Assembly (NCBI RefSeq): GCF_020386975.1
Contig: NZ_JABFNK010000005.1
Coordinates: forward strand, 186,001-250,000
DNA length: 64,000 nt
Direction of reading: 5' to 3'
Origin: Thermococcus bergensis
GTDB lineage: Archaea; Methanobacteriota_B; Thermococci; Thermococcales; Thermococcaceae
Part shown: piece by piece, positions 1 to 64,000 of the stretch
Numbering within the stretch: the first letter of the stretch is position 1
Layout: each line of letters starts with the position of its first letter
Program-made: the position numbers and the translations under genes
The notes under the pieces: generated by a model
Seen by the model: the letters and a program-made list of their open reading frames with translations, nothing else
What the model was told of the DNA's origin: nothing
Databases searched by the model: none

Positions 1-39
1 CACGAAATGTTTGAGAAAGGAGACGTTTTCCAACCCCGG

Positions 40-1970
40 CTTTCCACACGATTACGTTCTACGGAAACCTGGGTTCTGCAGTCTTAAAGTGAGGATGTGA
101 GCAGCTTTCCACACGATTACGTTCTACGGAAACCGAGATCTGCTTTAACAACATCTACTCCCCAGTAAGCGTCTTTCCACACGATTACGTTCTACGGAAA
201 CGTGATATGAATGGGAGAAGACTTAGAGTCCTACCTCGCCTTTCCACACGATTACGTTCTACGGAAACTGATGACTACTACATTTTTCAAGTAAGAAAAG
301 GCAAGTCTTTCCACACGATTACGTTCTACGGAAACGGATTGATGAGGAGCTGAAGTATGTGGAGCTCGAAGAAAAGTCTTTCCACACGATTACGTTCTAC
401 GGAAACCTTTCCACCCGAGAAGCATTATCTCTATTTCAGGGTGATCTTTCCACACGATTACGTTCTACGGAAACTCCGGATGGTGAAAGTTGAGGGAGGG
501 ATGAAAGCATGAGGCTTTCCACACGATTACGTTCTACGGAAACAACGGTGAAGGGGAGTACAAACTTAGCGAGAACGAGAGCTTTCCACACGATTACGTT
601 CTACGGAAACGTTCCTTAAGGACTTCAGAAGTATACTGGAGGATATACCTTTCCACACGATTACGTTCTACGGAAACTTCCTTATACCGTTTTACTTGGA
701 TCAGGGCACGGAACATCTTTCCACACGATTACGTTCTACGGAAACACGCCGCAAATAGGGCAAAAGCGGCGCTTAGGAGGAAGAACTCTTTCCACACGAT
801 TACGTTCTACGGAAACTGGTGGAAATTACGCGACGCTAGGATTACTTTATTATCCAACTTTCCACACGATTACGTTCTACGGAAACCTTTGGAAGCTCCC
901 TAAGCAGTTGCCAAGCGTCTCCGCAGCTTTCCACACGATTACGTTCTACGGAAACGGTATAGTCCAAGTATCTGGGAATGCCCTTGCTTTATCCTTTCCA
1001 CACGATTACGTTCTACGGAAACGTTGAGGTCACACAATGACTATGACTTCTGGATTGACCTCTTTCCACACGATTACGTTCTACGGAAACAAACCCGTCT
1101 TCAATGAGAGTTTACCCCTCAATGGAGAGTCTTTCCACACGATTACGTTCTACGGAAACGCACTTGTGGGAGCACGTCAAAATCTCAGCAAGGGCGATCT
1201 TTCCACACGATTACGTTCTACGGAAACTTTCTAAAAGAAGCCCGATACATACCACAATACGCAAAAGTGCTCTTTCCACACGATTACGTTCTACGGAAAC
1301 ATTAACCCCGCCTTCGCTTATATCTGTATCGAATACGCTTTCCACACGATTACGTTCTACGGAAACATAATAATTCCTTCATCTAAAAGAGCCTGCAACT
1401 TTTCTTTCCACACGATTACGTTCTACGGAAACCTTTTAGCCCTTGCAAGGGAACTTATTGAGAGGCACAAGGCTTTCCACACGATTACGTTCTACGGAAA
1501 CGGAGGTACTTGCTAGAATGAAGCTGAGAGATTTTGTGCTCTTTCCACACGATTACGTTCTACGGAAACACCTGGCCAACAAGCGAACCGTCAAAATACC
1601 CCTTCAGTTTCCACACGATTACGTTCTACGGAAACTTCTTTTGTCATCGAATACAGTTCTCATAGCAACCACCCTTTCCACACGATTACGTTCTACGGAA
1701 ACACAGGTTCGGGGAAAACATATTTCGCTAATTGGTTAGCCTTTCCACACGATTACGTTCTACGGAAACAGGGGAGGGTGAGGAGTGAGGTTAAGCCAAT
1801 TAGCGAACTTTCCACACGATTACGTTCTACGGAAACGCTTGGAATGAATGCTGAAGACGGAGAGTTTGTTTTCTTTCCACACGATTACGTTCTACGGAAA
1901 CCGGTCAATAACAAGTGGCTTGATAAGAGCGGCAACGGACTCTTTCCACACGATTACGTTCTACGGAAAC
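40..1970 (-). CRISPR. CRISPR array, 29 repeats and 28 complete spacers
   Basis: A 29-bp repeat recurs 29 times, starting at 40, 105, 173, 240, 307, 378, 446, 515, 582, 649, 717, 788, 858, 927, 994, 1062, 1131, 1199, 1272, 1338, 1404, 1473, 1541, 1607, 1674, 1741, 1808, 1873 and 1942. Spacers are 36-44 bp. On the given strand the repeat begins CTTTCCACACG and ends TACGGAAAC. The Thermococcales repeat is normally transcribed as GTTTCCG...GTGGAAAG, so the array is read leftwards and crRNAs carry the 5' tag GTGGAAAG. Copies are essentially identical; the one at 1607 starts with G instead of C. Bases 1-39 look like one more spacer, so the array continues beyond the window edge. Newest spacers should be at the right-hand (leader) end. 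Confidence 0.98.
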
Positions 1971-2431
1971 CTTTCACTTTTTTCCTCTGATTGACAAATA
2001 AGGTAATCTTCAAACTCCTATTTAAGGCTTTCTCTGGAAACCCGTAGCACTGCGCTCCATTTATAAACTTGATGCAAAAATGAAAAAGCCGCCAAAAAGC
2101 ACTAAATCGTCTCCGCTTACCTTAAAGCACCCGAAAACCTCCTCCCAAAAATCGAAACCAAATTTAGCAAATCTGTGGGCGGTAGAACCATTGAAAACAA
2201 AATCCATGGTCATATAAACCCTTTCAACCATTCAAACTCTACGGACTTCACGCAATTTGCTTATCCGGGACTTTCCATGCATTCTCCGTCAAACGTATCC
2301 ATTTGGCAAAGCCTTACCACTGACAGGGTAAACAGAAAACGAAAACCCTTCCGAGCATTTTAAACCTCGTGTACACTTTTCAAAGCAGTTAAAACCAAAA
2401 ACAAAGGACGAACAAGAAGGAAAAAAGAGCT
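1971..2431 (-). promoter_or_regulatory. CRISPR leader with array promoter
   Basis: This 461-bp A/T-rich stretch between the first transcribed repeat and the cas5 stop contains no convincing gene and is placed where the leader should be. Reading leftwards, a BRE-like AGAAAG followed by CCTTAAATA (about 2019-2035) is a good core promoter and would start transcription roughly 25-30 bases from the first repeat. A second TATA-like TTTATAAAT lies at about 2059-2067. The cas operon is transcribed towards the leader in the same direction, so read-through into the array is possible. Confidence 0.75.
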
Positions 2432-3115
2432 TCAAAACACGAAAACCGGTTCCCCATCGAAGAGTAGCACGCTTACCGGATTGGCAAGCTCGACGAAGCC
2501 GCCGGCGAAGGCGATGACCCTCTGATAAACTGCCCTCCTATCCTTCCCGCTGTAGGTGAAGTCCATCGGCACTCTGTACTCCCTCGGCGTCAGGTTGTTC
2601 CTCCTAATCACGAGGAACCTCGCGCCCTTAGCGTACTCTTCAGCCGGAATGATGCTCCTCAGCGTGCTTTCGCTCCCTTCCTCAACTTCAACAAGCCTCG
2701 CCCAATCCCCCTTTGCCGGATAGAGGAGGCTCTCGCTGTCCCCGACGTAGGGAGTGAAGACCGGATCGAGGAGTGAATCATAGGCCCTCTCTATCAGCTT
2801 TTCGTCGCCCGCGAAGAACATCCTGTAGTGGGGCCTGTGGAAGAGCACCTTGGTTATGGGATAAAGAGGAGAGTTCACGCTCTTGAATATCGCCGCCGTC
2901 TCCTCAACCCTTGCACCGGGGTCTTGAACGATGACGCCGTACTTGAGCTCGCGTAGGAGCCTCCTAAATCCCTCCTCGGACAGACCCATTGCCCCCGCGA
3001 GCATTCCTATCGCCGTCGTCCTCGGAGGGAAGGGATAGCTGTCGAGGAGGAGGGAGTTGTATGGAATCCTGAAGTGCGCCTGCAGGGGCCTTACCTCAAC
3101 CACGAGGCCCAGCAC
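2432..3115 (-). CDS. cas5: Cas5 (type I-B, Cas5t-like), Cascade subunit
   Basis: Cas5 binds the crRNA 5' handle and, together with Cas8, caps the foot of a type I effector. The protein has the N-terminal RAMP pattern (LGLVVEVRPLQAHFR) followed by the PPRTTAIGMLAGAMGLSEE segment typical of Cas5t/Cas5h, and about 227 residues is a normal length. The reading frame is open to 3133 (TTG). I prefer the GTG at 3115 because GGTG lies six bases upstream. The gene overlaps the cas7 stop region and is the last gene of the operon before the leader. No cas3 follows it, which is unusual for a type I-B set. Confidence 0.85.
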   Translation of the reverse strand: MLGLVVEVRPLQAHFRIPYNSLLLDSYPFPPRTTAIGMLAGAMGLSEEGFRRLLRELKYGVIVQDPGARVEETAAIFKSVNSPLYPITKVLFHRPHYRMFFAGDEKLIERAYDSLLDPVFTPYVGDSESLLYPAKGDWARLVEVEEGSESTLRSIIPAEEYAKGARFLVIRRNNLTPREYRVPMDFTYSGKDRRAVYQRVIAFAGGFVELANPVSVLLFDGEPVFVF

Positions 3116-3116
3116 G

Positions 3117-4100
3117 TCACTCACCGAGCTCAAGCTTTTCTATCCTCTCCCTCAGCTCCCTCATGCTGAGAACCTCTGCCTTCTCCATTCCCTCAAAGGC
3201 CTTCTTCAGCTCGTCCACGTTGGCGAAGCGGTTCTCGAAGAGGCCGATGTAGAGCCTCTCTATGTTGTTTTCAAACGTCTCCACGGTCTCCTTGAGGAGG
3301 TCGACGTCGAGGACGAGCTTTCCGTCAACGTAGCCGGGCTTCACGCGAAGAGCATCGCCGATGACAGGTATCTTATGCCTCAGCAGGGCGACCACCATTA
3401 CCTCGGGATAGACCTTGGTGAAGAAGTTGCTCAGCTTAGCGCCGCCATGGTACTGCATTATCGCCTCAAGCAGTGCCTTCAGGCGCTTCTCCCTCTCATC
3501 CTTCGGGAGGACGTAGAGCGTAACTTCCTTTCCAGTGGCGTCCTTCTCCTTTTTAGCCTCAAGGCCCTCAAGCTTCGGAACCTCAAGGCCCTCCTTGAAA
3601 ACGCCGAGCCTGTCAACCTCTATGAAGAAGTTGCCCCTCATGACGTTGGTGGTTATCTCCGTCTCGTATATGTTGTGGTTGTCCCCGCTCGGGTCGTAGC
3701 GGACTCCGAAGTCCCTGTCCTCCTGGTATGGGAAGAGCGATACCATGCCGTTCGTCCTGACGACGGCCGTCCTCCTCAGGGTTGCGTTCTTTCCATCGAC
3801 CTTCTTGGCTATCATGTAGCCGAAGAGGTCGTCGTCTATATAGTTTTGTGGCTCGCCGAGTGAAACTATGACCTTCTGGCCACCTTCGCTCTTGGGGACG
3901 ACCTGGCTCAGCTCCCACCCGAGCTCCTTTAAAAGGGTTCTCAGGTGGTACTTGACACTCTGGCCGCTCACCCTGACGTACTCCCTTCCATCAACGGGAT
4001 CGCGCAGCTTCTTGAGGACCGCTATCACCCCTTCGGTGCCGTTCGAGTTCAGGTTTGCACCTTCAACCTTGGTTAGGGTAACTACCTCAATTGCCTTCAT
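3117..4100 (-). CDS. cas7: Cas7 (Cst2/DevR-like), type I-B backbone subunit
   Basis: This is the crRNA-binding backbone protein of a type I Cascade. The N-terminus LTKVEGANLNSNGTEGVIAV and the motif TNVMRGNFFIEV are typical of the Cst2/DevR branch of Cas7. Length is 327 residues from the ATG at 4100, which has GGTGAAAGGA upstream; a GTG at 4109 is the alternative. The start lies inside the 3' end of cas8 (14-nt overlap), so translation is probably coupled. It is flanked by cas8 and cas5, the usual cas8-cas7-cas5 order. Confidence 0.88.
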   Translation of the reverse strand: MKAIEVVTLTKVEGANLNSNGTEGVIAVLKKLRDPVDGREYVRVSGQSVKYHLRTLLKELGWELSQVVPKSEGGQKVIVSLGEPQNYIDDDLFGYMIAKKVDGKNATLRRTAVVRTNGMVSLFPYQEDRDFGVRYDPSGDNHNIYETEITTNVMRGNFFIEVDRLGVFKEGLEVPKLEGLEAKKEKDATGKEVTLYVLPKDEREKRLKALLEAIMQYHGGAKLSNFFTKVYPEVMVVALLRHKIPVIGDALRVKPGYVDGKLVLDVDLLKETVETFENNIERLYIGLFENRFANVDELKKAFEGMEKAEVLSMRELRERIEKLELGE

Positions 4101-5409
4101 TCCTTTCACCCCCGTGGAGAGCGTTCAATATTCCGTTGAGCAGGATCGCCTTCACCACCTTCCACTCATCGCGGTTCTCGTAGACTGGCCTGAGGTCGAG
4201 GCTTGTTTCAAGCTTCGCCTGGAGCTCAACGAGCTTGTTCACAAACTCCTCAAAGCCCCTCGCCCTGAAGAGCTCCCACTGGTAGCGCTCAAGGTTCGTG
4301 CCCTTCATGGCCTTCCCAAGGGCGTAGCCGAGCCCGTTAATCCTCTCAAAGGTCTCCTTGTCCACTACATCACCCCCAAATGCTTCAAAGTAGGAGCGGG
4401 CCCAGGTGAGGTAGTAGGCCGGGAGCGGGAGCTTGTTCTTCACCCGCTCCATGAAAATCCTGTTCAAAAGAACGAAATCGAACCTTCCCGAGAGGAGCTT
4501 TGAGATGAACTCCTCCCGCTCGAGGAAGTTCTTTGCCCTGTCCTTTCCCCGAGGTACCTCGAGCATCTCGTAGAAGAGCACCACCGCTGAATCTTTCCTT
4601 TCGAGGTGCCGCTTTCCCCAGTTCGTCTCCTTCCCTGCTTCCTGAATTCTATCAATGAAGCCGATGAGCCTCTCAAGGGTAGTGCCCTCTATCGTTCTCT
4701 CCCTGTATATCTGGCCCGAGCCGTAGATGAGGTAGGCCCTGACGGTTCTTCCAACTTCAACTGTTTCCTTCAGCATCCTTCTGTTCTTGAGGAACTTGAC
4801 GAACTCGTGGAGAACGGCAAAGAAGGCCTCGTTCGGGTGATACCTGCTGAGCGATAGCTTAACGCCTATGGAGTACCTTTTCTTTCCGTCCCTCGTCTCG
4901 GCCGTGACCTTGAAGTTCTCCATCCAAAAGTCGTCCTTGAAGGTTCTCTTGAAGCGTCTTAGCTCGCTCTCCGGGGCGTCGAAGAAGAAGCGGAGCGTTG
5001 AGCCTCCAACCGGGACGGTGTAGAGGTAGGCCATCGCGGAGTAGAGCTTGAAGGCATGTTCAATGCAGAAGTGGAGCCTCGTTCCCTCGTCCACGACTGA
5101 ATCTATCTTCCGCTCGAATGGGAATATGAATGCTCTATTGGGAACAGCATCAGTTTTCTCCCCACAGACGGAGCAGGTACCCTTTTTCCCGTTTATCAGC
5201 GCTGGCAGGATTTCCTTCGTCTTTCCGGAGAGCTCAAAGCCAAAGTGCCTGAGGAGTGCTATGGCATCTGAGTCAGAATCAACGGGAGCTCCGTTGGCCA
5301 TCTCCGAGACCGGCAGCAGGTAGCTCTCCTCAATGATTTCTGGTTTTACCTCATCTATCCCCATCTCCCGGAGGAATAGTTCGCCGTTTTTTAGGTAAGC
5401 ATCGAGCAT
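4087..5409 (-). CDS. cas8: Cas8-type large subunit, Cst1-like (CXXC-CXXC family), type I-B
   Basis: I read this as the large subunit of a type I-B (Tneap-like) Cascade, expected to recognise the PAM and recruit Cas3. It has 440 residues. A zinc-binding-like pair (C79-x2-C82 and C115-x2-H118, around TCSVCGEKTD and HFCIEHAF) matches the CXXC-CXXC signature of Cst1, with the second pair reduced to CxxH. The rest is helical and divergent, as usual for Cas8, so position between csx1 and cas7-cas5 carries much of the call. The ATG follows the csx1 stop directly (GGTGGTTGAATG). Confidence 0.75.
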   Translation of the reverse strand: MLDAYLKNGELFLREMGIDEVKPEIIEESYLLPVSEMANGAPVDSDSDAIALLRHFGFELSGKTKEILPALINGKKGTCSVCGEKTDAVPNRAFIFPFERKIDSVVDEGTRLHFCIEHAFKLYSAMAYLYTVPVGGSTLRFFFDAPESELRRFKRTFKDDFWMENFKVTAETRDGKKRYSIGVKLSLSRYHPNEAFFAVLHEFVKFLKNRRMLKETVEVGRTVRAYLIYGSGQIYRERTIEGTTLERLIGFIDRIQEAGKETNWGKRHLERKDSAVVLFYEMLEVPRGKDRAKNFLEREEFISKLLSGRFDFVLLNRIFMERVKNKLPLPAYYLTWARSYFEAFGGDVVDKETFERINGLGYALGKAMKGTNLERYQWELFRARGFEEFVNKLVELQAKLETSLDLRPVYENRDEWKVVKAILLNGILNALHGGERNEGN

Positions 5410-6681
5410 TCAACCACCCCACGCTTTCTCTATTATCATCGCGATGGCGTCGGTGGGTGGAACGGATTTGTTGTTGTACCTCACTTTCTTCTCCGTGTAC
5501 CGGAAGTAGAGTTCATCCTCCCTCCTGACCTCTATCATGTTGGCCTCGAGGCCCGCATGCGCCAGGAAGTTCCTGGGATCAACCGTGGGGTTGGGGTTCT
5601 TCCCCTGCTCCTTGAAAACCTCCGCCAAGAGCTTCCATTCCTTTAGCGGTGGAACCGCTCGGGACAGCCTGTGGAGCTCCTCCTCCGTCGAGAACTTTGC
5701 CCTCCCCCGGAAGAGCGCTTGGGTTACTGCCATCAGCCCCTCAAAGCTCATTTCTCTTCCCTTTGGAAGATCCTCTGTGACCTTGAGCTGGAAGGAAAGC
5801 TTTACGAGGCCCCCAAACCCCGGACCGAGGGCGAGCTTTCGCTTCACTTCCCTCTCCCCGACCTCCACGGCTCGACTGTAAAGCTCAAAGATCTCCTCTA
5901 TCGCGCCGTTCACCTCTTCTCCATCGGGGTAATAGGAAGCAAAAGCAAGGGGGAGCCCGTGTATGAGCGAGGCTATCCAGATGTTGTATAGCTTGAGGCT
6001 TTTGATGATCCGGTTGAGATGTTCCAGCTCTGAAAGGAATTTCCCATAGTCTCCCCATTCCATCCCATGGTTTAGGAGGTACTCCTTTTTCCCAGGCAGA
6101 GGCTCTGAGAGGGGGTGGGGCTCGATCATGGCCTCCTCTATGACGTTTATGGAAAGCTCCCTGCTGAGGTTTGGGACGTAGGGGTCGGAGTTGTAGGCTT
6201 TGAACCTCACGGGGTTTCTAAGCGCCGCTATGCCGAGGATGTCCTTGAGGGCGCGGTAGACGAGGAAGGTGATGTAGTTGAGGCCGTGGGTGGAGTCGAA
6301 GTGAACCTCGAGGGGCTCGTTTGAGGGCACTACTGTAGAGAAGTAGTAAAGAGCAGTGTAGTAAACGTCGAGGGCACTTCCCTGGAAGGAGCCGTTGGGA
6401 AACGTCCCCACTCCTGGAACTATCAGAACGTCAACTTCCCGGCCAACCCCGATGTGCTCAAAGAAGCTCCCGATTCTCCCCGTTATGTCCTCTTTGAGGT
6501 CCTCGTACGAGGAGAAGTTCCTCCCAAGGGTGTCCGGGAGAACAACAACGGTCCAGTCCGGCTCGATGACCTTCTGGAGTATGGGGAGGGTGGAGGCGTT
6601 GCTGAGCCTCTCGTCACCAAAGCGGTACTTAGTCTCCTTCCACCTCTCAAAGTCGCCCCAGGAAGCTATCAAAAGCTTCAT
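5410..6681 (-). CDS. csx1: Csx1: CARF-HEPN ribonuclease activated by cyclic oligoadenylate
   Basis: Csx1 is the accessory RNase of type III systems. It is switched on by cyclic oligoadenylate made by Cas10 and then cuts RNA non-specifically. The N-terminal CARF domain carries the Csx1-typical DSTHGLNY (about residues 129-136). The C-terminal HEPN domain carries RNFLAH (R370, H375), an R-x4-H active site. Length is 423 residues from the ATG at 6681, which overlaps the csm5 stop as ATGA; five residues of upstream open frame are unlikely to be used. Its place directly after csm5 fits signalling with the Cas10 upstream. The catalytic residues look intact. Confidence 0.9.
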   Translation of the reverse strand: MKLLIASWGDFERWKETKYRFGDERLSNASTLPILQKVIEPDWTVVVLPDTLGRNFSSYEDLKEDITGRIGSFFEHIGVGREVDVLIVPGVGTFPNGSFQGSALDVYYTALYYFSTVVPSNEPLEVHFDSTHGLNYITFLVYRALKDILGIAALRNPVRFKAYNSDPYVPNLSRELSINVIEEAMIEPHPLSEPLPGKKEYLLNHGMEWGDYGKFLSELEHLNRIIKSLKLYNIWIASLIHGLPLAFASYYPDGEEVNGAIEEIFELYSRAVEVGEREVKRKLALGPGFGGLVKLSFQLKVTEDLPKGREMSFEGLMAVTQALFRGRAKFSTEEELHRLSRAVPPLKEWKLLAEVFKEQGKNPNPTVDPRNFLAHAGLEANMIEVRREDELYFRYTEKKVRYNNKSVPPTDAIAMIIEKAWGG

Positions 6682-7916
6682 TGAAGCGTCACCCACCCCA
6701 TTGGCATTCCGTCGGCTATTCTCCTCGTCTTCGGGAAGTTGGCCGATACGCTTCCACCACCTGGCTTCATGCCGAGCCTGAGCCTCTTCCTTATCTCTTC
6801 CCAGCGCCTCTCTCCCTTAAGGAGAAGGCCGATCGTTGTCGAGATCCAGCCGCTTCCCCAGCCGAGGCGGAGTCTTTTTCCATCAGGAAGAGTCCGGTAG
6901 AAGTCTTCAACGCTCCGCTTGTAAGCCCCGAACTTCGAAGAGTTCCTCATCTCTTCCTCGATGACTCTCCCGTAGAACTCCTCAACGGCCTCCCAGAGGA
7001 AGTCCTCGAAAACTTCCTCCGGCCTTCCGTAGTTGCTCAGGCACTCCCAGAGGAGCCCGTTGAAGTAGTCCCTGTTCCGCCTGAGGGTCTCCCTATCAAA
7101 GCGGATTTCGACCTCCGTGCTGGCTTCAGGCGTTAGGCCCTCCACCCAGATGGGAATTGGGTTCTCGGCGCCGACCACTTCAACGCGGTAGACCGCGAGG
7201 TGCTTCTTCCCAATTGGTCCGGAGTCCCTGACAACGAGGGCGCGCATGGGGTCGCGCTTGGGCTCGTACCCGATCCCCGGGAAGTTCCATGTAGGTTCCA
7301 TCCCGAAAACAATGGCCTCAAGAAGGTCGTCGGCACTCTTTGGATCAAACCTCCCCTTCCGCTCTTCGCTCCGCCTGAGCTGGGAGTCGAGGTAGTGGAT
7401 GTAGTACTCCAGCAGGGTGGTGTTTCTCCCTATGGCATTTATGAGATGCTCAACGTTTTCCCTTTTCTTGCCCCCCGCTTTCCCCGCCATGTTGCGGATA
7501 ACTTCCATGGCCGTTCCGCTGTCCCCGCACTCCTTAAGAACCTTGTAGAGCACGGCCGTCCTTATTGCCCCCTTGATTGAGGAACCGGGGATGTAGGGCT
7601 TCCCGTCCGTCCTGATGAAGCGCTTTATCCTCATGCTCTCCTTGCCTTCCTTGCCGATGATCGGGAGGGAGTAGAGAGTATAGTCCTCAACGCGGAGTTT
7701 GAACTCGTCTATGTAGCCCTTGAAGACGTAGTAGTCACCGGGAGGGTTTTTGAGGAGCGAGAGTATCTCCTCGATTGAGACGCCGAGAGAGAGCAGATCG
7801 TTAGTGAGCCTTGCTGTGTCGAGGACGAAGATTTTCTCGTGGGAGGGATATATGTCCACGGCGGTGAGCTCGCTTCCATCGCCGATGTGGATGGGGGAAA
7901 GAACCGTAAGCCTCAT
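6678..7916 (-). CDS. csm5: Csm5, type III-A effector subunit (Cas7-like cap)
   Basis: Csm5 caps the 3' end of the crRNA in the Csm complex and helps its maturation. The protein starts MRLTVLSPIHIGDGSEL and has KPYIPGSSIKGAIRTAVLYK, the conserved RAMP loop of Csm5. A glycine-rich GWGSGW lies near the C-terminus. The ATG at 7916 overlaps the csm4 stop (ATGA) and gives 412 residues, a normal size. An upstream extension of the open frame to 8069 lies inside csm4 and is rejected as the start. Confidence 0.9.
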   Translation of the reverse strand: MRLTVLSPIHIGDGSELTAVDIYPSHEKIFVLDTARLTNDLLSLGVSIEEILSLLKNPPGDYYVFKGYIDEFKLRVEDYTLYSLPIIGKEGKESMRIKRFIRTDGKPYIPGSSIKGAIRTAVLYKVLKECGDSGTAMEVIRNMAGKAGGKKRENVEHLINAIGRNTTLLEYYIHYLDSQLRRSEERKGRFDPKSADDLLEAIVFGMEPTWNFPGIGYEPKRDPMRALVVRDSGPIGKKHLAVYRVEVVGAENPIPIWVEGLTPEASTEVEIRFDRETLRRNRDYFNGLLWECLSNYGRPEEVFEDFLWEAVEEFYGRVIEEEMRNSSKFGAYKRSVEDFYRTLPDGKRLRLGWGSGWISTTIGLLLKGERRWEEIRKRLRLGMKPGGGSVSANFPKTRRIADGMPMGWVTLQ

Positions 7917-8752
7917 ACCAATCCCTCCGGGAGCTTCGCTGGAATCGGGAAGCTGAAGCCGTAGACGTAAATGTCTTTTCCGCCGACCGTTAGTTTTTCC
8001 ATCCTTCCGGGGTCGTCCTCTATTATCGAGCCCTCCTCGACGAAGTTCATCTTTGGCTTTCTGCCCCAAGATGTCCAGCCGCCTTTCCTGAGAAGCCTCC
8101 AGAGGAGCGGAGTTTTCGTTGGAAGGGTGTTAGAGAGCGTTACGAAAGCCTCCCCCTGCGGTACCTTTATCTCGATTTCCTCAATTTCAAAGTCGAAGAT
8201 GCCGTAGCCCCACGTGCCCTTGCCTCCAAGCCCGCTGTCGCCGAGGTACCTCAGGGCGGGCTCTATGAACTCCTTCAACATCTTCTCGTCGCCCTGATAG
8301 AAGAAGTAAACCCCCGCGTTCGGCTTGAAGCGAACCTCCTCCCAGAAGTAGAGGGAGGAGTTGTTGGTCATCCTGTCAAGGGCCACCTTCGGCATCTCGA
8401 CGATCTTATAGGGCATTTCAGTGTAGGCGAAGGGCTCCAGGTTTAGGGCCCTCTCGAAGTCTTCAAGCGTTAGGTACTTCGCGCTCTTGAGTCTCTTGAG
8501 GTCGGGGATGTTCTCACGGCCATAGAGCCATAGGTCGGCGGTGAGCGGCTTTGGGAGGAAGAGTGTTTCTCCATCGTAGGGGAAGGCCGAGCTTATCCTC
8601 GCTCCTCTCTGGAACAGCTCCGCAAACTCGCCTATCGCCCCCCCGCCGTATAGCGCTCCAATGGCCGTGGCCATTGCCCCGAACAGCGTGTCAGCGTGGG
8701 GAATCCCTGTGAGAGGCCCCCTGAGCTTCAGCTTGATGGCCTTGAGCTCCAT
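7913..8752 (-). CDS. csm4: Csm4 (Cas5-like), type III-A effector subunit
   Basis: Csm4 binds the 5' handle of the crRNA and docks Cas10/Csm1. At 279 residues it has the usual size. It shows IKLKLRGPLTGIPHADTLFG at the start, a typical Csm4 beginning, and the glycine-rich DSGLGGKGTWGYG loop of RAMP proteins. The ATG at 8752 shares one base with the csm3 stop (TGATG) and has GGTG seven bases upstream. Gene order csm3-csm4-csm5 supports the call. Confidence 0.9.
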   Translation of the reverse strand: MELKAIKLKLRGPLTGIPHADTLFGAMATAIGALYGGGAIGEFAELFQRGARISSAFPYDGETLFLPKPLTADLWLYGRENIPDLKRLKSAKYLTLEDFERALNLEPFAYTEMPYKIVEMPKVALDRMTNNSSLYFWEEVRFKPNAGVYFFYQGDEKMLKEFIEPALRYLGDSGLGGKGTWGYGIFDFEIEEIEIKVPQGEAFVTLSNTLPTKTPLLWRLLRKGGWTSWGRKPKMNFVEEGSIIEDDPGRMEKLTVGGKDIYVYGFSFPIPAKLPEGLV

Positions 8753-9636
8753 CACCCTTCACCGGGACTGCTCTTCAGCTCTTCCCTTATCCCTCCAAAG
8801 AGGCTCTCGAATTCCCCAAGCACATCTCTAACTCCCTTAGATCCCACCGGGATAGGCAGGGCCTCCTTTTTGGCCCTGTAATAGTCGGCGCTCCTGAACT
8901 CTATGCCATCGAAGATGAACTTCACCTTGCCGTAGCCCCTCGAACCCGAGCCTCCGAGGTAGCTGTCCTCGAGGAGGGCCATCGCCGTGAGGAGGTTCTC
9001 AACATCGTCCTCCCACTGCTGGGAGTCTTCAATGGTGTATATCATTTCAAACTCGAACTCCGTACCCGCAACAACGCGCTCGTTTGTCCTCGGATTTGCC
9101 TGGGATGTAACGCGGTCTATGCCAACCTCGATCTTCGCCTCCAGCAACTCCTGCCCTGCCTTCCACTTGGACTCCCATTCCCTCGTGAGAAAAGCGTCCC
9201 TAACTATCACCCTCGATGGGAAGTTGCTCTCATCACCGCTTGCACCAAAGAGTCTGCACACTGGACAGTTGTAGGCTTTGTAGTAGTCGGGGCACACGTG
9301 TATCCAGCCCTTGTTTATCGGCCTGTTGAAGAACTTGCCGCAGTTTTTCTCTCCCTCTTCTCTGCAGCTACCGGGAGAGTACGAGGCGAGGGATGAGTAT
9401 TTCTCCTTCCACTCGCCGAGCTTGGAGTTGACGAATATCTCAAACAGCGACCTTAAACGGCCTTTGAGGGATGAACCGGGGATGTAGGGCAGGCCGATAA
9501 GGGGGTCCTTTATGACTGGATTGTCTATGCCGCCTATCTCGGAGGTCTCCCTCTGGGCCCCGATGTGGAGCCCGGTGACGGCCTTTATCCTTCCCCTAAT
9601 TACAAGCTTCCCGTAAAAGTTGCGGTTCATAACCAT
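8752..9636 (-). CDS. csm3: Csm3 (Cas7-like), target-RNA-cleaving backbone subunit
   Basis: Csm3 forms the backbone of the type III-A complex and cuts bound target RNA at 6-nt steps. The motif GGIDNPVIKDP contains D38, which aligns with the catalytic aspartate of the family. The RAMP loop YIPGSSLKGRLRSLFE follows. Cysteines in CREEGEKNCGKFF and NCPVCRLFG suggest a metal site, as known for Csm3. The C-terminal glycine loop GGSGSRGYGKV is present. Length is 294 residues, longer than the roughly 220 of streptococcal Csm3. The start codon overlaps the csm2 stop by one base (TGATG). Confidence 0.93.
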   Translation of the reverse strand: MVMNRNFYGKLVIRGRIKAVTGLHIGAQRETSEIGGIDNPVIKDPLIGLPYIPGSSLKGRLRSLFEIFVNSKLGEWKEKYSSLASYSPGSCREEGEKNCGKFFNRPINKGWIHVCPDYYKAYNCPVCRLFGASGDESNFPSRVIVRDAFLTREWESKWKAGQELLEAKIEVGIDRVTSQANPRTNERVVAGTEFEFEMIYTIEDSQQWEDDVENLLTAMALLEDSYLGGSGSRGYGKVKFIFDGIEFRSADYYRAKKEALPIPVGSKGVRDVLGEFESLFGGIREELKSSPGEG

Positions 9637-10508
9637 CAGTCACCGCCTCCGTAAAACTTGTGGTAGGCCACAACGGCCTGAAGGAAGTCGTAAAAGACTT
9701 CAAAATTCTCGGGCGTTGGATTGTTCATGATGACTTCGAGCATCGGGTCAAGGACATCGTAAAGCGTCTTTAGGGCATCCTTCTTGTACCTGTTAGTCTC
9801 CTTTCCAACGGCATAAGCTAAGAGGTAGCGCATCTTAACGACGTCATCGATGAACTCTCCACGTCCCTCCCTTTTGAGTGACAAGTGAACACGGCGTGCG
9901 GTTTCAAGAACCCTGCGTATCTGGTTTGTCTTCAGGTTTTGAGAGAGATAACAGCCAAGTTCCATCGCATTTTGGAGCCTCTCCTGTGGTGTCCAGCTCA
10001 AAAAGTTTTTTGAATCGGCTTTTATACTTTCTATAACAACAGCCTGAAGAACAGCAGCCTGAAGGAAGTCGTAAAATACCTCAAAGTTCTTGGGAGAGGG
10101 TTTCTTCATAATTACATCAAGCATTGGATCAATTACAGCATGTAAATCTTCTAAAGCTTTCCTCTGATTCCCGTTTGTAGCCTTTCCAACTTCATAAGCC
10201 AAAAGATCACGCATTTTGATGATATCATTAATAAAGTCCTTTTTGACTCCTCGTTTAATGTCTAGGTGCACACGGCATGCGGTTTCAAGAACTCTGCGTA
10301 TCTGGTTTGTCTTCAGGTTTTGAGAGAAGAGATAACGGCCAAGCTCCATGGCATTTTGAAGCCTCTCCTGGGGCGTCCACTTCAAAAAGTCCTTCGAGGT
10401 TGCTTTTATCTTATCCACTGGGGTGGACTCATTTCTTTGAGGCCTGGAGCCGAAGCCTCCGGGCCTCTGCCCATGCGGCGTTCTTTCCCGGGAATAATTG
10501 AAGCCCAT
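9636..10508 (-). CDS. csm2: Csm2 with tandem duplicated domain (Csm2-Csm2 fusion)
   Basis: Csm2 (Cas11) is the small helical subunit that lines the inner side of the Csm complex, normally a single domain of about 120-170 residues. Here one frame of 290 residues encodes two copies, about 34-156 and 162-284, after a disordered Gly/Arg/Pro-rich N-terminus. Both copies carry WTPQERLQNAMELG, NLKTNQIRRVLETA and NFEVFYDFLQA. DNA identity is still high (about 9897-10030 versus 10267-10400), so this is a fairly recent in-frame duplication. The ATG at 10508 follows AGGAGGTG with 7-nt spacing; a TTG at 10514 is also in frame. It lies between csm1 and csm3, the expected place for csm2. Confidence 0.9.
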   Translation of the reverse strand: MGFNYSRERTPHGQRPGGFGSRPQRNESTPVDKIKATSKDFLKWTPQERLQNAMELGRYLFSQNLKTNQIRRVLETACRVHLDIKRGVKKDFINDIIKMRDLLAYEVGKATNGNQRKALEDLHAVIDPMLDVIMKKPSPKNFEVFYDFLQAAVLQAVVIESIKADSKNFLSWTPQERLQNAMELGCYLSQNLKTNQIRRVLETARRVHLSLKREGRGEFIDDVVKMRYLLAYAVGKETNRYKKDALKTLYDVLDPMLEVIMNNPTPENFEVFYDFLQAVVAYHKFYGGGD

Positions 10509-10514
10509 CCACAA

Positions 10515-12866
10515 TCACCTCCTAACGGCCATGAGCACAACCTTGAGTACTCCGTCAACGGAGTATATCGGCTGGGGCTCCCCGGCCTGGAACCTCCTAA
10601 CGTCTATCCCCACAAGCTCGGGGAAGAGGTTTCCAAGTTCGTGCCTCCCAAGGAGGTAAGCCGTTAAGTACGCCCACCTCACGCTGGAAGGATCACGGAC
10701 GTAGAGCTCCCTGAACTGGAGAATCCTCCAGAGGAGAGAATTTTTCCCTTCGAGTCCCTTACTCAGCTTCCCATTTCCGGCGTAGATTTTTTCAGCATAG
10801 CTCCTCCACAGCTCCCTGTATTCGTCCCACGTGTAGCTGAGGAAGTGGTTCTCGGCGTTGGGTCTTGTCCTCTCGATCACGTGGATTCTGTTTCTCCCCT
10901 CGTCCTTGGCAACGCTGAGGCGCTCGCTTACTACATCGGCCATCCTGTAGATCGGGGTCTTTTCATCAAAGTAGCCGAGCGCCATTGAGATTGTCCTTCC
11001 CTCTCCCGTGTAGGCCCTGAAGGCCTCTCTAATCCTGAAGGCGAGCTCGAAGACCTGCTCCCATGCCCCTACTATGAAGAAGTCGTCTCCACCGGCGTAG
11101 ACTACAACGATATCCGGCTCATCCGGCCAGGGCTTGAGGGGAGGGTTGAGGAGAGGGACTTCTCCCACGTACTTTCCGTGGATTATCCCCTTGAGGTAAA
11201 CCTTGAAGAAGTAGTCCATGAAGCGAGAAGCTGTGGCGAGCTTTGAGAGGCTGTCCATACCACCAAAGAACTCACCGAGCTTATCGACATCTCCCTTAAG
11301 GACTCCTATCCTCTTCGTGCCAAGGGAGGCAGTAGCGAGCTCCTCGAAAGTGGCCACTCCCTTCTCGCCCCTCTTATAGTAGTCGGCGACGAGGTACGGG
11401 ATGAAGGTCACATCCTCCGGGAGACCCTCTGGAACGTCGAGGGTGTTCTTGAGGAGGAGGGCCTCTCCCCCTGCTCCCCCGCCTTGGTAGGGTATGAAGT
11501 ACCTGAAGGGCCCCGTCGTTATGGCCCCTCTCGCTTCGCTCCTGTCGAGGATGAATCCACCGATCTTGGGGAGCTTTTCCCCGAGCTCTGCAAGCTCGTT
11601 GCACCTGTCGCAGGCCCTGGCCTCGGGGTCGTCCGAGTACTTGAAGCGGTCAAGCTTAGCGACTTCCCTGCCGCAGACAGGGCATTCCTCGAGCCTTTCA
11701 GCCTTTTTTGGAGCCTCGAAGATGTCCTTGACTTCCTCAAAGCGGCGGAGCTTTCTGATGTTCAGCTTTTTCTTGAGCCTTCTCCGGGCCTCGCTGAAGA
11801 GGTTATTGACCCCTTCCCTTCCGAGCTCCTTCCCGGCTATCGGCTCCCACTCGAGGGCGAGGTAGAGCTTGCCATCGAAGTTGCGGTAGAGCCACTCGGA
11901 GACCTTCACTCTTATCTCCTCAAGTGCTTTAACCGCTTCCTCCGTGTTCTGGGCTATTATGAGGAAGTGGCCGCCCGCGTTGAAGACGACGTTGGCCCTC
12001 GTGAGGCCGAGCCTTGAGAGCACCTCAAGCACGACGTCCCAGCCGATAAGCTCGAGGTAGGCGCTCCTCGCGCGGAGGTACTTGAGCGTCCCCCTGCCGC
12101 TCACGCCGTAGATGAAGTCCTGAATGCCGGAGAAGTCACCCTCGATGAGGAGGAAGCGCTCCTCCTTCCTGCACTTCCCTGACTTCACGTCCTCCCTCCT
12201 ACAGCCCGCCCTCGCCATCGCGAGCGCTATCGCTGACGTCATCTTCATATGGTCGTAGAGTGAGATCACGTTCCCCTCGGCGGTGAAGGAGCTGACGAAG
12301 GTGAGGTGTTTCTCAAGAACCGGGAGCAGTCTGTCGATTTTGAGAAGTGCCTCGGAGAGGGTCGTCCATACCTCTTTGACCATGCCTCTGTAGTTCTCGG
12401 CCCTTACTACCACTCCCGTTTCCGGTACCGGGAGCCTGTTGGGAGAATCCCCATTTCCTCCGAGCTCAAGTCTGGCCAGTGGATAATGTCGCTTTGGGCT
12501 AAACACCGACCCCATCAGGCGCAGTGATTGGGGCTTTCCCTCCTCCCTCTCCCTCGATGATAGGTTGTCCGCTTCATAGACTATCCAGAGGGCGTCGAGG
12601 ACTTCGTCCTCCGTAAGGCCGAAGCGCTCCGGCGAAAGCTCCCGGATTTTCGCCCTCATGGTTCCCTCGTCCATCTTAGAGAGATGGTGGAACTCCGAGA
12701 AGAGCGAGAGAAGATTGAACTCGTCCCGCCCTGTACTCTTTGCCAGGTCGCGCAGGAACTTCGCCCCCTGTTCGGAGTGGTCGCCCGAGTAGATGCCCGC
12801 CCTCTGGACGGGTTTGCCTATGTCGTGGAGGAGGCCGCCGAGAGACACAAACTTATAAAAATCCAC
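10515..12866 (-). CDS. csm1: Csm1/Cas10, type III-A signature subunit (HD nuclease and cyclic oligoadenylate synthase)
   Basis: Cas10 is activated by bound target RNA, cuts single-stranded DNA with its HD domain and makes cyclic oligoadenylate with its Palm domain. The N-terminal HD motif is intact (H14-D15 in LLHDIGK). A zinc-ribbon (CPVCGRE ... CDRCNE) lies in the middle, and the Palm motif GGDD is at residues 592-595. Length is 783 residues. The start is a GTG at 12866 preceded by GGGGGTGATTGA, four bases after the cas6 stop. Both activities look functional, and csx1 in the same operon is the likely receiver of the signal. Confidence 0.95.
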   Translation of the reverse strand: MDFYKFVSLGGLLHDIGKPVQRAGIYSGDHSEQGAKFLRDLAKSTGRDEFNLLSLFSEFHHLSKMDEGTMRAKIRELSPERFGLTEDEVLDALWIVYEADNLSSREREEGKPQSLRLMGSVFSPKRHYPLARLELGGNGDSPNRLPVPETGVVVRAENYRGMVKEVWTTLSEALLKIDRLLPVLEKHLTFVSSFTAEGNVISLYDHMKMTSAIALAMARAGCRREDVKSGKCRKEERFLLIEGDFSGIQDFIYGVSGRGTLKYLRARSAYLELIGWDVVLEVLSRLGLTRANVVFNAGGHFLIIAQNTEEAVKALEEIRVKVSEWLYRNFDGKLYLALEWEPIAGKELGREGVNNLFSEARRRLKKKLNIRKLRRFEEVKDIFEAPKKAERLEECPVCGREVAKLDRFKYSDDPEARACDRCNELAELGEKLPKIGGFILDRSEARGAITTGPFRYFIPYQGGGAGGEALLLKNTLDVPEGLPEDVTFIPYLVADYYKRGEKGVATFEELATASLGTKRIGVLKGDVDKLGEFFGGMDSLSKLATASRFMDYFFKVYLKGIIHGKYVGEVPLLNPPLKPWPDEPDIVVVYAGGDDFFIVGAWEQVFELAFRIREAFRAYTGEGRTISMALGYFDEKTPIYRMADVVSERLSVAKDEGRNRIHVIERTRPNAENHFLSYTWDEYRELWRSYAEKIYAGNGKLSKGLEGKNSLLWRILQFRELYVRDPSSVRWAYLTAYLLGRHELGNLFPELVGIDVRRFQAGEPQPIYSVDGVLKVVLMAVRR

Positions 12867-12870
12867 TCAA

Positions 12871-13584
12871 TCACCCCCGGATCGGGTTAATAAAGCCAAA
12901 GCCGAGGCTGTTCTTCTCCCCCAGACCAACATCCATGAGGAAGCGGTAGAATCTTCTCTCCTCTGGCCTTATGCGCTCCTTTTCAAGAAGCTCCCAGTTG
13001 GAGCCGATGACTGGAAAAGGGACTCCATTCTTGACGACCTTCACGTAAACGTCTATCTTCCCGTTGGGCCTGAGCTTGGGCACCATCCTGTCAAACAACG
13101 GGCCTTCGAGGGAAAGCTCCTCCCCATAGAAGGCGCTGTACTTCTTCTCGGCGTTCTCTTTAAGACGATCGAGGAAAAAGTGCAGGTCCCTGTGGGCGTG
13201 GAACTTGAAGTATTCGTTTTTGCTGGCGTTCCTGTAGAGAACAACCGGTGAGCCCGTCTGGAATGTTCTCCTCAGCGGGAGTTTGAACTTCTTGAGCTCT
13301 ACAACTTGGTACTCATCCTTCCCGATGTGGATACTCTCCCTTTCCTTAATGGCTGAGTAGAGGGCGTTGATGAAGCCTTCTTCTGGGGAGGAAACTATGA
13401 AGGTTGGTCTCCCCTCTTTGTCCAGGAAGAAGTCGGAGAACGTGAAGAACTTGAACCTCGGCTGGTCGTGCCTCTCCTCATACTCAGTTCCTTTCAGCAT
13501 GTTGTAAATAAACCCCTGAATTGCGTGCTTGTTTGGTCGAGAAAATCCTCTATTTAGGGGCATTAATGTTAACTTTAGTCTCAT
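12871..13584 (-). CDS. cas6: Cas6 crRNA-processing endoribonuclease
   Basis: Cas6 cuts the precursor transcript within each repeat and leaves the 8-nt 5' tag. The protein starts MRLKLTLMPLNRGFSRPNKH and ends with the glycine-rich GLGEKNSLGFGF loop typical of Cas6. Length is 237 residues from the ATG at 13584. The frame is open to 13632, but a TATA element at 13633-13641 puts the transcript start downstream of that codon, while 13584 has GGTG correctly spaced upstream. It is the first gene of the operon and may serve both the III-A and the I-B effectors. Confidence 0.92.
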   Translation of the reverse strand: MRLKLTLMPLNRGFSRPNKHAIQGFIYNMLKGTEYEERHDQPRFKFFTFSDFFLDKEGRPTFIVSSPEEGFINALYSAIKERESIHIGKDEYQVVELKKFKLPLRRTFQTGSPVVLYRNASKNEYFKFHAHRDLHFFLDRLKENAEKKYSAFYGEELSLEGPLFDRMVPKLRPNGKIDVYVKVVKNGVPFPVIGSNWELLEKERIRPEERRFYRFLMDVGLGEKNSLGFGFINPIRG

Positions 13585-13607
13585 AAGTTTCACCAGACAA
13601 CAAGAGT

Positions 13608-13650
13608 TGTCATTAATGTTCTTCACAACCAAGTTTTATAACCTTTGCCC
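13608..13650 (-). promoter_or_regulatory. Promoter of the cas operon (BRE/TATA)
   Basis: On the minus strand GGGCAAAGGTTATAAAACTT (13631-13650) gives a BRE-like GGCAAAG followed by TTATAAAA. Transcription should begin near 13608-13612, leaving a leader of about 25 bases before the cas6 ATG at 13584. This is the only strong promoter I see for the ten-gene operon, whose genes overlap or are spaced by only a few bases. Confidence 0.65.
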
Positions 13651-13660
13651 CTCTAGGCTC

Positions 13661-13758
13661 TACTTTGAATGACTACCCTGAGGGAACAGGCGAATGAAGA
13701 TTTGAACCTCTCAAACCTAGCTTCTACACCTATTCACACGACTACCCTCTAAGGAAAC
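13661..13758 (-). repeat. Two degenerate CRISPR repeats (vestigial mini-array)
   Basis: Bases 13731-13758 match the main repeat at 21 of 27 positions (CACACGA, TAC, TCTA and GGAAAC are kept). Bases 13663-13687 keep CTTT, GACTACCCT and GGAAC and resemble the first copy. Their right ends lie 71 bp apart, close to the 65-73 bp repeat period of the array at 40-1970. This suggests a decayed repeat-spacer-repeat unit immediately upstream of the cas promoter. It is a sequence-pattern inference; whether it is transcribed cannot be seen. Confidence 0.45.
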
Positions 13759-13846
13759 CCGTCATTTTGGCTGCAAGCAGGAAAAGCACGAGCCAAACTC
13801 TACGTATGCATGTCAAAGTCAAATTAAAGAAAGAAAGATTCTAAAA

Positions 13847-14041
13847 TCATCCCCTTCTCCTCGCTATTATGTCCGAGAGGAGCTCGCCATCCGAGCCAAC
13901 GTTCTCAGTCTCGTTCTCGTGGATTATGACGCTCACGTGGTGGACCTTGTAGACTTCCCTTATCACCTCGGTTATTCTCCTCACAAGCTCCCTCTTGGTC
14001 TCCACATCCGCCTTCGGGCCCTCAATTATCACCATCGGCAT
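13847..14041 (-). CDS. 4-oxalocrotonate tautomerase-family protein
   Basis: This is a small tautomerase-fold protein of 64 residues starting MPMVIIEGPKAD. Removal of Met leaves the N-terminal proline that acts as catalytic base in this family. The rest (KRELVRRITEVIREVYKV ... VSVIIHENE) fits the beta-alpha-beta subunit of 4-OT. I chose the ATG at 14041 because GGTG lies six bases upstream; GTG at 14050 and ATG at 14047 would extend it by two or three residues. The substrate is unknown and the gene stands alone. Confidence 0.8.
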   Translation of the reverse strand: MPMVIIEGPKADVETKRELVRRITEVIREVYKVHHVSVIIHENETENVGSDGELLSDIIARRRG

Positions 14042-14198
14042 GGGCATCACCGGAATTATTTTTCACTGATTTGCTTAAAAAGTTGTTGAAGGTGACCTTG
14101 TTCGTGGCAGGAATGTCAAGCTTTCCCAGGAGAATTTTCCATTTTGGAAATGATAAGAGCTATAGGGAGTCTTCATTGAAGGAAAATTGGTGATGCTA

Positions 14199-14405
14199 AT
14201 GGAAGCTAAGGTGTGCAAATTCTGCGCTGGGGAGAGGCTCGATGATGTTGTGAAGCTCCTAGAAGAGAAGGGCTACAGGGTTAGCGTTGAGGAGTGCATA
14301 GGGCTCTGCGCAAAATATGAATGCGGCAACATAAACGTCATAGCGGGAGAGAAAGAGATATCCGTCGGGAGCTTTGAGGAGTTCATTAAAGCTTTGGAGG
14401 GCTGA
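14199..14405 (+). CDS. Small cysteine-rich protein (DUF1450-like)
   Basis: This 68-residue protein has CKFC near its start and CIGLCAKYECG in the middle, enough cysteines for a metal or Fe-S site or for sulfur chemistry. It resembles small YuzB/DUF1450-type proteins, but I only have the cysteine pattern and size. The ATG at 14199 has GGTG six bases upstream; TTG 14187 and ATG 14193 are in frame before it. It lies six bases before a DsrE-like gene, so the two probably form an operon and may act in sulfur or redox handling. Confidence 0.65.
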   Translation: MEAKVCKFCAGERLDDVVKLLEEKGYRVSVEECIGLCAKYECGNINVIAGEKEISVGSFEEFIKALEG

Positions 14406-14410
14406 AAATA

Positions 14411-14737
14411 GTGAAGGCCTTAGTGATAATCTCAAGCGATGACGAGAGAGCTTTACCTGGCTTTATGTGGGCAACCAATGCAATAAAACACAAATGGGTC
14501 GAGGATGTTGAGGTTATACTCTTCGGGCCGATAGAGAAGGCAGTAGCAGATGGAGACGAGCGCTTCATTCCATGGATTGAGAAGCTTAAAGAGCTTGGAA
14601 AGCTTCCAGTAGCATGTAAGAGGATCGCGGAGCTTGAGGGGTTTGAGGTTTCCCTGCAAAAATATACCAAAGTAGAGTATGTAGGAAAGATCATAGCAGA
14701 GCATTTAGAAAAAGGCTACATTCCGATGACCTTTTAA
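14411..14737 (+). CDS. DsrE-like family protein
   Basis: This is a 108-residue alpha/beta protein starting with GTG. The pattern KALVIISSDDERALPGFMWA, then VEVILFGPIEKAVADGD, resembles DsrE/DsrF-like proteins involved in sulfur transfer or of unknown function. One cysteine (LPVACKRIAE) is placed after the third strand, where many DsrE-like proteins have one. It follows the small cysteine-rich gene and precedes a thioredoxin-CcdA gene, a context that points to thiol or persulfide metabolism. The specific role is not known. Confidence 0.7.
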   Translation: MKALVIISSDDERALPGFMWATNAIKHKWVEDVEVILFGPIEKAVADGDERFIPWIEKLKELGKLPVACKRIAELEGFEVSLQKYTKVEYVGKIIAEHLEKGYIPMTF

Positions 14738-14797
14738 TGAAAAATCCTTCAAGAAAAGCCTTTTAATTTATTTTTCCACATTTCTTGGGGTGAAAAT

Positions 14798-16078
14798 GTG
14801 AGAAAGCCCACTATGCTCCTGATTGCACTTGTCATCTTCACAAGCTTGGTGAGCGCGAGTATTGTAACTTATGGGAATTTGGAGTTTTACACAATCTCAA
14901 GCGAAAAAGAGCTTGAGACCTTACTTTCAGATCATGAAGGAGAATACTTCTTCATCTTTTATCATTCAGAGACTTGTCCAGCCTGTAATTATATGAAAAC
15001 CAATGTTTTCCCGACACAAAAGGCAAAGGAAGTCTTGAGGGGCATAAATTTGGTCTCAATCGACGTGTATAAAGGGAGAACACTAACAAACCTCCAATAC
15101 AAGGTTTACGATAAAGTTCTCGTCATCCAACCGGACAACGTGGGCTACTACACCCCAAAAGAAAAGGGTGAGCTAATAAACGTCGGTGTGCCTGGGACAC
15201 CAACCATGATAATATTCAAAGTTGAAAATGGAGAGAGGATTCTGAAAGGTGTGGCCGTTGGGGCATTAAATCCGGAAGGTTTAGAATTCTTCGTGCAGAA
15301 CAGCCTCGGAGATGCTACGAATAGCGAGAGGTCAAGCAAAGAATCACAAGGGAAAGATGAAACCTCTTCCACAGGCAATTTATCTTTAGCAGTCCTCCTA
15401 CCCATCTTCTCAGCTGGAATTCTAAGCGTGTTTTCGCCCTGTGTTCTGCCTCTTATAGCGGGAACGTTTTCACTCCTTTTTGCAAAGAGGAAGGTTGAGG
15501 TTGTCATAGCGGGCCTTGTTGTGTCTTTTTCTTTGCTTGGGGCCTTAGCAGGTAGCTTGGGCTCTTATATCGCTCAGGTTAGGGGGGCTCTCTATCTTGT
15601 AGGTGGCCTCGGGTTCATTCTGGTTGGAGCATCGTTAATAAGTAATACCGTTAACCAAAAACTGCTTAAATTCATTCCCTCTCCTTCAGAGAGGATTTCA
15701 TCGAAGAACGGCTATGTTTACGACTTTCTATTGGGTTCTGCACTTGGGGCAACTTGGATTGGATGTATAGCGCCGTACGTCGGGTTTGCTGTTATTACAG
15801 CAGCATTAAGCGGAAGTACCTTAAAGGGGATAGTGGTCATGGGCATCTACGGTCTGGGAATGGGGCTTACCATCTATTTGATCCTTAGCTCAAAAGATCT
15901 TGCCGATTGGATAAATAAAAAGTTCCTATCGAACAAACTAAGCCTAACCAGGGAGAAGAAAGCTAAGTGGGAGAAAATTCTGGGGGTTGTGATAGTTCTC
16001 TTCGGAGCTCTGATGCTCACCGAACTAACTCCCCTCAAGCTCTGGAGTGCTCTATTTGAAAAGCTTGCAAAACTTTAA
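14798..16078 (+). CDS. Thioredoxin-fold domain fused to CcdA/DsbD-type membrane electron carrier
   Basis: This fusion probably carries electrons across the membrane to an external thioredoxin domain. After a signal/anchor segment (residues 5-22) comes a thioredoxin-like domain with C60-P-A-C63 and a cis-proline motif GVPGTPT. A charged linker (about 171-193) leads into a six-helix CcdA domain with FSPCVLPL (C215) and WIGCIAPYVG (C323), the paired membrane cysteines. Length is 426 residues. The start is a GTG at 14798 with GGGGTGAAAAT upstream. It is probably co-transcribed with the DUF302 gene 12 bases downstream. Confidence 0.88.
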   Translation: MRKPTMLLIALVIFTSLVSASIVTYGNLEFYTISSEKELETLLSDHEGEYFFIFYHSETCPACNYMKTNVFPTQKAKEVLRGINLVSIDVYKGRTLTNLQYKVYDKVLVIQPDNVGYYTPKEKGELINVGVPGTPTMIIFKVENGERILKGVAVGALNPEGLEFFVQNSLGDATNSERSSKESQGKDETSSTGNLSLAVLLPIFSAGILSVFSPCVLPLIAGTFSLLFAKRKVEVVIAGLVVSFSLLGALAGSLGSYIAQVRGALYLVGGLGFILVGASLISNTVNQKLLKFIPSPSERISSKNGYVYDFLLGSALGATWIGCIAPYVGFAVITAALSGSTLKGIVVMGIYGLGMGLTIYLILSSKDLADWINKKFLSNKLSLTREKKAKWEKILGVVIVLFGALMLTELTPLKLWSALFEKLAKL

Positions 16079-16090
16079 GGAGGTGGTCAA

Positions 16091-16444
16091 ATGTTTAGGT
16101 ATAGAAGAAAGGTCGAAATGTCTCTAAAGGAAGCCGAAGAAAAGTTGAAGGCAAAGCTTGAGGAGAAGGGATACAAGGTCGTGCTTGAATTTACGCCGAG
16201 TGAAGTAGTTAAAGCAAAGCTTGGAGTTGAGATGGAGCCATATAGAATCCTCTACGTCTGCAATCCGAAAAAGTTCTACGAGATGACAAAAGTTGAGTAC
16301 GAAATCGGTTCCTTCGCTCCCTGTCCAGTGCTGCTCTACGAGAAAGAAGGAAGCGTATACGTTGCCATAAACACTGCAGATGACATAGTTAAGGTCATCA
16401 AGGAGCCACTTGAGGACGTTAAGGCGGTTATTGAATCACTTTGA
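16091..16444 (+). CDS. DUF302 family protein
   Basis: This 117-residue protein matches the DUF302 pattern: an amphipathic helix (SLKEAEEKLKAKLEEKGYKV), then FTPSEVVKAKLG, YVCNPKKFYEMTK, and a C-terminal APCPVLLYEKEGSVYVA strand. The function of the family is unknown, and it is often found beside redox genes. AAGGAGGTGG lies just before the ATG. It follows the thioredoxin-CcdA gene closely. Confidence 0.82.
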   Translation: MFRYRRKVEMSLKEAEEKLKAKLEEKGYKVVLEFTPSEVVKAKLGVEMEPYRILYVCNPKKFYEMTKVEYEIGSFAPCPVLLYEKEGSVYVAINTADDIVKVIKEPLEDVKAVIESL

Positions 16445-16477
16445 GCCTTTCTGTTTCTTTTTCCATAATTTAAAAGA

Positions 16478-16702
16478 TTGGAGGCACTACAACTTCGGGA
16501 ACAAGAGCATGAGGCTCTTCTTTGCCGACATTCTTGAGAAGGAGCTCTTTACCCTCGGCTACGGAAAGACAGTGGACTCGGTAACGCCAAAGTTCCTGTA
16601 CTTCCACGGGGACATAGCGGACATTAGAATCTACCCCTAGCCGCTCAGCGGAGAGGAGGTTAAGGGAATAATGGAGGAAATCAGGGCATCGAGCCGCGTT
16701 TA
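16478..16702 (+). pseudogene. Remnant of an unidentified gene with an in-frame stop
   Basis: Reading in one frame from about 16478 gives NFGNKSMRLFFADILEKELF, then YGKTVDSVTPKFLYFHGDIA and IRIYP. A TAG at about 16638 follows, and the same frame then continues PLSGEEVKGIMEEIRASSRV to a second stop at 16702. The codon pattern is strongly coding-like and richer in G/C than its neighbours. It looks like the 3' end of a decayed gene. I do not recognise the family. Confidence 0.5.
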
Positions 16703-16717
16703 GTGTATTTCTCTTTT

Positions 16718-17722
16718 TTATCTAAAAATCTCCTCGTAGGCGATATAACCGTATTTTCTAAGCTCTTCTCTGGGAATAAAGCGGAGTGCAGCGGAGTTTA
16801 TGCAGTAGCGCTTTCCAGTTGGAGTCGGTTCGTCGAAGATATGGCCAAGGTGGGAGCCTGCAAAGCGGCTCCTTACTTCCCGCCCGCAAAGAAAGCCCTT
16901 GCACTCATCAGCCTCGACGATAGCCCACTCTTCCAGGGGCCTTGTAAAGCTCGGCCATCCCGTTCCAGAGTCGTACTTGTCTAGCGAGCTGAAGAGAGGC
17001 TCGCCCGAGACCACATCAACGTATATTCCCTCGTCGTGGTTGTCCCAGTACTCGTTGTGGAACGGTGGCTCAGTGTCTCCAAACTGTGTAACCCTATACT
17101 GGAGAGGAGTTAGCAGGCTTTTAAGCTCTGCATCGCTCGGTTTCACGTAGCCAAGCCAGTAAAGCTCCCTCTCAGGGAAGAGCCTGAAGTGTCGGTTTTT
17201 CTCCCACACAGACTTTATAAAGCCCAGCCTTCCAGAATAGAGCTTGTAGTTCTTATAGTTCGTCTCAAAGCGGAAGTAGTAGCCCTGGTGGTAGTCTTCA
17301 GCTGGGTAGAACTCCTTTGCCGGGAGGATTTCGGTGGCTATCGGTTCTTTGAATATTCCAGAGAGCCCAAGTCTCCTCTTCGATTCCTCAGCTAGCTTCC
17401 TCTGCTCCTCGTTGAGGTAAAATATAGCCGTCTTGTACTGCTCGCCCCTATCGGCGAACTGGCCGCCCGGATCCGTGGGGTCTATATTTCTCCAGAAGAC
17501 CTCCAAAAGTCTCTCATAGGAAATTTTTGAGGAGTCGTAAATCACCTTCACCGCTTCCCTGTGGCCTGTCTCACCCGTTGAAACGAGCTCGTAGGTAGGG
17601 TTCTCCACCCAGCCGCCGGTGTAGCCAGATATTGCTTCAATCACTCCGGGAAGCCTCTCAAAGGCCTCTTCCATACACCAGAAGCAGCCTCCGGCAAATA
17701 TCGCTATCTCTTTATTTTCCAT
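16718..17722 (-). CDS. msrAB: Fused methionine sulfoxide reductase MsrA-MsrB
   Basis: This 334-residue protein repairs oxidised methionine, both S and R epimers. MsrA is N-terminal with GGCFWC (catalytic C13). MsrB is C-terminal with DSGTGWPSF and [11 protein letters not shown] (catalytic C307). The MsrA-then-MsrB order is common in bacteria and in Thermococcus. The usual zinc CxxC pairs of MsrB are absent, so it is the zinc-free form. It is convergent with the gene remnant at 16478-16702. Confidence 0.95.
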
Positions 17723-18047
17723 CTAATACACCAAAGAAAATAGGATGCTGGAACTTAAATAGTTTTGGGCATTATTATATGTTAATGGTTACAAATACCC
17801 AAATTTGTCCGATAGTTAGTTTTTGAGCTGAGGTGTTATGCTAGAGAAAACTGCGTTTCAGACTTCAAGACTTTCATTGCCAACAAAAGAGTCTTCAATG
17901 AGAGCTTTATCGATTTCAAAAGCTATAGATAGAAACCTTATAGCAAAGACAATCACCTGGAGATGTTAAGTCCATTATAGACTCTCTTTAACCTCTTTTC
18001 CACAATTTTAATAAGGTTAAGATGCAAGATTTAATGGGGTGATTTTC
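17723..18047. other. Intergenic region without a recognised gene
   Basis: About 325 bases lie between msrAB and the gene at 18048. I see no credible coding frame. AT-rich stretches near 17750-17780 probably hold the msrAB promoter, and TTTTAATAAGG near 18006-18016 is a candidate TATA region for the rightward gene. Confidence 0.5.
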
Positions 18048-18860
18048 ATGCAAAGAGCCCTTGTGACTTTAACTCCCTCCGAAAGCAAGCGCTTGATTGC
18101 TAAAGCCGTTGTAGCTATGGAAGAAGTTCAAAATGCCCTCAAGAACGGTTTTGTATACATAGCAACTGGAACAACAGCCGCTTACATTGCTGAAGAAATC
18201 CTCGGAGAGAAAATTGAAAAAGAAAAATGGACAGTGGGGACGATAAGCAAGGGAAGAACGTGCGTTACCCCAAAGGCTACATGGCCAAGGCACCTCGTCC
18301 TCTACAAGGGAAAGCCCTTTGACGACCCACTTGAAGCTTTGAAAGAGATGGGGCCTGAGGATGTTTTTATAAAAGGAGGAAACGCCATAGACGTTAATTG
18401 GAATGTTGCGGTTTTTGCAGCCGCTCCAGACGGGGGAACAATCGGCAGAACTTTTGGATGGACAATAACCAAGGGAGTATTAACCATAACCCCAATCAGC
18501 CTCGAGAAGTTCACTCCAACGCCTGTGGAAGTAAGCGCAAAGCTGACGGGAATAAAGTCCTTTGACTGGGGGACAGGGCTATACTCCGCTTTAGTCCCTA
18601 TTCCACACGCAATCCCTATAACCGAAGTTGAAGCCTACGAGATACTTGCCAATGTTGATGCAATCCCAATAGCCGCTGGCGGCGCTGGAGGAGCGGAAGG
18701 AAGTGTAACGCTCGTCCTTGAGGGGGACGATGAAGACATGGAGAAGGCAAAAGAAATAACAAAAGCCGTTAAGGGAGAACCTCCCCTAGAGCCCTACACG
18801 GAGGACTGTTCTATCTGTGTCTTTGCAAAGATCTGTGGAATTGGCACCGGAGTTTTCTGA
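18048..18860 (+). CDS. Conserved archaeal protein of unknown function
   Basis: This 270-residue protein shows an alpha/beta pattern with glycine-rich turns (IATGTTAAYIAEEILG, GGNAIDVNW, AAGGAGGAEGSV). The C-terminus has three cysteines in EDCSICVFAKICGIG, which could bind a metal or Fe-S cluster. I do not recognise a family with a known role. The ATG at 18048 is chosen because GGGGTGA is correctly spaced upstream; GTG 18039 is in frame before it. It is convergent with the M24-like gene and stands alone. Confidence 0.75.
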   Translation: MQRALVTLTPSESKRLIAKAVVAMEEVQNALKNGFVYIATGTTAAYIAEEILGEKIEKEKWTVGTISKGRTCVTPKATWPRHLVLYKGKPFDDPLEALKEMGPEDVFIKGGNAIDVNWNVAVFAAAPDGGTIGRTFGWTITKGVLTITPISLEKFTPTPVEVSAKLTGIKSFDWGTGLYSALVPIPHAIPITEVEAYEILANVDAIPIAAGGAGGAEGSVTLVLEGDDEDMEKAKEITKAVKGEPPLEPYTEDCSICVFAKICGIGTGVF

Positions 18861-18864
18861 TTTT

Positions 18865-19944
18865 CTAATATTTTGTCACGTTCTCTAATTTTTTACCCAA
18901 AATAAACGTGTCCTCCTTTTTCACGGCTCCTTCAGGTATCATGAGCGGAGCATGAACCATTGCAAGAACCATTCCTTCCTTAGCTTCCATTGCCCTATGT
19001 GGCACAACTATCGTCGTTATCGGGTCTTCCTCGATGAGAAGCCCAACGCCATGAGTGTAGCCGGTTATGTAGTACTCCTTAAGGCCTTTAGAAGTGTAGA
19101 TCTTCTCAATCTCCCGCTCCACCTGGGCAAATCTCACACCGGGCTTTGTATTCTCTACAGAAGTTATGTATGCTTCTTCCATAGCCGCTATGGCATTTTT
19201 TGCCCTTTCACTTATTTCTCCCACTGGAAAAGACCTAGTTATGTTTGCGTAATAGTGGTTCCAGTCGGCACCTATTACCACCGAGACGACGCTTCCTTTC
19301 CTGATTCTAACGTCCCTGAACGGCTCCGCATGTGCCCTTGGAGTTGCCGAGACGTAAACTTTTGGCTCCTCGCTACCGTTAAGCATTAACTCTCTCATAA
19401 TCTCAGCAGCAACTTCAAGCTCCGTCTTTCCAGGTTTTATCTCATCCTCCGCAACTTTCATTCCCTTCACAGCTATTTTTCCTGCCTTTCTTATATTCTC
19501 CAGCTCCCACTTGTCCTTGATCATCCTAAGTTCCATAGAAAGGCCTCTGACATCAACAATCTCTACATCGGGATTGAGCTTTTTAAAGAGTTCATAAAAG
19601 AGAATGTATGCGTCTCTCTCCACGCTGAACTCCATGCCAACTCTGCTGTAACCATTTCTCTTTATCCAGATAGTTACATTGGCCATGAGGTCTTCCGTTT
19701 TTTGAAACTCTATTACGTTTTCGATCCAGCTTCTCTGTTTGAAGAGTTCGGCTTCCCCTTTGGCAACGATTACGGTTGGCTCGCCATCCTGCGGAATCAA
19801 AAGGGCCGGCCTGAGCCACTTCGTCCCGGTAAAGTAGACGAAGGTCGAGAGCGTTCTTATTACGGCACCGTCGATGTCTTCCCTCTTCAAAAGCTCCTGG
19901 AACCGGTTTATTCTTTTCTCAAATATCTTGGAATCAGGTAACAT
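18865..19944 (-). CDS. M24 (Xaa-Pro dipeptidase-like) family protein lacking key metal ligands
   Basis: The fold is that of Xaa-Pro dipeptidase/creatinase: an N-terminal creatinase-like domain, then a pita-bread domain with GYTHGVGLLIEEDP, which keeps the conserved histidine. The strand that normally carries the first two metal aspartates reads VVIGADWNHYYANITRSF, with V and N in place of both. The usual late EPG segment reads VHAPLMIPEG. It is therefore unlikely to be a standard dinuclear metallopeptidase; it may be a metal-free hydrolase like creatinase or a binding protein. Length is 359 residues from ATG 19944 (GGTG upstream). It overlaps the MFS gene by 11 nt. Confidence 0.8.
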   Translation of the reverse strand: MLPDSKIFEKRINRFQELLKREDIDGAVIRTLSTFVYFTGTKWLRPALLIPQDGEPTVIVAKGEAELFKQRSWIENVIEFQKTEDLMANVTIWIKRNGYSRVGMEFSVERDAYILFYELFKKLNPDVEIVDVRGLSMELRMIKDKWELENIRKAGKIAVKGMKVAEDEIKPGKTELEVAAEIMRELMLNGSEEPKVYVSATPRAHAEPFRDVRIRKGSVVSVVIGADWNHYYANITRSFPVGEISERAKNAIAAMEEAYITSVENTKPGVRFAQVEREIEKIYTSKGLKEYYITGYTHGVGLLIEEDPITTIVVPHRAMEAKEGMVLAMVHAPLMIPEGAVKKEDTFILGKKLENVTKY

Positions 19945-21100
19945 TTTCATCACCAAATCTTCTTAACAATTTGTCCATTAAAAATACTCCGACTCCTCCG
20001 ATGAAAACGGCAAAGCCCGCAGAGAGCAGGACCAGTTTAGTTCCTACAAGGGCAATAAAACCACCAATAGGACTTCCAATTGACACACCAACTATGTTAA
20101 ACACTTGTTGCAGACCTACAGAAGTTCCCCTAACTTCTTTAGGCACCTCCGTAACAAGCAGGGTGCTGGCGAGCATAAGACCCGAAAGCGCTATTCCAAA
20201 AGCCCCTAATGTACCAAGCAGTAGCCCTGGAGTTCTAACCACGATTCCCAGCAAAAAGGCAGAGAAAGATATTATCGATGAGTAAGCTGCAACTTTTTGA
20301 GGGCCTGCTTTTAACGTCATCTTCCCATGTATAAAGAAGAAAACCGATGCCACAATGGATGAGAACCCAAAGCCGATTCCCGTTATCATTCTGGCGGAAC
20401 GTTCATCCACTAATTCTCCTTTCACGAGACTGGAGGCAAGACCCCCGACCATAATGCCCAGTGCTACATAAAGGAAAAATATCAACCAGAGGCCTGTAAA
20501 GACATTGTACTTAAACTCTCCAAGCAGTCTCCATGAGTTTACTCCCTTTTCAGAGGATCTCTCCCCCAAAGTTTCGGGCAAGGTTGTGCTTATTAGCGCA
20601 GAAAGGCCTATTATGAATGCTAAGATTGCAAATGATGCCTTGTACCCAAGCCTTGCCGTTAGAACACCTGCCGTCGCTGAACCTATTGCTATAGCAAGTG
20701 CCATGGAAGATAAAACCTTTACGATATTGTTTTTTCCTTCGCCATCTGATTCCCTCGCCATGGCAAAAAGGGCTGGAAAAACAAGGCTACCACCAAACGC
20801 ATGAAGTACCCTCAGAATTGCGAGTTGGTGGTAGCTACTTACATACCCATAAAGAAAAACAACGAAAGCATCCCACATAAGACCTAAGGTGAGCGTTCTT
20901 TTTCTCCCTACGCGATCTACTAAAAGACCTGCAATGATGCTAGCTGGTATGGCGGCTATGCTGTAGAGGGCTGCTATGATACCGGCTTGAGGTAGACTTG
21001 CTCCGAGAGAAATTGCATAGAGGGCAATAATGGGCATCATAAAAGATGTATCAAGAATCCCTGCAAATGATGCAAAGGCTTGAGCAAAGTCGCGCCTCAT
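19934..21100 (-). CDS. Major facilitator superfamily transporter
   Basis: This 388-residue protein has about twelve hydrophobic segments. The loop between helices 2 and 3 carries GLLVDRVGRKRT, the MFS signature. The halves are joined by a charged loop near residues 185-200 (TLGERSSEKG). The substrate cannot be told; drug or sugar efflux are common roles. It is probably in an operon with the M24-like gene, whose start lies inside its 3' end. Confidence 0.88.
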   Translation of the reverse strand: MRRDFAQAFASFAGILDTSFMMPIIALYAISLGASLPQAGIIAALYSIAAIPASIIAGLLVDRVGRKRTLTLGLMWDAFVVFLYGYVSSYHQLAILRVLHAFGGSLVFPALFAMARESDGEGKNNIVKVLSSMALAIAIGSATAGVLTARLGYKASFAILAFIIGLSALISTTLPETLGERSSEKGVNSWRLLGEFKYNVFTGLWLIFFLYVALGIMVGGLASSLVKGELVDERSARMITGIGFGFSSIVASVFFFIHGKMTLKAGPQKVAAYSSIISFSAFLLGIVVRTPGLLLGTLGAFGIALSGLMLASTLLVTEVPKEVRGTSVGLQQVFNIVGVSIGSPIGGFIALVGTKLVLLSAGFAVFIGGVGVFLMDKLLRRFGDENVT

Positions 21101-21117
21101 ATGTTGTCACCTTAAGT

Positions 21118-21429
21118 CTATCCGAGCTTTACCACGAGGAATTTCAAAGGTAAACTGCCCGCGTTCCTGACGGCATGAGGAATATTTTTTGGAAGAAAGA
21201 CTAGGACGTCTTTTTTAGCTTCCTCGCTTTCCTCCCCAACCTCCACGAGGGCTTTTCCCTTTATGATGTAAATAAACGCATCAACAGGCGTTGTGTGCCT
21301 CTCTAAAGCCTCTCCTGGGTTTAAAGTGACAAGCATTACCTTTGCATTCTCCCTCTTGAGCAGGGCTCTAACGTCAGCACCGTAGGGGTTCTCTATCCTC
21401 TCAGCTTCTTCAGCTTTAAATACAAACAT
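21118..21429 (-). CDS. Small cupin-domain protein
   Basis: This 103-residue single cupin barrel has the first motif LNPGEALERHTTPVDAFIYI and the second motif VFLPKNIPHAVRNAG, which hold the usual metal-binding His residues. The ATG at 21429 follows GGAGGGATTGAG closely. It is the last gene of an operon with the DUF438/hemerythrin and flavodiiron genes, so it probably works under the same stress signal. Its ligand or reaction is unknown. Confidence 0.85.
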   Translation of the reverse strand: MFVFKAEEAERIENPYGADVRALLKRENAKVMLVTLNPGEALERHTTPVDAFIYIIKGKALVEVGEESEEAKKDVLVFLPKNIPHAVRNAGSLPLKFLVVKLG

Positions 21430-21430
21430 C

Positions 21431-22771
21431 TCAATCCCTCCAGTCCAAAAGCCTTTTTTCACCCTCTATTTTCTTATAGGGTGCTATGTCCATTGTCATC
21501 TCAAGCGTCCCTATGTACTCGCCATGGTCGTTGAACAGCGGTACGTACTTGATGTAAACGTACTTTGGGCCGAGTCTGAGCCAGAAAGTAGCCTCTTTCT
21601 TTCTTCCCTCCTTGAAGGCCTTGAGGATTTTGTTGACGACGTAAACGCTCTTCGGCGGGTGGCAGAGCTGGACTGGCCTTCCGAGCACCGATGGTGTCCT
21701 CGTGAAAATCCTCTCTCCGGGTGAGAAGAACCTAACCCTATCGTCTTTGTCTATGAAGGTCACGTCAACAGGGAGCGCCTCAAAGATCGCCTTTAGCTCT
21801 TCTAAATTCAGATAGCCCGTTCCGAGGTCTATGTCTCCCTCACGCTTTAGCTGGGTTTTATCGAACTCTAAAGGCTGACCTCTAAGGGCCTGCTGGACTT
21901 CCTTCGGGAGGGTAAGGAGTTGTTCAACGCTCAGCTCGGGGTTTATCTCCCAGGGGTGGAGGGGCTTAACGTCCTCACCCGGATCCCACTCCGGCGGCTT
22001 TACCTTGTAGTAGCCGATTTCATCTTCCTGCATCTTTATTGCCTTCCACTCGCCCTCGCTTAAGAGAGCCTTGAGCGTTGGGTAGAAGATGTTGTTCTCC
22101 CTGAAAACCATGTCACTCAAAGCGAAGGCCGCTTCACCGGCCTTTGCCTTGAATTTCTCCACAAACTCCTCCCAGGGCATCTCCTCTCTCTTTCTCAAAA
22201 GCTCTGCAAGTTGCTTTATCATGGCCCTTATCTCGTCGTGCTTCGTCCAGAGGACTGTGGCTATGGCAGTCAGGCCTCTCCTCTCTATGTACGGGAATAT
22301 CAACATCTCCTCGCGGTTGTAGTGGGTGAAGCCAACCATTCTGAGGTTGCCCACTATCTCCTCCAGAACGCCTAGGATTTCTTTACGCATACGTTCGTCT
22401 TTTGTTGTTGCCAAAGTTCTTGCATAGAGATTGAGCATCTCAGAGTCCTTCATTATTTCCTTGTTCTCCTGGTATAGGGTCTTAAGTGGATGACCTTCAG
22501 GCAAATCTTTCTCTTCTAGTTCTTCGGTTCCCTTGACTGCTTCACGGAACAGCTCGACATGAAGGTCGCACATCTTGGCTATATCCCTGGCGGAAATTCC
22601 CTCCTTCACAAGCTCCTGCTCGATGAGGGGTATCTCAAGCGGAGAGATGTTGCTCAAAACTGCTCTAAACTCTTCCTTGAGCTTTTCAACGCTCTCTCCC
22701 TCGTGTATCCTTAGGAGGAGCTTCTTGAGCTGTTCCTTCTTGTATTCGCGGTTGTTCAAAAGTTCGGTCAT
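21431..22771 (-). CDS. DUF438-hemerythrin-PAS protein
   Basis: This 446-residue protein has three parts. An N-terminal DUF438 helical domain comes first (about 1-75). A hemerythrin-like HHE domain follows (about 85-240), with CDLHVELF, THYNREEMLIFPYIE and TKHDEIRAMI supplying His and Glu residues for a di-iron site. A PAS domain is C-terminal (about 320-440; VDVTFIDKDDRVRFFSP ... GEYIGTLEMTMDIAPYKK). Such proteins are thought to sense or handle O2 or NO. The ATG at 22771 has GGTG six bases upstream, one base after the flavodiiron stop, so the genes are translationally coupled. Confidence 0.9.
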   Translation of the reverse strand: MTELLNNREYKKEQLKKLLLRIHEGESVEKLKEEFRAVLSNISPLEIPLIEQELVKEGISARDIAKMCDLHVELFREAVKGTEELEEKDLPEGHPLKTLYQENKEIMKDSEMLNLYARTLATTKDERMRKEILGVLEEIVGNLRMVGFTHYNREEMLIFPYIERRGLTAIATVLWTKHDEIRAMIKQLAELLRKREEMPWEEFVEKFKAKAGEAAFALSDMVFRENNIFYPTLKALLSEGEWKAIKMQEDEIGYYKVKPPEWDPGEDVKPLHPWEINPELSVEQLLTLPKEVQQALRGQPLEFDKTQLKREGDIDLGTGYLNLEELKAIFEALPVDVTFIDKDDRVRFFSPGERIFTRTPSVLGRPVQLCHPPKSVYVVNKILKAFKEGRKKEATFWLRLGPKYVYIKYVPLFNDHGEYIGTLEMTMDIAPYKKIEGEKRLLDWRD

Positions 22772-22772
22772 T

Positions 22773-23948
22773 TCACTCACCCCTAACTTTTTTCGCCAAG
22801 AGGTCAGCTAAACTGTAAAGAGCTTCGTAATCCTCTTCTTTTGGTCTCGCATGAACATCAACACTCCCAAGTAGCTCAAAACTTGTCCCCTTCAGAATCT
22901 CCAGTATTGCATTTATGCTCCTCCCGTGCCACCCGTGGGAGCCTATTAAGACGGCATACTTTGCCGGAGGCCTTAGGGCCTTCACGAGGTAGGCGGCATA
23001 AACGGCGAGTGGATGAGCACTCCCGAGCACCGTAGGCGCTGCCAGCACTATACCCCTTGAGTCAACGAGGTCCTTTGCAAGCTCTCCAATGTCGGCACTT
23101 ACTAGGTTATGTACTTTTACGTCAACCCCCTTGGCCACAAGTAAATCAGCCAGCTCTTTCGCAAGCTCCCTGTTGGAGCCCCACATGCTCACGTAAGCTA
23201 CAAGCACCTTCTCCTTAGTCTCTCCCTTCACCCAGCTTTCGTAGGCTTTTAGAATCCTCTCCGGGTTTCTGTAGATGGGGCCGTGGCTTGGGGCTATCAT
23301 TTTGATCCCCAGCCCTTTGAGCTTCTCCATGGCCCTCTTAGCCATGCCCGAGAAGGGCATCATGATCTCACCGAAGTACTTCTGTGCATATTCGATTATA
23401 GAGGGAACCTCATCATCGTAAAGGCCGTGGGCAGTATGAGCACCAAAGAAGTCACATGAAAACAGCACTTTGTCTTCAACGAGATAGGTAAACATCGTCT
23501 CCGGCCAGTGAAGCCATGGAGCCTCTATAAAGCGGAGCGTTTTGCCTCCGAGGTTTACCTCATCACCGTCCTTCACGACCATTATCCTCTCATCAGGCAC
23601 ATTGTAGTATGCTTTCGCGAGCTCTTTTCCCTTTTCCGTTGTGGTGAGAAGAGCCTTCCCGTTGCGCTCCATTATGTAGGGTATTGCACCCGCGTGATCA
23701 GGTTCAGCATGGTTCATGACCACGTAGTCTATCTTCTCAAGGGGGAGTATCTCATTGACTTTTTCTTCAAGTTCCCTCTCAAAACCTGGGTTTACCGTGT
23801 CTATGAGAGCGCTCTTTTCATTACCGACCACAAGGTAAGCGTTGTAAGAGGTGCCTTCCGGGAGGGGGATCAGGGAATCGAATATCCTCCTATCCCAATC
23901 TTTAACACCGACCCAGTAAACTCCATCGAGGATTTTCACACTTTTCAT
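22773..23948 (-). CDS. Flavodiiron protein (A-type flavoprotein, FprA family), O2/NO reductase
   Basis: This 391-residue protein has an N-terminal beta-lactamase-like di-iron domain with H80-x-E82-x-D84-H85 in NHAEPDHAG, and a C-terminal flavodoxin domain starting VLVAYVSMWGSNRELAKELA. These enzymes reduce O2 to water or NO to N2O using a rubredoxin or similar donor. It is the first gene of an operon with the hemerythrin/PAS and cupin genes. A 14-bp palindrome sits just in front of it, so I infer control by the regulator at 32933. Confidence 0.92.
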   Translation of the reverse strand: MKSVKILDGVYWVGVKDWDRRIFDSLIPLPEGTSYNAYLVVGNEKSALIDTVNPGFERELEEKVNEILPLEKIDYVVMNHAEPDHAGAIPYIMERNGKALLTTTEKGKELAKAYYNVPDERIMVVKDGDEVNLGGKTLRFIEAPWLHWPETMFTYLVEDKVLFSCDFFGAHTAHGLYDDEVPSIIEYAQKYFGEIMMPFSGMAKRAMEKLKGLGIKMIAPSHGPIYRNPERILKAYESWVKGETKEKVLVAYVSMWGSNRELAKELADLLVAKGVDVKVHNLVSADIGELAKDLVDSRGIVLAAPTVLGSAHPLAVYAAYLVKALRPPAKYAVLIGSHGWHGRSINAILEILKGTSFELLGSVDVHARPKEEDYEALYSLADLLAKKVRGE

Positions 23949-23960
23949 ATTATCACCTTC

Positions 23961-23974
23961 ATGACATATGTCAT
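23961..23974. promoter_or_regulatory. Palindromic operator in front of the flavodiiron operon
   Basis: ATGACATATGTCAT is a perfect 14-bp palindrome. It lies just downstream of the minus-strand TATA element GGCTTAAAAGC (23982-23992), near the expected transcript start, which fits repression. Closely similar sites occur at 24024, 32779, 32857 and 32908. Confidence 0.7.
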
Positions 23975-24023
23975 ATCAAATGCTTTTAAGCCTTTCTGGA
24001 CAGAATTGTCCAACAAGGTTTAT

Positions 24024-24037
24024 ATGCCAAATGTCAT
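24024..24037. promoter_or_regulatory. Second operator, overlapping the DUF2249 gene TATA box
   Basis: ATGCCAAATGTCAT matches the palindrome at 23961 at 12 of 14 positions, with one half-site perfect. It overlaps the end of the rightward TATA element (GGTTTATATGC, about 24017-24027), so a bound protein would block the promoter of the gene at 24059. Confidence 0.6.
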
Positions 24038-24058
24038 AAATAGAAGCGGTGATGGGAA

Positions 24059-24526
24059 ATGATGCTGGATGTGAGGGGGTTAAAACCTCCACAACCTGCC
24101 CTCATGATACTGGAAAACCTTGAGAGGCTCAAAATCGGGGAAACCCTCGAGGTAATTGGCGACAAACCCTTTGTAGATATAATACCCAAGCTCGAAGAGG
24201 CTGGCTATCAAGTGGAGCTGAACAAAGTGGGAGAGTTCTTCGTGCTGAAGGTCACAAAGATTGAAGGCTCAAAAGAGCTGAAAATGGAGGTTGAAGAGTG
24301 CGATGAGGAGCTGGAGGAGATAACGGAAGACACCAACGTGGCCAAGCTCCTCAAGGCATACCCCAAAGCCCTCGACATACTCGTTAAGTACGGCTTTTCA
24401 CCGCTCCAGAACCCTGTTATGAGGAAGACACTTGCGAGGACGGTAACCCTAAAGCAGGCTAAGAAGCTCATCGGCATGAGCGATGAGAAGTTCAAAGAGA
24501 TAATGGAAGAACTGAAAAGGCTGTAA
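24059..24526 (+). CDS. DUF2249 plus DUF1858 domain protein
   Basis: This 155-residue protein has a TusA/SirA-like DUF2249 domain (about 1-72; LDVRGLKPPQPALMILENLE, with the usual CP motif replaced by PP). A DUF1858 domain follows (about 92-152; NVAKLLKAYPKALDILVKYG). Proteins of this type are often found beside hemerythrin/DUF438 and hybrid-cluster genes and are thought to take part in NO or redox responses. It is divergent from the flavodiiron operon and shares its operator region. Confidence 0.85.
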   Translation: MMLDVRGLKPPQPALMILENLERLKIGETLEVIGDKPFVDIIPKLEEAGYQVELNKVGEFFVLKVTKIEGSKELKMEVEECDEELEEITEDTNVAKLLKAYPKALDILVKYGFSPLQNPVMRKTLARTVTLKQAKKLIGMSDEKFKEIMEELKRL

Positions 24527-24651
24527 GAAGGTAGATAGTTCAGTTCAAAACATTTCCATTTAGGTTCATTTGTTTTTTAGTAATCTCAACCTACGATGGA
24601 TTTATTTTTTAATCATTAAAGCCACCAAACTTTGGCGAGGCCGTTACCCGC

Positions 24652-25446
24652 TCAATATAGTTCAGCCCCTGTTTGAGCTTTAAAGTATTCCTCGGCCCTC
24701 TTGATTAAGAATTCGTTTTTAATTTTCTTTCCAATACGCTTGAAGATCAACGTGGTTATGTCTCCGCTGAGCCATGCTTTGTCTTCAATTAGCTCTAGGT
24801 AGCTCTCTTCATCAGTTAAATCGCTTTCTCTTACTGAAACAAGTATTTTATAACTATCCAATCTCTTGATTAGGACATAATCTTCCTCCTCCCGTCCGGG
24901 TCTTTCAATCAGCTCGTAGAGACCGTCCTCCAAGTCTAAGAGTTCTTTCTTCACTATGGTAACGCCCGAAGGAACGATTTCAAGCTTTTTCCTTTTCACA
25001 GTCTCAACTAACCATTCGTAGAAAAGAAACTGGTTGTTTTCTTCAAAGCCTGCATCTCTGAGGTCGTGATCGTCCGTGTAACCACAGATGAGGACCGCCC
25101 CAACCCCCATCAGCTTTCCGAGGAACTTCATAAGTTCGGGACTCAGGACGAACAGCCACCTGCCGGTGGAGACTCCAATCTGGAGGAGCGTCATGTTCTC
25201 CTTTGAGTACGTTTCAACCTCAAGCCAGTCAAAGGAATCCTCCTCGGTGGTTTTCAGCTCGTAGTGCAGTTCTCCCACTGCAACCAGCCTAAATCCCCTC
25301 ATATCAAAGATGAACTTCAGGTGCTCTTCTCGTCTTTCCCGCTGGTACGCGAGTTCGCGAGTGTACTTGAACTCGCGCGAGAGCTTCTCAAGCACTTCTC
25401 CCCAAGGCTTATCAAACACGGCGACAACATAATACGTGTTTCCCAT
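24652..25446 (-). CDS. Unrecognised protein at the end of the putative toxin-immunity cluster
   Basis: This 264-residue acidic cytoplasmic protein has no signal peptide or membrane helix. I do not recognise a family. The ATG at 25446 has a strong GGGGGGAGTGGT upstream, better than the in-frame codon at 25467. The sequence includes WLFVLSPELMKFLGKLMGVG and a charged C-terminal helix ending EYFKAQTGAELY. It is the last gene of the leftward cluster 24652-30396 and, by position, could be an immunity protein for a lost toxin cassette; that is inference only. Confidence 0.7.
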   Translation of the reverse strand: MGNTYYVVAVFDKPWGEVLEKLSREFKYTRELAYQRERREEHLKFIFDMRGFRLVAVGELHYELKTTEEDSFDWLEVETYSKENMTLLQIGVSTGRWLFVLSPELMKFLGKLMGVGAVLICGYTDDHDLRDAGFEENNQFLFYEWLVETVKRKKLEIVPSGVTIVKKELLDLEDGLYELIERPGREEEDYVLIKRLDSYKILVSVRESDLTDEESYLELIEDKAWLSGDITTLIFKRIGKKIKNEFLIKRAEEYFKAQTGAELY

Positions 25447-25495
25447 ACCACTCCCCCCAGGATTCATTACATAATTGAGAAATAAAGAAACATGT

Positions 25496-25858
25496 TCAGT
25501 CGAATTCTGAAGCTAGGTAACGCACTTCAACGTCCACACCAAACCTGGACTTTATCTCCTTTGGCAGGTACTGGGTGTAGTAATAGTAGCCCCTTATGTT
25601 CTCAATGCCTCCAGCATAGTACACCTCAATCTTTCTGATTCCCTTATTGATGGCGTACTCAGCGTACTTTGCAAGCTGTTCCTCGCTTATTTTATGTGCG
25701 TTTCTCTTGCACTCTATCACCACTCTCTCAGAACCTTTCCTGGCAATTGTGCCAATTTCTGTTTTCATCCCGTGTTTGATGGCAATGGTCAGGGTATCCG
25801 CAGGCACCTCACCCCTGAGAGCCTCCTCAAAGCCAAAGAAGATAAAGGAGAAGGACAT
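25496..25858 (-). CDS. Chimeric gene: duplicated head joined to PD-(D/E)XK nuclease-like domain
   Basis: This is a 120-residue frame. Residues 1-30 are nearly identical, in protein and DNA, to the start of the gene at 27610 (about 100 bp repeated with only a few mismatches). Residues 31-120 are unrelated to that gene. They read MKTEIGTIARKGSERVVIEC, then KRNAHKISEEQLAKYAEYAI, the pattern of a restriction-endonuclease-fold domain (E-x-D ... I-E-x-K), but the usual Asp is Gly. It may be an orphan, inactive toxin tip produced by recombination. A second possible start is the internal Met31. Confidence 0.7.
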   Translation of the reverse strand: MSFSFIFFGFEEALRGEVPADTLTIAIKHGMKTEIGTIARKGSERVVIECKRNAHKISEEQLAKYAEYAINKGIRKIEVYYAGGIENIRGYYYYTQYLPKEIKSRFGVDVEVRYLASEFD

Positions 25859-25893
25859 GAGCTCACCTCCTTCTTTTCCCTATGTCATCCGAG

Positions 25894-26586
25894 CTACCTA
25901 TCGAACGAGAGCATTCCAATTGACCTGTCAATGTGCCTTATTGTGGCCTTGGCCAGGGATGAACGAATATCAATACGATCTATTAGGACATTTATTGAGT
26001 CCCTCCCTGCAATGAGAATGTCCAAAGCAAACCTCGTGAACTCTTTTCTCCCCATCTTGTAGACCCTGCCATTGTCGAAAATCCAAATCAGAGAGTTTCC
26101 ACTCCTTAAAAGTACTGCATGAAGGGTGGGGTCAAAGGCTCCAAAGTCCATGTCCACGTAGAGTTTGACCTTTGCTTGCGTTCTCCTTGCCCAGTCGGGG
26201 AGCTCTCCAATGGGCTTCAGCACGTCCTCGGGAACCATCCTGCCGTCTCCTGCAGGCGTTTTAACTCCAGGTCCTCCAATGAACTTTCTGAACTCGTTCT
26301 CCTTTTCGAGAGCGTATAAAATTCCAGCTATGAAGTTTCCAAGAAAGCGGGGGAAGCTTACGGTGGTGGAGAGAACATTGATGTCCCTAGGAACCCCAGT
26401 TAGGAGTGAGTGATTATCAATCCAGTGGCCTCTGAGCTCCGGCAGGTGGTGCTTGAGAACATTATCGAAGTCAAAAAGTACCTCTGTCCACTCCAAAAGC
26501 TCGTCCACGCTTTTAGCGGTTGGCTCCCCCCTCTCTGGGATGCACCAATACCAGTAAATTTCCGGGCACATGGTCACCAGCCTCAA
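25894..26586 (-). CDS. Unrecognised protein in the putative immunity cluster
   Basis: This 230-residue soluble protein belongs to no family I know. The C-terminal part (LIWIFDNGRVYKMGRKEFTR, then FALDILI) has the same layout, a beta-hairpin with Gly/Asn turn followed by a helix, that occurs in the two larger neighbours. The start is a weak point: TTG at 26586 or ATG at 26571 are both possible. It lies 31 bases after the gene at 26618-27610 and is read in the same direction. Confidence 0.65.
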   Translation of the reverse strand: MRLVTMCPEIYWYWCIPERGEPTAKSVDELLEWTEVLFDFDNVLKHHLPELRGHWIDNHSLLTGVPRDINVLSTTVSFPRFLGNFIAGILYALEKENEFRKFIGGPGVKTPAGDGRMVPEDVLKPIGELPDWARRTQAKVKLYVDMDFGAFDPTLHAVLLRSGNSLIWIFDNGRVYKMGRKEFTRFALDILIAGRDSINVLIDRIDIRSSLAKATIRHIDRSIGMLSFDR

Positions 26587-26617
26587 CTCCAGTGCCTCAC
26601 CGCTGGAGTTTATCCTA

Positions 26618-27610
26618 CTATCTCAAGATCTCTTCAAGCTCTTTCCTGAGCCAGTGCCCTTCTCCCCGTTCTTCGAGTTTCTCAACAACTTCCTTCACAG
26701 CCCTCACGACCTCATCCTCTACTTCTTCCATACTGGCCCTCACAACTGAACCGGTTTTAACGTTCACAAAGGCCATTTCACGGTTCTTTTTAAAGATGAA
26801 CAACAGGCCCGGCCATTCGTTCCCAAAGCAGGGTCCGAAGTACTCCAAAGACTCCTCCCCAAGCAGGGAGGATGCCCTTCTTATCACGTCTTCGTAGAGA
26901 GTTATCTCGACCTGGCACCTGTTCTCCAGACCGCGAATACTCCTGAGGACTTCCAACAGCGAGCCGGCAAATGCCACCGGTTCAACGAGCCCGCTGAATA
27001 TTTCCTTGCCATGACTTATGATTGCGTAAACCAGGGGAAACTTCTTGTTCCTGCATTTAACCTCCCCGAGCCACTCAACCTTAATTTCAAACTTTTTCTC
27101 AGTGGGGAGAAAGCCCTTCCTACTCGCCATTTCCTCCACAATCCTAAGCTCCCTCATTAAGTCCTCATCAGGAAACTTCACGAGGAAGGAGCGGACAAAG
27201 CTTATGGCGGATGGAACGAACTTCTCGCGAGGAACCTCCACGGTCGTCACATCTTTTCTATCCTCCCGGCGTATTTTAAGCTGGATGAGGTCGCCATTGA
27301 TTTTAAAGATGATATAGGATATTGGTTCGTACGTGCCCAACCTTAGGGTAATACTGTTATCTCGACAATATCTGCCAGGAAATAACAAAACATCACACTT
27401 TCCGCTCCGAATGTACAGTTCCTTAACGCCCTCGCAGGAGTTAACAGCGAATGCAATGGCCTCGATAATGTCACCAACCGCGTCTTTGGTAAAGCAGTCG
27501 CCCAAGGGCATGATCTCATCCCCGTGTTTGATGGCAATGGTCAGGGTATCCGCAGACACCTCGCCCCTGAGAGCCTCCTCAAAGCCAAAGAAGATAAAGG
27601 AGAAGGACAT
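26618..27610 (-). CDS. Unrecognised protein, paralogue-like to its upstream neighbour; candidate immunity protein
   Basis: This 330-residue soluble protein shares a layout with the gene at 27615-28478: an N-terminal strand-rich part with a TxD-then-helix element, a middle GxLP(T/A)E followed by an alternating strand ending GE(V/I)K, and a C-terminal hairpin plus charged helix. Its first 30 residues are duplicated in the chimeric gene at 25858. The start lies five bases after the preceding stop. In bacterial polymorphic toxin loci such runs of related downstream genes are usually immunity genes. I infer this role from position and paralogy only. Confidence 0.65.
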   Translation of the reverse strand: MSFSFIFFGFEEALRGEVSADTLTIAIKHGDEIMPLGDCFTKDAVGDIIEAIAFAVNSCEGVKELYIRSGKCDVLLFPGRYCRDNSITLRLGTYEPISYIIFKINGDLIQLKIRREDRKDVTTVEVPREKFVPSAISFVRSFLVKFPDEDLMRELRIVEEMASRKGFLPTEKKFEIKVEWLGEVKCRNKKFPLVYAIISHGKEIFSGLVEPVAFAGSLLEVLRSIRGLENRCQVEITLYEDVIRRASSLLGEESLEYFGPCFGNEWPGLLFIFKKNREMAFVNVKTGSVVRASMEEVEDEVVRAVKEVVEKLEERGEGHWLRKELEEILR

Positions 27611-27614
27611 GAGC

Positions 27615-28478
27615 TCACTTCCCAGATAGCTTTACCCTTTTAAGTTCCTTTTCTGCATCTTTGATGGCCTCATCGATGGCCCTCAGGAGAGCGTTCTTTG
27701 GGACTTTGACTGCCATACCGGAATACAGGACGAATGCCAGCAAAAATTCTCCCTTTCCAGAGTCTGCCGCATAGAGAACTTCAAAGGGGTCATAGGTTGA
27801 AAGGGTAAAGCGAACGAAAGGAGGAGCCGCTCCTGCTGAGAGCTTTTTAAGGCCCGCCAGTTCGCGGAGAAGGCCCCTATCCTCCGGCTTTTTTACCCCT
27901 TTGGAAGACAGCCTCTTGATTTCACCATCAACGTTCCACTTTACCCGCCACTCCTCCGCAGGCAGTTTGCCATCCGCCACAAACGCCCTGAGAAGTTTAA
28001 GCTCCTCAACGTACCCCTCGAGATTAACAAACGCCTCCAGTACGTACGTGCTCCCGTAAACTTGAACTTCGTACTCGTCCATGATATCCTCAGGTTCACT
28101 GAACATCTCAAGAACTTCATGCGAAGGCGGCTTTAGTTTGAACCTGAGCCACTCCATCCGCACGGGTTTATTATTGAGAACCGCTTTCAGGTTCTGGATG
28201 GAAGTTCGGATTGCCTCGATGAAGTTGTCACGGGTGAGCTGTACTTCCCCACCATCCCAAAGGGTCAGGTGAACCCATCCACCCTCAGCCATTATCTTCA
28301 AGTCCCAGAGCTTTTTCGGGAGAGCATCCATCGAGTGGAGTGCCTTTAGGGAGCTTATGAATTCATCCAGCGTCACTGGGTCTTCACTGATGAAAACTGG
28401 CCCCTCTTCGAGCACCAGCACTGGAAATCCCCTATCTCCATCTCGAGGGGAAAATGAAAAGGCAAAGATTGAAATCAC
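27615..28478 (-). CDS. Unrecognised protein directly downstream of the broken toxin gene; candidate cognate immunity protein
   Basis: This 287-residue soluble acidic protein has no recognised domain. The ATG at 28478 follows GGGAGGTGATTTC and begins only seven bases after the stop of the restored toxin frame (28486-28488), the position expected of the cognate immunity gene. A recurring element (VHLTLWDGGEVQLTRDNFIE and, near the C-terminus, LLAFVLYSGMAVKVPKNALL) suggests an internal repeat of a hairpin-helix unit. The IS982-like insertion upstream separates it from the original promoter. Confidence 0.7.
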   Translation of the reverse strand: MISIFAFSFSPRDGDRGFPVLVLEEGPVFISEDPVTLDEFISSLKALHSMDALPKKLWDLKIMAEGGWVHLTLWDGGEVQLTRDNFIEAIRTSIQNLKAVLNNKPVRMEWLRFKLKPPSHEVLEMFSEPEDIMDEYEVQVYGSTYVLEAFVNLEGYVEELKLLRAFVADGKLPAEEWRVKWNVDGEIKRLSSKGVKKPEDRGLLRELAGLKKLSAGAAPPFVRFTLSTYDPFEVLYAADSGKGEFLLAFVLYSGMAVKVPKNALLRAIDEAIKDAEKELKRVKLSGK

Positions 28479-28485
28479 CTCCCTG

Positions 28486-28601
28486 TCAATATCTCCTTGA
28501 AGATGGTGGGAATGCCGTAACTATCCGGTACATCCCCCATTTGATTCTCTCAATCACCACCACAACTTTCTTTCCCAGCTTTGGGGAATATTTAACAAGT
28601 A
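28486..28601 (-). pseudogene. 3' remnant of the interrupted toxin gene
   Basis: When the IS (28602-29533) and one copy of its 7-bp target duplication ACAAGTA are removed, the frame of the gene at 30396 continues here. After ...RIVLV it reads KYSPKLGKKVVVVIERIKWG, then MYRIVTAFPPSSRRY, and stops with TGA at 28488-28486. The added 35 residues give a full protein of 323. A hydrophobic strand followed by IVTAFP is the usual end of BECR-fold (barnase/EndoU/colicin-like) nuclease domains. Confidence 0.8.
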
Positions 28602-29533
28602 ACCCTAGTTCCCATTAGATCGTTAGAGTTATAAGCACTTAAGTCTTTTGGTTGATTGGTGGTTGTTATGAACTTTCAGCAGGAAATCCTGATCATAAAA
28701 TCCGAAATCTATCCGATAATCAGCAAACACTACCCGAAAAACACTCACAGGGAAATAATCAGCCTCTACGACCTAATAACCTTCGCAATACTAGCACACT
28801 TGCACTTTAACGGAGTTTACAAGCACGCTTACAGAGTCCTAATCGAAGAAATGAAGCTGTTCCCCAAAATCAGGTACAACAAACTAACAGAACGCTTGAA
28901 CAGGCACGAAAAACTCCTGCTCCTAGCGCAGGAAGAATTATTCAAAAAACACGCCAGAGAATACGTTAGAATACTGGACTCAAAGCCCATTCAGACCAAG
29001 GAGTTGGCCAGAAAAAACAGGAAGGATAAGGAGGGTTCTTCAGAAGTCATCTCTGAAAAGCCCGCAGTTGGGTTTGTTCCCTCTAAAAAAAGTTTTACTA
29101 TGGGTACAAGCTGACCTGTTACTCTGATGGAAATTTGCTGGCTTTGCTGTCCGTTGATCCGGCGAATAAGCATGATGTGAGTGTTGTCAGGGAAAAGTTC
29201 TGGGTGATTGTTGAGGAGTTTTCTGGCTGTTTTCTGTTTTTGGATAAGGGTTACGTTAGTAGAGAACTTCAGGAGGAATTCCTGAAGTTTGGCGTTGTTT
29301 ACACGCCGGTGAAGCGGGAGAATCAGGTTAGTAATCTGGAGGAGAAGAAGTTTTACAAGTACTTGTCTGACTTTCGCAGGAGGATTGAGACTTTGTTTTC
29401 GAAGTTTTCTGAGTTTCTTCTGAGGCCGAGCAGGAGTGTTAGTTTGAGGGGGTTAGCTGTCAGGATTTTAGGGGCGATTCTGGCCGTGAATCTGGACAGA
29501 TTATACAACTTCACAGGTGGTGGGAACTAGGGT
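28602..29533 (+). mobile_element. IS982-like element, copy 1
   Basis: The element is 932 bp with terminal inverted repeats ACCCTAGTTCCCA / TGGGAACTAGGGT. It is flanked by the 7-bp direct repeat ACAAGTA (28595-28601 and 29534-29540). Three more copies of the same length occur at 46458, 53902 and 60753. This copy is inserted in the 3' part of the putative toxin gene. Confidence 0.93.
28668..29530 (+). CDS. IS982-like transposase, split by a -1 frameshift at an A7 run
   Basis: The first frame ends at 29114 and the second opens upstream of 29135. At TCTAAAAAAAG (about 29085-29095) a -1 shift joins ...GFVPSKK to KFYYGYKLTCYSDGNLLALL. The join unites a DDE triad: ILDS in the first part, FLDKGY and RRIETLF in the second. 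Since all four copies keep the same A7 run and both open frames, programmed frameshifting is more likely than decay. Confidence 0.85.
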
Positions 29534-30396
29534 ACAAGTACTATTCTCTGTTTTCCATTGACAATGTCTCCGCATTCAATTTTGTCTGGGTTTTCTATAA
29601 CCTTGCCCATTTCGTTTAAAAGATCCACGGCGGAAATGTGAGTGAACTGATCTTTTCCAGGCTTTTTCATGAGGTGGTTAAAAATAATATGTTTTGCCCC
29701 TTTTGCATCAATGATAACATCTCCTCCTTCGAATACTCCACAATCAAGGTTTGCCCCATTGAAGTGTGCCCTGAAACCCCTGTACCCCTCGTCAAAATCC
29801 TCTGCAAGCTTTTTAGCATCGTTGGCATCCCAGCCGTTTAAGTACGCTTGTGCCAAGAGTTTGCCGTACTCCTTCGGGCTAAATAGATCCTCCACAGCTT
29901 TAACTTCGTCTCTGGTTATTGTTATGACCGACTTCACTATGACGGTTTCCTTCTTTAGACCGCCCCATTTTTTCTTTACGTAGCCATATCCAATTTCTAC
30001 TTTAGTTCCCCAGAAGTTCTTGCTCTCGATTCCCTTTGCCAGTTCCTGCCCGTTGTATGAAATTCTGTCTGGAAGTTCTTTATAGAACGCTTCAGTGAAC
30101 TCGCTAACAGGTTTGGAGTACAAATATTTTGAAATTGCCAACACAACTCCGCCTATAAACACTACCCATCCTATGCCCGGAACAAATCCACCAAAGAATT
30201 TTTCTACTACAATCTCAGCACCAACATTCTCCGGCTGAATCTCATCTCCTGGTCTCTTTTCCGGACTGAACTCCTGCGGAACCATTACGGTGCCGTTCAC
30301 TGTGCTGTTGACGAGGCTCGCCGTTGCACTCGCACCGCTGAACGCCAATCCCAAAATCAAAAAGCTGAAGAGTAGGGCGAGGGTTTTCTTCCACAT
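29527..30396 (-). CDS. Signal-peptide protein with BECR-like ribonuclease toxin domain, truncated by an IS
   Basis: The present frame has 289 residues. It has a signal peptide (MWKKTLALLFSFLILGLAFS), a membrane segment at about 73-93 (GIGWVVFIGGVVLAISKYLY), a middle region of about 130 residues, and a C-terminal domain with GAKHIIFNHLMKK (H236, H241), DQFTHISAVDLL and KQRIVLV (R284). This His/Lys/Arg layout resembles barnase-EndoU-colicin-RelE (BECR) nuclease toxins. The last residue and stop come from the IS end; the true C-terminus lies at 28486-28601. A TATA element (CTTTTTAAAG, 30441-30450) precedes the gene. The toxin call rests on motif pattern and on the downstream candidate immunity genes. 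Confidence 0.65.
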   Translation of the reverse strand: MWKKTLALLFSFLILGLAFSGASATASLVNSTVNGTVMVPQEFSPEKRPGDEIQPENVGAEIVVEKFFGGFVPGIGWVVFIGGVVLAISKYLYSKPVSEFTEAFYKELPDRISYNGQELAKGIESKNFWGTKVEIGYGYVKKKWGGLKKETVIVKSVITITRDEVKAVEDLFSPKEYGKLLAQAYLNGWDANDAKKLAEDFDEGYRGFRAHFNGANLDCGVFEGGDVIIDAKGAKHIIFNHLMKKPGKDQFTHISAVDLLNEMGKVIENPDKIECGDIVNGKQRIVLVP

Positions 30397-30467
30397 CCCG
30401 GAGCACCTCCAGATACGTACACTGGATAATCAAGCCAGAACTTTAAAAAGATTACTATGGTAGAGTT

Positions 30468-31246
30468 GACACTGTCAGGATAAGCAGTGGGACGTTAGGT
30501 TTAAGTTTCTGATACCTCTTCAGAAAAGGGGAGAGAAATGAGGACTGAAACCATTATTTACTTACTGGTTTCAGTCTTAAAAACCTTTCGCCGGAACAAA
30601 ATCCCAGCAAAAAAGAAAACCAGGGCAATAAACCTGTACCTGCACGGACTAAGTTACAGACAGGTAGGAACAATCCTCGAAATCAGCCACACAACAGTCT
30701 GGGAAACAGTCCAAAAATTCGCGAAAGCAGTTTACCAGCCGAAAATCCTCGCAGTCAAAAAACAGAGAAACTTCATCGCAATTGACGAGACAGTGATAAA
30801 GATCAACGGCCAGAAGAGATTTCTCTGGGCTGCAATCGACGTTGAGAGCAAAGAAATCCTAGCAGTATGGATTACAAGCGTTAGGAACTGGTGGATTGCC
30901 AGGGACTTCATTCTAGTTGTTTTGAAATCCTGCGAGGGACAGCCAATTTTCCTGGTTGACAAAGGGCCGTGGTATAAATCAGCGTTTAAATCTCTCGGGC
31001 TGGATTATCTGCATGTGACTTTCGGGCCGAGGAACTGTGTTGAGCGCTGGTTTAGGACTGTTAAAGAGAGAACAAAGCGTTTCTGGAATAACTTCAGGGC
31101 TAGAGACTGGAGGAGGGTTCACAGGTTTGTTTTTCTGTTTTCATTCTGGTATAATTTTGTTAGAATTCATTCTCGGTTTGGTGGACCGCCTGGTGATGTG
31201 ACTGAATGGCTTCAGGAGGTGATACCCCAGTTATCCTGACAGTATC
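30468..31246 (+). mobile_element. IS6-family element, copy 1
   Basis: The element is 779 bp with 16-bp inverted ends GACACTGTCAGGATAA / TTATCCTGACAGTATC. It is flanked by the 8-bp target duplication GTAGAGTT (30460-30467 and 31247-31254), as usual for IS6. It resembles the IS6-type elements known from Pyrococcus furiosus. It is inserted just upstream of the putative toxin gene promoter. Confidence 0.95.
30538..31239 (+). CDS. IS6-family transposase
   Basis: This intact 233-residue DDE transposase has an N-terminal helix-turn-helix (LSYRQVGTILEISHTTVWET) and catalytic residues in FIAIDETVI, FLVDKGPWY and RNCVERWFR, followed by the K/R-rich helix typical of IS6. The second copy at 37704-38405 has an identical protein, so both are recent. 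Confidence 0.95.
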   Translation: MRTETIIYLLVSVLKTFRRNKIPAKKKTRAINLYLHGLSYRQVGTILEISHTTVWETVQKFAKAVYQPKILAVKKQRNFIAIDETVIKINGQKRFLWAAIDVESKEILAVWITSVRNWWIARDFILVVLKSCEGQPIFLVDKGPWYKSAFKSLGLDYLHVTFGPRNCVERWFRTVKERTKRFWNNFRARDWRRVHRFVFLFSFWYNFVRIHSRFGGPPGDVTEWLQEVIPQLS

Positions 31247-31389
31247 GTAGAGTTTAACAAGTTCGTAATGGTAGAATTTAAATCAAACTCTCAAAAGTTC
31301 AGAAAATACAACTCTGACAAATAGAGCGCCCGAGAGACTAAGTCCTTTTCAGGCTTTCAAGAAAAAGACAAAGCAAAAGTGAAGAGAGC

Positions 31390-32760
31390 TCAATCCAGCT
31401 CCTCCGCGAGCGGGGCGTTCTCATCAACGCTTACGCCCCTGTTTAGCATGTCTCTGAGGTCCTTCTCTGGATCACTAATGAGCCTCAGGTCGAACTGCTT
31501 TCTCAGGACTTCAAAGACGTTCGGCGTAAGGAACTCTGGCGGCTTGGGGCCGAGGTATATGCCCTTTACTCCGAGATAGAGAAGCGAATAGAGTATCGCA
31601 ACAGCTTTCTGCTCCATCCAACTCAAAACGATGCTCACCGGCAGGGAGTTAACGTCCGTTCCGAGCTCGTTCGCTAGGGCTATTGCTATCTCAATTATGG
31701 AGTACACGTTGTTACACTGACCGAAGTCGAGAAAGCGTGGAATGCCATCTATTGTGCCGTAGTCCCTCGCGTTGTAGCGGAACTTACCGCAGGCAGCGGA
31801 AAGGATGAGTGCATCCTTTGGAATGAGCTCGGTCAGCCTCTCGTAGTAGCCCATGCCCTTGTGCGGCGTATCACACCCGCCGACGACGAAAATGTGCCTT
31901 ATCTTGCCCTCGTTGATGAGCTCAAGCAGCTTGTCCTTCATCGCGAGGACGTTGGTGTGGTGGAAGCCGGTGAGGAGCTTTCCGCCGTCGTGGGCCTTCA
32001 TCTTCGGCGTCTCAAGGGCCTTCTCTATTACCGGCTCAAAGTTGTAGTCCCCTATGTGCGGGACTCCCTCCAGGCCCGCTATTCCGGCGGTGAAGATTCT
32101 GTCGGCGTAGGCCTTCGTGGGCTGCTGGACACAGTTGCTCGTCCCCACTATAACCCCCGGGAACTCGGCGAATTCCTTCTTTTGATAGAGCCAGGAGCCG
32201 CCCCAGTTGCCGTAGAGGGCCTTGAACTTTTTGAGTTCAGGATAGGCATGAGCGGGGAACATCTCGGCGTGGGTGTAAACCTTTATTTCATCCTCAAGGC
32301 CCCTCTCCTCTATCTGCTTCAGGAGCTCGTAGAGAGCCTTGTAGCTGTGACCGGTGACGAGTATACCGTGTCCCTCGGCCGTTCCCGTGGGCACTTCGAC
32401 AGGCTCAGGCCTTCCAAAGGTCTCAACGTAGGCCTTATCCAAAAGCTTCATGGCCTCTAGGTGAACCCTTCCGTTCTCAAGGACGAGCTGGAGGAAGCGG
32501 TTCTTGTCGAAGTTGACGTTGGTCAGTGTCGAGTAGAGCGCCTCAGCTAGGAAGTGTCCTATCTCTGGGCTGTCATATCCTACTTCAAGTGCATGGTAGT
32601 AATAGGCAGAGGTGCCCTTTATGCCGTAAAGCAAGGCCTCCTGGAGTGAGTTAAGGTCGGGATCCTTCCCGCATACTCCCCTGACTGTGCACCCCCCGGC
32701 CAAACTCATGGAGCACTGGTTGCACAGCATATCAAATTCTTCGGGCACTCTTATCGCCAT
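31390..32760 (-). CDS. hcp: Hydroxylamine reductase / hybrid cluster protein
   Basis: Hcp reduces hydroxylamine and is linked to NO detoxification or S-nitrosation. The 456-residue protein has an N-terminal cluster motif C-x2-C-x7-C-x5-C (CNQCSMSLAGGCTVRGVCGK) and hybrid-cluster ligands in GTSNCVQQ, VVGGCDTP, AACGKFRYN and FGQCNN. The short form without the extra helical domain is usual in Pyrococcus and Thermococcus. I chose ATG 32760 because GGGAGGT lies just upstream; the open frame reaches 32787. It is divergent from an HTH regulator, with three operator-like palindromes between them. Confidence 0.95.
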   Translation of the reverse strand: MAIRVPEEFDMLCNQCSMSLAGGCTVRGVCGKDPDLNSLQEALLYGIKGTSAYYYHALEVGYDSPEIGHFLAEALYSTLTNVNFDKNRFLQLVLENGRVHLEAMKLLDKAYVETFGRPEPVEVPTGTAEGHGILVTGHSYKALYELLKQIEERGLEDEIKVYTHAEMFPAHAYPELKKFKALYGNWGGSWLYQKKEFAEFPGVIVGTSNCVQQPTKAYADRIFTAGIAGLEGVPHIGDYNFEPVIEKALETPKMKAHDGGKLLTGFHHTNVLAMKDKLLELINEGKIRHIFVVGGCDTPHKGMGYYERLTELIPKDALILSAACGKFRYNARDYGTIDGIPRFLDFGQCNNVYSIIEIAIALANELGTDVNSLPVSIVLSWMEQKAVAILYSLLYLGVKGIYLGPKPPEFLTPNVFEVLRKQFDLRLISDPEKDLRDMLNRGVSVDENAPLAEELD

Positions 32761-32778
32761 CTTCATACCTCCCTTTTT

Positions 32779-32792
32779 ATGGCACATGTCAT
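32779..32792. promoter_or_regulatory. Operator in the hcp leader
   Basis: ATGGCACATGTCAT matches the palindrome ATGACATATGTCAT at 12 of 14 positions. It lies between the likely hcp TATA element (minus-strand CTTTTATGC, about 32817-32826) and the hcp ribosome binding site, near the transcript start. Confidence 0.6.
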
Positions 32793-32856
32793 ACTTCGAT
32801 TATCCTTGAAATTTTTTGCATAAAAGCTTTGCGGTTTATTAACCTAAAAAGCCTTA

Positions 32857-32870
32857 ATGACGTATGTCAT
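32857..32870. promoter_or_regulatory. Central operator between hcp and its regulator
   Basis: ATGACGTATGTCAT differs from the perfect palindrome at 23961 at one position and has both half-sites intact. It lies between the two divergent core promoters and could control both. Confidence 0.65.
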
Positions 32871-32907
32871 TACAAGTTCGTGAGCCCCTTGACAGAAAAG
32901 TTTAAAT

Positions 32908-32921
32908 ATTCCGTATGTCAT
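32908..32921. promoter_or_regulatory. Operator overlapping the regulator promoter
   Basis: ATTCCGTATGTCAT has one perfect half-site and overlaps the downstream edge of the TATA element AGTTTAAATATT (about 32899-32910) of the regulator gene, which suggests autoregulation. Confidence 0.55.
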
Positions 32922-32932
32922 AAAAGGGTATC

Positions 32933-33319
32933 ATGAAGACGAACGCCTTCGATGCCGTGGCAAAATACGTATACCCTGCCCTCCGCAGGCGGCTGGTGGG
33001 GCTGTTGAGGGAGAGGGGACTTAACCAGATTCAGATAGCGGAGCTTTTACATATAACCCAGTCTGCCGTTTCGAGATACTTAGGGATGAACAGGGGCGCC
33101 CTCATAGAAGTGGAGAAGTTCCCTGACATTGACGAGAAGCTAAGGGGACTGGCGGATAGAATCATGAAAGAGAAGCCCGATGAGTATTATATCCATGGAG
33201 AACTCGTCAAAATTGCCATTGAAATGCTTGGAAAAGGCTATGTTTGCTCCTTCCACTCCAAAGTAGACCCGGAGATAGATCCAAAGCTCTGCAGGATATG
33301 TATAGAAACCTTTGGATGA
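32933..33319 (+). CDS. HTH transcriptional regulator with C-terminal cysteines (COG2522-like), probable regulator of the hcp/flavodiiron regulon
   Basis: This 128-residue protein has a helix-turn-helix at about residues 28-52 (LNQIQIAELLHITQSAVSRY) and a C-terminal tail with C105, C120 and C123 (YVCSFHSK, KLCRICIETFG), enough for a metal or Fe-S sensing site. It is divergent from hcp, and its own promoter overlaps one copy of the shared palindrome. I infer that it represses hcp, itself, the flavodiiron operon and the DUF2249 gene until NO or a related signal alters the cysteine site. Confidence 0.8.
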   Translation: MKTNAFDAVAKYVYPALRRRLVGLLRERGLNQIQIAELLHITQSAVSRYLGMNRGALIEVEKFPDIDEKLRGLADRIMKEKPDEYYIHGELVKIAIEMLGKGYVCSFHSKVDPEIDPKLCRICIETFG

Positions 33320-33347
33320 TTAAATAAAAAAGGTTGAAGAGAAAGAT

Positions 33348-34655
33348 TTACGATTTCTCGATCATGTCTTCTTTTCTGGCAACAATATAGGTACAGCAGA
33401 GGTCTCCGGTAACGTTGTTCATTGTCTCAAACATGTCTATGAGTGGGTTGACTCCCAAAGCGAGGGCGACTATTATCGCTATCTGGCTTGGCTCAAGGCC
33501 AAGGGTTCCAAGCACTATGAAGAGGAGCATTAGGCTTCCTCCGGGGACTCCTCCTGCACCTATTGCCGACAGCACAGTGGTTATTATAACTATGGCCAAA
33601 GAGCTAACTGTGAGGTCAATGCCAAAGACATCTGCTGCAAAGACTGCCCACATCGGAAGGTGTATACATACTCCATTCATGTTGATTGTTGCACCGACTG
33701 GGAGAGAGAATTCTGCGAGCTCCCTCTTTATCTTGAAAGACTCTATTGCGGTTTTAATTGTGACTGGAAGTGTAGCGGCACTGCTCCTGGTGAAGAACGA
33801 GGTTATCATAACTTCCTTGGCCCTCTTGAAGAAGTCTATTGGGTTTTCCTTGAGGACGATTGAAAGCAGGATGGAGTAAACGATGAATATCATTATAGCA
33901 ATTCCTGAAATAACGCCCAAAACGGCCTTTAGGTAAGGTCCAATTATGGTTGGCCCGTAGAGTCCAAAGTTGACAACTGCCAGTGAGAACACACCTATTG
34001 GGAAGTACTCCAGAATCCAGGAGACTATCTTGAACATTACCGAGTTTGCGCCGGAAGCGAAGTCAAGTGCCATTTGAATCTGTCTTCTCTCGGTTTCATT
34101 TTGGGTGTGGTCAAGGAGAACTCTCGCCGCGAGACCAAACAGGAGGGCAAAGACTATTATCGGAAGGAACTCACCGTTTGCCAATGCCTCAAAGGGGTTT
34201 GTGAACATCTTAAGAATTAAATCCGTCAGCCCTGAAGGCGGGGTTATTGAGGGGCCTCCTTCTCCCATAGAGCTCCCAAGTTTTTCAACGTCAACCGCCA
34301 CACCTTGGCCGGGGTGCACGAACATTGCAATACCGACACCTATCATTGCAGCTATAAATGATGTGAGCATGTACCATAGGAGAACTTTTGCACCAACCCT
34401 TCCCAGCTTCTTTGGTGAGAGTCCTGAAGATCCGACTATGAGAGAGAAGAACACTATCGGTATAACGACCATTTTGAGCATCCTTACGAGCACTGCACCA
34501 AAAGGTGAAATGTATGTTGCTACCCTTTCACCGAGATTGCTTCCATTTGCCATGTCGTAGTACCACAGACTCAGCCCGAATGCGACACCCAATAAAAATG
34601 CAACACCAACTCTATATGGCAGAGGTATACTGGTGTACTTTTTTATTATACTCAA
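33348..34655 (-). CDS. Dicarboxylate/amino acid:cation symporter (DAACS, GltPh fold) with altered substrate site
   Basis: This protein of about 435 residues has the GltPh architecture: hairpin 1 TRSSAATLP, NMNG in helix 7, hairpin 2 GAGGVPGG, and helix 8 NPLIDMFETMNNVTGD. In GltPh helix 8 the side chain of aspartate is bound by R397; here the equivalent is E410 (D407 and N414 are kept), so the substrate is probably not aspartate or glutamate. I chose the TTG at 34655 because GGAGGTG lies just upstream; the frame is open to an ATG at 34706 that lacks a ribosome binding site. Confidence 0.9.
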   Translation of the reverse strand: MSIIKKYTSIPLPYRVGVAFLLGVAFGLSLWYYDMANGSNLGERVATYISPFGAVLVRMLKMVVIPIVFFSLIVGSSGLSPKKLGRVGAKVLLWYMLTSFIAAMIGVGIAMFVHPGQGVAVDVEKLGSSMGEGGPSITPPSGLTDLILKMFTNPFEALANGEFLPIIVFALLFGLAARVLLDHTQNETERRQIQMALDFASGANSVMFKIVSWILEYFPIGVFSLAVVNFGLYGPTIIGPYLKAVLGVISGIAIMIFIVYSILLSIVLKENPIDFFKRAKEVMITSFFTRSSAATLPVTIKTAIESFKIKRELAEFSLPVGATINMNGVCIHLPMWAVFAADVFGIDLTVSSLAIVIITTVLSAIGAGGVPGGSLMLLFIVLGTLGLEPSQIAIIVALALGVNPLIDMFETMNNVTGDLCCTYIVARKEDMIEKS

Positions 34656-34960
34656 TAAGTTCACCTCCAGATTGGATTTATGAACTTTTTTACACCTAAT
34701 TGTCATATAGAAGGTATATATAACCTTTTGTGTCGGTTAAGTTTCATTAATACATCAATGTGTTTTATTAGTCAATAATGGATTTTAATGAGGAGTATGT
34801 CTCATAAGATATCTATGGTGCCTATTGGCTATGCTAATTACCCAAATCTACTTAACCCCTCTAATCGCATTCAATAAGAAATGGTGCAATGATTGTTGAA
34901 GATTGTTTCATAAATTCATTTTTAAATTCTTTCACTTGAATTTTTCTTGGGGGTGAGGAC
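34656..34960. other. Divergent promoter region between the symporter and thioredoxin-like genes
   Basis: About 305 bases hold no gene that I can support. For the leftward symporter gene a minus-strand GTTATATATACC (34713-34724) with CAAAAG upstream is a clear BRE/TATA. For the rightward gene TTTTTAAATTC (about 34918-34928) is a plausible TATA, and GGGGGTGAGG precedes its ATG. Confidence 0.55.
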
Positions 34961-35308
34961 ATGGATGAGCTTGAGATGATTAGGAGGAAAAAGATGCTTG
35001 AGCTCATGAAAAAAGCAGGGATGATTGAGGTCAAGCCTAAGAAGCCAAAAGTTATCATTGAGGTCATAACTTCTCCCACTTGTCCTTACTGTCCGATAGC
35101 ATGGGCAATGGCCCAAGAAATAGCAAGAAAATACGAAGGAGTGATAGCAAAGGAAGTGAGTGTTGCAACTCCAGAAGGGCAGAGAAAGGCTATGGAACAC
35201 AACATAATGGGAACACCAACGATCTTAATAAACAATCGGGTTGAATTCATAGGCGTGCCGAACTTTGCTGAATTTGAGAGAAGGGTTAGGCAATATCTTT
35301 CCACATAA
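34961..35308 (+). CDS. Thioredoxin/glutaredoxin-like protein with charged N-terminal extension
   Basis: This 115-residue protein has a redox motif C-P-Y-C in TSPTCPYCPIAWAMAQEIA and the cis-proline loop IMGTPTILINN, so it has a thioredoxin fold. The first 30 residues form a highly charged helix (MDELEMIRRKKMLELMKKAG) not needed for the fold; it resembles PDCD5-type N-termini. It is probably a cytoplasmic thiol-disulfide exchange protein. Confidence 0.87.
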   Translation: MDELEMIRRKKMLELMKKAGMIEVKPKKPKVIIEVITSPTCPYCPIAWAMAQEIARKYEGVIAKEVSVATPEGQRKAMEHNIMGTPTILINNRVEFIGVPNFAEFERRVRQYLST

Positions 35309-35339
35309 ACTTTAAAAATCGCCCTCTTTAATTTCTCCC

Positions 35340-35933
35340 ATGTTTTTGTATGAGAAAAATTTTGAGCTGCAGAAGGCAAAAGCCCTCGAAAGCCTGAAGA
35401 AAGCTCTTGAAAAAGGTCTAGTGGACAAGGATATTATCTCTCTTTTAGAGAAGGTAAACTCCCTTGAAAACTACTTCACAACATCCTCCTGCTCAGGTAG
35501 GATAAGTGTTATGCAGATGCCAGATTTTGGGGACAAGCTCAATGCAGTATGGCTAGGCAAGTGGCATAGGGAAGTGGAATTGGCAGAGGTGCTTGAGGCT
35601 ATAGGAAGACACAGCGAGGGCATGCTCTGGTTCATGCTTCACAGCCCAATACTCCACATTTCCGCAAAAACCCTAAAAGATGCTGTGGAATTGCTCAATC
35701 TGGCCATATCTTGCGGCTTCAAGCATTCAAACATCAAAAGCATAAGTCACAAAAAACTCGTAGTGGAGATTCGCTCAACCGAGAGAATGGACGTTCCCTT
35801 GGGCATGAATGGAGAACTCTGGGTAAGTGAGGATTATCTTAAGAAGATAGTTGAAATTGCAAATCTTCAGCTCAGAAGAGCCAAGGAAAAGCTCAAAAGG
35901 CTTGAGAATGAAATTGAAAAACTTAAGAAATAG
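35340..35933 (+). CDS. taw3: tRNA wybutosine-derivative methyltransferase TAW3 (TYW3 family)
   Basis: TAW3 methylates the wyosine intermediate at position 37 of archaeal tRNA-Phe. The 197-residue protein has the family motif TTSSCSGRISVM (about residues 47-58), then WFMLHSPILHI and CGFKHSNIKSI, and a C-terminal charged coiled-coil-like helix. It starts 31 bases after the thioredoxin-like gene and is convergent with the thermosome gene. Confidence 0.92.
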   Translation: MFLYEKNFELQKAKALESLKKALEKGLVDKDIISLLEKVNSLENYFTTSSCSGRISVMQMPDFGDKLNAVWLGKWHREVELAEVLEAIGRHSEGMLWFMLHSPILHISAKTLKDAVELLNLAISCGFKHSNIKSISHKKLVVEIRSTERMDVPLGMNGELWVSEDYLKKIVEIANLQLRRAKEKLKRLENEIEKLKK

Positions 35934-35944
35934 GGAAAGGGACT

Positions 35945-37579
35945 TCAGAACTCAGTTTCTTCTTCTCCTGGTCCTTTTCCGCCTTCCTTCTCCTTCTCAA
36001 GCTTGCTTGCGGCAATGACGTCATCGATTCTAAGGATCATTATTGCGGCCTCGCTTGCGCTCTTTATGGCCTGCTTCTTGACTCTTAATGGCTCAATGAC
36101 TCCTCTCTCGAGCATGTCAGCTGGCTCTCCAGCAAAGACGTCAACACCAATTGTTGCACCTTTGTCCTTGTGAGCTGCAGTTACTTTCACTAAGACGTCA
36201 ACTGGGTCAAGTCCAGCATTTTCTGCAAGAGTTCTTGGAATTACCTTCAATGCATCGGCGAAGGCTTCAATCGCAAGCTGCTCCTTGCCACCAACTTCTT
36301 TTGCGTATTCGTCAAGCCTGATGGCAAGTTCGATCTCTGGAGCACCGCCACCAGCGACGATCTTTCCGTCCTCAACAATGTCCTTGACGACTTTGATGGC
36401 ATCTTCGAGGGCTCTCTCGACTTCATCCACAACGTGCTCTGTTCCACCCCTAATGAGGATTGTAACTGCCTTTGGATTCTTGCAGCCCTCAACGAACACC
36501 ATGTTCTCTCCTGCAACCTTCCTCTCCTCAACGAGCTCTGCATAACCTAAGTCATCTGGTGTAAGGTCTCTTACGTTTGTAACGATCTTCGCACCTGTTG
36601 CTTTGGCGAGCTTCTCCATGTCGCTCTTCTTAACTCTTCTAACTGCTAGTATTCCTGCCTTTGCGAGGTAGTGCTGGGCTAAGTCGTCAATTCCCTTCTG
36701 GCAGAAGACAACGTTAGCCCCTGTGGCAACGATCTTGTCGACCATTTCCTTGATCATCTTCTCCTCTTGCTCAAGGAATGCCTGGAGTTGCTCTGGGCTT
36801 GTGATTCTAATCTCAGCGTCTGTTTCAGTCTCTTTGACTTCAAGTGCTTCATTGATAAGTGCGATCTTGGCATTTTCGACTTTCTTTGGCATTCCTGGGT
36901 GAACTCTTTCCTTGTCGATAACAACACCTTTGATGAGTTGAGTGTCCCTTACGCTTCCACCTTCCTTCTTCTCAAGCTTGATGTTGTCAATGTCCACAAC
37001 GTATTTGCCATCAACTTCCTCTGCAACTAGTTTTACAGCATCAACAGCAAGCTTTGCAAGGTATTCTCTCTCTTCCTCTGCTGACTTTCCGGTTATGGAT
37101 GTTGTTGCTGCCTTCACGAGTATCTCTTCATCCATCGGGCTAACATCCTTTGCAATGCTCTCAAGTATCTCTTGAGCTTTTTCAGCTGCAAGGGTGTAAC
37201 CCTTAACGATTATCGTTGGGTGGATGTTCTGGTTAAGCAACTCCTCGGCTTTTCTTAAGAGCTCACCAGCGATGACTACCGCTGTTGTGGTTCCATCTCC
37301 AGCTTCCTTGTCTTGGGTCTTTGCAACTTCGACCATCATTTTGGCAGCTGGGTGCTGGATGTCCATCTCGTCAAGAATAGTTGCACCGTCGTTTGTGATG
37401 ACTATGTCACCAAGGCTGTCAACAAGCATTTTGTCCATACCTTTTGGACCAAGGGTGGTTCTTACGGTTTCAGCAACGATTCTTGCTGCAAGAATGTTCA
37501 ATCTTTGGGCATCTTTTCCAACATATCTCTGGGTTCCTTCGGGAAGAATCAATATTGGCTGGCCTGCAAGTTGGGCCAT
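35945..37579 (-). CDS. thsB: Thermosome subunit (group II chaperonin)
   Basis: This 544-residue ATP-dependent chaperonin subunit has [29 protein letters not shown] and [14 protein letters not shown] (ATP site) in the N-terminal equatorial domain, and [12 protein letters not shown] in the C-terminal one. It ends in a Gly/Glu-rich tail. The symbol is given for the Thermococcales beta-type subunit and the exact paralogue is uncertain. The promoter is at 37669-37687, and an IS6-family copy is inserted about ten bases upstream of it. Confidence 0.96.
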
Positions 37580-37625
37580 CTCTACCCACCCCCGACTTTT
37601 TTATTTCTTATCTGCGGGGAGTTTT

Positions 37626-37690
37626 TAGTTACAATGTGTTTTCATTCCGATTATCCATTCCTTTGTGCTATTTATAAATTTTTCGGTCAA
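37626..37690 (-). promoter_or_regulatory. Thermosome promoter
   Basis: On the minus strand ACCGAAAAATTTATAAATAG (37668-37687) gives a strong BRE (CCGAAA) and TATA box. A TTGTAAC element follows at 37628-37634; it resembles part of the Phr heat-shock repressor site known from Pyrococcus, which is a weak inference. The transcript would start near 37645, leaving a leader of about 65 bases. Confidence 0.6.
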
Positions 37691-37696
37691 CCTTTT

Positions 37697-38475
37697 GATA
37701 CTGTCAGGATAACTGGGGTATCACCTCCTGAAGCCATTCAGTCACATCACCAGGCGGTCCACCAAACCGAGAATGAATTCTAACAAAATTATACCAGAAT
37801 GAAAACAGAAAAACAAACCTGTGAACCCTCCTCCAGTCTCTAGCCCTGAAGTTATTCCAGAAACGCTTTGTTCTCTCTTTAACAGTCCTAAACCAGCGCT
37901 CAACACAGTTCCTCGGCCCGAAAGTCACATGCAGATAATCCAGCCCGAGAGATTTAAACGCTGATTTATACCACGGCCCTTTGTCAACCAGGAAAATTGG
38001 CTGTCCCTCGCAGGATTTCAAAACAACTAGAATGAAGTCCCTGGCAATCCACCAGTTCCTAACGCTTGTAATCCATACTGCTAGGATTTCTTTGCTCTCA
38101 ACGTCGATTGCAGCCCAGAGAAATCTCTTCTGGCCGTTGATCTTTATCACTGTCTCGTCAATTGCGATGAAGTTTCTCTGTTTTTTGACTGCGAGGATTT
38201 TCGGCTGGTAAACTGCTTTCGCGAATTTTTGGACTGTTTCCCAGACTGTTGTGTGGCTGATTTCGAGGATTGTTCCTACCTGTCTGTAACTTAGTCCGTG
38301 CAGGTACAGGTTTATTGCCCTGGTTTTCTTTTTTGCTGGGATTTTGTTCCGGCGAAAGGTTTTTAAGACTGAAACCAGTAAGTAAATAATGGTTTCAGTC
38401 CTCATTTCTCTCCCCTTTTCTGAAGAGGTATCAGAAACTTAAACCTAACGTCCCACTGCTTATCCTGACAGTGTC
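37697..38475 (-). mobile_element. IS6-family element, copy 2
   Basis: The element is 779 bp with the same 16-bp inverted ends as copy 1 and is flanked by the 8-bp duplication AACCTTTT (37689-37696 and 38476-38483). It lies between the thermosome and TPR genes, in their shared promoter region, without breaking either coding frame. Confidence 0.95.
37704..38405 (-). CDS. IS6-family transposase
   Basis: The 233-residue protein is identical to the copy at 30538-31239 and has the DDE residues in FIAIDETVI, FLVDKGPWY and RNCVERWFR. It is intact and presumably active. Confidence 0.95.
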   Translation of the reverse strand: MRTETIIYLLVSVLKTFRRNKIPAKKKTRAINLYLHGLSYRQVGTILEISHTTVWETVQKFAKAVYQPKILAVKKQRNFIAIDETVIKINGQKRFLWAAIDVESKEILAVWITSVRNWWIARDFILVVLKSCEGQPIFLVDKGPWYKSAFKSLGLDYLHVTFGPRNCVERWFRTVKERTKRFWNNFRARDWRRVHRFVFLFSFWYNFVRIHSRFGGPPGDVTEWLQEVIPQLS

Positions 38476-38519
38476 AACCTTTTTAAGCTACTCCTCAAAC
38501 AACACACGGTGAAAAGGAG

Positions 38520-39539
38520 ATGGAAGAGTTTAAAAAAGCATTAGAAAGTAAGGACTGTCAAAAAGTCCTCGAGTACCTTGATGATTACCTAGAAATTATT
38601 GAAAGTGAAAAGGAGCTTAGAGATCTCCTCCAAGAACTTGAAGAACTTGCCCTAGAATGTGAGGAAGAGGCTTATGAGCTCGCTCATGAAATAACCCACA
38701 TCTATGCCCACTTAGATGAACTTGAGAGAGGATTGGACGTTTACAGGAGGCTCGTGGAGAAGTATAAAGACCAAGGAGAAAAATACCTAGATGCCCTCTA
38801 CCATCTTGCAGATGCCTATGAACATTTTGGAATGCCAGATAAAGCTATAGAGACATATGAAAAGCTTCTGGAACTTGAAAGGGAACTTGGAAATAAAAAA
38901 GAAGAAGCACTAACACTAGCACACATTGCAATAAACTATGATGAGCTTGAAGAAACAGAAAAGGCAATAGAATTGATGGAAAAAGCAAGTGCAATGTTTA
39001 AAGAGCTTGGCGACGAGAGGAACTATCTAGTAAGTTTGCTTGATTTGGCCCACTTTTACTACGAGCTTGAAGACTATAAACGTGCTGAGGAGCTTATCTC
39101 AGAAATCTTAAAAGCTCCTAGAGATACTGAGATTGAAGTCAATGCACGGATAATTGAAGCTGAGATAAAAGCCGCGCAAGAAGACTTCAAAGGGGCATTC
39201 CAATCTCTAAAACAGGCTCTCTTAAAAGCATTGGAAGTTGACGATGAAGAGCTTTTCAGCATTGCATTTGAAGCAGTGTACAACTTTATAATGGAGCTCT
39301 TTGAGGAAAAAATGTATAAAGAAGTTTATGAAAACATGGACAGTCTGGCAGATGCTTTTGAAGACATAAACGAGGAATACGAAAAGTTTTTCACTGCTGT
39401 AAAAGAGCTTGCAAAACTTAAAGACGGTCTAGATAATGAATACGACAGAGTCTATGGAACCATAAGCGTAGATGAGTTCAAAGAGCTGCTCGACGAACTT
39501 AAGAAAATTGGTACAAGCGTTTTGAGTGTAAGACTTTAA
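38520..39539 (+). CDS. TPR-repeat protein
   Basis: This very acidic helical protein of 339 residues has tetratricopeptide-type repeats, clearest at about 85-190 (LDALYHLADAYEHFGMPDKA and EALTLAHIAINYDELEETEK). It is probably a cytoplasmic scaffold for protein contacts; the partner is unknown. GGTGAAAAGGAG precedes the ATG. It is divergent from the thermosome, and the IS6 copy 2 insertion duplicates part of its likely TATA region (AACCTTTTTAAG). Confidence 0.85.
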   Translation: MEEFKKALESKDCQKVLEYLDDYLEIIESEKELRDLLQELEELALECEEEAYELAHEITHIYAHLDELERGLDVYRRLVEKYKDQGEKYLDALYHLADAYEHFGMPDKAIETYEKLLELERELGNKKEEALTLAHIAINYDELEETEKAIELMEKASAMFKELGDERNYLVSLLDLAHFYYELEDYKRAEELISEILKAPRDTEIEVNARIIEAEIKAAQEDFKGAFQSLKQALLKALEVDDEELFSIAFEAVYNFIMELFEEKMYKEVYENMDSLADAFEDINEEYEKFFTAVKELAKLKDGLDNEYDRVYGTISVDEFKELLDELKKIGTSVLSVRL

Positions 39540-39604
39540 AAATTAGAATCAAAGGACGCCCTATCCTATTTTCCATTTTTCCAAAAAAATCGAAAAAGAG
39601 TAAT

Positions 39605-40207
39605 CTACGAGCTTCCGGGCACTATCATCACGCTGAACTTGAAATCAAATTTTTCAGTAAGTAGTTTTCCTGGAGATTTTGGCCATATCAGGTAAAATTT
39701 ATCCTTGCCTATTATTTTCCTGTCTTCTGAGATGCTATATACATGCACTTCGGTCACGGGAATAAAAAACAAGGGTCTTGTGATGACTACATGGTTTAAT
39801 TTCTTTGGACTCAAGAGTGAGTGGCTTATCCCGGTGTCGTAGACTCTATATATCCTCATAAGACCTATAGATGGAACACCCGCTTTCTCAAAATCCTCTC
39901 TAGCAAAGTTGTATTCCGTTATTAGTGGCGAAGAAAGAATGCAGGAGGAGGAATAGCAGGTTATTTTTTCATCAACCGGCGAATAAATATAGAGGTACTG
40001 GTCGAGGATTTTAAAGCCTGAAAAAGAAGTAATTACAAAAGCCAGCAATATTAGAATTGCAAGTTGTTTTAGGTGATAGTCACCCTTTTTTATATAATGG
40101 TAGTATTTCCAGAACCACAGGAATATTACTGTTGGTATTGTGGCATAATACAGCACAAAAAATGTTCCAAAAGTCACCGGATCAGTAGCATGAGCATAAT
40201 ATGGCAT
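39605..40207 (-). CDS. Membrane protein of unknown function
   Basis: This 200-residue protein has two membrane helices (about 13-34, TFFVLYYATIPTVIFLWFWK; about 46-64, LKQLAILILLAFVITSFSGF) followed by a domain of about 130 residues with two cysteines (CYSSSC) that could form a disulfide outside the cell. I do not recognise a family. It lies alone between the TPR and aEF1B genes. Confidence 0.7.
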   Translation of the reverse strand: MPYYAHATDPVTFGTFFVLYYATIPTVIFLWFWKYYHYIKKGDYHLKQLAILILLAFVITSFSGFKILDQYLYIYSPVDEKITCYSSSCILSSPLITEYNFAREDFEKAGVPSIGLMRIYRVYDTGISHSLLSPKKLNHVVITRPLFFIPVTEVHVYSISEDRKIIGKDKFYLIWPKSPGKLLTEKFDFKFSVMIVPGSS

Positions 40208-40283
40208 AGCTTTATTTCCCCCTGTTTAAAAAATACCACTTAAACACTTAAAAATGTATCGGAAAGCCAGGTAGAATTTTACA

Positions 40284-40339
40284 TTTTTCTTCCGAAAGCC
40301 TCGCCGTTCACAGCGAGGGGCCAGAAAGGCTGCTTAAAC
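40284..40339 (-). pseudogene. Possible tnpB (IS605 OrfB) 3' remnant with hairpin
   Basis: On the minus strand a short frame reads QPFWPLAVNGEAFGRKM and then stops, which resembles the C-terminal tail of archaeal TnpB proteins. The DNA forms a hairpin, CCTCGC (40299-40304) pairing with GCGAGG (40313-40318). No other part of the element is nearby. A small structured RNA is the alternative reading. Low confidence. Confidence 0.3.
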
Positions 40340-40372
40340 TTTTAAAATTTTTCAAAATAAAAAATAAGGCTA

Positions 40373-40660
40373 TCAAAATCTAGAAACTGTCTCAACTTCT
40401 GCACTTTCAACGTTTTCAAGTTGGGCAAATGCTTCTGCAACCTCATCAAAGGAATATCCTTCAGCATCTTTTCCAAGCACGTAGACTTTAAGTGCAACTA
40501 GCCCAAATGCAATTGGCTGCCTTTCAATCTTGGATATTCCATATTTGCCCTCAAATTTCTCCTCAAGTGTCTTCCTGACAGCTGCTTCTAGTTCGTCGAG
40601 GTTCACTTCCGGGTCGGTTGGCATAACCTTAATAACTCCTACCAAATTAAAGTCGCTCAT
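40373..40660 (-). CDS. ef1b: Archaeal elongation factor 1-beta (guanine nucleotide exchange factor for aEF1A)
   Basis: This 95-residue protein starts MSDFNLVGVIKVMPTDPEVN and carries ISKIERQPIAFGLVALKVYV, the conserved core of aEF1B, ending with a strand VESAEVETVSRF. It promotes GDP/GTP exchange on EF1A. The ATG at 40660 has GAGGTGAAG upstream; a longer frame to 40669 lacks this spacing. It follows a zinc-ribbon gene by ten bases and is co-transcribed with it. Confidence 0.95.
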   Translation of the reverse strand: MSDFNLVGVIKVMPTDPEVNLDELEAAVRKTLEEKFEGKYGISKIERQPIAFGLVALKVYVLGKDAEGYSFDEVAEAFAQLENVESAEVETVSRF

Positions 40661-40670
40661 TTTCTTCACC

Positions 40671-40844
40671 TCAAGGTCCTTCCCATCCGCACTTGGGGCA
40701 CTTGTAGGTTACCCCAAGGACACGGCAGCTTTCACATCTCCATATAACTTCTTCTCCACAGTTCGGGCATATAAAGTGGGTAGCGTGCTCTCTTGGTGTT
40801 ATCTCTTTTCCACATGATGTACATACAGGGATTGTCTCGGCCAT
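40671..40844 (-). CDS. Small zinc-ribbon protein (HVO_2753-like)
   Basis: This 57-residue protein, read directly from the DNA, starts [20 protein letters not shown] and has four CxxC knuckles: CTSC, CPNC, CESC and CPKC. These give two zinc-ribbon sites, typical of the small archaeal zinc-finger proteins encoded next to EF1-beta. AAGGAGGTGG precedes the ATG at 40844. RNA binding is suspected for the family. Confidence 0.9.
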
Positions 40845-40935
40845 TTCAAACCACCTCCTTAGAAATGAGGTTTTTTTGTCATCGTAATTCTTAACGCAAT
40901 AAAGGGAGTCTATTTATAAAACTTTCGAGAGGGTC

Positions 40936-41804
40936 GGGCGTGTTTATAGTAACCTTTATTAGGGTTTTTGCCGAATTCTTTCAGGTGGTTGCCGTGATCC
41001 CCAGATGGGATCACAGACTCAAAGACCCTGAAAGCGTGGCATTCACAATTCTTGACGTTTTAGCAGACTTCGAATCAGAAGGAAAGCTGAAGAACCTGCC
41101 AAAATCCAAAAAATTTCCAGTAAAAACAATACTGGCAATACTCCTCTTTAAACAATACTACAACCTACCCCTCAGAGACGCCCAGCACTACGGCAGAAAA
41201 TTCTTCGGAGCAAACATTCACTACTCAACCCTCCACAACTGGGAGAAAAAGCTGAACCTCGAAGAACTGACAAACCACCTCCTGAAAAAACTCCAGAAAT
41301 TACCCTACGCCAGCACTCAAGCAGACTCAACCATTATCACAAATAAAAAAAGGGCAGGATAGAAGTTCAGGCAATAACGAGAATCCTGCCGGGTTTACTG
41401 TATCCGGTTGCTGTGAGGATCACAACTTCTGAGAACGAGCTGATTGAACTCCTGCCGGAGGGTTCTGGGAATTTTTATGCTGATGGGGCTTATGATTCAA
41501 AGAAAGTTCTGAACACTGTGGTGGAAAAGGGTTATCGGCCGATTGTTAAGAAAACTAAGAACCCTCCAGGTGGTTTTGGTAGTAAGAGGAGAGATAGAGT
41601 GTTTTCTGAAGAAGAGTACAGGCATAGGAATCCTCATGAGGGGTTCTGGGGTGCGTTTACAACGTGGTTTGGCAGTAGGATCCCCTGTTTTCTGAAAAAG
41701 ACTACTGTAACCCGAATCCTGCTTGGGGTAATGTGTTATGGTCTGAAAATCCTCCTCAGAGTCAAATACTGTTTAAATAACAGGGGGTGAAACTAAACAC
41801 GCCC
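40936..41804 (+). mobile_element. IS4/IS5-like element, copy 1
   Basis: The element is 869 bp, begins GGGCGTGTTTA and ends TAAACACGCCC, and is flanked by a 10-bp direct repeat CGAGAGGGTC (40926-40935 and 41805-41814). Copies at 45559 and 56446 have the same length and also 10-bp duplications. I am not certain of the IS family. Confidence 0.93.
40940..41790 (+). CDS. IS4/IS5-like transposase, split by a -1 frameshift at an A7 run
   Basis: The first frame ends STIITNKKRAG and stops at 41362; the second frame is open through the same point. A -1 slip on A AAA AAA (about 41345-41351) gives ...TNKKKGRIEVQAITRILPG, then LLYPVAVRITTSEN without a stop. The DDE triad is probably ADST in the first part and YADGAYDS plus NPHEGFWG in the second, so the shift is needed for an active enzyme. 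The N-terminal start is uncertain. Confidence 0.8.
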
Positions 41805-41887
41805 CGAGAGGGTCAGACCATGCGAGTCTCTTCATCTTTCTGTCGAAATCTCCCTCATCATCCCTAACAAAAATAAAAGTGGGGAGC

Positions 41888-42300
41888 TTATAAATCTTCC
41901 TCAAAAACTAAAAACTGCACAAATTTTTCCTTATAAGACAGCACTTCTCTTATTTGCTTTTCGTCCACTTTTTCTGACATGCTGATCTGCTTGTAAAGTA
42001 GTTCAAGTTCTTTTAGCAATCTCCCCATTTCTATCTCTTTGTCTTTATAGTCCCCATTGGAGTTCTTTATTTTGCTCAAAAGCTTGCCCTTCGGGTTCTG
42101 TTTTGAGTTTGAATTTTGCCGTGAGTTTAATCGTCTCACTTGGCATTTTCCAGCTCCTCTTTGGTTTTCTTGATCCAGTCTTTAATGGCTTCTTCTATTG
42201 CCACACTCAGAACGCCTCTCTTGTTCCCATAACGCTGGATAGCCACTTTTTTAAATTCCTCTAAGGTTCCTCACTAATAACAAAGGTCGCCTTAGGCACA
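41888..42300 (-). pseudogene. Decayed coding region (short ORF plus frameshifted fragments)
   Basis: Three overlapping pieces are read leftwards. From about 42299 VPKATFVISEE is followed, after a one-base shift, by EEFKKVAIQRYGNKRGVLSV and a helical tail to a stop near 42136; this looks like a small helical DNA-binding or antitoxin-type protein. From about 42145 MPSETIKLTAKFKLKTEPEG resembles a TnpB N-terminus but stops after about 35 residues. An 83-residue frame (41888-42139) covers the rest. I treat the whole as gene debris rather than as working genes. Confidence 0.4.
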
Positions 42301-42943
42301 CTAAACCACCCATTAAGAAATACTAAGTCAAAATATTTAAACTTCACGCTTTTAACCATTTAGAGAACAGCCCTCAAAAACGGTAGCACTTCGAAGGGTC
42401 GACCCATATAAGCCCAGTATAGTCATTCCCTCAAAATTTCACCTAAAATTTCGATTTCAGAATAGCCCATTTCTTTTTCTTTATCGATTGGTTTCCCACT
42501 CCCCCCTCATGAGTATCACCGTCTTAACCTTGCCTACAGGTAAAATTGGATTTTCGGTTTATTTTTTGTCAAATGTTCAAGCTTTATGTCGAGAATTGAC
42601 GAGCCTTTGGATAACAAGTTAAATCCTAAAAAGCCGGGTAGTTAAAATATTTAAAAAGTGTTCAAACGCTTTTTCCCGATTTCTGCGCTATTTTAAAAGC
42701 TGTCATGCCAGTTATATTGGAACATGGCTCTCTTTTCAAGTTTCATGAGGTTATATGCGTCACAAAGCAATTTTAACGTGCATTAAGTACTTAGTTTTCC
42801 TTTAGGTCTTGTTTTGGCCCGGTATAACTACGCCTAGTTTTACAGAAGCGTAACTCTTAAATAGGTCTTTTGATGTATATTCTTATGCCATTATACACTA
42901 AGGCATGCAGTATTGAAGGAAAAATGTAAGGAGGCCGAAGTGA
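42301..42943. other. AT-rich intergenic region with gene debris
   Basis: About 640 bases lack an intact gene. On the minus strand near 42430-42500 a frame reads GKPIDKEKEMGYSEIEILGE and stops, a coding-like scrap without a start. Bases 42830-42943 carry the promoter region of the binding-protein gene at 42944, with AAGGAGGCCGAAGTG as ribosome binding site. Confidence 0.45.
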
Positions 42944-45367
42944 ATGAAGAAAAAATTGAAAATGTTTTTTGCAATTTTGTTGTTGTTAAGTTTGATAGCA
43001 AGCCCAGTAGCTAGGCCAGTTGCTGCAGCAGAGGACGACAAAGTCCTGAAGACTGTTATATACTCTTCAACTGGTGCCCTCTTCATGGGTGTCTGGAACC
43101 CAAGCTCCAACGGTTACACTGACACTTATTCAAGGAGAATTGCAGACCTCGTCTTTGACAGTGGCTTCCCCTACGGTGTTGAAGGAGTCCCTGTGCCATA
43201 TCACTGTAGGGTAGTTGAATACAAGAAGGACGTGACCGTACCGGACGATGCAGTTATATTCAACTCAACAACGGACACTTGGGAAGCTGCTCATGCCGGT
43301 GAAACTGCGGTCACATACGCTAAGATTGAGTGTGACAGGCCGTACTTCCACACTGGCCACAAGGTTAGCGCAGCAGACGTCATGTACAGCCTCGCCTGGG
43401 AGTGGGAGTGGATTAACCAGGATGGTGATGACGATCCATACTACGACCCAAGTGAAGCCGACTGGGCTGCCGATTTCATGAACACCATAATGGGTATTAA
43501 GTTCGTTGAACAGACTGATGATAGAATGGTCTTTGAGGTATACCACAACTACTTCTTCCCCGCCAGCGAAATAATGACTGCAGCCTACGTTGTTCCGTTC
43601 ACTGGAACTCCCTGGCAGCTCTGGTATGCGATGAGCGAGCTCGTCGCTCACAACGAGAAGTACTCCTGGAGTGAATCAACTGAAACTGTAGAACAGCTTG
43701 ACCAGATCAACCCCAACCACGCTCAAGCCATAAAAGAGAAGCTTCTCGAGCTCAAGAGCACCAAGCCGATTCCGGAGTTCCTCAAGCCGTACATTGAGGA
43801 TGAAAATGCTGCTAAAAGTGTTTACGATGCAATAGCTAACTTTATTGACGAATATGGCCACGCTGTCATTGGCCAAGGCCCATACTATGTAGCTGAATAC
43901 CAGCCGGAGAACCTTTATCTGAAGCTTGAGAAGTTTGACAAGTGGACTGTCCCAGCATTTGCGGAAGACCAGTACAGGGTTGAGCCATATTTCGAAACCA
44001 TTGAGATTTATGGTCTCCAGAACCCTGACACTGCCATCTTGGAAGTCGCCAAGGGCACTTACGATGTTCTGTGGTATCCATTCCCAGCCTACAAGTTTAC
44101 CGGCCTTAGCGAGGAGCAAAGGAAGAGCATTGACCTTTATAAGAGTACCTCTGCATTCGGTGACCTTGTTTTCAACCCAGTTCACGACCCAGATAACCCA
44201 TACGTGATTACTGTTGGTGACAAGAAGTACTTCAACCCATTTGCAGTTAGGAAGGTTAGGTTTGGTCTCCAATACCTTATAAGTAGGGCACACGTTACCC
44301 AGAACATCTTCCAGGGTAGTGCTGGTGCAATGTACACCCCATGGGTATCCAGCGAGACTGGTTATGAGTACATCCAATCAGTTGTTGAGGCTTACGACCT
44401 CTCTGAACAACCCGACGAAGCGTTCGCACTTCAACTGATTGAGGAAGGAATGCAAGAGGCTGCACAAGAGCTTGCTAAGATGGGATACAAACTTGAAAAA
44501 GTTAACGGTAAGTGGTACTTCGAAGGTGAGCCAGTAAAGATCGTTGGTCTCGGCCGTACTGAGGATGAAAGAAAAGATATTGCCCTTTATGTCGCGAACG
44601 AGATCTTGCCAAAGGCTGGTATTGAAGCAGAGGCAAATATTGTAGATAGAAGAACTGCCTCAGGAATGGTCTACGTCAGCGACCCAAGCTCCTACCAGTG
44701 GAACTTCTACACTGAGGGTTGGGTCTCCTCAACCAATGTGAAGTTCTCAATAAGCAGAATAATCCAGTACTATTCAAGCATCTGGTATGCTCCGGGCCTT
44801 GTAGGCTGGAAGTGGACTCCAGAGAACACGCAAAGGGCAACACTTGAAGAAGTTCTTAAGTACCTTGGTGACGGTGACATTGCCGCTGGTCTCAGCAAAC
44901 TCGGTCTTGACTACTACAACACAGTTGACAAGATTCAGCCCCTCCTCAACTGGACTGCCGACGACTTTGCTGTTGTTATATACGCGGGTGAGAACAAGGG
45001 CGTAAAGATGGACAGCGAGGACAAGTACTGGGACTTCAACAGACTTGGCACTGCCATCGGTATTTACGAAAGCTATAGAGTCTTCCTCTACGAGAACTGG
45101 GAGTTCTACGCTGTGAACAAGAGGGTCAAAATTGAGGTCGTTGACCCAGTCGCAGGTCTTGCGGCCTCGTGGTCTCTCAGAAGTGCTAAGCTAGCAAGCC
45201 CGCCAACAACTACAACAACTACAACAACCACCACAACATCAAGCCCAACAACTTCACAAACCCAGACTTCCTCATCAAGCACAACAGAAGAAACTGGAGG
45301 AATTTGTGGTCCAGCGGCAATCGTAGCCCTTGCAGTTATCCCGCTCCTTCTCAGAAAGAAGAAGTGA
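42944..45367 (+). CDS. ABC transporter substrate-binding protein (peptide/oligosaccharide, family 5)
   Basis: This 807-residue extracellular binding protein has a signal peptide (MKKKLKMFFAILLLLSLIAS, cleavage near residue 30), a large family 5 (DppA/OppA-like) domain, a Thr/Ser-rich stalk (about 735-775) and a C-terminal anchor GICGPAAIVALAVIPLLLRKK typical of Thermococcales binding proteins. In this group the substrate may be di- or oligopeptides or beta-gluco-oligosaccharides. The matching permease and ATPase genes follow at 47466-51933 but are now separated by two IS elements. Confidence 0.9.
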   Translation: MKKKLKMFFAILLLLSLIASPVARPVAAAEDDKVLKTVIYSSTGALFMGVWNPSSNGYTDTYSRRIADLVFDSGFPYGVEGVPVPYHCRVVEYKKDVTVPDDAVIFNSTTDTWEAAHAGETAVTYAKIECDRPYFHTGHKVSAADVMYSLAWEWEWINQDGDDDPYYDPSEADWAADFMNTIMGIKFVEQTDDRMVFEVYHNYFFPASEIMTAAYVVPFTGTPWQLWYAMSELVAHNEKYSWSESTETVEQLDQINPNHAQAIKEKLLELKSTKPIPEFLKPYIEDENAAKSVYDAIANFIDEYGHAVIGQGPYYVAEYQPENLYLKLEKFDKWTVPAFAEDQYRVEPYFETIEIYGLQNPDTAILEVAKGTYDVLWYPFPAYKFTGLSEEQRKSIDLYKSTSAFGDLVFNPVHDPDNPYVITVGDKKYFNPFAVRKVRFGLQYLISRAHVTQNIFQGSAGAMYTPWVSSETGYEYIQSVVEAYDLSEQPDEAFALQLIEEGMQEAAQELAKMGYKLEKVNGKWYFEGEPVKIVGLGRTEDERKDIALYVANEILPKAGIEAEANIVDRRTASGMVYVSDPSSYQWNFYTEGWVSSTNVKFSISRIIQYYSSIWYAPGLVGWKWTPENTQRATLEEVLKYLGDGDIAAGLSKLGLDYYNTVDKIQPLLNWTADDFAVVIYAGENKGVKMDSEDKYWDFNRLGTAIGIYESYRVFLYENWEFYAVNKRVKIEVVDPVAGLAASWSLRSAKLASPPTTTTTTTTTTTSSPTTSQTQTSSSSTTEETGGICGPAAIVALAVIPLLLRKKK

Positions 45368-45412
45368 GGTTTTCCTCTTTTTTCTTTAAAATTTTATCTT
45401 TTTGTAACATTG
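45368..45412 (+). terminator. Oligo-T terminator after the binding-protein gene
   Basis: Directly after the stop codon are several T runs (CCTCTTTTTTCTTT, ATCTTTTTG), the usual archaeal termination signal. Partial termination here would give more binding protein than permease, a common arrangement. Confidence 0.45.
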
Positions 45413-45558
45413 CCCATGTAATGTAGTGCCTTCTGATAGTCTCGCGATAAACAAGTTATGTACTCACGTTTGCTTTGTTTAGGCAAATTCTTAGTGAAAT
45501 GGTCAGATGTATCCATTGATGTTATTTGGATATGATAATGATGATAGTTGTTGATCCA

Positions 45559-46427
45559 GGGCGTGTTTATAGTAACCTTTATTAGGGTTTTTGCTGAATT
45601 CTTTCGGGTGGTTGTCGTGATCCCCAGATGGGATCACAGACTCAAAGACCCTGAAAGCGTGGCATTCGCAATTCTTGACGTTTTAGCAGACTTCGAATCA
45701 GAAGGAAAGCTGAAGAACCTGCCAAAATCCAAAAAATTTCCAGTAAAAACAATACTGGCAATACTCCTCTTTAAACAATACTACAACCTACCTCTCAGAG
45801 ACGCCCAGCACTACGGCAGAAAATTCTTCGGAGCAAACATTCACTACTCAACCCTCCACAACTGGGAGAAAAAGCTGAACCTCGAAGAACTGACAAACCA
45901 CCTCCTGAAAAAACTCCAGAAATTACCCTACGCCAGCACTCAAGCAGACTCAACCATTATTACAAATAAAAAAAGGGCAGGATAGAAGTTCAGGCAATAA
46001 CGAGAATCCTGCCGGGTTTACTGTATCCGGTTGCTGTGAAGATCACAACTTCTGAGAACGAGCTGATTGAACTCCTGCCGGGGGGTTCTGGGAATTTTTA
46101 TGCTGATGGGGCTTATGATTCAAAGAAAGTTCTGAACACTGTGGTGGAAAAGGGTTATCGGCCGATTGTTAAGAAAACTAAGAACGCTCCAGGTGGTTTT
46201 GGTAGTAAGAAGAGAGACAGAGTGTTTTCTGAAGAAGAGTACAGGCATAGGAATCCTCATGAGGGGTTCTGGGGTGCGTTTACAACGTGGTTTGGCAGTA
46301 GGATCCCCTGTTTTCTGAAAAAGACTACTGTAACCCGAATCCTGCTTGGGGTAATGTGTTATGGTCTGAAAATCCTCCTCAGAGTCAAATACTGTTTAAA
46401 TAACAGGGGGTGAAACTAAACACGCCC
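45559..46427 (+). mobile_element. IS4/IS5-like element, copy 2
   Basis: The element is 869 bp with ends GGGCGTGTTTA / TAAACACGCCC and the 10-bp duplication TGTTGATCCA (45549-45558 and 46428-46437). It lies between the binding-protein and permease genes. Confidence 0.93.
45563..46413 (+). CDS. IS4/IS5-like transposase, split at A7 frameshift site
   Basis: It has the same two-frame structure as copy 1, with the first frame stopping at 45985 after an AAAAAAA run. A few amino acids differ from copies 1 and 3 (for example KNAPGG instead of KNPPGG), so this copy is slightly older or came from a different source. The open frame reaches 45548, outside the element, but the GTG at 45563 is the equivalent start. 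Confidence 0.8.
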
Positions 46428-46457
46428 TGTTGATCCAAAAAGTATTTAAAGAAAGTT

Positions 46458-47389
46458 ACCCTAGTTCCCACCATCTGTGAAGTTGTATAATCTGTCCAGA
46501 TTCACGGCCAGAATCGCCCCTAAAATCCTGACAGCTAACCCCCTCAAACTAACACTCCTGCTCGGCCTCAGAAGAAACTCAGAAAACTTCGAAAACAAAG
46601 TCTCAATCCTCCTGCGAAAGTCAGACAAGTACTTGTAAAACTTCTTCTCCTCCAGATTACTAACCTGATTCTCCCGCTTCACCGGCGTGTAAACAACGCC
46701 AAACTTCAGGAATTCCTCCTGAAGTTCTCTACTAACGTAACCCTTATCCAAAAACAGAAAACAGCCAGAAAACTCCTCAACAATCACCCAGAACTTTTCC
46801 CTGACAACACTCACATCATGCTTGTTTGCCGGATCAACGGACAGCAAAGCCAGCAAATTTCCATCAGAGTAACAGGTCAGCTTGTACCCATAGTAAAACT
46901 TTTTTTAGAGGGAACAAACCCAACTGCGGGCTTTTCAGAGATGATTTCTGAAGAACCCTTCTTCTCCTTCCTGTTTTTTCTGGCCAACTCCTTGGTCTGA
47001 ATGGGCTTTGAGTCCAGTATTCTAACGTATTCTCTGGCGTGTTTTTTGAATAATTCTTCCTGCGCTAGGAGCAGGAGTTTTTCGTGCCTGTTCAAGCGTT
47101 CTGTTAGTTTGTTGTACCTGATTTTTGGGAACAGCTTCATTTCTTCGATTAGGACTCTGTAAGCGTGCTTGTAAACTCCTCCGAAGTGCAGGTGGGCTAG
47201 TATTGCGAAGGTTATCAGGTCGTAGAGGCTGATTACTTCCCTGCGAGTGTTTTTCGGGTAGTGTTTGCTGATTATCGGATAGATTTCGGATTTTATGATC
47301 AGGATTTCCTGCTGAAAGTTCATAACAACCACCAATCAACCAAAAGACTTAAGTGCTTATAACTCTAACGATCTAATGGGAACTAGGGT
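46458..47389 (-). mobile_element. IS982-like element, copy 2
   Basis: The element is 932 bp with the same 13-bp inverted ends as copy 1 and a 6-bp flanking duplication AAAGTT (46452-46457 and 47390-47395). It is inserted 30 bases from IS copy 45559-46427, between the binding-protein and permease genes. Confidence 0.92.
46461..47323 (-). CDS. IS982-like transposase, split at A7 frameshift site
   Basis: Its two frames are joined by a -1 shift on the A7 run (seven T on the given strand near 46902-46908), as in the other three copies. The DDE residues lie in ILDS, FLDKGY and RRIETLF. Confidence 0.85.
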
Positions 47390-47465
47390 AAAGTTTTACA
47401 GAACAGAAAAAGATGATGATCAAAAATGAGTCCCATAGTACAACAAAAGTATAGGAGGGAACTGG

Positions 47466-48515
47466 ATGGGGTTTGGTAGATATTTGGTCATTAGGATACT
47501 AAACGCTCTTGTAGTTTTAGCCATAGTTACACTTGTGATGTCGGCCCTTTTCGTTAAGGTCGCTGAAAAAGACTTGGAGAACACAATAGTTCAACAAGTG
47601 AATGCTGAATTCCAAAGCCTCCAACAACGGGGGAGAATTCCTGATGATCCAGATGCCTGGAGAGCGGAAAGAATTGCGCACTACAGAAGTCAGTATCACC
47701 TCGATAAACCATACTGGTGGAGAGTTCAGTACTACTTCAAAAACACTATAACCCTTAACTTTGGAAAAACTAAAAACCCAGTTTTTGGATCTGAAAAGGA
47801 CGTTATGGCAATTCTCAAGGTAGCTATTCCCCGTACAATCCAGCTTTTTACTACAGCACAGATAATCATTATAACCCTTGGAATACTCCTTGGCGTGAAA
47901 GCAGCCCAGATGGTTGGCAGCTTCTTTGACAGGGCACTTTCAGTCTTAGCATTAATTATGAGCAGTATTCCAATGTGGTGGTTTGGAATGATAATGCTAC
48001 TCATATTCTCATTTAAGTTAGGCTGGTTCCCATCTAGGGCAATTCCAGACCCTAACCTTACGGGTTGGGCTCATATAGTTGATCTTCTCAAGCGTATGAC
48101 CCTTCCCGTAGCTACAATTGTTATAGTTTCCTTTGGAGCTTGGGCATGGGTTATTAGAAACATTATGATAGGTACAATGCAGGAAGACTTTATAATGGCT
48201 GCAAGGGCAAAGGGTGTGCCTGAAAGAAAGGTAATATATGGTCACGCTCTTAGAGCCGCTGCACCACCAGTTGTAACCATGATTATCTTCAGTCTACTTG
48301 GTTCTCTTGGAGGTGCTATAATTACAGAGAGCGTCTTTACCTGGCCAGGAATGGGTAGGGTTTATTGGATTGCTATCGAGACCAACGAGACAAATCTTAT
48401 TATGGGTCTAACTTTCGTAAACGTGCTACTTTACCTTAGCGGAGTAATTCTTGCAGATTTGACTTATGGATTCCTTGATCCAAGAGTCAAAGTCGGTGCT
48501 TCACAAAACGTGTGA
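47466..48515 (+). CDS. ABC transporter permease, DppB/OppB type
   Basis: This 349-residue membrane subunit has an N-terminal helix (YLVIRILNALVVLAIVTLVM), an extracellular loop of about 80 residues, and five further helices. The EAA-type contact motif for the ATPase is AARAKGVPERKVIYGHALRA. AGGAGGGAACTGG precedes the ATG. It starts an operon of permease, permease, ATPase, ATPase. Confidence 0.92.
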   Translation: MGFGRYLVIRILNALVVLAIVTLVMSALFVKVAEKDLENTIVQQVNAEFQSLQQRGRIPDDPDAWRAERIAHYRSQYHLDKPYWWRVQYYFKNTITLNFGKTKNPVFGSEKDVMAILKVAIPRTIQLFTTAQIIIITLGILLGVKAAQMVGSFFDRALSVLALIMSSIPMWWFGMIMLLIFSFKLGWFPSRAIPDPNLTGWAHIVDLLKRMTLPVATIVIVSFGAWAWVIRNIMIGTMQEDFIMAARAKGVPERKVIYGHALRAAAPPVVTMIIFSLLGSLGGAIITESVFTWPGMGRVYWIAIETNETNLIMGLTFVNVLLYLSGVILADLTYGFLDPRVKVGASQNV

Positions 48516-48526
48516 GGTGAGAAGTA

Positions 48527-49945
48527 ATGAGATGGGTTGATGTTAAAGAATCACTTTCGGAGTTCTGGTATGATTTCAGAAGACAAAAATCTGGTCTACT
48601 TGGTATAGTGTTGCTCTTCCTGTTTGTATTTACTGCCGCTGCAGCCCCGATATTAACCTCCCCCGACATTCCTGAGAAGTGGCAGGGTTTTTGGTTAGAC
48701 AATCCCAAAAATGTGCCTCCTACTTGGATTAATGCCTTATCAAGTCAAAAAATGGCTACCCACTTAGCAATAACGGGCGATGAACTCCAAAACTTAATCA
48801 CCAAGACAGATTCAGGGTATCTCATAAAGGTATCCTACAACAACGAGTATGATATTCCCCCACAGGATATTGTAATAAAGGATCTTGCCGGGGATGCCTC
48901 TGGAGGTAAGCTTTCCATTAGTGTTATGGTGGAGAGGCCAGATGGCCGTAAGATAACACTGCTGGAAAACTACAAGTTTTCCGGTAGTCTTGTCCTCCAG
49001 CTAGGGTCTCATCCTCAAGTTAGAGACAACTTGATCAAGTGGATTAAGTCAGAGGGCATTTATGTTGATCCCATTCAAGAATTCCAGTATAAAACTCTCA
49101 TGGACGCGACTAAAGTTATCTTCGGAGAACTCAATGAGAATATCCTTGAGGCACCTACGCCACTTACCGGCACATACACATTCACAATCCTCGTAAATGT
49201 TCCGGAAGGAAGCAGTGTGTCCTTTGAGAATGCCAAAATTATTTTCACAGGAAGAACCTACGGTAAGCTTGGAACAGATTTTAAGGGCAGAGATTTACTT
49301 GCGGGTATTATCTGGGGTTCGAGAGTGTCTCTTGTGATCGGTATATCAGTGGCAGTGTTTAGTGTCATAGTGGGAATATTTTATGGTGTTACAAGTGCAT
49401 ACCTTGGAGGATGGAGTGACGAACTTATGATGAGGTTCCAAGAATTCATGGCGTCAATTCCAAGCCTTCCGATACTTATACTTATGGGTGCTTACTTTGG
49501 AGGCCACATAAAGCTTTGGCAGATAGTAGTACTGCTTGTACTCTTTGGATGGGTAGGAATAGCGAGAGTTGCTAGAAGTATGGCACTCCAGATTAAAGAG
49601 CAGACGTACGTTGAGGCCGCGAAGGCACTTGGTGCTGGAACTGGAAGAATAATCTTCAAGCACATGGTGCCGCAACTTCTTCCATATGCATTCGCCCAGA
49701 TGGCACTCAGTGTCCCAAGTGCAGTCCTTTCGGAGGCATCTCTTAGCTACCTTGGTCTGGGTGATCCAACTGCAGTTACATGGGGACAAATACTCCACGA
49801 CGCACAAGTTGCAGGTGCTGCGGTGAATGGGTACTGGTGGTGGGTTATTCCACCCGGACTTGCAATAGCTCTAGTTGGATTGACTTTCGTACTTATCGGT
49901 ACTGCCCTTGACAGAGTGCTTAACCCAAGACTGAAGAGGCTATGA
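48527..49945 (+). CDS. ABC transporter permease, DppC/OppC type, with large extracellular insert
   Basis: This 472-residue protein has a first helix at about 24-43 (SGLLGIVLLFLFVFTAAAAP). An insert of roughly 190 residues (about 50-240) follows before the five remaining helices, much larger than in bacterial DppC (about 300 residues in all). The ATPase-contact motif is EAAKALGAGTGRIIFKHMVP. The insert probably forms an external domain near the binding protein. It starts 11 bases after the DppB-type gene. Confidence 0.9.
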   Translation: MRWVDVKESLSEFWYDFRRQKSGLLGIVLLFLFVFTAAAAPILTSPDIPEKWQGFWLDNPKNVPPTWINALSSQKMATHLAITGDELQNLITKTDSGYLIKVSYNNEYDIPPQDIVIKDLAGDASGGKLSISVMVERPDGRKITLLENYKFSGSLVLQLGSHPQVRDNLIKWIKSEGIYVDPIQEFQYKTLMDATKVIFGELNENILEAPTPLTGTYTFTILVNVPEGSSVSFENAKIIFTGRTYGKLGTDFKGRDLLAGIIWGSRVSLVIGISVAVFSVIVGIFYGVTSAYLGGWSDELMMRFQEFMASIPSLPILILMGAYFGGHIKLWQIVVLLVLFGWVGIARVARSMALQIKEQTYVEAAKALGAGTGRIIFKHMVPQLLPYAFAQMALSVPSAVLSEASLSYLGLGDPTAVTWGQILHDAQVAGAAVNGYWWWVIPPGLAIALVGLTFVLIGTALDRVLNPRLKRL

Positions 49946-49958
49946 GGTGGTGGTAAAA

Positions 49959-50915
49959 ATGACAAATGTCCTTGAAGTTCGCAACCTTAAGATGTATTAC
50001 TTCACTAACAGGGGTATGGTGAGAGCAGTCGATGACATAAGCTTTGACCTCAAGAAAGGAGAGGTTCTAGGACTTGCAGGTGAGAGTGGATGTGGAAAAT
50101 CATCGCTTGGTTTCACTTTAATGGGAATGCCCACTCCACCAGGAAAAATCGTTGGAGGAAGCATCAAGATTGACGGCAGAGAGATAGTTGGATTACCCGA
50201 AGATGTCCTCAGGAAAGAAATTAGGTGGCAGAAAATCTCAATGATATTCCAAGGTGCTATGAACGCTCTAAACCCAGTTTATACCATCGGATACCAGATG
50301 ATAGAACCACTAATATATCACAAAGGCATGTCAAAGGAAGAAGCCTTAGATAGAGCTATGAAATACTTAGAGCTAGTTGGACTTGCTCCGGAAATAGTTT
50401 ATAGGTATCCACACGAGCTCAGTGGTGGAATGAAGCAGAGAGTTGTCATAGCTTCTGCATTGCTCCTTGAGCCGGAGGTAGTAATTGCAGACGAGCCCAC
50501 AACAGCTTTGGACGTAGTGGTTCAAGCTCAGATCATAAACCTTATGAAGAAGCTGAAAAAAGAACTCGGCCTATCAATGATATTCATTACCCACGATCTG
50601 AGCATTCTTGCGGAGATAAGCGATAGAGTGGCAATAATGTATGCAGGAAAAATAGTGGAAATTGGAGACAGCGAAAAGATATACTATGAACCAGCTCATC
50701 CGTATACCCAAAAACTCCTAGCAGCAATCCCAAGATTGCATGAGGATGTTGAAAAGCTCGAATTTATACCCGGACAACCACCCAACCTCATACACCCACC
50801 AGATGGATGTCGCTTCCACCCAAGATGTCCATACGCAACGCAACAATGTAAAGAGCAAATCCCAGAAATGAAGAAAGTTGATAAAGATCACTATGCTGCA
50901 TGCTGGTTGTTGTGA
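49959..50915 (+). CDS. ABC transporter ATPase, DppD/OppD type
   Basis: This 318-residue ATPase has Walker A GESGCGKSS, signature LSGGMKQRV, Walker B VVIADEPTTALD and the His loop FITHD. The C-terminal Cys-rich extension CRFHPRCPYATQQC is typical of Opp/Dpp ATPases. The ATG at 49959 follows GAGGTGG; a GTG at 49947 overlaps the preceding stop and is less likely. Confidence 0.93.
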   Translation: MTNVLEVRNLKMYYFTNRGMVRAVDDISFDLKKGEVLGLAGESGCGKSSLGFTLMGMPTPPGKIVGGSIKIDGREIVGLPEDVLRKEIRWQKISMIFQGAMNALNPVYTIGYQMIEPLIYHKGMSKEEALDRAMKYLELVGLAPEIVYRYPHELSGGMKQRVVIASALLLEPEVVIADEPTTALDVVVQAQIINLMKKLKKELGLSMIFITHDLSILAEISDRVAIMYAGKIVEIGDSEKIYYEPAHPYTQKLLAAIPRLHEDVEKLEFIPGQPPNLIHPPDGCRFHPRCPYATQQCKEQIPEMKKVDKDHYAACWLL

Positions 50916-50925
50916 GGGATGAAAA

Positions 50926-51933
50926 ATGGCGGAACCTGTGTTAAAAGTTGAGAACCTCAAGAAATACTTCCCTGTTAGGAGAGGATTCCTAGCAGGACTC
51001 AAAGGCGAGCCTCCCAAGTTCGTTAGGGCAGTAGATGGCGTTAGCTTTGAAGTTTACAAACAGGAAGTCTTTGCATTAGTAGGAGAGAGCGGATGTGGAA
51101 AAACGACCACTGGAAAACTAGTAATGAAGCTGTTAGAACCCACAGATGGAAAGATTTATCTTGAGGGACAGGATGTAACAGAACTTAAAACTCAAGAAGA
51201 GATTAAAGCGTACAGAAGAAAAGTCCAGATGGTCTTCCAGGATCCATTTTCTTCAATGAACCCGAGGTTCAGAATATACGATGTATTGGAAGAACCACTC
51301 CTTATTCACGGAATCGGTGAAACAAGAGCAGAGAGAGAAGAGCTCATCTACAAGGCGCTTGAAATGGTCAAAATCGTTCCACCCGAAGACTATGTGGGAA
51401 GACACCCACACATGCTCTCGGGAGGTCAGAGACAGAGAGTAGCTATCGCAAGAGCTTTAATCCTTAATCCAACGTTTATAGTGGCTGATGAGCCGGTTTC
51501 AATGCTTGATGTTTCAATTAGAGCAGAGGTTCTTGAATTAATGAAAGAGCTCAAAGAAAAGATGGGTGTTACATACCTCTACATCACCCACGACCTCTCA
51601 ACAGCCAGATACTTCGCTGACCATATCGCCGTTATGTACTTGGGAAGAATCGTCGAAATGGGGCCTGCAAAAGTAGTAATTGACAACCCAATACACCCCT
51701 ACACAAGAGCCCTACTTGCAGCGGTACCAGAGCCAATTCCAGAGAGAAGAAACATAATCAAAGAGATTCCAATTAAGGGTGAAGTTCCAAACGCTGCAAA
51801 CATTCCTCCGGGCTGCAGATTCCACCCAAGATGTCTTTACATGGAGAAAGGACTCTGTGATACCAAACATCCACAACTGATAGAATACGAGCACAACCAC
51901 TGGGTTGAGTGTCACTTAGCTGGAAAGTATTAA
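50926..51933 (+). CDS. ABC transporter ATPase, DppF/OppF type
   Basis: This 335-residue ATPase has Walker A GESGCGKTT, signature LSGGQRQRV, Walker B FIVADEPVSMLD and His loop YITHD, with the C-terminal CRFHPRCLYMEKGLC segment. It is the second ATPase of the hetero-pair and starts ten bases after the DppD-type gene. Confidence 0.94.
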   Translation: MAEPVLKVENLKKYFPVRRGFLAGLKGEPPKFVRAVDGVSFEVYKQEVFALVGESGCGKTTTGKLVMKLLEPTDGKIYLEGQDVTELKTQEEIKAYRRKVQMVFQDPFSSMNPRFRIYDVLEEPLLIHGIGETRAEREELIYKALEMVKIVPPEDYVGRHPHMLSGGQRQRVAIARALILNPTFIVADEPVSMLDVSIRAEVLELMKELKEKMGVTYLYITHDLSTARYFADHIAVMYLGRIVEMGPAKVVIDNPIHPYTRALLAAVPEPIPERRNIIKEIPIKGEVPNAANIPPGCRFHPRCLYMEKGLCDTKHPQLIEYEHNHWVECHLAGKY

Positions 51934-51977
51934 TCTTTATATTTCCACTTTTCTTTCTTAGTTTGAGGGTGATCTTA

Positions 51978-52481
51978 ATGACTAAACTTCGAGATGGTCT
52001 TACTTATCCTCCAATCAAAGTGGGATTCATATTGCTTTTTATAGCGCTTGTAATGTCTTTGGGGGCATCGTATAATGTTCTCAGAGAAGAAACTTGGACT
52101 GGGACGTGGAAACCCGGTAACTACACTCTGGGGGGAGAAATGGAAGACTTTATTGATGTTGTTAATAGAACTCTTGAGATGTCCTCTGATAATGCATTGG
52201 TCAGGATAATTGCAGATGGTAACGGGGCAAGTTATACTTTGACAGGGAATAGCAAACTGCTCACTCTTGACTCTACTTCAAGAGTGTTGATCTTTGTCGA
52301 AAGTGGGGAGGTCACGTACTCTTATACTGTAAAATGGGTCGATTACCCCTATGCCTATCTAAGCTTTCCCGCCCTTTTCATAATGATAGTGGGAAATGTC
52401 TTAGCAATTAGGGGGTATTTCAGTTTTCTAGAATCTTTAAAAGAAAACAAACTACAACAAAAACGGAGGAAGGAAAAATGA
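51978..52481 (+). CDS. Membrane protein of unknown function
   Basis: This 167-residue protein has two membrane helices (about 14-34, [20 protein letters not shown]; about 130-150, [20 protein letters not shown]) with an external domain between them, and a basic tail. GAGGGTGATC supports the ATG at 51978; upstream open frame overlaps the ATPase gene and is rejected. Its stop overlaps the nadE start (ATGA), so the two are coupled, perhaps only by chance of operon structure. Confidence 0.72.
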
Positions 52482-53242
52482 GGTTCTTAGACTACGAAAA
52501 AGTCATAAACATGTTGATTTCTTTTATCCAGGAAAAAGTTGAGGAATCCAAAGTCAAGGGAGTGGTTTTAGGAATCAGCGGCGGTGTAGACAGCGCAACC
52601 GTGGCTTATCTTGCCACAAAGGCACTTGGAAAAGAAAGGGTGCTTGGCCTTATTCTGCCCTACTACATAAATCAGGACGTTGATGATGCTTTGTTGGTAT
52701 GTAAAGAACTTGGAATCGAGCACAAGCTCATCAACATAAAAGAAATAGTGGATCAGTTTGAAAAGAGCATTGGATTTGAGCTTGACAGAGTTTCCAAAGG
52801 GAATCTGATGTCAAGAACCAGGATGGTAATTTTGTATGCTTATGCGAACTCAAAAAATTATCTTGTTTTGGGAACCTCCAATAAAAGCGAATTCTTGACG
52901 GGGTATTTCACAAAATGGGGAGACGCAGCTAGTGACTATGCGCCCTTAATCAACCTTTACAAAACGGAAGTTTGGGAAATTGCCAAGAGGGTGGGAGTCC
53001 CTGAGAGGATAATAAATAAAAAACCAAGTGCCGGCTTATGGGAAGGACAAAGCGACGAAGATGACCTTGGAATCAGCTACCAGCTCCTCGACGAAATCCT
53101 CTATAGGCTAGTGGATTTAAAAATGGAAAAGAACAAAATTGCTGAAGAACTAAACGTGCCAATAGAGAAAGTTAAACATGTTGAGAATCTTGTCAAAAGA
53201 AGTGAGCACAAAAGGAGACTTCCAATAGGACCAGAAATTTAG
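52478..53242 (+). CDS. nadE: NAD+ synthetase
   Basis: NadE makes NAD+ from nicotinic acid adenine dinucleotide using ATP and ammonia. The 254-residue protein has the P-loop [15 protein letters not shown] (SGGVDS at 34-39), [34 protein letters not shown] and KPSAGLW, all typical of the ammonia-dependent form without a glutaminase domain. Confidence 0.96.
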
Positions 53243-53254
53243 CGGTGATATGCA

Positions 53255-53902
53255 GTGAAAAAGGGATACCTACTCGTCTTTTTAGCCGCGAGTATGTGGG
53301 GAACCCTTGGTATTTTTGCTAAACTGCTCTATGGCTTTGGATTGGATCCTTTTACGATAACATTCTACAGGGCAATCATAGCGTTTGGACTTCTTTTTGT
53401 GTATAATCTCTCCCAAGGCCTTCAGGTTAAAAAGCATAGGCTACCTTTCTATGCGTTTTATGGGTTTTTTGCGGTGTTTCTGTTTTACATACTGTACTTT
53501 TACACCGTTAAAATCTCATCTGTATCCTTGGCGGTTCTTCTGCTGTATTCTGCCCCAATTTATTCCACGATACTTGGATATTTCATCTTTGGTGAAAGAA
53601 TCACTCCCCTAAAGCTCGCAGCACTTCTAATGGCAATAATGGGGGTCCTTCTAGTTGTTAATCCCAATGGGGAAAATGTGAGCAGGGTGGCCGTAGTACT
53701 GGGACTTTTATCGGGACTTACATATGCCCTCTATGGAATCCTAGCAAAACTTGCTGTAAGAAATGAAAAACCTGAAGAGGCTCTTCTTTACACAATAGGC
53801 TTTGGAGCTCTTTTCCTAGCGCCGTTTTCAAATTTTAAAATCCCTCTGTCTTCTTTACCCTACCTTTTTGGACTGGCGTTCTTCCCAACATTCTTAGCAT
53901 AA
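53255..53902 (+). pseudogene. 5' part of a DMT/EamA-family transporter split by an IS
   Basis: The N-terminal 215 residues (about seven membrane helices) of an EamA/RhaT-type drug/metabolite transporter start with GTG at 53255 and end at the IS982-like insertion (53902). The frame resumes at 54834 after one copy of the 8-bp duplication TTAGCATA. The typical first motif is FLAASMWGTLGIFAKLLYGF. The product is truncated and probably inactive. Confidence 0.88.
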
Positions 53903-54833
53903 CCCTAGTTCCCACCATCTGTGAAGTTGTATAATCTGTCCAGATTCACGGCCAGAATCGCCCCTAAAATCCTGACAACCAACCCCCTCAAACTAACACT
54001 CCTGCTCGGCTTCAGAAGAAACTCAGAAAACTTCGAAAACAAAGTCTCAATCCTCCTGCGAAAGTCAGACAAGTACTTGTAAAACTTCTTCTCCTCCAGA
54101 TTACTAACCTGATTCTCCCGCTTCACCGGCGTGTAAACAACGCCAAACTTCAGGAATTCCTCCTGAAGTTCTCTACTAACGTAACCCTTATCCAAAAACA
54201 GAAAACAGCCAGAAAACTCCTCAACAATCACCCAGAACTTTTCCCTGACAACACTCACATCATGCTTGTTTGCCGGATCAACGGACAGCAAAGCCAACAG
54301 GTTCCCATCAGAGTAACAGGTCAGCTTGTACCCATAGTAAAACTTTTTTTAGAGGGAACAAACCCAACTGCGGGCTTTTCAGAGATGATTTCTGAAGAAC
54401 CCTTCTTCTCCTTCCTGTTTTTTCTGGCCAACTCCTTGGTCTGAATGGGCTTTGAGTCCAGTATTCTAACGTATTCTCTGGCGTGTTTTTTGAATAATTC
54501 TTCCTGCGCTAGGAGCAGGAGTTTTTCGTGCCTGTTCAAGCGTTCTGTTAGTTTGTTGTACCTGATTTTGGGGAACAGCTTCATTTCTTCGATTAGGACT
54601 CTGTAAGCGTGCTTGTAAACTCCTCCGAAGTGCAGGTGGGCTAGTATTGCGAAGGTTATTAGGTCGTAGAGGCTGATTATTTCCCTGTGAGTGTTTTTCG
54701 GGTAGTGTTTGCTGATTATCGGATAGATTTCGGATTTTATGATCAGGATTTCCTGCTGAAAGTTCATAACAACCACCAATCAACCAAAAGACTTAAGTGC
54801 TTATAACTCTAACGATCTAATGGGAACTAGGGT
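53902..54833 (-). mobile_element. IS982-like element, copy 3
   Basis: The element is 932 bp with 13-bp inverted ends and the 8-bp duplication TTAGCATA (53894-53901 and 54834-54841). It disrupts an EamA transporter gene. Confidence 0.95.
53905..54767 (-). CDS. IS982-like transposase, split at A7 frameshift site
   Basis: The same two-frame structure as the other copies, with a -1 shift on the A7 run. The second-frame protein is identical to that of copy 4 (60756), including LLKPSRSVSLRGLVVR, so copies 3 and 4 are closest relatives. Confidence 0.85.
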
Positions 54834-55046
54834 TTAGCATATATTTTATACAACACCGCACTTAAAGAAATAGAAGTCAGCAGAGCATCGATAATTGCTA
54901 CAGTGGAACCTGTAGTTGCCTTACTTCTCGCATATTTCCTGTTCCATGAAGTCCTAACGACCAAACAAATAATTGGAGCTACACTAATAATTTTGGGATC
55001 TCTCATCTTACACATAGAGGAGAAAAACGAGAAAAATCAGATATAG
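54834..55046 (+). pseudogene. 3' part of the split DMT/EamA-family transporter
   Basis: The frame continues from FPTFLA across the IS: YILYNTALKEIEVSRASIIA, then TVEPVVALLLAYFLFHEVLT and a last helix, stopping at 55046. It overlaps the convergent glnA stop by about ten bases. With the 5' part, the original protein had about 285 residues and ten helices. Confidence 0.88.
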
Positions 55047-56359
55047 AAGTAGCGCTCAAGCTCCCATTCTGTAACCTTTATTGTTTTTCTTTCAATTTTG
55101 TTTTTCTCTAGGTATCTCTGATACTCTTCCCATTCTTCTGTTTTGTGTTCAATGAAGTTGCGATAAGCTTCTCCAAGAGTATCCTTAACTACTCTGTCTC
55201 TCTTCAGCTCTTCGAGGGCTTCTTCTAAAGTCTTTGGTAAAACCTCTATCCCCAAAGCGTCCCTCTCTTTTTCTCCCAGCTCATATACGTTCTCTTCAAC
55301 GTAAGCAAACGGCTCGGTTTTGTGTTTTATCCCATCAATACCTGCCATTAAGACAGCTGCAAATGCAAGATATGGATTTGCACTTGGATCAGGACAGCGG
55401 TACTCTATTCTTGCGCCATTTCCTGCATATGCGGGAACCCTTATCAACGTGCTCCGGTTTTTGTATCCCCACGAGATATATACTGGAGCCTCGTATCCTG
55501 GCACTAAACGTTTGTATGAGTTAACAGTGGGATTGGTTATTGCTGCTAAAGCTCTTGCATGCTTTAAAATACCCCCAATGAAGTGGAGGGCCTCATCACT
55601 TAGTCCTTCCTCCCCCTTAAAGATATTCCTTCCATCTTGCCAGAGGCTTATGTGCATATGCATTCCATTGCCGGGCTTTCCGAAAAGAGGTTTTGGCATA
55701 AATGTGGCATAAAGGCCGTAACTTTCTGCAACTGCTTTAACTAAGTACTTGAACCTGACTATGTTATCGGCAGTTGTTAAGGCATCTGCAAAGCGGAAAT
55801 TTATTTCATGCTGTCCCGGACCGACTTCATGGTGTAGAACTTCGGGGATTAACTTAAATGCGGGCATATAATAAGCTATAGTCCTCTTAATTTCCCTAGC
55901 TTTGTCCAGATTAATAAGATCAAAATAGCCTCCACCATCAGGAAGCTTGAGCTCCCACGACCCGTTCTTCTCAAAGAGATAAAACTCCGGCTCAACTCCT
56001 ATATAGGCTGTTATCCCCATCTTTTCCAGTTCTTCTACGACTGAACCAAGTATCCTTCTTGGATCAGCATAGTAGGGCTTTCCATCTTTGTAGATATATC
56101 CGAATACCTTTGCAATTCCTTCCCACGGGACTTCAACGTAAGTGGTAGGATCTGCTTTGAAAAGGAGGTCACTGTCCTCTAGTCCCTGAAATCCTGGAAT
56201 TGAAGCCCCATCAAAGGATATTCCCTCAGTAACGGCCTCTTCATACCGTTCAATCGGAACCTCCATTCCTTTTGGGGCACCATTTATGTCAACAAAAATT
56301 AGTTGCAGAAACTTGGGCTTGTTTGAATCATATCTGATGAAGGATTTAATCTCGTTCAT
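55037..56359 (-). CDS. glnA: Glutamine synthetase type I
   Basis: GlnA joins ammonia to glutamate with ATP. The 440-residue protein has SFDGASIPGFQ, EPEFYLF, GGYFDL, HHEVGPGQHEINFRF, MPKPLFGKPGNGMHMHISLW, NPTVNSYKRLVPG and RNRSTLIRVP, all GS signatures. Length and lack of an insertion near the active site suit the GSI-alpha form without the adenylylation site. The ATG at 56359 has GGTGGGA upstream; the frame is open to 56422 but that codon lies at the TATA box. Confidence 0.96.
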   Translation of the reverse strand: MNEIKSFIRYDSNKPKFLQLIFVDINGAPKGMEVPIERYEEAVTEGISFDGASIPGFQGLEDSDLLFKADPTTYVEVPWEGIAKVFGYIYKDGKPYYADPRRILGSVVEELEKMGITAYIGVEPEFYLFEKNGSWELKLPDGGGYFDLINLDKAREIKRTIAYYMPAFKLIPEVLHHEVGPGQHEINFRFADALTTADNIVRFKYLVKAVAESYGLYATFMPKPLFGKPGNGMHMHISLWQDGRNIFKGEEGLSDEALHFIGGILKHARALAAITNPTVNSYKRLVPGYEAPVYISWGYKNRSTLIRVPAYAGNGARIEYRCPDPSANPYLAFAAVLMAGIDGIKHKTEPFAYVEENVYELGEKERDALGIEVLPKTLEEALEELKRDRVVKDTLGEAYRNFIEHKTEEWEEYQRYLEKNKIERKTIKVTEWELERYFYI

Positions 56360-56397
56360 TTTTATCCCACCTATTTTGATAACATTTTCATTATTAA

Positions 56398-56440
56398 ACA
56401 TGCAACTTAATACAATATTCATAATATAAGCCTTTCTACT
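56398..56440 (-). promoter_or_regulatory. glnA promoter
   Basis: On the minus strand GTAGAAAGGCTTATATTATG (56421-56440) is a good BRE/TATA. Transcription should start near 56397-56400. IS4/IS5-like copy 3 begins at 56446, and its target duplication (56436-56445) overlaps the upstream edge of the BRE, so the core promoter survived but everything further upstream is now IS sequence. Confidence 0.6.
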
Positions 56441-56445
56441 GAACT

Positions 56446-57314
56446 GGGCGTGTTTAGTTTCACCCCCTGTTATTTAAACAGTATTTGACTCTGAGGAGGA
56501 TTTTCAGACCATAACACATTACCCCAAGCAGGATTCGGGTTACAGTAGTCTTTTTCAGAAAACAGGGGATCCTACTGCCAAACCACGTTGTAAACGCACC
56601 CCAGAACCCCTCATGAGGATTCCTATGCCTGTACTCTTCTTCAGAAAACACTCTATCTCTCCTCTTACTACCAAAACCACCTGGAGGGTTCTTAGTTTTC
56701 TTAACAATCGGCCGATAACCCTTTTCCACCACAGTGTTCAGAACTTTCTTTGAATCATAAGCCCCATCAGCATAAAAATTCCCAGAACCCTCCGGCAGGA
56801 GTTCAATCAGCTCGTTCTCAGAAGTTGTGATCCTCACAGCAACCGGATACAGTAAACCCGGCAGGATTCTCGTTATTGCCTGAACTTCTATCCTGCCCTT
56901 TTTTTATTTGTGATAATGGTTGAGTCTGCTTGAGTGCTGGCGTAGGGTAATTTCTGGAGTTTTTTCAGGAGGTGGTTTGTCAGTTCTTCGAGGTTCAGCT
57001 TTTTCTCCCAGTTGTGGAGGGTTGAGTAGTGAATGTTTGCTCCGAAGAATTTTCTGCCGTAGTGCTGGGCGTCTCTGAGGGGTAGGTTGTAGTATTGTTT
57101 AAAGAGGAGTATTGCCAGTATTGTTTTTACTGGAAATTTTTTGGATTTTGGCAGGTTCTTCAGCTTTCCTTCTGATTCGAAGTCTGCTAAAACGTCAAGA
57201 ATTGTGAATGCCACGCTTTCAGGGTCTTTGAGTCTGTGATCCCATCTGGGGATCACGGCAACCACCTGAAAGAATTCGGCAAAAACCCTAATAAAGGTTA
57301 CTATAAACACGCCC
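56446..57314 (-). mobile_element. IS4/IS5-like element, copy 3
   Basis: The element is 869 bp with ends GGGCGTGTTTA / TAAACACGCCC and the 10-bp duplication CTACTGAACT (56436-56445 and 57315-57324). It is inserted immediately upstream of the glnA promoter. Confidence 0.94.
56460..57310 (-). CDS. IS4/IS5-like transposase, split at A7 frameshift site
   Basis: Both frame proteins are identical to those of copy 1 at 40940-41790, which marks a very recent transposition. A -1 shift on the A7 run (near 56900) joins the frames. Confidence 0.8.
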
Positions 57315-57460
57315 CTACTGAACTATTGGCAAAATGGCAATTAGGTTGGATTATATCACACACGTGTCTAAAAACTGTTTCGTTGGATGAAAATTTGATT
57401 CCCTCTTGTCTATGATGCTCGAAAGGAAAGTTTTTATTCTCTTCCACAAAGAAATAATAC

Positions 57461-57877
57461 ATGCCTACGGAAGACGAACTACTCCAGAAAGAACTCTCTC
57501 GTCTAAATTTCCACTTACCAAAAAGTAGAAAGAGCCTTAAGGTTCTCCTTGAGGAGGACGAGCCTAAAGTACAGCTTAGGGACGGCCAGTTTCATTTTTT
57601 CAAGAAAGACGAGTTGAAGTACCTCAGCACTTTACTCGATAGTGATGAACATGAGTCTCTTTCTCTGCCTATAATACTCGAAATTACTCCAACATGGCAT
57701 GGCTACTTCAGGGTCAGGGGAAAAGCTGCGGTCAAGGTTATTGAAAAGATACTCGGAACCTACGATATGTTAGAAGAAAAAAGTGAAGTGATACTCCCCC
57801 GTTATCTCATTCCGGAAATTCGGAAAAAATTGCCTACAACAACGACCTATGCCTTTATAATAGACATGTTGGAGTAG
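57461..57877 (+). CDS. UPF0216/DUF61 family protein
   Basis: This 138-residue archaeal conserved protein starts MPTEDELLQKELSRLNFHLP and has KSLKVLLEEDEPKVQLRDGQ and ILEITPTWHGYFRVRGK, the conserved core of DUF61. Function is unknown. It is followed by a small membrane protein gene. Confidence 0.85.
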   Translation: MPTEDELLQKELSRLNFHLPKSRKSLKVLLEEDEPKVQLRDGQFHFFKKDELKYLSTLLDSDEHESLSLPIILEITPTWHGYFRVRGKAAVKVIEKILGTYDMLEEKSEVILPRYLIPEIRKKLPTTTTYAFIIDMLE

Positions 57878-57891
57878 GTTTGGTGAGTAAT

Positions 57892-58158
57892 ATGGATGAA
57901 AACAAAATTCTGCTCCATTATTACATGTTCACAATCCCCCATATAACAGTCTTTGCGGGAGCGGTATTGGGTATTCTTCTCATTTTACACGTTGACGTGA
58001 AGAAAGCACTTGGGATATTTGCTACGTTTTACGGTGTTTTACTCATTATAATAGCAGCATTAGTTAGAAACCAGTTTTCAAAATTAGCGTTATACAGAAT
58101 AAGTTTGTTGTTTTTTATAGTATTCACACTTTTGGGCGTTTTATTGGTTATAATGTGA
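57892..58158 (+). CDS. Small membrane protein of unknown function
   Basis: This 88-residue protein has three hydrophobic segments (about 15-33, 38-58 and 66-86). The ATG at 57892 is preceded by GGTTTGGTGAG. It has no recognisable motif and lies between DUF61 and a surface protein gene. Confidence 0.65.
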   Translation: MDENKILLHYYMFTIPHITVFAGAVLGILLILHVDVKKALGIFATFYGVLLIIIAALVRNQFSKLALYRISLLFFIVFTLLGVLLVIM

Positions 58159-58201
58159 AACTTTATATTTGTCTGACTACAAATTATTTGGGGGAATGGT
58201 T

Positions 58202-59854
58202 ATGAAGAGGATTATCTCAACTATTACCCTAATATTATTGATGCTATCTTCCTTGGTGTCTTCTCAGTATCTGTTTCTCTCGACAAGGGAAGATAGAGTC
58301 ACTATAGTGTCAGGGGACTATAAAGAAGGCATTCTCACCATTATGAACAACGGAGACAAGGAATTTCAAGTGGTAAGCTACCGGAGATATTACGTAGTTG
58401 ATGAAAACAATAGGGAGGTTTCTGGTATCAGCCTGGAGCTCTATAAACCCACGGGGGAACTTATATCTCCTGGAGTTATATATACATATTGGAAACCTAA
58501 TGAAACAAGAACTTTACGATACAAAATCTATGTTAATGAAAGCGTAGAGGTGGGTAGGTATACTCTGTTCATAGTCTTTTGGGGGTTTTTGGGATCGGGA
58601 GAAACAGACATTATTACGGTCCCCATTTCACTTGAGATTACAGATATTCCGCTGGTAGTTAAAGAAACCACTGTGCAAATAAAAGAACGGGGAATTTCAA
58701 CTTTTCACGTATTCAACGGAGAGACATTAGAAGTACACTCAACGATTTATAATCTCAAAAATTCCCCAGTATATGTGAGCGGAAGTTTGTATCTAGAGCA
58801 AAACGGAAAACACTATCTTAAGAAAGATATAGCAGTAACTCTCACACCGGGGGAGAACTTAGTTCAAGTGGGCATTTCAATCCCATATGAACTCCCTTCT
58901 GGAGAATACAAGTTAGTATATGTCCTTACATATCCAAAGGGGACGTATTTGTTCTCAAAGAATTTTTATGTGTACTTTGGAGTTGATTTAGTTGATATAT
59001 CTCTAGAGAGAACTCAGATAATGGAAGACGAATCTAACACTGCTTATTTTACAATATTGTCTGAGAGGATTATCCCGGTGAATCTTACCCTTGAAGTATA
59101 TGGGGCCAACAACGAGCGCATATACAACCAAACCGAGGAGATTATCCTTACTAAAGGGAGCAATATTGCGAAAATACAAATACCGCCTTTACCGCCGGGC
59201 AGCAGGAAAATAATAGGTAAAATATCTTTTGGACACATAGAACTCGATCAGGGCTCATCCAGTTACGAGGTCTTGGCATATCCAAGGATTGAAAATGTTT
59301 CTTATCAGAAGCTCTCACTAGCTCCAAATAAAGGGCAAGTAAAGTTTTTGGTAAAAATTAGCAATAGGAACCCTCGCGAGATAAAGGGAACATTATCCTA
59401 CAGCTTCTTTGGCATTAACGGTACGATACTAAAAAGCTCTAAAGATATTACCCTATCTCCAGGGAACAATGAGGTGGAGTTCATCACAGAGCTGCCACTA
59501 GGAGAAATAGGTTATGAAATTTCTCTAGAGAGTAATGGGAAAGAACAGAAAGTCCAGGGAACCCTAAAGCTGGAACTTCCAAGTTCTACAACCACCTCTT
59601 CAACCCAGAGCTCTTCCTCATCAACACCCCTTTCCACTAGCCCGGCTTCTCCTGAGGGGACTCCACTAAAATACTATGTTGTTGTAATAGTGCTGCTTGT
59701 GCTGTTTTTCTTGCTCTTGTTTGGTTACTACTCAAAACCTAAAAGCTCAAGAAAAAGAGAAAGACCCAGACCAAGAAGAAGGTCTCCATTGGGCAAGTTC
59801 AAAAAGCCCAAGAAGCCTGAAATTAGAGAATATAATGAACTACCCAAAAAATAG
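58202..59854 (+). CDS. Large cell-surface protein with beta-rich repeats and C-terminal membrane anchor
   Basis: This 550-residue protein has a signal peptide (MKRIISTITLILLMLSSLVS) and about 440 residues of beta-rich sequence. Its Ig-like or CARDB-like units show patterns such as GENLVQVGISIPYELPSGEY, GSNIAKIQIPPLPPGSRKII and GNNEVEFITELPLGEIGYEI. A Ser/Thr-rich stalk follows (TTTSSTQSSSSSTPLSTSPA), then one membrane helix (YYVVVIVLLVLFFLLLFGYY) and a strongly basic cytoplasmic tail. It is probably an adhesion or envelope protein. The start was set by GGGGG seven bases upstream of ATG 58202. Confidence 0.8.
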   Translation: MKRIISTITLILLMLSSLVSSQYLFLSTREDRVTIVSGDYKEGILTIMNNGDKEFQVVSYRRYYVVDENNREVSGISLELYKPTGELISPGVIYTYWKPNETRTLRYKIYVNESVEVGRYTLFIVFWGFLGSGETDIITVPISLEITDIPLVVKETTVQIKERGISTFHVFNGETLEVHSTIYNLKNSPVYVSGSLYLEQNGKHYLKKDIAVTLTPGENLVQVGISIPYELPSGEYKLVYVLTYPKGTYLFSKNFYVYFGVDLVDISLERTQIMEDESNTAYFTILSERIIPVNLTLEVYGANNERIYNQTEEIILTKGSNIAKIQIPPLPPGSRKIIGKISFGHIELDQGSSSYEVLAYPRIENVSYQKLSLAPNKGQVKFLVKISNRNPREIKGTLSYSFFGINGTILKSSKDITLSPGNNEVEFITELPLGEIGYEISLESNGKEQKVQGTLKLELPSSTTTSSTQSSSSSTPLSTSPASPEGTPLKYYVVVIVLLVLFFLLLFGYYSKPKSSRKRERPRPRRRSPLGKFKKPKKPEIREYNELPKK

Positions 59855-59892
59855 CCAAATCTTTATAATCTCTTTTCTTTAAATCTTAACAA

Positions 59893-60219
59893 GGTGAGGG
59901 GGCTGGGACTGTCGGGTCTTTGACCCGAGGAAGTTCCGCCCACCGCACCGGGGCCGCGGTGCCGTAAGGCACCTCCCGAGAGGGAGGGCAACGGCGCAGA
60001 AACGACACGTCCCCTCAAAGATGAGAATGAAAGCGGTGAAGGGAGCTCGCGAGAGCTCCCGAGCTAACCCGCAGACGATTTGAGGGGGAGCGGTGAAACG
60101 GCCGTCCCGCGGGGTGCAAGGCCGAGAGAGGGGCGATGAGTTCCCGGTGTGAGCCCCGTGGTAGGCCGCTTAGTCGAATGTCCCTTTAATACAGAAGGCG
60201 GGCTATAGCCCCCTCACCT
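59893..60219 (+). ncRNA. rnpB: RNase P RNA (archaeal type A)
   Basis: The catalytic RNA of RNase P processes tRNA 5' ends. The conserved core is visible: GAGGAAGTTCCGCCCACCG near the 5' end and ACAGAAGGCGGGCTATAGCC near the 3' end. The termini pair as stem P1 (GGTGAGGGGGCT with AGCCCCCTCACC). A TATA element CTTTATAATC at 59861-59870 fits a start near 59893. The sequence is far richer in G/C than its surroundings, as expected of a hyperthermophile structural RNA. Its 3' end overlaps the end of the convergent transporter gene. Confidence 0.96.
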
Positions 60220-60752
60220 CATCTTTAGATCCAAGAGAGAGGCCAATAAGATTAAGGCCCCACCTATTATTGTTCTTACTGTGGGCACCTCTCCGAAGAT
60301 TAGCATTGCGTATATAACCGCACTAAGAGGGTCGATGTAACTTAAAAGAGCTGCTTCGTTTGCTTCTACTTCCTTTAGGCCGTCCATATAAATCAGCAGA
60401 GCAAACGCAGTGTGGACTATTGCAATAATTCCAACAACAGATAGGGAATACGTGGAGGCACTTATTCCTTCTAAAGCTACCACTAATGGGAAGAGAACAA
60501 GCACAGCAAAAAAGAGCTGGAAGAAAGTGAGATATGAGCTTTCAATATCCCTTAGGTATCTGCCCAAGACAGTTACGCTAGCATAGAACAGAGCTCCCAG
60601 AGATGCGAAAATTATCCCCAAAAAATCTTTACTTTTAAGAGAAATTTCACTCTGGGTACCTATTATAAACGCTCCCACAAGAGCCATGAAAATAAAGGCT
60701 ATCCTTTTTGTCGTTATTTTCTCTTTGAGAAATGCCGCGGAGAGTATAACAA
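60214..60752 (-). pseudogene. 3' part of a second DMT/EamA-family transporter split by an IS
   Basis: This is the C-terminal half of an EamA transporter. Across the IS the frame reads ...APVIVVITT, then VILSAAFLKEKITTKRIAFI, FMALVGAFIIGTQ and five more helices, ending LLDLKMR at 60214. The stop lies within the P1 stem of the convergent rnpB gene. Confidence 0.87.
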
Positions 60753-61684
60753 ACCCTAGTTCCCACCATCTGTGAAGTTGTATAATCTGTCCAGATTCAC
60801 GGCCAGAATCGCCCCTAAAATCCTGACAACCAACCCCCTCAAACTAACACTCCTGCTCGGCTTCAGAAGAAACTCAGAAAACTTCGAAAACAAAGTCTCA
60901 ATCCTCCTGCGAAAGTCAGACAAGTACTTGTAAAACTTCTTCTCCTCCAGATTACTAACCTGATTCTCCCGCTTCACCGGCGTGTAAACAACGCCAAACT
61001 TCAGGAATTCCTCCTGAAGTTCTCTACTAACGTAACCCTTATCCAAAAACAGAAAACAGCCAGAAAACTCCTCAACAATCACCCAGAACTTTTCCCTGAC
61101 AACACTCACATCATGCTTGTTTGCCGGATCAACGGACAGCAAAGCCAACAGGTTCCCATCAGAGTAACAGGTCAGCTTGTACCCATAGTAAAACTTTTTT
61201 TAGAGGGAACAAACCCAACTGCGGGCTTTTCAGAGATGATTTCTGAAGAACCCTTCTTCTCCTTCCTGTTTTTTCTGGCCAACTCCTTGGTCTGAATGGG
61301 CTTTGAGTCCAGTATTCTAACGTATTCTCTGGCGTGTTTTTTGAATAATTCTTCCTGCGCTAGGAGCAGGAGTTTTTCGTGCCTGTTCAAGCGTTCTGTT
61401 AGTTTGTTGTACCTGATTTTTGGGAACAGCTTCATTTCTTCGATTAGGACTCTGTAAGCGTGCTTGTAAACTCCTCCGAAGTGCAGGTGGGCTAGTATTG
61501 CGAAGGTTATCAGGTCGTAGAGGCTGATTACTTCCCTGCGAGTGTTTTTCGGGTAGTGTTTGCTGATTATCGGATAGATTTCGGATTTTATGATCAGGAT
61601 TTCCTGCTGAAAGTTCATAACAACCACCAATCAACCAAAAGACTTAAGTGCTTATAACTCTAACGATCTAATGGGAACTAGGGT
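60753..61684 (-). mobile_element. IS982-like element, copy 4
   Basis: The element is 932 bp with 13-bp inverted ends and the 8-bp duplication TATAACAA (60745-60752 and 61685-61692). It splits the second EamA transporter gene. Confidence 0.95.
60756..61618 (-). CDS. IS982-like transposase, split at A7 frameshift site
   Basis: The same two-frame structure with the A7 run; its first frame is identical to copy 2 and its second frame to copy 3. The mixture of shared differences hints at gene conversion between copies. Confidence 0.85.
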
Positions 61685-62011
61685 TATAACAACTATTACC
61701 GGGGCCAGGTAGTAAATAAGCGTAGCCTTCGCTATGTCTGTGTATAAAACTGCGGAAAAGAAAAATACCCAGTTTAATCCAAGCACAGCTCCGAGCAGAA
61801 ATACCAAGTGCAATTTTGGCTTTATCCCTGAGAACGCTTTTTTGATCCATCTATAGTCGTTAAGGGTGTAGAAGAACAGAAAGATTAGGCTGCCTAAAAG
61901 CACTCTATAAAAGGCTAATTTTAAGCCGCTTAAATTTGAGTACCTAGCAAAAATTCCTACACTCCCCCATATAGCCATAGAGATTATTATTTTAGTGCGT
62001 CCGTTGATCAT
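61685..62011 (-). pseudogene. 5' part of the second DMT/EamA-family transporter
   Basis: The N-terminal part (about 109 residues of transporter sequence before the IS) starts MINGRTKIIISMAIWGSVGI and has four helices. The ATG at 62011 overlaps the priS stop as ATGA, so it is the third gene of the priL-priS operon. The frame that runs into the IS (to 61652) adds a few foreign residues. Confidence 0.87.
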
Positions 62012-63042
62012 GAGTTACCCTCCGTGCTTTCCTTCCACAGCTCGTATGCTTCTCTAACCTCTTTTTCTCTAAATTTGGGGACAGCATCTTTAAATGGGTT
62101 GAAGGATTCTAGTTCTCGCTCGCTGTTTCCTATATATGTGGCAATAAGACCTACCTTTGAGTGGAGAGAAGAAGGCAGACGGAGAATCCTCTTTACGTCA
62201 ACAGTTACCCTTCCGTCAAAATATGCTTTTGAAAATGTTGTGGATAAGCTGAACAATCTTAAAAGTGTCTTGTATCCAACTCCCTGAGGAAACGCGGTCA
62301 ATAGGGCTTTTTTTACAAAATTTTCGTATATATTATCTCTATTCTCCATTATTGGGTTTATTTGCGTCTTATTTAAACCAATGTTTCTCAGGTGATGTTC
62401 AGAAATTCTCTTAATAAAATAACCAAACCTCAATCTAAAGACCCGGTAATAGCCAGATGACAGCAGTATTTTTCTTTCTTGGATATCTTCGAAAGTTATT
62501 TCTTCGGCACTGGATATATAGCTCAAAATTCTTTCCCTGGCTTTTGAGTCCAGTTCGAGAGCCCAATCATCTAAAACCCTGATATGGTAGCCCCTGCCAG
62601 AATAAACAACATGAATGTTTTCAACTCCAAAATCCTCCCTCAGAATAATGAGAGTATCCCTGGCTAATTCCTTGGCATCTTCAAGACATACTGGACACAC
62701 AGTTCCTGCTTCATGGTTGCACCTCTTTAGGGGGAGGTCTTTTGCATCTATGTCAAAAACTAACTCCGCTCCAAGCCAGCCATCCATATTTTTCGGATCA
62801 CTGTATAAAGCTACGCTGGAATAGATTGAATAGGGGGCTGTAATTTTTACATAGTCTTCTAAATCTTTAATATCATGAAATGCATTTTTTCTGTCATTGG
62901 GACCTTCTCCAGTATGGTCGAATCCGAACTCCCTATTCTCTAAGGTGTCCAAAATAAACTTTGGAATTTTCTTTGGATTCCACTCTTTTGAATAATATTT
63001 TGTTCTCTCCTCCTTGCTGACTTCCCTAAAGAGGCTGCTCAT
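62008..63042 (-). CDS. priS: DNA primase small (catalytic) subunit PriS
   Basis: PriS makes primers for DNA replication together with PriL. The 344-residue protein has the catalytic pair D97-x-D99 (ELVFDIDAKDL), a zinc site CNHEAGTVCPVC, the nucleotide-binding VVYSGRGYHIRVLD and the C-terminal region of the Pyrococcus p41 protein. GGTG six bases upstream supports ATG 63042, which lies inside the priL 3' end (17-nt overlap). Confidence 0.97.
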   Translation of the reverse strand: MSSLFREVSKEERTKYYSKEWNPKKIPKFILDTLENREFGFDHTGEGPNDRKNAFHDIKDLEDYVKITAPYSIYSSVALYSDPKNMDGWLGAELVFDIDAKDLPLKRCNHEAGTVCPVCLEDAKELARDTLIILREDFGVENIHVVYSGRGYHIRVLDDWALELDSKARERILSYISSAEEITFEDIQERKILLSSGYYRVFRLRFGYFIKRISEHHLRNIGLNKTQINPIMENRDNIYENFVKKALLTAFPQGVGYKTLLRLFSLSTTFSKAYFDGRVTVDVKRILRLPSSLHSKVGLIATYIGNSERELESFNPFKDAVPKFREKEVREAYELWKESTEGNS

Positions 63043-64000
63043 TCTCTTCACCTTCGTTCTTTTTCTTACTCAGATACAGCTTTCTCAAATAGTATGTCAG
63101 TGGATTCCTGATGTACTTGCAGTCTTTGTCTGGCTTGCAGAGCTGGGGCGCACTGGAACGTATTTTTTCACAATTAGGGGGAAAATACCATGTTGAATTT
63201 CCACTGTCTTCTAAAGTCGGTTCCAGCGTGTAGCCAAAACCTAGATGATACCATATGTTCTTGATCTCGTTAGGCTGATCGTGAAAAAGAGGAGGCTTGC
63301 ATCTATTGCCAGCCTGAATTATCAAGGGTAGAATTTCTTCTTTTATTACCCTTAGATCTTTGACACAGTCTTTCACTCTAACGTCTCTTTTAGGGGGGTT
63401 AGGGCATATCCTAGCATAGCTCAAGAAAGAAGTCAGCAATACAGTTATAGCGTAGTTCCGCAATCCACTCGGGACTCCACCCATTGCGATTTTAATACAA
63501 GGGGGGAATATATCAAAACGCAAAGGCTGAGCAGTAGTGCTGAATTTCTCAACTCTCTCTTTAAAGTACTCTTGAGCAAGCTCGCTTAGCCGGGAATAAA
63601 GTTCCACGTAGTAGTGAGGCAGTTCTTCTCTGATATCATAAAGAATGTTGACTGCCTTTTCGAGGTTTTTCTCGAAACTCTTCTTCCACAGCTCAATCAC
63701 TTGTACTCTATTTAGGTATACATACCCGTTTTTTATATAAAAATTCTTAAGAGAGTCGTCATTTAAGGAAATGAATTCTTTTAGAGGCATTTTGTACTTA
63801 AGGCTTATTTTATCTTTTTCTTCAGGGGGCAACTCTTCATGGAGGGTTTTCTCAATTATTGTTCTGTCTCTCTTTGGAATCTCATTTTCAGATGTCTTTT
63901 CCAAGGGTAAAGCAAGCTCATCAAAGTTTTCTGACGACTCTATCTTTGTTAGATATATCTTCAAGTTTGCCTCCTTAACTAGCTCCATCTCCACTCCATA
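63026..64000 (-). CDS. priL: DNA primase large subunit PriL, partial at window edge
   Basis: PriL regulates PriS and carries a [4Fe-4S] cluster. The frame is open through the right edge of the window, so the N-terminus is missing; the family usually has about 395 residues and 324 are visible. Conserved cysteines are seen in DIFPPCIKIAMGG, FPPNCEKI, QLCKPDKDCKYIRNP, followed by the conserved PLTYYLRKL. It heads the operon priL-priS-EamA. Confidence 0.93.
   Translation of the reverse strand, partial: YGVEMELVKEANLKIYLTKIESSENFDELALPLEKTSENEIPKRDRTIIEKTLHEELPPEEKDKISLKYKMPLKEFISLNDDSLKNFYIKNGYVYLNRVQVIELWKKSFEKNLEKAVNILYDIREELPHYYVELYSRLSELAQEYFKERVEKFSTTAQPLRFDIFPPCIKIAMGGVPSGLRNYAITVLLTSFLSYARICPNPPKRDVRVKDCVKDLRVIKEEILPLIIQAGNRCKPPLFHDQPNEIKNIWYHLGFGYTLEPTLEDSGNSTWYFPPNCEKIRSSAPQLCKPDKDCKYIRNPLTYYLRKLYLSKKKNEGEENEQPL

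Follow-up and report, generated by a model that had tools for sequence, protein, structure and literature searches.

A small HTH protein with a conserved CxxH..CxxC tail as candidate repressor of a predicted NO/O2 defence regulon in Thermococcales and Thermoproteota

The window analysed here, a stretch of 64,000 nucleotides from Thermococcus bergensis (contig NZ_JABFNK010000005.1, positions 186,001 to 250,000), encodes a small HTH protein, hereafter the regulator, divergently from a gene for a hybrid cluster protein, hcp (NCBIfam hybrid_clust, E 2.5e-195); these and the other features of interest are collected in Table 1. The regulator ORF opens with an ATG start codon. For hcp, the start given in the table is likelier than the ORF start because of a Shine-Dalgarno sequence (our reading), and the match in the genome search skips profile positions from about 28 to 120, as in short-type Hcp proteins. 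A flavodiiron protein gene (fdp), the product of which has NCBIfam flavorubredoxin matches below the cut-offs, forms an operon with a gene for a DUF438, hemerythrin and PAS protein (DUF438 in what follows), and diverges from a gene for a TusA-like and DUF1858 protein. Two identical 233-aa transposase-like ORFs (30538-31239 and 37704-38405) flank the hcp-regulator region, and there are more pairs of similar ORFs at 28656/46877 and 40940/45548. At 18039-18860 the window encodes a 273-aa protein with a C-terminal cysteine cluster, for which Pfam gave no match and whose relatives (family F5) often adjoin the regulator.

Table 1. Genes, protein motifs and operator-like sequences in the window.
Feature	Position	Strand	Basis or remark
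Regulator gene	32933..33319	+	128 aa; HTH and C-terminal CxxH-x11-CxxC
HTH, residues ~18-50, including ITQSAVSRY	32984..33082	+	Pfam HTH_5/HTH_23 range and alignment
C105-H108-C120-C123 motif (CSFH...CRIC)	33245..33301	+	Orthologue motif count and alignment
hcp, hybrid cluster protein (hydroxylamine reductase family)	31390..32760	-	Pfam, NCBIfam; ORF starts at 32787
fdp, flavodiiron protein (ODP metallo-beta-lactamase and flavodoxin domains)	22773..23948	-	Domain scan
DUF438, hemerythrin and PAS protein, gene 2 of fdp operon	21431..22780	-	Domain scan
TusA-like and DUF1858 protein, divergent from fdp	24059..24526	+	Domain scan
Perfect palindrome ATGACGTATGTCAT between hcp and regulator	32857..32870		One of two exact genomic copies
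Operator-like ATGGCACATGTCAT, 1 mismatch, hcp leader	32779..32792		Window pattern scan
Half operator ATTCCGTATGTCAT, immediately after TATA-like box TTTAAATA (32901-32908) of regulator	32908..32921		GTCAT nearby in 63/65 distinct orthologue upstreams
Perfect palindrome ATGACATATGTCAT between fdp and TusA-DUF1858 gene	23961..23974		Other exact genomic copy
Operator-like ATGCCAAATGTCAT, 1 mismatch, directly behind TusA-DUF1858 TATA-like box	24024..24037		Window pattern scan

With E values up to 1 admitted, the only Pfam matches of the regulator are to HTH-type DNA-binding families, every one of them below its cut-off: over residues 18-50, HTH_5 (the ArsR-type winged helix, for which the fold search gave no clear match) scores 21.1 bits against a cut-off of 22, and HTH_3 scores 21.0 against 23. 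No sensor domain was found by Pfam or NCBIfam at the same threshold, nor was the Rrf2 winged helix of NsrR and IscR; the Pfam scan likewise detected neither the cNMP-binding sensor domain or Crp HTH of HcpR, nor the GAF or AAA/sigma-54 interaction domain of NorR, for which the protein is too short, nor a ThiN domain. Judged by its domains, the regulator is therefore placed outside the NsrR, HcpR and NorR families. The preliminary description, which had seen a small HTH regulator ending in C105, C120 and C123 and lacking any known bacterial sensor fold, agrees with the ORF and with these scans. An AlphaFold2 model built from 19 sequences is helical (mean pLDDT 88.2, pTM 0.84), with an N-terminal HTH, two long helices and a short tail that bears the ligands described below. 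Searches with the sequence against the PDB returned weak matches only (best E 0.036), Foldseek with the model gave no match at E ≤ 0.001, and a VIA fold search gave no Z ≥ 5 among 292 chains, many of its rows covering the HTH alone; this lack of matches does not show that the fold is new.

The tail reads C105-S-F-H108 ... C120-R-I-C123, that is, a four-ligand CxxH-x11-CxxC motif; the three cysteines had been noted before, and the fourth invariant residue, H108, had been overlooked. Full-length orthologues (rows covering residues 1 to at least 126) are present in 69 of 94 genomes of Thermococcales, and the motif is kept in all 68 of the distinct proteins that these 69 genes encode, at identities down to 57%; in an alignment of 14 sequences the four ligands are invariant columns. 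A role for the cysteines in sensing had initially been made dependent on their conservation among orthologues, and conserved they are. Broken or partial copies of the gene were seen in G010, G011, G027, G066 (where a contig end cuts it) and G082, and an additional, broken second copy in G028 and G050. Among 56 relatives outside Thermococcales, 49 have CxxH..CxxC, five have CxxC..CxxC, and two fit neither pattern as written.

The HTH part is homologous to that of ThiR, the archaeal thiamine regulator composed of HTH and ThiN; a ThiR-type paralogue in the same genome matches residues 9-120 of the regulator (E 1.1e-5). This paralogue has ThiN (PF10120) and lacks CxxH..CxxC, whereas in the regulator nothing follows the motif, and the predicted targets are different ones. 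We rejected the idea that the motif is private to regulators of the hcp/DUF438 type, since all 12 ThiR-type proteins read outside Thermococcales have it; all nine read within Thermococcales lack it, these 21 proteins being a selection from longer lists, in which ThiN was shown by Pfam for the own-genome protein and the other 20 were classed by length and similarity. The motif is for this reason probably ancestral to the HTH family and losable. It may be a structural zinc site throughout the family, or a site reused here as a redox sensor; zinc, iron or a cluster could be bound at the four ligands, and structural zinc would be as good a reading as a cluster. The CxxC..CxxC variants are compatible with structural zinc sites, which may vary in this way. 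We propose the C3H site as the sensor of the regulator only tentatively.

The sequence ATGAC-N4-GTCAT has exactly two copies in the 2.08-Mb genome, both in the window (32857 and 23961). We rejected this count as evidence, because a reversed control pattern also has two copies; only the place and the conservation of the palindromes count. Matches with up to two mismatches are mildly enriched within the window, with 31 found where 20.8 would be expected, a number attained in 2 of 100 shuffles. By our reading of the promoters, a site begins about 16 bases behind the TATA-like box of fdp and about 33 bases behind that of hcp, and a half site lies between TATA-like box and start codon in the promoters of the regulator itself and of the TusA-DUF1858 gene. 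The full palindrome stands somewhat more than 60 bases before the TATA box of the regulator, which leaves room for a second role. Two other repeats were noted beside these sites: a conserved inverted repeat GCGGTTTATTAACCTAA at 32831-32847, found upstream of hcp in many hcp-linked Thermococcales and perhaps an activator site, and a palindrome TGGACAGAATTGTCCA at 23997-24012, in the space that separates the fdp promoter from the divergent one of the TusA-DUF1858 gene.

The conservation of the operator was surveyed as the best match in the 150 bases upstream of, and 20 bases inside, each target at the loci examined. The exact operator precedes hcp at 49 of 50 loci (two of the 50 not from Thermococcales), the TusA-DUF1858 gene at 40 of 40, fdp at 11 of 12 (the exception being a match of 35% identity) and DUF438 at 40 of 52; the hcp site of G073 is degraded (8/10). 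Eleven of the 12 genomes in which DUF438 has no exact site have one at fdp, and the twelfth, G017, has DUF438 and no regulator; here the palindrome was not found before DUF438, the best match being 7/10. As for the regulator's own promoter, 63 of the 65 distinct upstream regions have GTCAT among their final 45 bases (48 of them at one position), those of G028 and G050 being the exceptions; a TATA-like box is seen in all 65, and the half site usually persists where hcp is elsewhere or absent. Across whole genomes, 22 that bear the regulator contain 68 exact sites; for 47 of these the 5' end of one of four genes (hcp, fdp, DUF438, regulator) is no more than 250 bp away, and 21 are elsewhere. Six genomes without the regulator contain six in total, of which the five read (L141-L145) look like coding sequence, least clearly L143; the sixth is in G024. 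One hcp gene with an exact operator before it, that of G018 (L063, G018:C1:1514437-1515654), has an internal TAG.

Co-inheritance was assessed in 73 genomes, that is, in the 74 good ones minus G066. A full hcp is present in 43 of 62 good genomes with an intact regulator versus none of 11 without it, and DUF438 in 60 of 62 versus one of 11 (Fisher p 1.5e-5 and 1.1e-9, respectively, both values being too small because the genomes are kin). A full hcp is missing from 19 of the 62, and DUF438 from two, G073 and G074, which possess both regulator and hcp; the hcp operator of G074 is perfect.

Exact palindromes were also seen at other genes. In G009 one (L133:1699-1712) separates a rubrerythrin/EncFtn-like gene from an apparent hydrogenase maturation protease gene, which may point to an extra member of the regulon. 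In G005 one (L129:1713-1726) separates a gene taken for sufB from a 97-aa gene for which Pfam gave no match. Sites between phosphorylase-like and cdc6-like genes in G005 (L128:1757-1770) and G007 (L131:1689-1702) led nowhere.

A search of 398 Thermoproteota genomes gave regulator matches in 316 at E 1e-10, and the surroundings were read at 50 loci, the best 30 and 20 chosen from the next ranks. At 43 of these 50, the relative of the regulator adjoins a DUF438, hcp or flavodiiron gene. Among the best 30, DUF438 lies directly upstream on the same strand at 24, hcp is divergent at four, and two have none of these (one at a contig end); among the next 20, there are ten DUF438 pairs, five divergent fdp genes and five loci with none of these neighbours, all five being CxxC..CxxC forms. 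The more distant members of the regulator's own class (L155-L157), together with L213 and L223, have no DUF438, hcp or fdp neighbour in the stretches read.

The palindromes, too, are found at these relatives. Five loci of close relatives have a divergent hcp, all with exact palindromes (G344, G326 and G192 on contigs of 1.8-2.2 Mb, L119 and L122 on short MAG contigs), and at L121, a sixth close relative, DUF438 lies behind the regulator, again with an exact palindrome. Upstream of the DUF438 pairs, TGAC-N4-GTCA occurs in 23 of 35 windows, in 21 at one place over the start codon (mononucleotide shuffles, 0.2%), and 12 of 35 are without this core; part of the conservation is coding, because the right half of the site can be a start codon followed by a serine codon. 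Dyads of the form TTGAC-N4-GTCAA have the same 4-base spacing, the group with divergent fdp has TTACAATTGTAA (a TTAC-AATT-GTAA dyad) in five of five, and at each of the five CxxC..CxxC loci without such neighbours, exact palindromes stand shortly before the regulator gene, which at three of the loci shares them with a divergent gene. With several arm forms and a constant 4-base gap, it therefore seems that the spacing is kept and the arms drift. In a tree of 80 rows (including 23 of the 68 Thermococcales proteins), the Thermococcales, the five hcp-linked loci and L121 form one clade (SH-aLRT 97), which nests in a larger one with members of DUF438 pairs (SH-aLRT 99), as calculated from few columns by a quick method. 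The archaeal family described here is marked by an HTH, CxxH..CxxC, and a link by neighbourhood or operator to DUF438, hcp or fdp, and the regulator has all of these.

These distributions bear on whether the palindromes could be bound by some other factor, to which the HTH protein is a mere neighbour. We consider this highly improbable: the half site recurs before the regulator gene itself, even without hcp next to it; palindromes accompany the Thermoproteota relatives, even more distant ones; none was found at the DUF438 gene of G017, which is without the regulator; and of the six exact matches in six regulator-less genomes, the five read have the look of coding sequence, L143 least clearly. 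The case that the regulator itself binds the palindromes is strong, as judged from these patterns, and it probably acts as a dimer, given the dyad of the palindrome. What the sequences themselves show is that the protein is conserved, where the palindromes stand and which genes follow them, that regulator and targets are inherited together, and that a second phylum has the same arrangement; a regulator with a regulon as such is very probable.

As to the direction of control, sites behind the TATA-like box would block RNA polymerase, and repression is for this reason moderately likelier than activation. In the mechanism we envisage, the repressor would bind TGAC-N4-GTCA between TATA box and gene start, or around the transcription start, and would in the resting cell shut its own gene, hcp, the operon of the flavodiiron and DUF438/hemerythrin/PAS proteins, and the TusA-DUF1858 gene. 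NO (or O2 or reactive oxygen species) would then damage or modify the C-terminal C3H metal site, the repressor would let go, and the detoxifying and repair enzymes would be made. Taken as a whole, this picture of a repressor that controls its own gene along with an NO/O2 defence regulon, and that would be released through its C3H site, appears to us moderately probable.

The sensor, though, could be another protein. If the C3H tail were structural zinc, the DUF438-hemerythrin-PAS protein, with its diiron site and PAS domain, might sense the signal and the HTH protein serve as its DNA-binding partner, in a sensor split over two proteins. The genes are same-strand neighbours in 34 of the 50 Thermoproteota loci, with a gap of -23 to +5 bases in 33 (domains scanned for two of these DUF438 proteins), DUF438 accompanies the regulator in nearly all the good Thermococcales genomes that bear it (60/62), and outside Thermococcales the ThiR-type paralogues, in which ThiN presumably does the sensing, retain the motif. 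Yet DUF438 is itself a predicted target, which is enough to account for the linkage; G073 and G074 have regulator and hcp and do without DUF438, with a degraded operator in the former and a perfect one in the latter; and the Thermococcales ThiR-type proteins, without the motif in nine of nine read, indicate that the fold does not always need it. We regard such a division of labour as unlikely.

The signal is suggested by the predicted target genes, which form a set for defence and repair against NO or O2. In bacteria, flavodiiron genes are among the targets of NorR; hcp, flavodiiron and DUF438-hemerythrin genes are all present in archaea. The operator of the regulator appears to differ from those of NsrR, HcpR and NorR. 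Bacterial hcp is governed by HcpR or NsrR, which regulate nitrogen-oxide metabolism, and predicted HcpR regulons include hemerythrin-like genes (PMC1274295); NsrR controls RIC hemerythrin-like genes (PMC9268430), a group to which the DUF438 protein is not known to belong. The predicted targets resemble those of NsrR and HcpR in hcp and the hemerythrin-type genes, and those of NorR in the flavodiiron genes; the proteins differ, the bacterial ones having Rrf2, Crp or AAA-sigma-54 domains and the archaeal regulator none of these by Pfam.

The predicted targets do not single out NO, because flavodiiron proteins and rubrerythrins also serve in O2 defence, and NO as the main signal rather than O2 is a plausible choice that falls a little short of probable. 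The same repressor and regulon might have O2 or reactive oxygen as the natural signal; the Thermococcales are anaerobes, the flavodiiron protein belongs to the predicted regulon, L224 has a rubrerythrin-like gene (below the NCBIfam cut-off) beside its DUF438-regulator pair, L218 has a similar gene, and in G009 a palindrome precedes the rubrerythrin/EncFtn-like gene. There is also an archaeal parallel. FpaA is a flavodiiron-type protein, so that one archaeal regulator of such a gene, MsvR, is already known. It is a redox regulator of methanogens, reported to repress itself and the adjacent oxidative-stress operon fpaA-rlp-rub (PMC9426492), and is a functional precedent. Against an oxygen signal, hcp is among the most consistent operator-bearing genes (49/50), and its bacterial counterparts answer to HcpR or NsrR (PMC1274295); we judge O2 or reactive oxygen as the natural signal to be somewhat unlikely. 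SurR and MsvR are archaeal redox regulators of the ArsR type; our regulator remains just below the ArsR cut-off (21.1 of 22 bits), has the C-terminal CxxH..CxxC of its own family, and has a predicted set that includes hcp, DUF438 and DUF1858 genes.

A further comparison is with IscR, a 3Cys-1His [2Fe-2S] regulator in which ligand spacing and position differ from those in the tail of our regulator. Both have three cysteines and one histidine, and the regulator differs in being without an Rrf2 domain. In seven genomes (G002, G086, G087, G088, G090, G091 and G092), members of three gene clusters come after the regulator in an iscS-tusA-iscU-like arrangement; the domains were tested in one set only, that of G087, where Pfam gave a class-V aminotransferase (NifS/IscS-like), TusA and NifU_N, and the NCBIfam cut-offs were missed. 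The site might accordingly carry a cluster and monitor iron-sulfur supply, the apo-form releasing DNA, and the palindrome after the gene read as sufB in G005 would fit. We think this very unlikely: the isc link is limited to the seven genomes, the core targets are detoxification genes, the ligand spacing is unlike that of IscR, and the motif fits zinc equally well. The most specific proposal, of a dedicated archaeal NO-sensing repressor with a 3Cys-1His metal or Fe-S site on a ThiR-type HTH, convergent with NsrR and IscR and governing a regulon in Thermococcales and Thermoproteota through TGAC-N4-GTCA, is doubtful to us. The interpretation in the preliminary description is partly borne out: the protein is a conserved archaeal regulator with invariant Cys and His, shows no domain of the bacterial families in the Pfam and NCBIfam scans, and has predicted targets of the sort that NO regulators control in bacteria; NO sensing by way of the cysteines is the conjectural part.

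In the literature searched we found no archaeal regulator of hcp or DUF438, and no mention of the family label COG2522. Now that a candidate regulator, a predicted operator resolved to single bases, a list of likely targets and a natural series of losses can be named, NO/O2 sensing in anaerobic archaea becomes testable. The DUF438-hemerythrin-PAS protein gains a regulatory setting in two phyla, and those working in the field are given a predicted archaeal defence regulon together with its exact putative operator and a dedicated candidate regulator. At three Thermoproteota loci with CxxC..CxxC relatives (L237, L239 and L244), two tandem palindromes are shared with a divergent Cys-rich protein, which in L237 is weakly HVO_A0261-like (below the cut-off), and hydrogenase-like genes are near in L239 and L244; this is perhaps another redox regulon of the same family.
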